Assembly (NCBI GenBank): GCA_024277855.1
Contig: JAJRUJ010000045.1
Coordinates: 1-33,082, forward strand
Source: Candidatus Zixiibacteriota bacterium
GTDB taxonomy: Bacteria > Zixibacteria > MSB-5A5 > WJJR01 > JAJRUJ01
DNA: 33,082 nt
Direction of reading: 5' to 3'
Shown: positions 1 through 33,082 of the stretch, one piece after another
Layout of the letters: each line of letters begins with the position of its first letter
Numbering within the stretch: the first letter of the stretch is position 1
Notes under the pieces: model-generated
What the model was told of the DNA's origin: nothing
The model's input: only the letters and a program-made list of their open reading frames with translations
Databases searched by the model: none
Made by a program: the position numbers and the translations under genes

Positions 1-737
<737 letters not shown>

Positions 738-813
738 TCATAATCCCCGATTTCCGCGGCCATCGCCATACAAAACCACACCCGAGTGTTCCGCATGTTC
801 CAGGTATTTTGCC

Positions 814-847
814 GGTCGGGGTACGGACTTGATCACCGACCCGTACC
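814..847 (-). promoter_or_regulatory. Interleaved inverted repeats upstream of nifJ
   Basis: This lies in the 315-base gene-free stretch 687-1001 between nifJ and the upstream dockerin gene. Read on the minus strand, GGTACGG (847-841) can pair with CCGTACC (826-820), and GGTCGG (841-836) can pair with CCGACC (819-814). The two pairings are interleaved, so they form either alternative hairpins or a knotted fold in the nifJ leader. No convincing -35/-10 pair was found nearby, and the rest of the gap shows nothing else I can support. The regulatory role is inference. Confidence 0.3.
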
Positions 848-1001
848 GGTCATACCCTTGCCCCGAAACTATTACTATGTACGGCACCCAACCGACTGAA
901 AGCAAGCCCCCAATGGCAAAGATATTGTCACCGGTCGACGGTTTTGCCGCCCGGATAACTGACTAACTAACAGGTGGTTTAAGAAAAAGTCGGTTTTGTG
1001 G

Positions 1002-1898
1002 CTACGGACATTTCGGTGCACAGGGGTGTAGCATCGGTTGATGCAAAACGAACTTGACCAACGCCGCGATATCGGCGGCATTGACCCGATCGTCACAATT
1101 GAAATCAGCCCGGCAGGGTCCGGAACAGAAATGATCTCCCAGAGGCTCCGGCCCTCCGTGGAAAACATAATCAAGCCAGTAGACGATATCCGCCAGGTCG
1201 ATCGCGCCGTCGGCGTTGCAATCACCATGATTTTCCCCACCGGGGCCATCCGGCGGCGGAAGAATACAAATCTTGCCGTTCATGAACCTGACCGAGGGAA
1301 TGATCGGCTGGCCGGTCTCCAGGCATTTCCCGTCGGGCAACATTGCATCGATATTATAAGCCACAAACAATGATTCCCCCTGCGGCGAGGAAAATGCATT
1401 GTTCCCGCAGTCGAACCAGCACCAGCGCAGGTCAAAACAGTCGCAGATATAGTCCAAATCTGCCGGTGTCCCAAAGATCAGTTTGACAATCGGGCCATTC
1501 GGAAGATATACCGCCGGGTCCGGATCCTTGCCATCCGGCATATCGGCAATCCCAATCAGGCGGATTTGTTCCCTGGGGCAGCCACCACCACAGGTGTCCT
1601 CTTCAGACATCCGAAAGGTGAAGTATTCCCAATCGGCTACGGCTCCGAGCGGCTCAGCAGCGAGAAATTGCATCGTGGGATCGAGGCACAAGACCAGGTC
1701 CATCCCGCCGACATGGGGCATACGTTCCACGGTCACGGTCACCGTTGCGTTCAATCCGGAGAGTACCGCCACCGAATCCAGCCGCACCACCGGAAAACAC
1801 GCCGGCTCATTATCGGCATAGGTGACATTTGACGAGCCAAAACCCATGACGGCCAGAGAAGCCGCCAATATCGACAAGATTATCGACCGCTTAAACAT
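1002..1898 (-). CDS. Secreted Cys-rich protein with cohesin-like region and dockerin-like repeats
   Basis: A 298-residue exported protein. Residues 1-28 form a signal peptide (basic start, hydrophobic core, cleavage near TYA-DNE). Residues about 35-215 read as a beta-rich, cohesin-like domain with an alternating VTVTV strand near the start. Residues about 228-292 contain two dockerin-like calcium-loop repeats: GDCNADGAIDLADIVYWL, then ADFNCDDRVNAADIAALV. The mature chain has 16 cysteines, many in close pairs (CGGGC, CDC), which is unusual for a bacterial secreted protein and suggests disulfides or metal binding. Dockerin/cohesin pairs in this kind of organism are thought to tether proteins at the cell surface, but the partner is not visible here. 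The exact function is unknown. A possible promoter lies at 1981-2008. Confidence 0.8.
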   Translation of the reverse strand: MFKRSIILSILAASLAVMGFGSSNVTYADNEPACFPVVRLDSVAVLSGLNATVTVTVERMPHVGGMDLVLCLDPTMQFLAAEPLGAVADWEYFTFRMSEEDTCGGGCPREQIRLIGIADMPDGKDPDPAVYLPNGPIVKLIFGTPADLDYICDCFDLRWCWFDCGNNAFSSPQGESLFVAYNIDAMLPDGKCLETGQPIIPSVRFMNGKICILPPPDGPGGENHGDCNADGAIDLADIVYWLDYVFHGGPEPLGDHFCSGPCRADFNCDDRVNAADIAALVKFVLHQPMLHPCAPKCP

Positions 1899-1980
1899 AT
1901 CTACCCCGCTGGATCGCTAAAATTAATGACCCCGTTGACCTTCCCGCAGTAATCTGGTTGGTACTAACAAACTTGATAAG

Positions 1981-2008
1981 AATATAACAAGTCAGAATAA
2001 AAAGGCAA
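1981..2008 (-). promoter_or_regulatory. Possible sigma70-type promoter of the dockerin-protein gene
   Basis: On the minus strand TTGCCT (2008-2003, 4/6 to TTGACA) and TATATT (1986-1981, 5/6 to TATAAT) are separated by 16 bases in an AT-rich stretch. The expected transcription start would leave a leader of about 75 bases before the ATG at 1898. The match is moderate, and no other candidate in the 153-base gap is better. Confidence 0.35.
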
Positions 2009-2034
2009 GCACATCGGATGAGGAATCATCCAAT
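1999..2034 (-). terminator. Possible terminator of the DUF202 gene
   Basis: Arms 2034-2026 and 2021-2013 form a 9-bp stem (one G-U pair on the minus-strand RNA) around a TTCC tetraloop. It lies 18 bases past the DUF202 stop. Five consecutive T residues follow on the minus strand at 2003-1999, but about nine bases after the stem, which is farther than in a textbook intrinsic terminator. Confidence 0.45.
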
Positions 2035-2051
2035 TAAACGATTGCCAACAA

Positions 2052-2357
2052 CTATTTTTGCGGCGGACGTGAGGAATTTCCCAGCGTTTCGCGGATATTG
2101 TTGCGTGTTTGGCGGTAACGGTAGATGCCCAGGGCAACCGTGATTAGCCCGGCGGGCAGGAATAGCCAGCCGATCAACCCGATGATAAAATTGTTGAAAA
2201 AGCGGATAAATGTCAGCCCGGCGACAAACAGGGTCAATGCTGTGCGTTGATAGGCGAGAAAAGTCCGGTCATTGGCCAAGCGGGTCCGCTCGGCGGCCAG
2301 CGTATCTCGCCCGGGATGATTGGTAAAGGCCTGTTGTATCTCAGTCCCAAATGACAT
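2052..2357 (-). CDS. DUF202 family small membrane protein
   Basis: A 101-residue inner-membrane protein of the DUF202 (YidH-like) family. The family signature ERTRLANDRTFLAYQRTAL is at residues about 23-41, followed by two hydrophobic segments (about 40-62 and 63-83) and a basic, polar tail. Family members are small membrane proteins of unknown biochemical role, some of them domains of vacuolar-transporter-chaperone-type proteins in eukaryotes. The start at 2357 sits about 30 bases downstream of a good promoter (2393-2422), with only a weak AGG ribosome site. The gene is divergent from lptB and shares a compact promoter region with it. The function here cannot be deduced. Confidence 0.85.
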   Translation of the reverse strand: MSFGTEIQQAFTNHPGRDTLAAERTRLANDRTFLAYQRTALTLFVAGLTFIRFFNNFIIGLIGWLFLPAGLITVALGIYRYRQTRNNIRETLGNSSRPPQK

Positions 2358-2392
2358 CTTTCAACCTGACAGCCAAAATTCAATACCGGTTT

Positions 2393-2422
2393 AGTATCGT
2401 ATTCCCGACCCACGTTTGTCAA
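2393..2422 (-). promoter_or_regulatory. Sigma70-type promoter of the DUF202 gene
   Basis: On the minus strand a perfect TTGACA (2422-2417) and GATACT (2398-2393, 4/6 to TATAAT) are spaced by 18 bases. The predicted start is about 30 bases from the ATG at 2357. The -35 box lies 13 bases from the -35 box of the divergent lptB promoter. Confidence 0.55.
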
Positions 2423-2435
2423 TGACCGAATTCGA

Positions 2436-2464
2436 TTGTCTAAAGATTTGCCGGGGACTATAAT
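2436..2464 (+). promoter_or_regulatory. Sigma70-type promoter of the lptB-like gene
   Basis: TTGTCT (2436-2441, 4/6) and a perfect TATAAT (2459-2464) are spaced by 17 bases. Transcription would start near 2471, giving a leader of about 20 bases that still contains the AGGAG ribosome site at 2479-2483. Confidence 0.6.
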
Positions 2465-2490
2465 AATCCTCCGGATGCAGGAGTATTATC

Positions 2491-3249
2491 GTGGCGGAGA
2501 ATAGCGAACGACAATCCAATGGCGGCCACTCCCTGGTGACTGACAAACTGGTCAAAACCTACCGTCACCGCCGGGTTGTCGATCAGATTTCAATTGAGGT
2601 CAACGGCGGTGAGGTGGTCGGATTGCTTGGGCCTAATGGTGCGGGGAAGACCACCACATTTTATATGACTACCGGCTTTATCCGGCCCGATTCCGGCCGT
2701 GTTTACCTTGACGGCGCCGAAATCACCAAGCTGCCGATGTATCGCCGGGCGCAGCGGGGCATCGGCTATCTCCCGCAGGAGGCCTCGGTTTTCCGCCGGA
2801 TGACCGTGGCGGATAATATCCTCTCGATCATCGAAATGCAAAAGAGTATTCCGCGCGCGCGCCGCCAGAACCGTCTCAATGAACTCCTTACCGATTTGAA
2901 TATCGAACAGATTGCCGGATCCTATGGCTATCAACTTTCCGGTGGGGAGCGGCGGCGGGTCGAAATTTCTCGTGCCCTGGTCTCCGAGCCGAAATTCATG
3001 TTGCTCGATGAACCGTTTGCGGGTATCGATCCCATCGCCGTTGAGGATATCCAGGGAATCATCGCCCGCCTGCGGGAGAAAGGTCTGGGGATCCTGATTA
3101 CCGATCATAACGTGCGCGAGACCCTGTCGATTACCGACCGGGCCTATATTATGTGTGACGGCCGGGTTCTCAAATCCGGGACATCTGAATACCTGGCCGA
3201 CGATCCGGAGGCGCGACGAATTTACCTCGGCGAGAAGTTCCGGCTGTAA
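2491..3249 (+). CDS. lptB: LPS export ABC transporter ATP-binding protein LptB
   Basis: A 252-residue cytoplasmic ATPase that in the known family powers LptFG to extract lipopolysaccharide from the inner membrane. Seen: Walker A GPNGAGKTT at residues 47-55, Q-loop YLPQEASVF near 94-102, ABC signature QLSGGERRRVEISRAL near 148-163, Walker B FMLLDEP at 169-175 and the H-loop histidine near 205 (ITDHNVRETL). The phrases FRRMTV, EPFAGIDPIAV and ITDHNVRETL are characteristic of LptB rather than of amino-acid importers. The start is GTG at 2491, chosen because AGGAG lies seven bases upstream and the promoter leaves no room for an earlier start. No LptA, LptC or LptFG gene is adjacent, so the gene is separated from its usual partners, at least in this window. 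Confidence 0.9.
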   Translation: MAENSERQSNGGHSLVTDKLVKTYRHRRVVDQISIEVNGGEVVGLLGPNGAGKTTTFYMTTGFIRPDSGRVYLDGAEITKLPMYRRAQRGIGYLPQEASVFRRMTVADNILSIIEMQKSIPRARRQNRLNELLTDLNIEQIAGSYGYQLSGGERRRVEISRALVSEPKFMLLDEPFAGIDPIAVEDIQGIIARLREKGLGILITDHNVRETLSITDRAYIMCDGRVLKSGTSEYLADDPEARRIYLGEKFRL

Positions 3250-3333
3250 AAAAATCGAATAAATTAACAACTGAGTCATTACGATCACCGGCTAAACCTG
3301 AACGCTAAATTACCAAAATAGAGGAATACGTCA

Positions 3334-5139
3334 ATGAATACCGCCACCGCCACCGACCCGACCTGGGACCTCGAACCGATTTTTCCCGGCGATTGTGCCT
3401 CACCGGAATTTGTCGCCTTCCGAGGACAACTCAAAGACGAACTGGCCGCCGCCGAAAAAGAGATCGCCGTTCTGCCCGAAAAGTTGACTGAATCGAACCG
3501 CGTGGCCTGGTCGGCTCTGATTAATCAATTACAACGAATCGGCGAGCACGTCCGTCATGCCTATTCTTTCGCCCACTGTCTGACCAGCGCCAATGTCGAC
3601 GACCGTGACGCCCAGCAGGCCGAGGTCGACCTGGCTTCTGATTATGCCGTGTACGCCAATTTGATGACCGGCCTCGAATCACTCGCTGCCGCCCAACCTG
3701 ATGATTGCTGGGAGTTACTTTTTGCCGACGACAAGATGCAGGCCATCCGCTTTTCACTGGATGAAATGCGCCTGGTCGCCCGGGAGAAACTACCGCTCGA
3801 ACAGGAATCGTTGATCAACGATTTGGCGGTCGAGGGATATCATGGCTGGAACCGGCTCTATGAAAAAATGTCGGGTGGTTTACGGGCGGATTTTGTCAAT
3901 GCCGACGGCAAAACCGAGCAATTATCGTTCGGCCAGATTTCCAACAAAATGAGTAGTCCCGACCGCACCGTTCGACAGCAGGCATTTGAGGCGATAAACA
4001 CCATGTGGCAGCCGATGGCCGATCTGGCGGCGATGACGCTCAATTCGCAGGCAGGATTCCGGCTGGCATTATATAAACGCCGTGGCTGGGATTCAATCCT
4101 TAAAGAACCGCTCATTCTCTGCCGTACCAAACAGGAATCGCTCGAAGCGATGTGGGGGGCAGTCTCGCGGGAAGTCAATCGGCTTAAACCATATATCGAG
4201 GCCAAGAAAAAACTCCTCGGAGCCGACCGGTTTATGTGGTATGACCAGAATGCCCCGGTGGGTGAGAGCAAAGAAAAACTCACTTTCGAGTATGCCGGCG
4301 ATTTTATTGTCGATAACCTGCGCACATTCTCCCCGGAGATGGCCGATTTCTCCCGCATGGCGCTGGACAAACGCTGGGTCGAGGCCGAAGACCGGCCGGG
4401 CAAGCGGGCGGGCGGGTATTGCACCAGCTTCGGTGATGTTCGCCAGACCCGGATTTTTATGACCTACTCGCCGAGTTACACGGGTCTCCGGACCCTGGCG
4501 CACGAGTTAGGACATTCATGGCATAGCTGGACGTTGCGCAACGAGGAATATTTCGCCACTCACTATGCGCTAAATATCGCCGAGGGTGCCTCGACATTCA
4601 ATGAATTGCTCGTTGCCGATGCTGCACTCGAACAAAGCGACGATCACGATACCCGGCTGATGTTACTCGACCAGAAACTGACCAACGCGCTGGCTTTCAT
4701 GTGTAACATCCATGCGCGGTATCTGTTCGACCTTGAGTTTTACGGGCGACGCAAAAACGGGATGGTGAGCCGGAGCGATCTCTCGGCGATTATGGTCGAG
4801 GCCCAGAAGAAGGCCTTTGGTGATTTGCTTGACCCCGATGGTTATCACGAACTGTTCTGGGCCACGAAGCTGCACTTTTTCCTGACCGCACAACCGTTCT
4901 ATAATTTCCCGTACACCTACGGCTATCTTTTTTCTAATGGGATCTATGATCGCGCCAAGGCCGAAGGTCCCGCCTTCGCCGATGGGTATAAGGCCTTGCT
5001 CCGCGATACCGGCCGGATGGATTCCGAAGACCTGGCGCAGAAACATCTCGGTGTCGATCTGACCAAAGAGGATTTCTGGAAAAGTGCACTCGACCGCATT
5101 TTGGTCGATGTGGATAAATTCGTCAAACTGGCGGGATAA
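3334..5139 (+). CDS. pepF: Oligoendopeptidase F-like zinc metallopeptidase (M3 family)
   Basis: A 601-residue cytoplasmic peptidase of the M3 family, expected to hydrolyse short peptides. The zinc-binding HELGH motif is at residues 390-394 within TLAHELGHSWHSW. The expected downstream ligand Glu is near residue 417 (NIAEGASTFNELL). The helical N-terminal region, the EPLILCRTKQESLE segment and the C-terminal PYTYGYLFSNGIYD segment all fit PepF. Length is typical of the family. A GAGG ribosome site precedes the ATG. The gene lies 84 bases after lptB on the same strand without a visible terminator, so co-transcription is possible, though no functional link is known. It ends convergently with the next gene, 18 bases away. 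Confidence 0.92.
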   Translation: MNTATATDPTWDLEPIFPGDCASPEFVAFRGQLKDELAAAEKEIAVLPEKLTESNRVAWSALINQLQRIGEHVRHAYSFAHCLTSANVDDRDAQQAEVDLASDYAVYANLMTGLESLAAAQPDDCWELLFADDKMQAIRFSLDEMRLVAREKLPLEQESLINDLAVEGYHGWNRLYEKMSGGLRADFVNADGKTEQLSFGQISNKMSSPDRTVRQQAFEAINTMWQPMADLAAMTLNSQAGFRLALYKRRGWDSILKEPLILCRTKQESLEAMWGAVSREVNRLKPYIEAKKKLLGADRFMWYDQNAPVGESKEKLTFEYAGDFIVDNLRTFSPEMADFSRMALDKRWVEAEDRPGKRAGGYCTSFGDVRQTRIFMTYSPSYTGLRTLAHELGHSWHSWTLRNEEYFATHYALNIAEGASTFNELLVADAALEQSDDHDTRLMLLDQKLTNALAFMCNIHARYLFDLEFYGRRKNGMVSRSDLSAIMVEAQKKAFGDLLDPDGYHELFWATKLHFFLTAQPFYNFPYTYGYLFSNGIYDRAKAEGPAFADGYKALLRDTGRMDSEDLAQKHLGVDLTKEDFWKSALDRILVDVDKFVKLAG

Positions 5140-5152
5140 GATATATCGTGAA

Positions 5153-5171
5153 TCGTGCTATTCCAGCACGA
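5153..5171. terminator. Short stem-loop between convergent genes
   Basis: TCGTGCT (5153-5159) and AGCACGA (5165-5171) form a 7-bp stem with a 5-base loop at the junction of pepF and the convergent membrane-protein gene, overlapping the latter's stop codon. There is no T-run on either side, so a terminator role is only suggested by position. Confidence 0.25.
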
Positions 5172-5826
5172 GGTGGTCGTTGCGCAGTACGACGTTGTAT
5201 GCGGTATTGGTATCGGCGGTAAGAATCGGTGTGTGGACCGTTTTTGTCGAGGCCAGGGAGAGTCTGCTCGGCCAGCCGGAAAGCCGCCGGTAAATCGGCA
5301 TTGAGCCGCGATGGATCGCAATTGAAAATGTCGCGGAGGTGTCGCCCCACTCACCAATATCCACAAACTCCACGCCGGTCAGTTTGAAATACCGCTCGGC
5401 GCCGAATTTCTTTAGCCATTCCGGCCAATCGATAATCTCACCGGTGACCCGCATCCGAGAATCGCGCATCGGAAACACCTCGACCAGTTCATTGCCATTT
5501 GCATTAAGCGTGGAATAAATCAAGCGGGGAAGGTGATCGGCCGGCGTGTAGATGTCGAGCGTGCATAACGGTGTCTTCGGTTGGATCGCGGTATAATTGC
5601 GTAATTGACTGGAAAACCAGAATGATAATTGTCCGGCGAAAATCAGGATAAGCGAAATCAACATTGCAACAAGCCGATACAAGCCAACGCGTTTACGTCG
5701 CGAGGGGAGTGTGCGCTCATCGGCGACATACAAACTCCACGCCAGGTGAAAGAGAAGGTAGAATAGAGTTAGGAGTCCCGTTGCAAACAGGGCGGTCCCA
5801 ATGAGGGGCAAATGTAGATTCGTCAC
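5158..5826 (-). CDS. Hypothetical membrane protein with extracytoplasmic domain
   Basis: I do not recognise the family of this 222-residue protein. Two hydrophobic helices are visible, at about residues 9-33 and 52-72, separated by a short basic loop (PSRRKRVGLYR). A polar, beta-rich segment from residue 75 to the end probably faces the periplasm. That segment has a PEWLKKFGAERYFKLTGVE stretch and ends in alternating polar/hydrophobic strands. It is convergent with pepF and is followed upstream by the gap carrying DnaA-box-like sites. No ribosome site is strong at ATG 5826. It could be a lineage-specific envelope protein. Confidence 0.7.
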   Translation of the reverse strand: MTNLHLPLIGTALFATGLLTLFYLLFHLAWSLYVADERTLPSRRKRVGLYRLVAMLISLILIFAGQLSFWFSSQLRNYTAIQPKTPLCTLDIYTPADHLPRLIYSTLNANGNELVEVFPMRDSRMRVTGEIIDWPEWLKKFGAERYFKLTGVEFVDIGEWGDTSATFSIAIHRGSMPIYRRLSGWPSRLSLASTKTVHTPILTADTNTAYNVVLRNDHLVLE

Positions 5827-5879
5827 CTTATTCCGCCGACAGTCGTTGACAGATTTTTCCTCGAATATTGTCGAGGAAT

Positions 5880-5957
5880 TGTGGATAACCGTTCAATGAG
5901 CGCGTTAACGATTTTATCTAACAAATTGGCGCTCAACTGATTACTGGATTTTCCACA
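5880..5957. promoter_or_regulatory. Pair of DnaA-box-like sequences in opposite orientation
   Basis: TTATCCACA, the exact DnaA-box consensus, lies on the minus strand at 5888-5880. TTTTCCACA, one base off and within the relaxed TTWTNCACA form, lies on the plus strand at 5949-5957. Between them are a 7-bp inverted repeat (TGAGCGC 5897-5903, GCGCTCA 5929-5935) and an AT-rich stretch. The 182-base gap lies between bactofilin and the unknown membrane protein. Two 9-mers alone can arise by chance. Confidence 0.3.
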
Positions 5958-6008
5958 TCGTTGTTCATTTTTTCAACACGGGCGCACCAAGTGCAACAGA
6001 GTTTCGCC

Positions 6009-6455
6009 CTATTTCTTTTTGTCGGCTGATACTATCGCCGCTTTAGGTGCCGGAGTGATTGGAAGGGAAGATTGTGCAGATTCTTTTGTTCCCATATTAC
6101 AATGGCCCTGGAAGACCGAGCCTTGTTCAATCGCCAGTGCTTTGGTGACAATATCACCGTAAATGACTGATTTTGCTTGAAGTTCAATCTTTTCGGTAGC
6201 GTGAATATTGCCGCGAATAGTTCCCGAGATTATTGCATTTTTAGTCTTGACCGTGGCCTCGACCGTTCCCGTGGCGCCTACCGAAACTGTATCGGAGACA
6301 GTGACTTCACCTTTGATCGTGCCGTCGATTCTGAGTGTGCCGGTCACTTCAAGTGTGCCGTTAAAAACCGAGTCTTTACCGATTACTGTGTTCAATTTGT
6401 CCCCCCGCGTTACCGGGACCTCTTCGCCCTCTGGGTGTTTTTCAAACAGCGCCAT
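6009..6455 (-). CDS. Bactofilin
   Basis: A 148-residue bactofilin (polymer-forming cytoskeletal protein). The core, residues about 20-118, is a right-handed beta-helix with the typical six-residue rhythm: an SVFNGTLEVTG start, then LRIDGTIKGEVTVSDTV, a VGATGTVEATVKTKN turn and SGTIRGNIHATEKIELQ. The N- and C-terminal tails are disordered, and the C-tail is rich in Ala, Pro and Lys. Bactofilins polymerise without nucleotide at the inner membrane and often organise peptidoglycan enzymes or polar structures. I place the start at ATG 6455 because GGGAG lies seven bases upstream; a TTG one codon earlier is possible. The usual partner, an M23 peptidase, is not adjacent, but an L,D-transpeptidase lies 3 kb away. 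Confidence 0.93.
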   Translation of the reverse strand: MALFEKHPEGEEVPVTRGDKLNTVIGKDSVFNGTLEVTGTLRIDGTIKGEVTVSDTVSVGATGTVEATVKTKNAIISGTIRGNIHATEKIELQAKSVIYGDIVTKALAIEQGSVFQGHCNMGTKESAQSSLPITPAPKAAIVSADKKK

Positions 6456-6566
6456 CAAATATCTCCCTTGTGCGCACAGTCCGGTGATTCAAGCCCCGTT
6501 TCGCACTGGTTGAATCTACGGATATCATCAATGTGCCACAACATTTTTTTACTTACGATTAATTCA

Positions 6567-6610
6567 TCGACCGGGTTCCCAATTAAATTTATCATCAAAT
6601 GCCCGGTCGA
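6567..6610. repeat. 9-bp perfect inverted repeat after rarA
   Basis: TCGACCGGG (6567-6575) and CCCGGTCGA (6602-6610) flank a 26-base AT-rich loop. The right arm abuts the rarA stop codon, and the element lies about 110 bases upstream of the bactofilin ATG on the same strand. No T-run follows, so it is not a typical intrinsic terminator. It could be a Rho-type end structure, an attenuator or an operator. Confidence 0.45.
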
Positions 6611-7939
6611 CTAATTGTCAGAATCTTTATCACGCGCCCGCCGTTTTTTCCACCAGTCCAGGCGTTTCTGAATCTCCCGCTCAAATCCATACTGTTTCGG
6701 CGTATAGAACTCCGTGGTGTCCAACCCCTCGGGAAGATACTCTTGATTGACTGTCGCGTCGGGATGATTGTGCGGATATAAATATCCCTCACCGTATCCC
6801 TCGGCTTTCATCAGCCCGGTCGGCGCATTGCGCAGATGAAGCGGTACCGGCAACGACGGATGCCGGGCAATAGCCGCGCAGGTTTTTGCCTCGGCGGCAT
6901 ACAACGAATTACTTTTTGGCGCTGTGGCCAGATAGACCACCGCCTGGGCCAGGGCCAATTCACCCTCCGGCGCACCCAAAAAATGAAAGGCGTCCTTTGC
7001 CGCCAGCGATACGCCCAGCGCCTGGGGGTCGGCCAGCCCGATATCCTCCGTGGCAAACCGCACCAATCGGCGGGCGAGATAGAGCGGGTCCTCACCGCCG
7101 CGCAACATCCGGTAGAGCCAATACAGCGACGCGTCCGGGTCGGAGCCGCGCAGACTCTTGTGCAGTGCCGAGATTAAATTGAAATGTTCCTCGCCTGATT
7201 TATCATACAACTCGGTTTTTTGCTGAACAATATCTTCAATCAGCGCCCGGTCGATTTCGACTGTCTCACCGGCGTCGAGTCGTTCCCGATTGGCGGTCAC
7301 CGCCGCTTCCAGGATGGCCAGGGCGCGACGGGCGTCGCCGTTGGCAAACATCGCTATAGTCCGGTCTAATTTTCCCGCGAGTTTAATTTTTTGCCCGCCG
7401 TAACCGTCATCTTTGTTACTTAATGTCTGCGCGATGATTGTTGATAACTGCTCGGTGGTCAACAGCCGCAGTGAGTAGACCCGACAACGCGACCGCAGCG
7501 CGGGGATGATTTCAAACGACGGGTTCTCTGTCGTGGCGCCGATTAAGATAATCGTCCCGGCCTCGATATGCGGCAGGAAAGCATCCTGCTGCGCCTTATT
7601 GAACCGATGGATTTCATCAACAAAGAGAATCGTCCGGCCGCCATCGAAAGCCAGCCGTTTCTTCGCCCGTTCAACTGCTTCCCGGACTTGTTTCACCCCG
7701 GAGAGAACCGCCGAGAAAAAGATGAAATCGGACTTGGTTTTTGCGGCGATGATATGGGCCAGTGTTGTCTTGCCCGACCCGGGCGGACCCCAGAAAATCA
7801 TCGAGCCGACCCGGCCCTCGTCGATCGCCTGTCGCAGCGGTTTGCCCTCACCGACTAAATGTTCCTGCCCGACAAACTCATCCCAGTCAAGCGGTCGCAT
7901 CCGGGCGGCCAGTGGCTCTGGTGATTCAAGCGGTGTCAT
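6611..7939 (-). CDS. rarA: Replication-associated recombination AAA+ ATPase RarA (MgsA)
   Basis: A 442-residue AAA+ ATPase of the RarA/MgsA/WRNIP1 family, which acts at stalled replication forks and interacts with SSB. Seen from ATG 7939: the MRPLDWDEFVGQEHLVG opening, Walker A GPPGSGKTTLA near residues 51-61, Walker B LFVDEIHRFNKAQQDAFLP, sensor I GATTENPSFE and the arginine-bearing RSRCRVYSL segment. After these come the C-terminal tetramerisation/SSB-binding region with GSDPDASLYWLYRML and YPHNHPD. The start is chosen because the ATG overlaps the gltX TGA (ATGA), implying translational coupling. A start farther upstream would run deep into gltX and adds no family sequence. Confidence 0.95.
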   Translation of the reverse strand: MTPLESPEPLAARMRPLDWDEFVGQEHLVGEGKPLRQAIDEGRVGSMIFWGPPGSGKTTLAHIIAAKTKSDFIFFSAVLSGVKQVREAVERAKKRLAFDGGRTILFVDEIHRFNKAQQDAFLPHIEAGTIILIGATTENPSFEIIPALRSRCRVYSLRLLTTEQLSTIIAQTLSNKDDGYGGQKIKLAGKLDRTIAMFANGDARRALAILEAAVTANRERLDAGETVEIDRALIEDIVQQKTELYDKSGEEHFNLISALHKSLRGSDPDASLYWLYRMLRGGEDPLYLARRLVRFATEDIGLADPQALGVSLAAKDAFHFLGAPEGELALAQAVVYLATAPKSNSLYAAEAKTCAAIARHPSLPVPLHLRNAPTGLMKAEGYGEGYLYPHNHPDATVNQEYLPEGLDTTEFYTPKQYGFEREIQKRLDWWKKRRARDKDSDN

Positions 7940-9411
7940 GACGGCGGGTTCGTTTTGATAAACGCAATGGCCCGGTTGATGCGTTCCAGGCAAGTTTCCC
8001 GGCCAAGGATCTCGGTAATCTCGAACATTCCCGGACCTTTGGTTGTCCCCGAAAGCGCCAGGCGGAGCGGGTGGATAAATTTTGCGACTTTTAGCCCGCG
8101 TTCTTCAGCCAGTGATCGCAGAGCATGCTCAGACGATTCTTTATTGAACCGGTTTTCCGGTATTGCGGCGAAGGCCGTCTGGAGGGCTTCCAGATTCTCG
8201 ACGGCGTCCTCACCATGAAAATGTTTTTTGACACCCTTCGGGTCATAGGTCAATTCGCCCCGGAAAAAGTAACCGCTGAGTTCGAGAAAGTCGGTGAGTA
8301 AGCGCATTCGCTCTTTGAGTGCGGCGACGATTTTGAGCATCCAGTGCCAGCGGCTTTCGATTTCCAGCCGGGTGGCCAGCCCGGATTCCATAATCAGCGG
8401 TTGCAGCAAGGTCAGCAGCTTGTTGTCATCCATCGCCCGGATATACTCGCCATTGAGCCAGGCCAGTTTATCCGGATCGAACACCGGGTTGGCCGAGGTG
8501 ACTCGTTCAAGACTGAATGCCGAAATCAACTCCCGGCCCGGCATGAATTCCCGATCATCGCCGGGCGACCAGCCCAACAGCGCGAGGAAATTGACCATTG
8601 TCTCGGCAAGGTACCCCTCGGCCTTGAAATCGATCACCGAGACCGCACCCTTGCGCTTGGAAATTTTCTTTTTATCTTTTCCCAAAATTAATGGCAGGTG
8701 GGCGAAAGCCGGCGGTTCCAGGCCGAGCGCATCATAGACCAGGATTTGCTTGAATGTATTGGTGATATGATCGTTGCCCCGGATCACGTGGGATATCTTC
8801 ATCTCGGCGTCATCGACTGCGCAGACAAAATTGTACGTCGGGGTGCGATCGCTGCGCAAAATCACAAAATCATCAAGTTCATCATTGCCCTTCTGTAATT
8901 TCCCCAGGACAAGGTCTTCATATGAGGTCACGCCCGTTTCGGGGATGGCAATCCGCAACACGCCGGCGCGTCCCTCGGCGGCAAGTTTTTCCCGTTGTTC
9001 GTCGGTCAGCCGGCGGCAGCGGCTGTCATACCGGGGATTGCGCCCGGCAGCCATCGCCTCGTTGCGCATCGTCTCCAGTTCTTCGGCGGTGCAAAAACAA
9101 CGATACGCTTTGCCTGAATGGAGCAGTTTGTCGGCCGCTTCCTGATAAAGTTCCAGCCGTTGCGATTGGAAGATTGGCCCCTCATCCCAATCCAGGCCGA
9201 GCCATTTCATTGACTCGACAATAGAATCGACGAATTCATCCTTGGAGCGAACCCGGTCGGTATCTTCCAGGCGCAGGATGAATGTCCCGCCGGTTTGCCG
9301 GGCAAACAGCCAGTTAAATACACCGGTCCGCGCCGTGCCGACATGCAGGTGCCCGGTCGGCGAGGGAGCAAAACGCACGCGCACCGGTCGATCTGATTGG
9401 TTCAACGTCAT
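7936..9411 (-). CDS. gltX: Glutamyl-tRNA synthetase
   Basis: A 491-residue class I aminoacyl-tRNA synthetase that charges tRNA-Glu in the cytoplasm. The HIGH-type motif is PSPTGHLHVGTARTG (HVGT near residues 23-26), and the KMSKS-type motif is KISKR at 249-253. RLEDTD and the helical anticodon-binding C-terminus are typical of bacterial GluRS, and the length is normal. A separate glutaminyl-tRNA synthetase is encoded at 25246-26970, so this enzyme is probably discriminating (Glu only), which is inference. It overlaps rarA by 4 nt. About 100 bases separate its start from the L,D-transpeptidase stop upstream; no clear promoter was found there. Confidence 0.97.
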   Translation of the reverse strand: MTLNQSDRPVRVRFAPSPTGHLHVGTARTGVFNWLFARQTGGTFILRLEDTDRVRSKDEFVDSIVESMKWLGLDWDEGPIFQSQRLELYQEAADKLLHSGKAYRCFCTAEELETMRNEAMAAGRNPRYDSRCRRLTDEQREKLAAEGRAGVLRIAIPETGVTSYEDLVLGKLQKGNDELDDFVILRSDRTPTYNFVCAVDDAEMKISHVIRGNDHITNTFKQILVYDALGLEPPAFAHLPLILGKDKKKISKRKGAVSVIDFKAEGYLAETMVNFLALLGWSPGDDREFMPGRELISAFSLERVTSANPVFDPDKLAWLNGEYIRAMDDNKLLTLLQPLIMESGLATRLEIESRWHWMLKIVAALKERMRLLTDFLELSGYFFRGELTYDPKGVKKHFHGEDAVENLEALQTAFAAIPENRFNKESSEHALRSLAEERGLKVAKFIHPLRLALSGTTKGPGMFEITEILGRETCLERINRAIAFIKTNPPS

Positions 9412-9512
9412 CTATGGCCAACTCCGGTTTGTGGTCGATTCAACAGCCGATTTTGTCTTTTCGGCCTGGTGAGAATCTACGACAGGGAAGCATGATTGGC
9501 AAGTGGGGCATA

Positions 9513-10571
9513 CTATGGTCTGACACTCACTTCTCGTCCGGGCTGTGCCAGGATATAGAAAGTAAGCGCATCTTCCGGGGTCAACTCGATCCGGCTTTGC
9601 CGACGGGGGAACGGTGAAAACACCGACTCCATCAAATCGAAACAAAAATTATCCAACCGTAAACGTCGATTGGGCGTGGCGTCGCTGACAATTTCGATTC
9701 TCCGTCCGTCAGCGAGGATGATTACCGCTTTGCCCGGGTATGTCCGTTGCAGGATTTCCGGAGCAATGCCGAGTTCTTCGCCGACCACGCTTATCTCGCG
9801 CTCACTGAACACCTCTTCCCCGGAGAAGAAATGCCGGTACGTGACTGTGTCGTTCCGGGTTTGCGCCCGGGCGTCCGACTCATACCGCTCGTGACGGACA
9901 TCGGCTTGCCAGACAGTCAAGCCCTCGACAGCAAACCGTACAGTTTTTTCGGCCCGGTCAATAATGACCTTTCCCGGGGCCTGAGTTACGGCGGTTCCCA
10001 TAATAAACACGGGTGTGCCGATCGCCACTGTGCGGTAGATCTGTTCGAGGGCCTCGTCCCCGACCCGGATGCACCCATGTGTCACATTCATTCCCAGTAG
10101 CCGGGTATACAAAGTCCCGTGAATATATAATCCATCTCCCAAATCGAGCGAATAATCACCCAGCTCATTTGCCGCCAGCCGGTCTTCCGGATTGGTCGGC
10201 GGCGTCAGCCCATTTTGCAGGAATGCCCAATCCGGCTTGCGCCAGATTGGATTTTCGGCCATTCTTTTGACTGAGAATAACCCGCTGGGTGTGGAAAAAT
10301 TCCAAACCCGCCCGGTCGACGGATCACGATAACAGGCAGGTGGTCCGGCCGAACAGGGGGCTTCCAGCAATACACTATCCGCCGTACGCAGAATGATCGA
10401 ACCGACCGGGGCATTGACCACGATATATGGCCCGGAAAAATCCTTGGTGCCCGATCCGGATTGGAGTGGTTCTGTTGACCGCGATGTCGACCGTGTCCCG
10501 GGGGCTTGATTCGGCAGACAAAACAGCGCAAACCAAACCGCGAGTATGAATATCAAACCGGATCGAATCAT
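9513..10571 (-). CDS. Exported L,D-transpeptidase (YkuD domain) with C-terminal extension
   Basis: A 352-residue cell-wall enzyme of the YkuD family. An N-terminal hydrophobic helix (residues about 4-20) exports or anchors it. The catalytic domain, about 47-192, carries the motif HGTLYTRLLG followed by THGCIRV (His 151, His 165, Cys 167), with Cys as the expected nucleophile. Such enzymes form 3-3 peptidoglycan cross-links or attach proteins to the wall. Residues about 195-352 form an extra region I do not recognise. Part of it (VVGEELGIAPEILQRTYPG) has a helical, LysM-like feel, but I cannot assign it. The gene lies 71 bases downstream of the lipoprotein gene on the same strand, so the two may share a transcript. 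Confidence 0.9.
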   Translation of the reverse strand: MIRSGLIFILAVWFALFCLPNQAPGTRSTSRSTEPLQSGSGTKDFSGPYIVVNAPVGSIILRTADSVLLEAPCSAGPPACYRDPSTGRVWNFSTPSGLFSVKRMAENPIWRKPDWAFLQNGLTPPTNPEDRLAANELGDYSLDLGDGLYIHGTLYTRLLGMNVTHGCIRVGDEALEQIYRTVAIGTPVFIMGTAVTQAPGKVIIDRAEKTVRFAVEGLTVWQADVRHERYESDARAQTRNDTVTYRHFFSGEEVFSEREISVVGEELGIAPEILQRTYPGKAVIILADGRRIEIVSDATPNRRLRLDNFCFDLMESVFSPFPRRQSRIELTPEDALTFYILAQPGREVSVRP

Positions 10572-10642
10572 CCTGAACGCCCCGGGACGTAAATCGATAA
10601 TCGATGACGAAACGTCACAAACCGTCTGGAATCAGCCCGCAG

Positions 10643-11230
10643 TTATTTCTTTTTCTCGATCGCCCTGGTAATTTGGATATTCAGCGAATCGGCTCGCATG
10701 ATGATCGAACCGGAGATCTGCCGGGACTCCGCAAAATTACCACCGGAAAGCGCGGTGCTCGCATCGCCGAGTTCGGTGGCGAGTACGGAAAGATCATCAC
10801 GCAGCATCTTGATGTCGGCGCGCGCGCCTTTGGCCGAGGGGGCGATATCCAGCAGGTTGGCGCAGGTGTCGACTTTCGCCGTCGCGGTCATCAATAATGC
10901 TGAGGCCTCGCCCGACTGTCGGTTCTTCTCGCCGTTGGCTAACTCGATCGATTTGTTTGCCAATTCGGTCGCCCGCAGAAACTGTTCCCGTACTGTACTA
11001 TAACTGCGAAACAACTTGAACTTCTCATCCTGGCGTTCACGCTCTTTGACTGCGTTATCCAGCGTGTCCTGGGCGGCGGTGAATGCTTCCGGCGCGTAGA
11101 TATCGGCTTTCGCCTGGCGCGCCAAATCCAGTGCGTCCAGCGCCTGTTTTTCTTCCCTGGCCGGAGGATTACTACAACCGGCGACAACCAGCAAAGTCAG
11201 GCCCAGCAAAATAACTGCGATTTTCCGCAT
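10643..11230 (-). CDS. DUF4398-like lipoprotein
   Basis: A 195-residue lipoprotein. ATG 11230 is chosen because GGAGG lies four bases upstream and because it gives a clean signal peptide: MRKI, a hydrophobic core, then the lipobox VAGC with the modified Cys near residue 19. The mature part is almost entirely alpha-helical and rich in Ala, Glu, Lys and Arg, with the pattern ALDLARQAKADIYAPEAF and NAVKERE typical of DUF4398 proteins. These are predicted periplasmic helical bundles of unknown function, often near OmpA-like or peptidoglycan-binding proteins. There is no OmpA domain here, so this is a stand-alone version. Its neighbour is an L,D-transpeptidase, consistent with a cell-envelope role. 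Confidence 0.82.
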   Translation of the reverse strand: MRKIAVILLGLTLLVVAGCSNPPAREEKQALDALDLARQAKADIYAPEAFTAAQDTLDNAVKERERQDEKFKLFRSYSTVREQFLRATELANKSIELANGEKNRQSGEASALLMTATAKVDTCANLLDIAPSAKGARADIKMLRDDLSVLATELGDASTALSGGNFAESRQISGSIIMRADSLNIQITRAIEKKK

Positions 11231-11296
11231 CTTTCCTCCCTGCAGTACGATAGAATTTTCCAATCCATTTATGACGCGGACGTTGTCTCCGAATCG

Positions 11297-11316
11297 TGCC
11301 GGTTTTCAAACCGGCA
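11297..11316. repeat. 20-bp palindrome in divergent intergenic region
   Basis: TGCCGGTTT and AAACCGGCA form 9-bp arms around a TC centre. It lies 67 bases upstream of the lipoprotein ATG, in the 317-base divergent gap 11231-11547. The size and two-base centre suit a dimeric regulator's operator or a short stem-loop. A weaker inverted repeat (TTTGGT 11439-11444, ACCAAA 11454-11459) lies on the other side of the gap. No full promoter could be assigned. Confidence 0.4.
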
Positions 11317-11547
11317 GACATCCGAGTCATTCACCCCTCATCCCGATAGCAGGGTCACTGATCGCGGTCTGTCTGTCAACATAAAACAGTGATGTTTTTC
11401 ACTTGCCGGCCCGGACTGTTCTCCCCGCCGAAATGATTTTTGGTCTTGTTCCAACCAAATTGTCAACAACCGGCAAAACCTTTCAATGCGGAGGGAAAAT
11501 GTTGCGTATTTATCCTGACCGAAAGACGGGTAGAGGCAAAGAAGTTG

Positions 11548-11721
11548 ATGGAATATCTAATCGTAATTACGATTTTCCTGGGTGCGATTTACCTGTTCAT
11601 CCGCACCGTCAGACGTGAAAAACCGTGCGACAACGGCACTGGTTCCTGCAGTCGTTGTTCGCGTATCACTCAGCCCCCGGCAGAACGCCTGCACCAGATC
11701 AAAATGCCGCCGAAAAAATAA
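11548..11721 (+). CDS. Small single-pass membrane protein with cysteine cluster (FeoB-associated-like)
   Basis: A 57-residue protein. ATG 11548 begins MEYLIVITIFLGAIYLFIRT, a single N-terminal membrane helix followed by basic residues, then a C-x6-C-x2-C cluster (CDNGTGSCSRC) and a short polar tail ending PPKK. This layout resembles the tiny Cys-rich membrane proteins often annotated as FeoB-associated, and other small metal-binding membrane proteins. No feoA or feoB gene is visible. An AGAGG lies about 11 bases upstream; an in-frame ATG at 11440 would add 36 unremarkable residues. The gene is convergent with the cysteine desulfurase, 20 bases away. An iron- or sulfur-related role is suggested only by type and neighbour. 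Confidence 0.6.
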   Translation: MEYLIVITIFLGAIYLFIRTVRREKPCDNGTGSCSRCSRITQPPAERLHQIKMPPKK

Positions 11722-11741
11722 TCGGCTCGATCTCGAATTCC

Positions 11742-12875
11742 CTACGATTTTAACCTGTCGACCGCGTCGGCGATGATCTCTGCCGCCCGGTCGATGTCGT
11801 TAGCAGTGGTCATTTTGCCTACGGACAGCCGCACCGTCCCCATCGCATATTCCTCGGGCACGCCCATTGCCGCCAGTACATGCGAGACATCGATAGAGTC
11901 GGCATGGCAGGCGGCCCCGGCCGAGGCCGCCACGTCGGGAATCGACGCCAGCAGCGCATTGGCCCTGATCCGCGGAAAACTCAATGAGGCCGTATTCGGT
12001 AATCGCCGTTCGGGATGGCCGTTTAGTCGAAGGTCGGCATGCCGGGCGGCAAGGCCGTCATGCAACCGATCCCGCATTGCCAGCATATGTTCCCGGTTTT
12101 TCTCCAGATCGCGACCGGCGATTTCGCAGGCCGCACCCAGGCCGACAATCTCCAACACATTCTCGGTTCCCGCGCGACGGTTTTGTTCGTGGTCGGCGCC
12201 ATGGATCAACTTGTCCAGTGCAATCCCGTCCCGAACATACAACGCACCAATCCCTTTCGGTGCATACAACTTATGTCCGGCAATCGAGAGCAGATCGACA
12301 CCGAGGTCTGCAATTCGCGTCGAGATTTTTCCCGCCGCCTGTGCCGCGTCGGTATGCATGATTATTCCCCGTTCATGCGCCAACCGGGCGATTTCGGCGA
12401 TCGGCTGCAGGGTGCCGACTTCGTTGTTGGCCTGCATGATCGTAATCAAAATCGTCTGCGGAGTAATCGCCTGTTTTACATCTTCGATATTGACCAGGCC
12501 AAACTCATCCACCGGAAGCCGGGTCACTGAAAACCCCCGACCAACAAGATAATCGCAGACTTTCAGCACCGCGGGATGCTCGATTGCCGAGGTGATGATA
12601 TGTTTCCCCGTGGCCTGATTAGCCCAGGCCACCCCACGGATGGCGTAATTATTCGCCTCCGTACCGCCGCTGGTGAAAACTACCTCGTCGGCGCCGCAAC
12701 CCAACATCACGGCGATTTGTTCGCGCGCATGATCGACCGCCGTTCTCGTCTGCACACCGTACCAGTGCGAGCTGGAGGGATTACCAAAATGCTCTTCGAG
12801 GTACGGCCGCATTGCCGCGGCAACCTCGGGCGCGACCGGAGTCGTCGCATTATAGTCGAGATAAATCGGTTTCAT
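11742..12875 (-). CDS. Cysteine desulfurase (NifS/IscS type)
   Basis: A 377-residue PLP enzyme that converts cysteine to alanine and an enzyme-bound persulfide for Fe-S clusters or tRNA thiolation. Seen: the YLDYNATTPV start, FTSGGTEANNYAIRG, HTDAAQAAGKI (cofactor-contacting Asp), SIAGHKLYAPKGIGALYVR with the Schiff-base Lys, RAGTENV, and the catalytic Cys in SAGAACHADSIDVSHVL. Group I (NifS/IscS) spacing around the active Cys is clear. No IscU, MnmA or ferredoxin gene is adjacent, so nif, isc or tRNA-thiolation roles cannot be separated. The start at 12875 lies three bases after the ABC-F stop, indicating one transcript. Confidence 0.94.
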   Translation of the reverse strand: MKPIYLDYNATTPVAPEVAAAMRPYLEEHFGNPSSSHWYGVQTRTAVDHAREQIAVMLGCGADEVVFTSGGTEANNYAIRGVAWANQATGKHIITSAIEHPAVLKVCDYLVGRGFSVTRLPVDEFGLVNIEDVKQAITPQTILITIMQANNEVGTLQPIAEIARLAHERGIIMHTDAAQAAGKISTRIADLGVDLLSIAGHKLYAPKGIGALYVRDGIALDKLIHGADHEQNRRAGTENVLEIVGLGAACEIAGRDLEKNREHMLAMRDRLHDGLAARHADLRLNGHPERRLPNTASLSFPRIRANALLASIPDVAASAGAACHADSIDVSHVLAAMGVPEEYAMGTVRLSVGKMTTANDIDRAAEIIADAVDRLKS

Positions 12876-12878
12876 GGT

Positions 12879-14768
12879 TTAATCCTCATCGGGGTTGTCG
12901 GCAAAAGATTCCCATCGGGGGTATAATGTCTCCAATTGCGCATAAAGGAGCTTTTTCTCATCGCCCAGTTCGGCCAGCCGCTGCCAGTCGCTTTGCACAA
13001 CCTCGTCGGCGAGCAATTCATCAATCTTGTCGAGCCGCGCTTCGGTTTGTTGAATCTGGTTTTCCAGCCGTTGCCGTTCGCGATCGCGTTTTTGCCGGTC
13101 ACGTCGTTTTTGCCGAAGTTCTTCCCATTCACTCTGCTTTTCCGCCGGTTCCTTCGCCGCCGGTTTGTCGGCCAATGCCGGTCCACGCCGCAGATATTCC
13201 GAATAGTTGCCCAGGTATTGACTGACCGTCTGCTTTCCAACCACCAGCAACTTATTGATAATCCGGTCGAGGAAATACCGATCATGTGTGACGACGATCA
13301 GGGTACCCTCAAACTCAGCCAATGCCTCTTCGAGCGCTTCGCGGGAGGGGATATCCAGATGATTGGTCGGTTCATCCAAAATCAGGAAATTCGCCTCCGA
13401 GAGCATCAATTTAGCCAGCGCCAACCGGCTTTTCTCGCCGCCGGAAAGCGTCTTGACCTGTTTGAATACATCCTCGCCCGAAAAAAGGAATTTCGCCAAA
13501 AACGACCGCAACTCGAATGCTGTCCAGGTCGGCTGTTCGTCCCAGATCTGGTCGATTACCGATCCCTGCTCGACAATCGATTCCAGATATTGATCGAAAT
13601 ACCCCGGCAAAACCCGGTTACCCAATTCGATTTTGCCGTCAAACTCGTTGTCGTGGCCGATAATTCCCCGCAGCAACGTCGTCTTACCCGACCCGTTGGG
13701 ACCGATGATCCCCACCCGGTCGCCGCGTTCGATGACGAACGAGACATCGGCCAGTAACGTCCGCTCACCGATCGACCGGGTGTAATTTTGGATACGCAGG
13801 ACCTCGCGATAACTGGAAATGCGCGAACCAAAGGCCAGTTTCATCCTGGCGCGGTCGGCCGCAGGATTTTTCAGCCGTTCCATTTTGCCCAGCATCCGCC
13901 GGCGCGATTGCGCTTGTTTGGTTTTCTGCCCGGCAATATTGCGGGCAATAAAATCTTCGATCCGCGAAATTTCGGTCTTCTGGCGTCGGTACAAAGTTTT
14001 TTGCTGTTCCCGCCGCCGGGCGCGTTCGGCGCGATATTTTTCATATCCCGGGCCGTAAAATTCGAGGCCGTGTGCGAACAATTCAATAATCGAGGTGGCA
14101 ACCCGATCCAGAAAAACCCGGTCGTGAGTTACAAAAACGACAGCTTTGTTCGATTTGGTGATAAACTCTTCCAGCCATTCGATAGCGGTCAGGTCGAGAT
14201 GGTTGGTCGGCTCGTCGAGCAGGATGACCTCATAATCAGCCAGTAACAACCGGGCCAGTTCCGCCCGCGTGCGTTCACCGCCGGAAAAATCAGTCAGCGG
14301 TTTGCCATACTCGTCATTTGCGAATCCGAGACCGGTCAATGTACGGTCGACCTCATGTTCGAGTTCAAAGCCCCCGAGGACCTCATACTCATGTTGTTGT
14401 TTTCCCAACACATCGATTAATCCCTCGTCCGCAGGCGCCTCGGCCAGTTGCGCCTGCGTCCGGGCAATCGCTTCCTTACGCCCAAGCAAGTCGCCGCGCC
14501 CTCCGGCCACATAGGCGAACAATGTTTCGGTCAGTCGACGGTCGGGGATTTGTCGCAGCCGTCCCACCCGCACCCCGCGCGCCCGGGTGAGTGTGCCGGA
14601 GTCTACCGGTAGCTCACCGGACATAATTCGTAGTAAGGTTGTTTTGCCGACGCCGTTTGTCCCGAGAAAACCGATTTTCTGGCCGGGTTGAATCTCCCAG
14701 TTGATATTCGAAAACAGCGGGCCCGACGGAAAACTCTTGGCAACATTATGTAAAGCAAGGGCGATCAT
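12879..14768 (-). CDS. ABC-F family ATPase (Uup-like)
   Basis: A 629-residue soluble protein with two ABC domains and no membrane segment. Domain 1 has Walker A GTNGVGKTT (near residues 35-43), signature FSGGERTRAELARLL and Walker B VILLDEPTNHLD. A charged linker (about 235-310) follows. Domain 2 has GPNGSGKTT, LSGGEKSRLALAKLM and FLILDEPTNHLD. The last ~100 residues form a basic/acidic coiled coil (ELRQKRRDRQKRDRERQ), as in Uup. ABC-F proteins act on the ribosome or, for Uup, also on DNA intermediates. Orthology to Uup rather than EttA or YheS is inferred from the C-terminal coiled coil. The 274 bases upstream contain no supported gene. The downstream gap to the cysteine desulfurase is three bases. 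Confidence 0.93.
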   Translation of the reverse strand: MIALALHNVAKSFPSGPLFSNINWEIQPGQKIGFLGTNGVGKTTLLRIMSGELPVDSGTLTRARGVRVGRLRQIPDRRLTETLFAYVAGGRGDLLGRKEAIARTQAQLAEAPADEGLIDVLGKQQHEYEVLGGFELEHEVDRTLTGLGFANDEYGKPLTDFSGGERTRAELARLLLADYEVILLDEPTNHLDLTAIEWLEEFITKSNKAVVFVTHDRVFLDRVATSIIELFAHGLEFYGPGYEKYRAERARRREQQKTLYRRQKTEISRIEDFIARNIAGQKTKQAQSRRRMLGKMERLKNPAADRARMKLAFGSRISSYREVLRIQNYTRSIGERTLLADVSFVIERGDRVGIIGPNGSGKTTLLRGIIGHDNEFDGKIELGNRVLPGYFDQYLESIVEQGSVIDQIWDEQPTWTAFELRSFLAKFLFSGEDVFKQVKTLSGGEKSRLALAKLMLSEANFLILDEPTNHLDIPSREALEEALAEFEGTLIVVTHDRYFLDRIINKLLVVGKQTVSQYLGNYSEYLRRGPALADKPAAKEPAEKQSEWEELRQKRRDRQKRDRERQRLENQIQQTEARLDKIDELLADEVVQSDWQRLAELGDEKKLLYAQLETLYPRWESFADNPDED

Positions 14769-15042
14769 GGCGGATTTTCGAAAGCGTCAAAACTCATTGG
14801 TACGTATGTCGGTTCCATTTGCCCAATCCGGCCGGCCTATCCCGACCCGGACAGCAATATATAGCGATCACTCCGCGGAAACGGTGACATTTTCCGGCAA
14901 AACCGCGTGGAAATCGGCGGTGATCGACTCGAGTGAAATTCGGTAAACCCCAAAAATGACTGCATCAAACAGCCGAAATCGGATCAAGGCCGTTGTCAAA
15001 TTCCGGGTTTGACTTGGGCATCGGGAAGTTGGGTAACGGATA

Positions 15043-17139
15043 CTACTCGAGCATATCCGGTGGGAGTTCGGATTTCCTCGTCCGCGCCAAAAGGGTCTCA
15101 ATCAACAGCAGGCCAACCACCGCCCAGAGGAAATATTTCCAAATTTCACGGCCATAGCGGGCGGCGCGTACCGTTTCGGCCAGGTCATCGCCGTTGCGCA
15201 ACACGGTAATCGACCGACCAGGGAGACGCCGCTCGATCTCTTCGTCACTGATCGGTTCAATATTGGTCTCCTCCGCGTCGATGTTGACCGCAAAGATATC
15301 GACCGGACGGTCGTTGTCGTAGACCAAATAACACCCCGGCACACCTAAGTTCGGCGTGGCGTACACATCGGGCTTCCCGGCAACCTCGGGGGCCAACTGG
15401 TCCCGGCGGCCGTCGGGATATTCCAAAACCAGCGGTCCGCGCCAGTAGGGCGGCCGCGCCCGGGTTACCGATTGTCCCACGCGATAATCAACATCCTGCT
15501 CACCGAGGTCGGCGGCAAGATATTCGGCCGACCGACCCATTAACGGTACAAACAGCGAGTGGTATGACAAATCGGTATAGTCAGCATTCAGTGGTGCGCA
15601 CCAGAACAACAGCTTGCCCCGGCCGACTCCGGTTTCCAGCAAGGCCGGCTCACCGTTGGAAAACCGCATGATCGCCTTTACATCCCGACCGGCATCTACA
15701 GTAAACGACGAGAAAAATTTAATTTCCGGCATCCGGTCATCGGGAATATCGCGATAGATTGCGAGGATCGGGTGTTGCCAGTCGATTTCCGCCAGCGTAA
15801 AAAACTGATCGGTCGGGGGCAGCAGATCCGGCGTTTGCGTGATGCTCAGGCCGAAATACCGCCGGAGAATGGTCTGATTATAAATCGCCGTATCGATATC
15901 AACATCGGGGATAATCATGACACCGCCGCCCGCGCGCAGGTAACGGTCGATACTCTCGGACAACACCGGTTCGGGTTTGCGCGCCGAGACCAACACCAGC
16001 GCGTCATACTCCGCCAGGTTGGTGCGCAGCAATTCACGCGTATTACGCCCGGTCACCGATAACCGTCCGGTCCCGCCCGGCGCCAGCGCCCGGCGCACAA
16101 AGGCACGCTCCGAGGGGAAATCCGAGGCCAGCAGGATATTTGTCGATTCGGGCAGCCGCACGGCAAAATAAAACCGGTTGTCGACAATGTTGTCGTCATC
16201 AGCCAGTTCGATATAGCCGCGATGCAGGCCGGTAGTGTTGAGTTCGATGCGAAAACTTATCTCGGACGTTTCCGCCGGGCGAAGAGATAAATCGTCCTGG
16301 GCCACCCGCCGACCATCCACAAACACGCCGACCAGTAAGTGATCGAAGGTTTCCGTCGAGCGATTAGTTACCGTTGCGGTTATCTCGAATCCGACACCCG
16401 GTTCGATCAATTCGCCCGAAAACCGAAGATCGGTCACCGCAGCATTGATCGCGCGCGGGTCATGCACATTGATCAGATACAACCGTGCCGGATGTTCGGT
16501 ATTGGGTGGCGGGAGGGTCCCTGTCGTTGTCATTCCGTTGCGGGCAAGGTCTGAAAACAGATATATCTCCCGATTCAGATTGCGTGATTCGGTGACGACC
16601 TGCTCACCGGCGGCGATAGCGGCCATGATATCGGTCTTGCCGGCACCCGCCGGGAGATCCCGGAACCGTTTGGTCAGTCCGGCGAAATCCGAGGTCGCCG
16701 GGCCGAATTCCGCCGTGGCCGAAAATGTTCCCGCGACTACCTGGTCGCCTTCCCGGAGCAGGCCGATCAACTCTCCGGCATCTCGGGCCGCCCGTTCCAC
16801 CGCCGAACCGTCGGCTGTCCGCTCCTGCATACTCGCCGAATTGTCGACCAGGATCACAGCCGATGTCCGCGCCCGGGCGCCCAGCCCGGCGAAAGTGTCG
16901 CCGGTAATCGTCGGGCGGGCAAAGGCCAGCACCGCCGCGGCGACGATGAGCGTGCGCACCAAAAGCAACAGCACCTGCCGCAGTTTCAGACGCCGCATTT
17001 TCGTCTTTTGCAGGTTTCGCAAAAACATCAACGACGAAAACTCGACAGTCCGCACTTTTTGCCGATTCAACAGGTGAATCAACAAGGGCAACACGGCGGC
17101 GGCCAGTGCGGCAAGGATGGCGGAGTTGAGGAAATTCAT
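15043..17139 (-). CDS. BatA-like membrane protein with VWA and GATase1-like domains
   Basis: A 698-residue inner-membrane protein. Residues 1-75 match the BatA N-terminal region: one helix, then LLIHLLNRQKVRTVEFSSL, LKLRQVLLLLVRTL and a second helix. A von Willebrand A domain follows with MIDAS residues DNSAS (99-103), a Thr in GKTDIMAAI and LFSDLARNG. Residues about 220-330 look like a CARDB-type beta-sandwich (EITATVTNRSTETFDHLLV), and about 335-560 like a GATase1-like fold (VLVSARKPEP, LRAGGGVMIIPD). A C-terminal helix, WKYFLWAVVGLLLIETLLA, anchors the end. Such proteins accompany DUF58 and MoxR ATPases in envelope-maintenance loci. Its ribosome-site region is occupied by a perfect palindrome (17149-17166), and no clear Shine-Dalgarno is exposed. 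Confidence 0.9.
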   Translation of the reverse strand: MNFLNSAILAALAAAVLPLLIHLLNRQKVRTVEFSSLMFLRNLQKTKMRRLKLRQVLLLLVRTLIVAAAVLAFARPTITGDTFAGLGARARTSAVILVDNSASMQERTADGSAVERAARDAGELIGLLREGDQVVAGTFSATAEFGPATSDFAGLTKRFRDLPAGAGKTDIMAAIAAGEQVVTESRNLNREIYLFSDLARNGMTTTGTLPPPNTEHPARLYLINVHDPRAINAAVTDLRFSGELIEPGVGFEITATVTNRSTETFDHLLVGVFVDGRRVAQDDLSLRPAETSEISFRIELNTTGLHRGYIELADDDNIVDNRFYFAVRLPESTNILLASDFPSERAFVRRALAPGGTGRLSVTGRNTRELLRTNLAEYDALVLVSARKPEPVLSESIDRYLRAGGGVMIIPDVDIDTAIYNQTILRRYFGLSITQTPDLLPPTDQFFTLAEIDWQHPILAIYRDIPDDRMPEIKFFSSFTVDAGRDVKAIMRFSNGEPALLETGVGRGKLLFWCAPLNADYTDLSYHSLFVPLMGRSAEYLAADLGEQDVDYRVGQSVTRARPPYWRGPLVLEYPDGRRDQLAPEVAGKPDVYATPNLGVPGCYLVYDNDRPVDIFAVNIDAEETNIEPISDEEIERRLPGRSITVLRNGDDLAETVRAARYGREIWKYFLWAVVGLLLIETLLARTRKSELPPDMLE

Positions 17140-17148
17140 TGTTGTTTG

Positions 17149-17166
17149 GGGGCCGAATTCGGCCCC
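17149..17166 (-). promoter_or_regulatory. Perfect GC-rich palindrome next to the BatA-like start
   Basis: GGGGCCGAA and TTCGGCCCC are adjacent perfect arms that would fold as a 7-bp GC stem with an AATT loop. The element ends nine bases before the ATG at 17139 and lies between this gene and the TPR gene upstream. There is no T-run after it, so a terminator is unlikely. It may be a translational control or RNA-processing hairpin. Confidence 0.5.
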
Positions 17167-17194
17167 TGGTCATATCTGTCAGGGTAATCAACGA

Positions 17195-19117
17195 TTATCG
17201 ATAAATTTCATTAATATATTTCTTGGCCTCATTCCGGGTCAGAAATCCCGGTCGATGATCGAACACCTGCTCATATTCGGCCACTGCCTCGCGGCGCCGG
17301 CCCGCGCGATCATGGGCCTTGCCCGCGCCGAGATGAATCCGCGCGAGGTAAAATGGACGTTCCTCAAAAAACTCCGCCGCCCGATAATAAATCAATGCGG
17401 AGTCCGGTTCGTTTATCTCCGTGAGGATGTCGCCCATCCGCAACAAGTACCGGGGATTGTCGGGGAACTGGTCCAGCAGCCGGGCGGTTGCATTTTTCGC
17501 GACGGTCATCAATGTTGCGCCGTCTTCGGATTGATGAGTCAGACGGTCGCGCCGGGCCAGATGCAGCGATATTTCAATATAGATCGGCACCGATTCGCCG
17601 CGTCCCAGCCCCGTACGCCAGAGGGTCTCCGCCGAATCGGCCCGGCCATAATAGTCCATGATTTCGCCCATGCTTAAAAATGGGGCGGAGTAGGACGTGT
17701 CGAGTTCAGTTGCCCGGGTGAATAGGCCCCACGCTTCATCCAGCCGGCCGAGCACCACGGCAATATTACCGCAATATTGATAGTATGTCGCGTCATCCGG
17801 ATTGGCCTCAACCAGTTTCTTATACCAGGTGTATGCGTCGGCATAACGGCCCGCCGCATAATAGCCGCCCGCGAGTTCATGCCAGAGAGCAACGCTGACC
17901 GAATCGCCCAGATCGGCGGTCGCCAGTTCGAGGAATTTGATGTGTTCGTTTTCCCGGCGGATCGCCTGGGCGCGATGCGCATGAAAGATATATTCCGGGT
18001 AATGGAACTCACGTTTCCGCAGATAATCACGCCAGGTTCGTTCCCACTGCCGGAGAGTCCGACCGGTCACGGCCAGAAACGCCGGCTCCAGCGAAAGGTC
18101 GGTCGATCGCTGGTACAGGTCACGAAAATCATTGACCCCGATCGAATCGATCAACATATGCACAAACGACGATGCTTCGAAATAGGCCACCAGCGGATCG
18201 GCACGACGGAAATCACCTGAGCGCAGCAGGGACGTAAACGGCAGGAGCTTATTTTCTTTTAAGTACTCCTTGGCATAATAGTCCGAGAAATCCGTATACC
18301 CCGACACTCCCCAGGCCAGGAATCTCGGCGCAAATCCCCACCAGCGGTAAAATTTGAGCAGATTGGTGATCTGGGGGTCGATGCCGTTTTGTTCCTTGGT
18401 GTAGACGGCATATCCCGCCAACCGGCCCGGATCGATGGCGAAGCCCAATCCCGGCTCGAAATACTGGTTCTCGACCGCGCAGGGACAGGCGTAAAATTGA
18501 ACCTTGCCCGGATAGTCGAAGTTGAATTTCTCATGGACGACTTTATATTCGCGTTCAAGGAAATCACGGAGGAGGTTCCAGTGCGCATCGGCAAGCGCAT
18601 TCTTGACATAAGATAAATCGAAATAGGCGCTGGGGTCGTTGGGCCAGTTGGCCGGGTCGCCGACGGCATCGAGGCAAGCCCGTCCCACTTCGGCAAGTTG
18701 CGGCGTAACCAAGGCCCGGTAGTACGATTTGCCTTTGCCGGGAATCGAATCGATCACAATCGGCACACCCAACTCGACGGTGACCAACCCCGATTTTTGC
18801 TGCACATTGGTTCCCAGGGTGGCCAGGCGGTATTGAATTTGTGCCGTTGAGCTGTCGATTCCCAGCACCAGCAGGTTGATGCCGAAATTGCCCTGTATAC
18901 TATACACTTCGACGCCGACCGGCAGGTCGACCGAGCTGGAGTCGACCCAGCCCTCTACCGGGGGGTTGGCCGCCAGAAACTCCTTGACCCGAATAGTGGC
19001 CCTGATTCCCACTTCGGCCCGCAGCGGTGTTACAAATGTCATCGACAACAAAAGACTGGCGACGCTCAGCAATGCCGTACTGAACCATCGTCGCTCAAAA
19101 CTCGTCATAACGTTCAT
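17195..19117 (-). CDS. Secreted TPR protein with degenerate peptidase-MA domain
   Basis: A 640-residue exported protein. ATG 19117 is chosen because GGGAG lies nine bases upstream and because it gives a good signal peptide (SFERRW, a hydrophobic core, then LRA-EVG). Residues about 175-370 follow the plan of Peptidase_MA-like metallopeptidases: KVQFYACP, FAPRFLAWGVSGYTDFSD, a later FEASSFVHMLIDSIG helix, then RTLRQWERTWRDYLR. Where the family has HExxH, this protein reads ITNLLKFY, and no HExxH occurs anywhere in it. The C-terminal ~260 residues contain about five TPR-like helix pairs. It sits between endonuclease IV and the BatA-like gene in a minus-strand run. I infer a non-catalytic periplasmic scaffold. 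Confidence 0.8.
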   Translation of the reverse strand: MNVMTSFERRWFSTALLSVASLLLSMTFVTPLRAEVGIRATIRVKEFLAANPPVEGWVDSSSVDLPVGVEVYSIQGNFGINLLVLGIDSSTAQIQYRLATLGTNVQQKSGLVTVELGVPIVIDSIPGKGKSYYRALVTPQLAEVGRACLDAVGDPANWPNDPSAYFDLSYVKNALADAHWNLLRDFLEREYKVVHEKFNFDYPGKVQFYACPCAVENQYFEPGLGFAIDPGRLAGYAVYTKEQNGIDPQITNLLKFYRWWGFAPRFLAWGVSGYTDFSDYYAKEYLKENKLLPFTSLLRSGDFRRADPLVAYFEASSFVHMLIDSIGVNDFRDLYQRSTDLSLEPAFLAVTGRTLRQWERTWRDYLRKREFHYPEYIFHAHRAQAIRRENEHIKFLELATADLGDSVSVALWHELAGGYYAAGRYADAYTWYKKLVEANPDDATYYQYCGNIAVVLGRLDEAWGLFTRATELDTSYSAPFLSMGEIMDYYGRADSAETLWRTGLGRGESVPIYIEISLHLARRDRLTHQSEDGATLMTVAKNATARLLDQFPDNPRYLLRMGDILTEINEPDSALIYYRAAEFFEERPFYLARIHLGAGKAHDRAGRRREAVAEYEQVFDHRPGFLTRNEAKKYINEIYR

Positions 19118-19194
19118 CAACAGTGTCTCCCTGGACGTCTGTATTCTTTTACCGAGAATCATCCCGGATAATACCAACCAGGCGGCCCGATCTC

Positions 19195-20094
19195 TCACTT
19201 TTTTTTCGTTGTTCCCGCCAATTTCCGCAATAGCCGCAAATTGACCGGATCCATTTCCCGTTCACCCTTGAATTTCGGTGTCTCCAGGATTTTCGGTACC
19301 CGGGTGAACCGGCGGTCGCGCATGATGAAACCGAATGCGTCCCGGCCGATATGGCCGCTGCCGATATGTTCATGGCGGTCCTTATGCGAGGCAAATTCAC
19401 CTTTCGAGTCGTTAAAGTGCCAGACTTTCATCCGGTTAAGCCCGACAATTCGATCAAAATCAACCAGGACACTGCGATAACCCGACCGTGTCCGCATATC
19501 ATACCCGGCGGCGAAGATATGACAGGTATCCAGGCAGACCCCGATTCGGTCACTATCGTCGACCAATTCAATGATCGCCGCCAATTCCTCAAACGTTCCG
19601 CCGATGATCGACCCTGCGCCGGCGGTGGCCTCCAGGCAAATTATCGTTTTTCCCCGGGGATATTTACCGAACACCCGGTTAATCGCTTTGCCGATCTTTT
19701 CGATTCCGGCCTCGGTCCCCGACCCGGTATGGGCGCCCGGATGCATCACCAGATAATCGATTTTGAGCGTGTCACAGCGTTGATATTCGATCCCGAGCGC
19801 GCTAACCGATTTTTTCCACAGTGCGGGATTGGGCGAACCACAGTTAATCAAATACGAGGTATGCGATACCAGGGGCGCAATCTTAGTCCGCGCCGCTTCG
19901 TCCTGAAACTGTTCGACCTCTTTATCGGTCAGCGTCTTGGCCGCCCACTGGTTACTGGACTTATTAAAAAGCTGCACCGTGCGGCAACCCGCTTCCTCGC
20001 CGGCGAGAATCGCGTTAAAGACTCCTCCGGCAATTGACATATGCGCGCCGATCAGCGGTCCGGTTGTCCTTTTACGGATTGGGGTGGCGGGCAT
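19195..20094 (-). CDS. nfo: Endonuclease IV (AP endonuclease)
   Basis: A 299-residue zinc enzyme that cleaves DNA 5' to abasic sites in base-excision repair. The TIM-barrel landmarks and metal ligands are all visible: GAHMSIAGG at the start, LFNKSSNQW, SHTSYLINCGSP, VMHPGAHTGSG, CLEATAGAG, GVCLDTCHIFAAGYD, HFNDSKGEFASHKDRHEHIG and ILETPK near the end. The length is close to the usual 280-300. The start is 14 bases after the DUF58 stop and its ribosome site is weak, so it is probably translated as part of the DUF58 transcript. DNA repair inside a DUF58/BatA operon is unexpected and may be a chance grouping. Confidence 0.97.
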   Translation of the reverse strand: MPATPIRKRTTGPLIGAHMSIAGGVFNAILAGEEAGCRTVQLFNKSSNQWAAKTLTDKEVEQFQDEAARTKIAPLVSHTSYLINCGSPNPALWKKSVSALGIEYQRCDTLKIDYLVMHPGAHTGSGTEAGIEKIGKAINRVFGKYPRGKTIICLEATAGAGSIIGGTFEELAAIIELVDDSDRIGVCLDTCHIFAAGYDMRTRSGYRSVLVDFDRIVGLNRMKVWHFNDSKGEFASHKDRHEHIGSGHIGRDAFGFIMRDRRFTRVPKILETPKFKGEREMDPVNLRLLRKLAGTTKKK

Positions 20095-20108
20095 AGCGTC
20101 AGGATGAA

Positions 20109-21014
20109 TTAAAACAAACGTGAACGTTTGGCCAGATAGGCGACCAGGGCCAAATCATACGATTGGCTCGTATCCAGGACGACATAATCGATCAGCGATT
20201 GTCGGCACTCGCGGGCGTAACGCTCGATAAACCCGGCGACAGATTTCTGATACTCGGCTTTGATCTGCCAGGGAATAGTCGAAAGCTCCTCGCCGGTTTC
20301 CATATCTTTAAAAATAGACTCACTGGGAAAAGTGAAATGTCGTTCATACGGATCGAGAATATGAAAGACAATGACCTCATGGTTCCGATGGCGGAAATGC
20401 TTCAGCCCGGCCAGGACTTTGGTCGGATCGTCGAGCAAATCGGAAAGCACAATAATCAACCCGCGGCGTTTGATCCGTTCGGCCATCTCGTGCAGCGCGC
20501 GGGGCACATCGGTTTTTTCCGTCGTCTCCAATGTTTCCAGGGCGGTCAGGATCGCGTGCAGGTGTCCGGAGGTCGATTTCGGCGGGATATACCGACGGAT
20601 TTGCTCATCAAAGGCCACCAGTCCGGCGGCGTCGCGTTGCTTGAGCATCATAAACGAGAGGGCGGCCGCCAGATATGAGGCGTAGTCGGCCTTACTGACC
20701 CCTCCCGAGGTGAATTTCATCGACGCCGAGGTGTCCAGCAGAAGATACCCTTTCAGATTGGTTTCCTCTTCAAACTGCTTGACATAATAGCGGTCGGACT
20801 TGGCAAAGACCTTCCAGTCGATATTACGAATTGGGTCGCCGGGCATATACTGGCGATGTTCGGCGAACTCCACCGAAAAGCCATGATAGGGCGATTTATG
20901 CATCCCGGTGATAAACCCTTCCACCACCAGCCGCGCACGCAGTTCCATCGTCTTGAGCCGGGAGATCACTTCCGGATCGAGATATTTGCGATACGTTTCA
21001 GTTGATTTCGCCAT
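20109..21014 (-). CDS. DUF58 domain protein (MoxR-associated, VWA-like)
   Basis: A 301-residue cytoplasmic protein of the DUF58 family. The DUF58 motif is clear at residues about 44-70 (FSVEFAEHRQYMPGDPIRNID, then WKVFAKSD). A VWA-like fold follows with LLDTSASM (MIDAS) and a VLSDLLDDP segment. DUF58 proteins usually work with a MoxR AAA+ ATPase and membrane VWA (Bat) proteins. The BatA-like gene lies 3 kb downstream in the same run, but no MoxR is in the window. ATG 21014 is preferred to the GTG two codons earlier because GAGGA lies about eight bases upstream. A gap of 24 bases separates it from the flavin reductase gene upstream. Confidence 0.92.
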   Translation of the reverse strand: MAKSTETYRKYLDPEVISRLKTMELRARLVVEGFITGMHKSPYHGFSVEFAEHRQYMPGDPIRNIDWKVFAKSDRYYVKQFEEETNLKGYLLLDTSASMKFTSGGVSKADYASYLAAALSFMMLKQRDAAGLVAFDEQIRRYIPPKSTSGHLHAILTALETLETTEKTDVPRALHEMAERIKRRGLIIVLSDLLDDPTKVLAGLKHFRHRNHEVIVFHILDPYERHFTFPSESIFKDMETGEELSTIPWQIKAEYQKSVAGFIERYARECRQSLIDYVVLDTSQSYDLALVAYLAKRSRLF

Positions 21015-21038
21015 TATCACTGTCCTCGGCCCCGACCT

Positions 21039-21545
21039 TTACTCGTTACGAAACACGCCGAGGATTTCTCCATAATAAATGTCATGATAATCGCCGCTGG
21101 CATAATATGTTTGCCGAACGTTATGCGGCAATCCATCCGGCACGACCGCGTTTTTGTGCACGGTGCGACATTCGTAATAGATCGGGCACTCTTTGATATG
21201 GCCGACATCGATCTTTTTGCCCGGTTCGAGGGTAAACTTGCACTCGGCGAACTTGTCCATTTCGCGACCCGATTTCGTCCCACAAACCATGACTTCGGCC
21301 GCTTGTTCCACCGTGGGGATGTTTACCGTAAATTCGGCATGTTTTTCTAATAGCGAATGGGTGAACCGACTGGGCCGCACATAGATAACGCAAATCGGCA
21401 TACCCCAGATGATCCCGATCGTGGCCCAGCCGATTGTCATCACATTGGGCCTTTGCACCCCGGCTACCAGTAATGCGCCCGGATCATTAAGCCGGGTCAG
21501 GGTCTCGGTGATTCCCTTAAACAAGTCAATATTTTCGATTTCCAT
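21039..21545 (-). CDS. Flavin reductase-like FMN-binding protein
   Basis: A 168-residue protein of the flavin reductase-like split-barrel family. Seen: PGALLVAGVQRPNVMTIGWATIGIIW, with the TIGW segment that contacts FMN in the family; VIYVRPSRFTHSLLEKHAEFTVNI; GTKSGREMDKFAE; a basic C-terminal stretch; and a final YYGEILGVFRNE strand. Such proteins reduce flavins or bind FMN in small oxidoreductases, and the substrate is unknown here. ATG 21545 is chosen because AGGGA lies seven to eight bases upstream. It is the first gene of the minus-strand run leading into DUF58 and is separated from the PDZ gene by a highly structured gap. Confidence 0.9.
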   Translation of the reverse strand: MEIENIDLFKGITETLTRLNDPGALLVAGVQRPNVMTIGWATIGIIWGMPICVIYVRPSRFTHSLLEKHAEFTVNIPTVEQAAEVMVCGTKSGREMDKFAECKFTLEPGKKIDVGHIKECPIYYECRTVHKNAVVPDGLPHNVRQTYYASGDYHDIYYGEILGVFRNE

Positions 21546-21644
21546 TAATGTTCCCTTCCGGGACTGCCGCCCGGGTGTGATTCTCACTGCCCAGGGTCAC
21601 AAAGGAGTTAATGCCATTGTGGCCTCAGTTAACTAAGCAGTGTA

Positions 21645-21755
21645 CCGAAAGACCTTCGGACAGTCAAGCCGGGGAGTGACCCGGTAACACAATACGGACC
21701 AGGATTTTCCTGGCCCGTATTGATTTGCTGTCCGGCCGCCGCCGTCCTGCGGCCG
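21645..21755 (-). ncRNA. Cluster of four tandem stem-loops downstream of the PDZ gene
   Basis: Four inverted repeats lie within 111 bases of the 238-base gap. From the PDZ side on the minus strand they are: CGGCCGC 21755-21749 with GCGGCCG 21739-21733; a 15-bp stem 21722-21708 with 21704-21690, fully paired on minus-strand RNA thanks to one G-U, with an AAA loop; CCGGG with CCCGG at 21684-21670; and CCGAA with TTCGG at 21659-21645. The G-U pair is a mismatch on the plus strand, which argues for a minus-strand RNA. None is followed by a clear T-run. It may be a 3'-end structure of the PDZ mRNA or a structured leader of the flavin reductase gene. Confidence 0.45.
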
Positions 21756-21783
21756 ATTATTGTTTGTTTCCAGAGCGGATGGA

Positions 21784-22857
21784 TCAACCATCCCCCAGTT
21801 CTTTCTGTGTTTCCCTAAGTTCTTTTTTGACTTCGCGCAGGTCTTTGCGAAGCTCCTCAATCGCTTCGCGCAATTCCCGCTCGGCCCCTTCGCCAAGTTC
21901 TGCCGGGATATCCGTGTCATCCTTGTCAAACCAGGAATACCCACGGACGCGCGGTATGCGACGGCTTTCACGAATGATGATCCGCTCGTCATCCTCTGGA
22001 AAGGCCCAATCTTCATTGTCTTCAAGTGTCACGGTGACGTTTTTCTTTGTCCCCTTGCGTAGTACCGTCAACTCGACATTTTCGCCGCCATCCAGGTCAC
22101 CGATTTCGTCGAAGATATCCTCGGTTTCGTATACCTCATCGCCGCCGATCCCAATGATTACATCGCCGGCCCGCAGATCGGCTTTTTCAGCAGGACTATC
22201 CTTTAGAACCTTCTCGATTAAAACCCCCTTGCCGTCCTCCACGCCGAAATAGTCGCCCAGTTGCTTATTGAGGTCACTCATTTGGATGCCGATCCGGCCG
22301 CGCAGGCCAAAGCGGTACACATCGACGCCGGGAATCGAAAAGCGCCCGTCCGGCGGGGGTGGGATACGGGGCATATCGATCCGTGGCAGATGCCCTCGGG
22401 GTGTACCGAAAAACATCATGTTTTCGTCGTCATTACCAAAGTCGGCATCATCTTCTCTCTTGCCGATCGTCACGGTTAATTCCTGCGACTTGCCGTCCCG
22501 CAGGATATCCAGCTTGACCTCAGTGTCCGGCTTGCTCCGCCGAGTCATCCGGGTCAGCCGGCCGGTCGAGGTGACCGTCTTCCCGTCATACTTGACGATA
22601 ACATCGCCCTCTTCCAGTCCCGATTTCTCGGCCGGAGAATCTTTAACCACATCGCTGACAATCACGCCGTCATCGGTAGGCAGGTCCCAGGCCTCCTGTA
22701 AATCTTCGTCAATATTCTGGATGTAGATCCCCAGCCAGCCCTCTTCCGCAGATTCTTTCTTGTCCTTGTCCGCCATCGCGCTGCCGCCGAAGGCCAGCAA
22801 AAGGGCCATCATCCCGGCAAGTCCAATGACCCAGCAGCGATTCCATTTACCCGACAT
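21784..22857 (-). CDS. Secreted protein with two PDZ domains and no protease domain
   Basis: A 357-residue exported protein. The signal peptide ends near residue 29 (SAMA-DKD). PDZ1 (about 40-132) has GWLGIYIQ, DSPAEKSGLEEGDVIVKYDG and a closing ELTVTIGKRE. PDZ2 (about 188-276) has GRIGIQMSD, DSPAEKADLRAGDVIIGIGG and VTVTLED. The PDZs are linked by a Pro-rich segment, and the last 45 residues are a charged coiled coil (ELREAIEELRKDLREVKKEL). No trypsin-like Ser, His and Asp motifs precede the PDZs as they would in DegP/HtrA, so it is a binding or adaptor protein, probably periplasmic. GGAGGAAGG gives a very strong ribosome site. A possible ECF-type promoter at 22904-22929 suggests envelope-stress control. 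Confidence 0.88.
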   Translation of the reverse strand: MSGKWNRCWVIGLAGMMALLLAFGGSAMADKDKKESAEEGWLGIYIQNIDEDLQEAWDLPTDDGVIVSDVVKDSPAEKSGLEEGDVIVKYDGKTVTSTGRLTRMTRRSKPDTEVKLDILRDGKSQELTVTIGKREDDADFGNDDENMMFFGTPRGHLPRIDMPRIPPPPDGRFSIPGVDVYRFGLRGRIGIQMSDLNKQLGDYFGVEDGKGVLIEKVLKDSPAEKADLRAGDVIIGIGGDEVYETEDIFDEIGDLDGGENVELTVLRKGTKKNVTVTLEDNEDWAFPEDDERIIIRESRRIPRVRGYSWFDKDDTDIPAELGEGAERELREAIEELRKDLREVKKELRETQKELGDG

Positions 22858-22903
22858 TATCCTTCCTCCTTTGCCGAACTTATTACTCTCAGATATATTC
22901 TTT

Positions 22904-22929
22904 TACGAAACAGGGACGGACGGAGTTCC
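22904..22929 (-). promoter_or_regulatory. Possible ECF sigma factor promoter of the PDZ gene
   Basis: On the minus strand GGAAC (22929-22925) and CGTA (22907-22904) are separated by 17 bases, the layout of many ECF-sigma promoters (AAC-type -35, CGTA -10). It would give a leader of about 40 bases before ATG 22857. No sigma70-like pair of similar quality was found in the gap 22858-23096. Only nine bases are defined, so chance is possible. Confidence 0.35.
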
Positions 22930-23096
22930 TGAATTCTCTCGCCGAAGCGGCATAATTAACGGTTGTTAACATTCCGGCGACAGGTTGTTGCCTTGGCCGG
23001 CCTTGGTACCGGGCATACGGGGTTTTGCCTTGCTCGTCCGATAACAGAAAGCGTTATTGGTTTCAAAGACAGGAAAATTTCGGAGGAGGGTCCGCA

Positions 23097-23522
23097 ATGA
23101 AATATGAAATGAAGCGTGTTGGTATCTTTTCGGTTATCAAGATTTCGTTCATCCTTGGCGGCGCCGGGGGATTTCTGGCCGGCTTGATTGTCGCGATGTT
23201 GATGGCCTTTTTTGCTTCAGTTATTTCGCAGATGGGTATGCCCGGGGGCATGGGCGAATTTGACGGCATGGCCTCGGGAATGGGTTTTGCAATGGTCATC
23301 ATTCTCCCGTTGATGTACGGCTTCTTTGGCGCCGTCGGCGGAGCCATCTATGGGGCCATCGGGGGCGGCCTCTACAACCTGTCGGCTAAACTCATCGGCG
23401 GACTGGAATGGGAAATGGTCCCGGTCGGTGATGCTACGGTATCTCCATCGGTGCCCCCGGCCACGCCACCCGAGGCTCCTCCGGAACCACCGAAACGGAT
23501 ACCGCCTTCGATGTATGAATAG
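23097..23522 (+). CDS. DUF3566-like membrane protein
   Basis: A 141-residue membrane protein. The start MKRVGIFSVIKISFILG followed by GFLAGLIVAML fits the DUF3566 pattern, an N-terminal strand running into a first helix. A second helix near residues 60-80 contains Gly-rich GFFGAVGGAIYGAIGGGLYN. The tail is Pro-rich (VSPSVPPATPPEAPPEPPK) and probably disordered. The family's function is unknown. ATG 23097 is chosen because GGAGGAGGG lies upstream; an in-frame ATG at 23025 would add 24 non-conserved residues. It is divergent from the PDZ gene and convergent with the unknown gene at 23584. Confidence 0.78.
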   Translation: MKYEMKRVGIFSVIKISFILGGAGGFLAGLIVAMLMAFFASVISQMGMPGGMGEFDGMASGMGFAMVIILPLMYGFFGAVGGAIYGAIGGGLYNLSAKLIGGLEWEMVPVGDATVSPSVPPATPPEAPPEPPKRIPPSMYE

Positions 23523-23583
23523 CACCGCGGCGGATCAGGTAACTTTTCAAGGGGCAGGAGCAGGAGCAGTAGAGGCAGAGTGA

Positions 23584-24963
23584 TCAGGAGATGATCGCCA
23601 CCGTCGCGGCCTCGATTTCGTTGAAATACCGTCGACGGTTGAAAACAAATGTTCCCTTGCACTCGAGGATTTCCTGACGCAGCGCCAGTTTGACCGAATC
23701 GCTCGTCTCCGATTCAGTCCGGCGCAGGAGCAGACAGACAATCTCAAACAATTGAGCGGTGGTCAACAGGCAGATGCCGGCGGCCTCGGCGGTCTCGATT
23801 GCCTCGGCGGCAAACCACTCTTCCCGCAATGCCGGAGCCATCATATAATCGGCATTGGCGACCAAAATCCCTTTTGGCCTTTCACGCATCCGGCAGGCGT
23901 TGATTTTTTCAATAAACTCCACACACGTTTCCGCCGGCAATGGCCCCGTCGCCGTTCCTGCAACCTGACCGACGATATGCTTGACTTGCTTATCACGCAT
24001 ATACCATCCGAATTTTGCCCGCGCAATCTTCGGTGGCGGTTCGACAAAATAAAAACTCAGTAATTCCATCACGCGTCGGACCGGCGGCACCAACTCCTCC
24101 GGTGGCCGGTACAACAGGCCGCAAAATTCCTGACTCTGTTCGAGCGATTTGGTATGCGAGGCCCTGGCCCGGGTCAGGCGGGCGATCTCTTCATCAATTT
24201 GCGCAATGGACCGGCTGTTGGGGTCGGAGACGGTTAATTGATCGGTATACTGATCAGCCCAACCCGGCCGGTTCACGACCACCGGGCGTCCGCTTGACAA
24301 CTCTTCGAGTACGCCGACCAGTTTTCGCCCTTCGGCACGGTCGAGGAACCGGGGAATAAATACTATTTCACCGCCCTCGGCAAACGTCACCCGGGTAATA
24401 ATCGGTACCCCGCTGTGTCCGCTGGCGTGGGCCAGTTCAGTAACCGTCCCGTGAGAAATATTCGTGATACTCTGCCAGCTGTTGATCCGGACATTGGCAA
24501 ATGCCCGGGCAAATGGCCCCGCCTGATTGTGATATTCGATCGAGCGTTCGAGGATATAATTGACCGAATATTTTCCCAAAAATTCATTGAGCCAAAAAAA
24601 CGGCTCGACGACCGAGTCGGTAAAATGGCTGGTCCCGGCGATACTTTTCTTGCGGACCTGGATTATCGAATTCGGAAAATTGGCCCGTAAGACCAGTGTC
24701 CCGCCCGCGGCCAGAAATGTGTGGAGTTGTTTGATGACCGGTTTGACCAGGCCCAGGTAGCGCCGCAGGTCGTTTTCCACGACGGGGATAAATTCTTTGA
24801 TCCAGATTTCTTTGGTGTTGCGGCGCAACGAGTTTTTGACGGCGAAATTCAGCGGGTCCAAGAATACGTATTTGAAACCATGGAGGTCGGTCACCTCCGA
24901 TAAATCAACGGCAGGAAAATCGCCCGAACCAGGTCCCCAATGACAAAACAACGCGTTGGACAT
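23584..24963 (-). CDS. Uncharacterised protein with Rossmann-like and degenerate PD-(D/E)XK-like regions
   Basis: I do not recognise a named family for this 459-residue cytoplasmic protein. Residues 1-235 are alpha/beta with a KQLHTFLAAGGTLVLRA stretch typical of Rossmann or GATase-like folds. Residues about 250-282 form a coiled coil. Residues about 282-410 follow the plan of a widespread nuclease-like domain: FCGLLY then LVPPVRRVMELLSF, then strands, KGILVAN (364-370) and CLLTTAQLFEIV (398-409). In the family as I recall it, the middle strand carries an E-V-K-G core; here it reads GQVAG (332-336), so Glu and Lys are lost, and I see no obvious catalytic Asp before it. A ribosome site GGGAG precedes ATG 24963. 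It may be a non-catalytic DNA- or ligand-binding protein. Confidence 0.75.
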   Translation of the reverse strand: MSNALFCHWGPGSGDFPAVDLSEVTDLHGFKYVFLDPLNFAVKNSLRRNTKEIWIKEFIPVVENDLRRYLGLVKPVIKQLHTFLAAGGTLVLRANFPNSIIQVRKKSIAGTSHFTDSVVEPFFWLNEFLGKYSVNYILERSIEYHNQAGPFARAFANVRINSWQSITNISHGTVTELAHASGHSGVPIITRVTFAEGGEIVFIPRFLDRAEGRKLVGVLEELSSGRPVVVNRPGWADQYTDQLTVSDPNSRSIAQIDEEIARLTRARASHTKSLEQSQEFCGLLYRPPEELVPPVRRVMELLSFYFVEPPPKIARAKFGWYMRDKQVKHIVGQVAGTATGPLPAETCVEFIEKINACRMRERPKGILVANADYMMAPALREEWFAAEAIETAEAAGICLLTTAQLFEIVCLLLRRTESETSDSVKLALRQEILECKGTFVFNRRRYFNEIEAATVAIIS

Positions 24964-25085
24964 GCACTCTCGCTCCCTGACGCGGCGATCAGAAAAACTG
25001 CGGATGACGCCATTCTCCAGGTGTCTGTTACTTTTATAGATCGGCAGATGACGACAAATGTATATCCAATCGGGTTAAAACAATT

Positions 25086-25105
25086 GCCGCAAATCGTTTT
25101 GCGGC
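25086..25105. repeat. Palindrome in the divergent gap upstream of glnS
   Basis: GCCGCAAA and TTTGCGGC form 8-bp arms around TCGT. It lies 141 bases before the glnS ATG and 123 bases before the ATG of the uncharacterised gene, in the middle of their divergent promoter region. It could serve as an operator for either gene. Confidence 0.35.
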
Positions 25106-25157
25106 CTTGCCAGCAGCCAACCGGGAGCATAAATTCCCCCGTACTGTGGTAGAAACG

Positions 25158-25201
25158 GGTTCGGTTGTTACACCGCCGACAGGCCGGACCCCGAACCTTT
25201 T
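25158..25201 (+). promoter_or_regulatory. Possible leader hairpin with T-run upstream of glnS
   Basis: GGTTCGG (25158-25164) and CCGAACC (25191-25197) form a 7-bp stem with a 26-base loop, directly followed by TTTT at 25198-25201. It ends about 45 bases before the glnS ATG. The shape resembles a weak intrinsic terminator or attenuator. No T-box sequence was recognised. Confidence 0.35.
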
Positions 25202-25245
25202 AAAGATATGAGATAAGGCCCCTTTGCGGCCCGGACGATTATACG

Positions 25246-26970
25246 ATGAATGACAAGCCGAAACCAGATAGTGAAGCCGCCGCTCCGCCGGCCGAAGCAG
25301 TCGATTTTGTGCGGGCGATTGTCGCCGAAGATTTGAAAAACAATAAATTTGTCGGCCGGGTCCACACCCGGTTTCCTCCTGAACCGAATGGGCATCTCCA
25401 CATCGGGCATGCCAAGGCGATTTATCTGAATTATCTCATCGCCGTTGAAAATGATGGACTTTTCAATCTGCGTTTTGACGATACCAACCCGACTAAAGAG
25501 GAAACGCAGTTCGCCGACGCGATCCAGAAGGATATCCGTTGGCTGGGTGTCGATTGGGCAGACCGTCTCTTTTGGGCTTCGGACTATTTTGAGACGCTCT
25601 ATGAATACGCCGTCAAATTGATCAAAGACGGCAAAGCATATGTCGACGACCTCTCGGCCGAAGAAATCCGCGAATATCGCGGCACACTCACCGAACCGGG
25701 AAAGAACAGCCCATACCGTGAGCGAAGCGTCGAGGAAAATCTCGACTTGTTTGCCCGGATGCGCAAGGGTGAGTTTCCCGACGGCAGTAAAGTTTTGCGC
25801 GCGAAGATCGACATGGCCTCGGGTAATCTGAATATGCGCGATCCGGTGATGTACCGGATTATGCACGCGAAACATCACCGGACCGGCGATGCCTGGTGTA
25901 TCTACCCGATGTATGACTGGGCGCACGGGCAGTCCGATTCGATTGAGGGGATCACCCATTCAAATTGCAGTCTCGAATTTGAGGATCACCGTCCGCTCTA
26001 CGACTGGTTTCTCGACCAACTCGGCATTCACCACCCGAGGCAGACCGAGTTCGCGCGGCTCAATCTCAATTATACGATCATGAGCAAGCGCAAACTGCGG
26101 CGGCTGGTCGAGGAGGGTTATGTCCGCGGTTGGGACGATCCCCGCCTGCCCACTCTTTCCGGTCTGCGGCGGCGCGGGTATTCACCGGAATCAATCCGTA
26201 ATTTCTGTGAACGCGTCGGGGTGGCCAAACGCAACAGCGTCGTCGATATTGCACTTTTGGAGCACACTCTGCGCGAGGATTTGAATAAGCACTCCGCCCG
26301 CGTGATGGCCGTACTGCGTCCGCTCAAGGTCATTATCGACAACTATCCCGAGGGGCAGGTCGAACAGTTGGATGCCGTTAACAATCCGGAGGATCCGTCT
26401 GCCGGGACACGCAAAGTCCCTTTCTCGCGCGAGCTGTATATTGAACGGGATGATTTTCGCGAAGATCCCCCCAAGAAATTTTTCCGCCTCGCCCCGGGTC
26501 GGGAAGTTCGCTTGCGCTATGCCTATTTCATCACCTGCGAAGCTGTGGTCAAAGACGAGCAAACCGGTGAGATCACCGCACTGCACTGCAGCTATGACCC
26601 GGCGACAAAAGGCGGCGACTCGCCCGACGGCCGTAAAGTTAAGGCCACCCTCCATTGGGTTTCGGCCGAACATGCGCTGGACGCCGAAGTACGACTGTAT
26701 GATAAACTGTTTATCAAAGAGGACCCCGACGACGTCCCGGAAGGTCAGGATTTTATCGCGAATCTCAATCCGGATTCGCTGAGTGTCCTCACTTCGGGTA
26801 AAATTGAGCCGAGTGTCAAAGGCGCCGCGCCCGGAAATCGTTACCAGTTTGAGCGGCAGGGATATTTTTGTGTCGATCCCGATTCGACCGAAAACGCGTT
26901 GGTTTTCAACCGTACCGTAGGATTGCGGGACACTTGGGCGAAGATCCAAAAACAACAGAAAAGGAAATAA
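25246..26970 (+). CDS. glnS: Glutaminyl-tRNA synthetase
   Basis: A 574-residue class I synthetase that attaches glutamine to tRNA-Gln. HIGH is at residues 52-55 ([15 protein letters not shown]), and the KMSKS-type motif is IMSKRKL near residues 278-284. The start aligns well with known GlnRS ([21 protein letters not shown]), and the C-terminal beta-barrel domain ends with [14 protein letters not shown] as in Escherichia coli. Length is normal. Its presence means Gln-tRNA need not be made by the GatCAB transamidation route in this organism, which is inference. The ribosome site before ATG 25246 is weak. A hairpin with T-run lies in the leader. Confidence 0.97.
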
Positions 26971-27122
26971 GATACAACGCCGAAGTTATCCTTGCTCATC
27001 GGGTGATATCTTAGCCAAATTAGCGAATAGACCGTATTACATGGACGAGCGCATCTCGGGCATGATCTGCCGGACGGATGACCGGCCAGGGCATAAACAG
27101 CAAACGAAGGATTCAACCGGTA

Positions 27123-27581
27123 ATGAAACAGAATGGCAAGCGAAAGACCAAACCGTTCCAAGTACGGAAATCGCGCATCCACGGGCGCGGTGTTTTTGCG
27201 GTCCGCCGTATCCGCAAAGAGCAGCGGATTGTCGAATATATCGGCAAACGGATCACGCAGGCAGACGCTGATCGGCTGTATGGAAACAACGGCAACAAAC
27301 ACCATCATACCCTGCTTTTTGCCGTCGACGATCATGTCGTTATTGACGCCGGTCAGGGTGGGGGACCGGCCCGGTTTATCAACCACTCGTGCGAGCCGAA
27401 TTGCGAGGCGGTCAATGAAGACGGCCGGATTTTTATCGAGGCAATCCGCAATATCCAGCCGGGTGTCGAACTGACCTATGACTACCAGTTTGAAGCCGAC
27501 GAGACGCCCGAGGAAGCACTCGAATTATATCCCTGTCGTTGCGGATCGCGAAACTGTCGGAAGACCATCGTCAAATTTTGA
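27123..27581 (+). CDS. SET-domain protein-lysine methyltransferase
   Basis: A 152-residue, nearly minimal SET protein. Seen: IHGRGVFA (AdoMet loop, near residues 19-26), FINHSCEPNC (near 85-94, with the pseudoknot motif NHSC), VELTYDYQF (catalytic Tyr) and a post-SET CRCGSRNC near 138-145 whose cysteines would bind zinc with the Cys of NHSC. These motifs are those of histone-type lysine methyltransferases; many bacteria carry such proteins with unknown or ribosomal/nucleoid substrates. ATG 27123 is chosen because the SET fold begins soon after it and a GGA lies upstream; an in-frame ATG at 27078 is possible. It lies 152 bases after glnS on the same strand. Confidence 0.92.
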   Translation: MKQNGKRKTKPFQVRKSRIHGRGVFAVRRIRKEQRIVEYIGKRITQADADRLYGNNGNKHHHTLLFAVDDHVVIDAGQGGGPARFINHSCEPNCEAVNEDGRIFIEAIRNIQPGVELTYDYQFEADETPEEALELYPCRCGSRNCRKTIVKF

Positions 27582-28202
27582 GCCATATCGGCCGATGGCT
27601 TCGGTTCTATTCGTCCGACTCACCGAAAATGACCGAGGAAAACCGGCCGGCCCGTATGCCGCGGGGAACAAGATTACCCCGATGGAGACCGGCGGAACCG
27701 GTGATCGAAACCTCCGGGATTACCGTCTGCGCATAATACGAACAGCGTTGTGCCGATTCCTTTATTCGAGAAAAGGTTGTTTTCCGGTATGAACCGTTTA
27801 TCCTGCTCAGGGGGCAGGTGTTTCGGTAGTCACTTGCTATCTTGTTGATGCTTAATAACTAACGGTCTTGCAGGCAAGGCAGCCCGGGCAAAAAACATCC
27901 GATCCGGCCGGCTAATTCGCCGTTTGACGCTACACCGAGGAAAGATTCGCCGCAAAAATACGACAGAACCTTCAGATGGAGGTTTCGTAATAAACACTGT
28001 GAGGGGGTGTGCGGAATAAACCTTGGGCAATATCGGAAAAATTAAAAACGCTGCCGTCGGCCTGATACCTGCAATGAAAACTGAATATCCGCTAAATCCG
28101 GGTATCGGGTCGATCATCCCCGGAACCGCTTTTTTGCGGGAATAAGAGGCCCTATCTTGGCGTAATCTATAAGAAGAAATTTCAAACGAGCAGGGGGCGG
28201 TC
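27582..28202. other. 621-base intergenic region with no supported gene
   Basis: Translations in this stretch look like random sequence and lack ribosome sites. Visible elements are a short stem right after the SET stop (GCCAT 27582-27586, ATGGC 27595-27599) and a CCGC/GCGG hairpin with a T6 loop at about 28126-28139. The AT-richer last 60 bases before the TPR gene may hold its promoter, but no -35/-10 pair is convincing. No tRNA or known riboswitch was recognised. Confidence 0.5.
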
Positions 28203-29663
28203 ATGAAACTCCAACGAATGATCATCCTGTTGTTGATGTGCTGCGTAATCTTGTCTATAGCTGGAGTGGCAAATGCTAAAAGCGCCAAAATCCCCATCAC
28301 TACCTCATCGGAGAAAGCCCGGGAGTATTACCTGGCCGGCCGGGATCTTGCCGAGAAACTCCGTGGTACGGAAGCTCGCGGATATTTCCGCAAGGCCGTC
28401 GCCGAAGACCCCGAATTTGCCCTGGCTTATCTAAACCTCTCACTGGTTGCCGTAACCAACAAGGAATTTTTCGAGTATTTCGACAAGGCGGTTTCCCTGA
28501 TGAGCAAGGTTTCCGATGGTGAGAAACTGATTATTATGGCGATCCAGGCCGGGGTTGAGTTAAACACCATAAAACAACGCGAGTTTTATAAAAAACTTGT
28601 TGCTGCCTATCCCGAAGACGAACGGGCGCACAATCTTCTTGGTAATAACTATTTCGGCACTCAGGATTATGCCGCCGCGATCGAACGCTACAACCGCGCT
28701 TTGCGCCTGAACCCCGATTTCTCCCAGCCATACAATCAACTGGGGTATTCCTATCGGTTTGTCGGCAATTACACCGACGCCGAAAAGGCGTTTAAAAAAT
28801 ATATTAAATTGATTCCCGATGATCCCAATCCTTACGACTCGTATGCCGAATTATTGATGCAAATCGGGAAATTCAATGAATCGATTAAGTATTACCGAAA
28901 GGCGCTCAACATCAATCCATTGTTTTTGCCTTCGCATATCGGCATCGCCACTGACTATGCCTTCCTGGGCCAACACACCAAGGCCCGGGAACAGTTGCAG
29001 ACACTCTACGACCACGCGGTCGATGTCGGTCAGCGGCGCGGCGCATACTTCGCCACGGCGGTCTCCTATGTTGACGAGGGAAACTACGATGCCGCAATTG
29101 CAGTCCTGCAAAAATCCTACGGTCTGGCGGCTGAGCATGACGACCCGGCGGGGATGGCCGGTGATGTGAACAACATGGGGAACATTCTGGTCGAGGCGGG
29201 CAAATACGATCAGGCGTTGATTAAATATCAAAAAGCGGTCGATATCATCGAGGCCTCCGGGCTGGCCGAGGAGGTCAAAGAAAACGCCCGCCGGGCATAT
29301 TTGTATAACAGCGCCAAAGTGGCAATGCATCAGGCCGATTATCTCGAGGCCAAAGCAAAGGCCGATGCATACCGCAAACAGGTTGGTGCTGTCGGCAGCC
29401 CGTTTTTGATCCGTTTCTCACATGAACTCGACGGGATGATTGCCCTCGCCGAGAAAGACTACGCGACCGCCCTGGCCGAACTGCCCTACGCCAACCAGCA
29501 AAACCCATATAACCTCTACCGGATGGCCCTGGCCTATCAAGCCAAAGGAAATACCGAAAAGGCCCGCGAATTCTGCGAACGTGCCGCCCATGCCAATTCG
29601 TTGAATAATTTAAACTATGCCTTCATTCGGGCAAAAGCGGAGAAAATGCTGGCCGGCATGTAG
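28203..29663 (+). CDS. Secreted TPR-repeat protein
   Basis: A 486-residue exported protein. Residues 1-25 are a signal peptide (MKLQR, a long hydrophobic core, cleavage near ANA-KSA). The rest is almost wholly tetratricopeptide repeats. Clear units include EKAREYYLAGRDLAEKLRG, NYFGTQDYAAAIERYNRAL with LNPDFSQPYNQLGYSYRFVG, GKFNESIKYYRKALNINP and GKYDQALIKYQKAVDI, with later, weaker ones to the C-terminus. Such proteins bind partners in the periplasm, and no enzymatic domain is visible. A GGGGG run upstream of ATG 28203 may act as a ribosome site. It ends at a bidirectional terminator shared with the convergent transglutaminase gene. The function is otherwise unknown. Confidence 0.88.
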   Translation: MKLQRMIILLLMCCVILSIAGVANAKSAKIPITTSSEKAREYYLAGRDLAEKLRGTEARGYFRKAVAEDPEFALAYLNLSLVAVTNKEFFEYFDKAVSLMSKVSDGEKLIIMAIQAGVELNTIKQREFYKKLVAAYPEDERAHNLLGNNYFGTQDYAAAIERYNRALRLNPDFSQPYNQLGYSYRFVGNYTDAEKAFKKYIKLIPDDPNPYDSYAELLMQIGKFNESIKYYRKALNINPLFLPSHIGIATDYAFLGQHTKAREQLQTLYDHAVDVGQRRGAYFATAVSYVDEGNYDAAIAVLQKSYGLAAEHDDPAGMAGDVNNMGNILVEAGKYDQALIKYQKAVDIIEASGLAEEVKENARRAYLYNSAKVAMHQADYLEAKAKADAYRKQVGAVGSPFLIRFSHELDGMIALAEKDYATALAELPYANQQNPYNLYRMALAYQAKGNTEKAREFCERAAHANSLNNLNYAFIRAKAEKMLAGM

Positions 29664-29685
29664 GCGAGGCGCGTGAACAAACATG

Positions 29686-29722
29686 AAAAAAACCGGAGTG
29701 GCCAGCCCGCTCCGGCTTTTTT
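29686..29722. terminator. Bidirectional Rho-independent terminator
   Basis: A run of seven A (29686-29692), the stem CCGGAG (29693-29698) with CTCCGG (29710-29715), an 11-base loop, one C, then six T (29717-29722). On either strand the stem is followed by a U-run, so it can end both the TPR gene (plus) and the convergent propeller/transglutaminase gene (minus), whose stops lie 23-24 bases away on each side. Confidence 0.8.
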
Positions 29723-29745
29723 GACTACCAGATATCTATCGTGGG

Positions 29746-31449
29746 TTAACGCTCCTCACACGATTTGCCGACCACGCTCTTCGTGGTTTTGGCCGGACTC
29801 GCCGCCTTTTCATTCTCACCTATCCCTGTGAGGCCTTCCGGATCCAGCGGTGACCATTCGCCGATATTCTCGGTATATACTTTGCATTTTCCCCGGGAAG
29901 TCCAGGTCTCGTCCGAGTTATAACTCCAGGTCAGGTATTTCGACCCGCCCCCTCCCCGTGTCGTGATCAAAAACCGATTGTCCAGATACCCGATATACCG
30001 CGCCTGCGCCGCGGGCGTATTCTGGTCGCCGCCGGACGGGTCGATCGGCACCCAGCCGAAATTGGGTAGAAAGACCTCCACCCAGCGATGGAAAACCTCA
30101 TCGGTCGAGGCGTCGTCCCCGCGCACCGCCACCGACCCGGCCAAGCGCGCCGGCAGTCCCGCCGCCCGGGCCATGGCGATGTAGACAAAACTGTATTCCG
30201 AGCACGAGCCGCTGCCGCGTTCCAGCACCGTCGGGGCAAGGTTCCAGCCCCCGGCCAGTTCGTAGCGCATCCGCTCGATGATATAATCGAAAATTTTCCG
30301 CGCCACCCAATAGGCATTCTGTTCGTCCCCGATCGCCTCATCCACCGACTTGCGGATGAATTTATCGTCGATCTGATATTTGCTCCCGTCAACCAGGTAC
30401 ATTTTGCGGATGTCGCCGGGAACCTCGGCCAGCGTGCCGACTTCCTCGGGGAAAATAAAATACCGTGTCTTAAACAATTCCGCCTCGATGGTCATTATCG
30501 CGGTTTCCATTCCCCCGGCCGGGATATTTTCTGTCTTGTAATGAGCAACGCGCTGTCCCCACTGGTCCTCGACAAACTCGTCGGGTTGCGGTGAAAAAAT
30601 AATATCGCTCAAAATATCCTGATTGGGCAGGTTATCCGGCACCGCAAAATAAACATCCAGCGAGGTGACCATACCGGGACCATAATTGCGGAATTGATGA
30701 GTATATTCCAACCGCCGACGTTTCCCGTCGGTGCGGACATACCGCTCGTCGTCTTTGCGCACCAGGCGGAAAACCTTGTCCGACTGGTAATCGGCATTCC
30801 ACAGATACAAGCCGTCGAAAGCCAGCCCCCGGGCGAATTTACCCGGCGAGGGGAATGAGAGAATCACCTGGCCTTTATCCGGCGTGACCATATATATCAT
30901 ATCCGTCCGCCGGTCGGAAACCCAGAGATACCGGCCATCGAAGGTCAAGCCGCGCGGATCGCCCGACGGCGACTTAAATTCTTTAATTGTCGTACCGTCT
31001 TCGGTCGATATCTGATAGAGCATGTCTGCGCGAAAATCGGCCACCCAGAGGTATTTCCCGTCCCAGACCAGGCCCTGTGGGTTGTCGCAGGGCGCGTAGA
31101 TCGTCCGGACCGCCTCCTGCGACTCCGGGTCCAGCCGCAAAATCATTTTCTCTTCAACATCGAGCACCCAGAGATACTCACCGTCCCACGTAAGCCCCTC
31201 AACCTGATACCCCGGCGCGGGGATTGTCTTTTCAATCGAGCCGTCTTTCAGCGAAATCCGGTACAGCGTGTCGGTTTTCCGGTCGGCCAGCCAGAGCGAT
31301 TTGCCGTCGAAAGTCAACCCGGTCGGACAACCCCCCGGCGTGACAAACGACCGCTCGATATCGCCGCTTGCCGCGCCCGCTGTCCCGCGCAAACTGGTTA
31401 CTAAGATCAGACCGATTACCAGTGCTGTCATTGTTCTGCGAAATTCCAT
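29746..31449 (-). CDS. Secreted beta-propeller/transglutaminase-like protein
   Basis: A 567-residue exported protein. ATG 31449 is chosen because GGGAGGGG lies upstream and because it gives a signal peptide (MEFRRT, hydrophobic core, AGA-ASG). Residues about 30-240 contain five ~42-residue propeller-like units, each with a G-L-x-(F/W)-D-G-x-(Y/S)-LW core followed by D and a Y-x-(I/V) strand. A beta region follows, then a transglutaminase-like domain (about 375-490) with a complete Cys-His-Asp set: SGSCSEYSFVYIAMARAAGLPAR, EVFHRWVEVFLP and WVPIDPSGGD. Such domains act as peptidases or acyl-transferases on proteins; the substrate is unknown. It shares a terminator with the convergent TPR gene. 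Confidence 0.88.
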   Translation of the reverse strand: MEFRRTMTALVIGLILVTSLRGTAGAASGDIERSFVTPGGCPTGLTFDGKSLWLADRKTDTLYRISLKDGSIEKTIPAPGYQVEGLTWDGEYLWVLDVEEKMILRLDPESQEAVRTIYAPCDNPQGLVWDGKYLWVADFRADMLYQISTEDGTTIKEFKSPSGDPRGLTFDGRYLWVSDRRTDMIYMVTPDKGQVILSFPSPGKFARGLAFDGLYLWNADYQSDKVFRLVRKDDERYVRTDGKRRRLEYTHQFRNYGPGMVTSLDVYFAVPDNLPNQDILSDIIFSPQPDEFVEDQWGQRVAHYKTENIPAGGMETAIMTIEAELFKTRYFIFPEEVGTLAEVPGDIRKMYLVDGSKYQIDDKFIRKSVDEAIGDEQNAYWVARKIFDYIIERMRYELAGGWNLAPTVLERGSGSCSEYSFVYIAMARAAGLPARLAGSVAVRGDDASTDEVFHRWVEVFLPNFGWVPIDPSGGDQNTPAAQARYIGYLDNRFLITTRGGGGSKYLTWSYNSDETWTSRGKCKVYTENIGEWSPLDPEGLTGIGENEKAASPAKTTKSVVGKSCEER

Positions 31450-31773
31450 CAGACCCCTCCCGAGCATGACGTGAAATATCAGGACATATCCCACCATAGC
31501 GCATTACACTCCGGCAGGCAATAGGCATGCTACCCTTGTTGTCGGCGCTTCAAACCGATGACAGATAGACTGAAACTTGAATAAACATCCACGCGTAGGT
31601 GTAATCATCCCGAATTGTGGGTGTAAAGGAAGGCAGAATATTAACATAGAACTGCCGGCGACTATCGGGGTCCCGCCCCAATAAATCCGGTTTTTTGTAT
31701 TGTTGATGACTATATTGTCACAAGTTCGACGGCAGAAGACGACAGACCGTCACCAAATTCATGAGGTGGGTTT
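31450..31773. other. 324-base divergent intergenic region
   Basis: This holds the ribosome site of the propeller/transglutaminase gene at one end (rc GGGAGGGG, 31455-31462) and that of natA (GAGGTGG, about 31763-31769) at the other. The middle is AT-rich with a TATATT at 31711-31716, but no well-spaced -35 was found. No gene, RNA or strong repeat was recognised. Confidence 0.5.
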
Positions 31774-32526
31774 ATGGAAGCTGCAATTTCGCTTAACAAT
31801 CTATCCAAACATTTTGAGGACAAGAAACGGGGACTGGTCAAGGCGGTTGATGAGCTGACTTTTAATTGCCGCCCCGGGTCGATCTTCGGTTTGCTTGGGT
31901 TAAACGGGGCGGGGAAGACCACGACACTCCGGATATTGGCCACGATGCTGACGCCGACCTCAGGGACGGCCATCGTGGGCGGATACAATGTTCAGACCGA
32001 GCCGGACAAGGTGAAATCCAAGATCGGTTTTCTCACCGGCAACACCGGGTTATATCTCCGGTTGACCCCGCGCGAGATCATCACCTATTTCGGCCGCCTT
32101 TCGGGTATGGATACCTCCGCGGTCAAATCACGCGGTAATCAGTTGATCGAAGCCCTCGACATGGGCGAGTTCGCCGACCGGCGGATCGACAAACTCTCCA
32201 CCGGGCAAAAACAGAAAACATCGATCGCCCGCACAATGATCCACAACCCGCCGATCCTGATCCTGGACGAACCGACCGCCGGCCTCGATGTCCTCACCAG
32301 TCGGGCGATCATCAAACTGGTCCGCTCGGCGAAAGACGACGGCAAGTGCGTGATTTTCTCCACCCACATCATGCATGAGGCGGCGGCCATTTGCGATGAT
32401 ATCGCCGTTATCCATCGCGGCCGATTACGGGCCATCGGTACGCTGGAAACGTTCCGCAAAAAATATCAGTTGGAGGACTTAGACGACATTTTCGTGGCGA
32501 TTATCAAAAATGGAGGTGCCGCCTGA
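31774..32526 (+). CDS. natA: ABC transporter ATP-binding protein (NatA-type)
   Basis: A 250-residue ATPase. Walker A GLNGAGKTT is at residues 42-50, the signature is LSTGQKQKTSIARTM at 141-155 with the LSTGQ form usual for export ABCs of this group, Walker B is ILILDEP near 161-167 and the H-loop His is near 198 (FSTHIMHEA). The GMDTSAVKSR and LYLRLTPREII segments resemble NatA, the ATPase of the NatAB sodium exporter, and related multidrug/ABC-2 ATPases. The stop overlaps the next start by one base (TGATG), so it is co-translated with the permease. The sodium assignment is inference; the exporter class is secure. Confidence 0.85.
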   Translation: MEAAISLNNLSKHFEDKKRGLVKAVDELTFNCRPGSIFGLLGLNGAGKTTTLRILATMLTPTSGTAIVGGYNVQTEPDKVKSKIGFLTGNTGLYLRLTPREIITYFGRLSGMDTSAVKSRGNQLIEALDMGEFADRRIDKLSTGQKQKTSIARTMIHNPPILILDEPTAGLDVLTSRAIIKLVRSAKDDGKCVIFSTHIMHEAAAICDDIAVIHRGRLRAIGTLETFRKKYQLEDLDDIFVAIIKNGGAA

Positions 32527-33082
32527 TGTCTGCCCAAAAAATCAACCTGATCTTTTTCAAAGAGATGAAAGATATTCTCCGCGACCGGCGGACGCTCTAT
32601 TCGATGATTTTAGTGCCGATTCTGATGTATCCGCTGCTCTCGATCGGCATGGGGATCCTCATTGGTTCGCAGATAGAAAAAACACAAGCGGCCAAACAGC
32701 GGATCGCTATCCTCGGCGCGGAGTACGCGCCCAAAATCGCTCAGGCCATCCGCAACACCGACAAATTCACCATCGTCCCGGTCGACAGTCTGGAGCGCGG
32801 ATTACGCAAGCTGGCCGCCGCCGATTCGACAATCGACCGCAAGGTCGTCGACCGGATATTTTCTCCGGCCGGTCAGGACATTCCCGATTCGATCATTTAC
32901 CCGATCTTCTCCAGGGCCATCGATGAAAAAATCATCCGGGCGGCAGTGAGATTTCCGAAAAACTTTGCCGCGCGAATCGAAACCGGAGATTCACTCAACC
33001 TGATTATCCTCTACGATCAATCCGAGACCAAGTCCGATGCCGCCGCCGATAAGCTGCGCGACTGGGCCATCGAATATCGCGA
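32526..33082 (+). CDS. natB: ABC-2 type permease (NatB-like), N-terminal part
   Basis: Partial: 185 codons are present, the rest is beyond the window. It starts MSAQKINLIFFKEMKDILRD, the cytoplasmic start typical of NatB/ABC-2 permeases, followed by one membrane helix (MILVPILMYPLLSIGMGILI, residues about 27-46). A long polar segment then begins, the large extracytoplasmic domain found after the first helix in NatB. That segment contains a basic-to-acidic stretch and ends SETKSDAAADKLRDWAIEYR at the window edge. It overlaps natA by one base. With NatA it would form an ATP-driven exporter; the substrate (Na+ or other) cannot be read from the fragment. Confidence 0.8.
   Translation, partial: MSAQKINLIFFKEMKDILRDRRTLYSMILVPILMYPLLSIGMGILIGSQIEKTQAAKQRIAILGAEYAPKIAQAIRNTDKFTIVPVDSLERGLRKLAAADSTIDRKVVDRIFSPAGQDIPDSIIYPIFSRAIDEKIIRAAVRFPKNFAARIETGDSLNLIILYDQSETKSDAAADKLRDWAIEYR

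Follow-up and report, generated by a model that had tools for sequence, protein, structure and literature searches.

What might a protein do if its C-terminal domain is built like a nuclease and lacks the residues that cut? The question is raised by an open reading frame of 459 codons at 23,584–24,963 (minus strand, as are all features of this gene given below) of the window, the stretch of 33,082 nucleotides of Candidatus Zixiibacteriota DNA analyzed here. The earlier note, made from the sequence, had proposed a Rossmann-like N-terminal half, a coiled coil and a dead nuclease-like module; the motifs that it quoted are present in the ORF, with GQVAG at residues 332–336. The ORF starts with ATG, just downstream of a putative Shine-Dalgarno sequence (agggag, judged by eye), and is a real gene, since homologs with 28–36% identity to its product over nearly the full length are found in other genomes. 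One flank is occupied by a gene for a tRNA synthetase of the glutaminyl/glutamyl type, encoded on the opposite strand (25,246–26,970; Pfam tRNA-synt_1c). On the other flank, by the 3′ end of the gene, lies a small glycine-rich ORF, also on the opposite strand (23,025–23,522), which from 23,103 on matches DUF3566 (E 6.7e-6, above the Pfam cut-off).

Two models whose alignments had no sequence in common were used for structural comparison. The first AlphaFold2 model was based on a ten-sequence alignment (mean pLDDT 85.6; pTM 0.49, at which the orientation of the domains is uncertain), and the second on 15 sequences drawn exclusively from another lineage that carries the same protein (lineage B, described below; pLDDT 88.7, pTM 0.59). 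In the first model, residues 277–450 (23,614–24,135) form a restriction-endonuclease (REase)-like domain that aligns in VIA-align with AF1548 (PDB: 1y88; Z 11.3, rmsd 2.7 over 114), FokI (2fok; Z 11.1, 3.1 over 141) and N.BspD6I (2ewf; Z 11.0, 3.5 over 160). The second model aligns with FokI (1fok; Z 13.7, 5.0 over 149), with 2p14 (Z 12.1, 2.7 over 143) and with EndoMS (5gke; Z 9.5, 2.5 over 99). A best Z of 7–8 is typical of models without a clear match, and both models exceed it; Z values of 9–14 are a match of fold and no proof of function. The core fold of the PD-(D/E)XK superfamily is present in both models, which bears out the suspected nuclease-like domain, and the coiled coil proposed ahead of it appears as a helical linker of residues 234–284 (24,112–24,264), with predicted helices at 234–246 and 248–284 (DSSP of the model). 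Foldseek alone ranked GH42 beta-galactosidases at the top, via a shared domain resembling class I glutamine amidotransferases (GATases), with query TM-scores of 0.28 or less; it also returned MspJI (4f0p) at E 0.0078. A viral library yielded weak restriction-endonuclease rows. When PDB sequences were searched with both profiles, only weak rows came back (best E 0.035 and 0.29), with many coiled coils among them.

Alike in fold to the FokI cleavage domain, the BspD6I subunits and AF1548 (Z 11.0–13.7), the window protein has no sequence match to them in the PDB and differs from them in lacking the catalytic D…(D/E)-x-K of the superfamily. In the joint alignment, the D, E and K columns are occupied by G319 (24,007–24,009, with the predicted strand 320–323 following next), Q333 and A335. 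The tripeptide Q333-V334-A335 (23,959–23,967) lies in the predicted strand 330–337, opposite the acidic motif that distant relatives keep, and a separate profile alignment likewise places GQVAG opposite GEAEG. When four registers around Q333 were searched for [DE]-x-[KRE], none of the 20 Zixibacterial rows and none of the 31 lineage-B rows contained it. A register-free search of the strand region yielded stray [DE]-x-K motifs in 2/20 and 1/31 dead rows, as against all five of the relatives; the stray motifs stand near the end of the stretch and read ENK in two near-copies and EPK in L106. Among the 20 rows, the E column is R in five, M in five, Q in three, D in two and K, E, A, S or L in one each, and the K column is A in 13, V in three and Y, I, T or M in one each. 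Homologs had been expected to share Q-V-A, and they do not: what is conserved across the family is the loss of the motif, not Q-V-A itself. The remark that no clear Asp precedes the motif holds for the window protein with its G319 and fails for the family, in which the Asp column is D in seven and E in five of the 20 Zixibacterial rows; it is D in 17 of the 31 lineage-B rows. One member, L016, has kept the Asp and the Glu and lacks the Lys, which suggests stepwise decay, and given this protein and the rows that retain the Asp, single members may have weak activity. Of the fold itself and the loss of its catalytic residues we are nearly certain.

In PD-(D/E)XK enzymes, catalytic residues can move, and the C-terminal module of this family has an acid in many rows at columns 355 (15/20 Zixibacterial and 31/31 lineage-B rows) and 338 (16/20 and 27/31), as might be expected of a nuclease whose active site has moved elsewhere. 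The window protein, however, has N355 and A338, and no column of the module (residues 282–439) is acidic in at least 90% of rows of both dead groups, so that no conserved acid replaces the motif elsewhere; we hold a relocated site to be very improbable. The only charged columns of the module that reach 90% in both groups are K364 and R380.

The five relatives that keep an acidic motif have the same three-part layout in the sequence alignment. The motif reads E-I-K in L039, which belongs to the phylum of the window genome, E-V-K in L065 and E-A-E-G-K in L066, both from genomes outside the phylum, E-A-E-G-K in L071, from Enterobacter plasmids, and E-V-E-G-R in L075. For L066, L071 and L075, two overlapping readings exist (E-A-E or E-G-K; E-V-E or E-G-R) and the register is ambiguous; the motif occupies the register of Q333 in four of the five relatives, the next one in three and the last one in L065, where it is shifted by a gap. 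In a tree computed without five rows (two partial, one distant and two cut by contig ends), each dead group forms one clade (support 100/99 and 99/98), and for the position of the motif-bearing rows, which have long branches, support is 62/8 and the program warns of false joins.

The N-terminal domain, residues 1–227 (24,283–24,963), has a GATase-like α/β fold. In the first model it aligns with the ThuA-like protein 1t0b (Z 10.2, rmsd 3.3 over 168) and with IFT52 (5fms; Z 10.1, 3.5 over 171) in VIA-align, as well as with 3rht (Z 9.5) and the GH42 protein 5xb7 (Z 11.0); the N-terminal half of the lineage-B model aligns with 1t0b at Z 10.6 (3.6 over 175). The half described as Rossmann-like is thus of the ThuA/GATase1-like kind. 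Within it, a set of six residues spanning 24,331–24,939 is conserved in both dead groups, with charged columns counted by class, acid or basic. W9, D36, E63 and R93 are found in every row of both groups (18/18 Zixibacterial, 31/31 lineage B), with Asp in place of E63 in lineage B and Lys for R93 in a single row; K74 (K or R) is kept in 18/18 and 28/31 rows, and E211 in 18/18 and 30/31. The motif-bearing relatives differ: except for W9 and D36 in L039 (each 1/5), they are without W9, D36, E63 (0/4), K74 and R93 (each 0/5), and E211 occurs in two of four. W235 is common to both dead groups and all motif-bearing relatives. W9, D36 and R93 are located at or just past the ends of the predicted strands 4–7, 32–35 and 89–93, which, going by the sequence and the predicted secondary structure, would put them at the edge where such folds usually hold their ligand. 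The conserved set is best regarded as a probable working site, either a ligand pocket or a partner surface.

Of the 33 invariant columns in alignment A1, 28 fall within residues 6–235, and constraint seems to have left the nuclease centre for the N-domain. This concentration bears on another idea, a nucleoid protein or DNA-binding regulator whose dead domain has retained DNA binding. In its favor are the fold, which is that of DNA-cutting enzymes, and the conserved basic residues R380 and K364. Both residues, however, are also present in most or all of the motif-keeping relatives and may be structural; with the invariant columns clustered in the N-domain and the lineage-B gene adjoining mraY, we consider a DNA-binding role unlikely.

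An alternative that fits the strict conservation of the N-domain set is that this domain is an active amidotransferase or hydrolase and the C-domain a mere scaffold. Class I glutamine-amidotransferase-like and ThuA-like proteins are among its closest folds, together with the N-domain of IFT52 (Z about 9.4–10.6). GatD/MurT, described as amidating lipid II in Staphylococcus aureus, would be a precedent for the action of a GATase-type protein on a precursor of peptidoglycan. Against an active enzyme, IFT52 and the GH42 domain are non-catalytic relatives of the GATase-like fold. Moreover, unlike GatD/MurT and the ThuA/GATase-like proteins, the family described here has no column that is Cys or His in at least 90% of rows of both dead groups; the class I GATase triad (Cys-His-Glu) is thus missing and amidotransferase chemistry is unlikely. 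From the ThuA/GATase-like proteins it also differs in the fusion of the domain to a coil and an REase-like domain. We give an active enzyme a rather small chance, somewhat below that of a DNA-binding role.

A profile built from ten members found the family in 17 of the 132 genomes of the phylum, the window's genome included; an 18th matching genome (G106) holds only the distant outgroup L039 and was left out, and among the 17, one (G119) contains pieces only and another (G071) a copy truncated where the contig stops. An earlier protein search among 98 relatives had matched ten genomes, own included. Searching genome contigs with the single window protein gave no match, and an alignment-based contig search returned nine loci, whose records bear the names Zixiibacteriota, GN15 or "bacterium" in their titles. 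The 20 Zixibacterial rows do not count as independent: two of them are partial, L017 and L018 are 90% and L012 and L048 88% identical, and the second copy of L036 and L045 are near-copies from one genome. Adjacent genes are common within Zixibacterial families (for instance among the neighbors in f19), and no neighbor gene was common across families in the stretches compared. In two genomes, G120 and G124, tandem copies are present (L051, 3290–4705 and 4869–6362; L036, 566–1972 and 2120–3376), perhaps forming hetero-pairs.

Both halves of the protein are under purifying selection in two close pairs, on which all dN/dS values rest, two further pairs being saturated and unusable. With NG86, the N-domain gives 0.20 and 0.26 and the C-domain 0.13 and 0.37; with YN00, the corresponding values are 0.31 and 0.30, and 0.25 and 0.44. 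A functionless, decaying remnant of a mobile nuclease gene might also be patchily distributed in the phylum, leave fragments such as L011 (G071:C2, 8892–9251), a C-terminal piece with an in-frame stop in a genome that has the longer, contig-cut copy too, and have a motif-bearing relative near an integrase on plasmids. Against this, C-domain dN/dS is 0.13–0.44 in the two usable pairs, long frames are open in two groups and the gene keeps a stable place before mraY, and we consider decay exceedingly improbable.

The second group with the same dead protein is new here. A combined profile matched 63 of the 197 genomes around G231, distributed over families f119 (30 genomes), f233 (27), f236 (4) and f238 (2); these genomes are related to that of the window at no taxonomic rank below domain. 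These four families were pooled as lineage B since they are listed as relatives of G231, on the assumption of a single phylum, which we guess to be Bipolaricaulota. Aligned by hhalign, the lineage-B profile (15 members) and the Zixibacterial profile match over 408 columns with a probability of 99.85%.

In lineage B, the gene has a recurrent neighbor. Of the 63 matching genomes, 33 were examined, and one of them (G521) ends at a contig edge; mraY lies directly downstream on the same strand in 30 of the 32 testable genomes, with a gap of about −18 to +95 bases (gene start extrapolated from the alignment). In two genomes (G541 and G503) mraY itself is cut by the contig end, and no mraY was found beside the gene in G505 and G499, the two f236 genomes examined. 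In G369, outside the 33, the coordinates also place gene and mraY as a pair. The adjacent copy is the genome's best MraY match in all nine genomes in which this was compared (G231, G369, G495, G500, G509, G527, G533, G535 and G548), four of which have one further MraY match at E 3.7e-7 or worse; in the one genome checked, the neighbor at locus L117 matches Pfam Glycos_transf_4 and MraY_sig1. The Zixibacterial gene stretches examined, the window included, contain no mraY, and in nine Zixibacterial genomes the gene and the best mraY match are located on different contigs (mraY on C126 in the window's genome), so that an envelope role may not extend to the window protein. The link to mraY could also be partly inherited gene order.

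A C-terminal fold without cutting residues, together with the place directly upstream of a cell-wall gene in lineage B, makes a binding or regulatory role of the protein, as the earlier note had suggested, more likely than that of a nuclease. On balance, we favor as the more probable explanation a pseudo-nuclease that joins a dead REase-like module to an N-domain that binds a ligand or partner; the target in lineage B would most likely be lipid I synthesis, as the gene stands directly before the genome's mraY. The C-domain, having lost its catalytic acid and lysine, would have been kept for binding or oligomerization on the long coil, and coil and dead domain would pair the protein with itself or with its target. 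The most likely mechanism would be non-nucleolytic: either a partner or some small anionic ligand would be bound by the N-domain. From the computed fold, motif loss, conservation and adjacency we infer the rest: that a ligand is bound, that the protein pairs, and whatever role it has in the envelope, above all in Zixibacteria. A non-nucleolytic binding role is in our judgement quite likely; for the link to the envelope in lineage B, most likely through the synthesis of peptidoglycan precursors, the chances appear even; that the protein has the same role in Zixibacteria is doubtful. A more specific hypothesis is that the protein is a fixed partner of MraY that would sense UDP-MurNAc-peptide, UMP or undecaprenyl phosphate as a peptidoglycan-precursor ligand in its N-terminal pocket and govern the synthesis of lipid I, the window protein being a free-standing version of the sensor; we offer it as a speculation of low probability.

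Lipid I synthesis is a step targeted by antibiotics. If the link to mraY is functional, it would point to an undescribed factor of cell-wall control or assembly. Dead nuclease folds retained as binding modules are known already; here such a fold is common in one genome group beside the lipid I synthesis gene, and the family would exemplify a shift of constraint, away from a nuclease centre near the C-terminus and onto a new site near the N-terminus. Among Wolbachia Cif proteins, CidB and CinB have PD-(D/E)xK folds without catalytic residues (PMC12687446); they resemble our family in this feature, and they are symbiont factors of a different architecture.

Nothing in curated collections covers the protein. 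The best scores of the window protein are E 0.25 in Pfam and 0.038 in NCBIfam, with nothing above the curated cut-offs; ten members searched against Pfam reached E 0.0036 at best (Methyltransf_23, one member), with Mrr_cat at 0.089 in one, and the lineage-B member and the relatives have no curated family either. PHROGs gave no clear match, and PADLOC, searched up to E 1 with the window protein, four further members of the family and L039, gave none. In the open literature, as represented by titles and the openings of abstracts, with most subscription papers outside it, no paper describing the protein was found.

The motif-bearing relative on Enterobacter plasmids (seven records; L071, 7998–9338) is labelled hypothetical, and in the one record examined it adjoins IS elements and an integrase gene. 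A CARF3 model gives a weak match to the coil/nuclease part of this relative (E 0.001). No match was found to this gene by distant blastn in E. coli genomes, to L039 and L065 among plasmids, or to L039 in viral contigs. In G293, the E-V-K relative is followed, two ORFs downstream, by a TIR-domain ORF (L073, 8308–8799; Pfam TIR_2, E 5.2e-17; ThsB-like in PADLOC). A relative in G280 (L074, 7076–8959; L080) has a long low-complexity linker and reads LAVTK where E-x-K is absent, perhaps an independent loss of the motif.

At L117 (2601–13,337), the mraY pair of lineage B is surrounded, in order, by genes for an ECF-type sigma factor, a CBM48-type protein and a PKD/PEGA protein, then by the pair itself, a carbon-nitrogen hydrolase, a CRP-like regulator, one other protein and a response regulator. 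Genes related to this neighborhood recur in 10–15 of the 20 loci compared, where the neighbor families are single-linkage ORF clusters that include some shadow frames.
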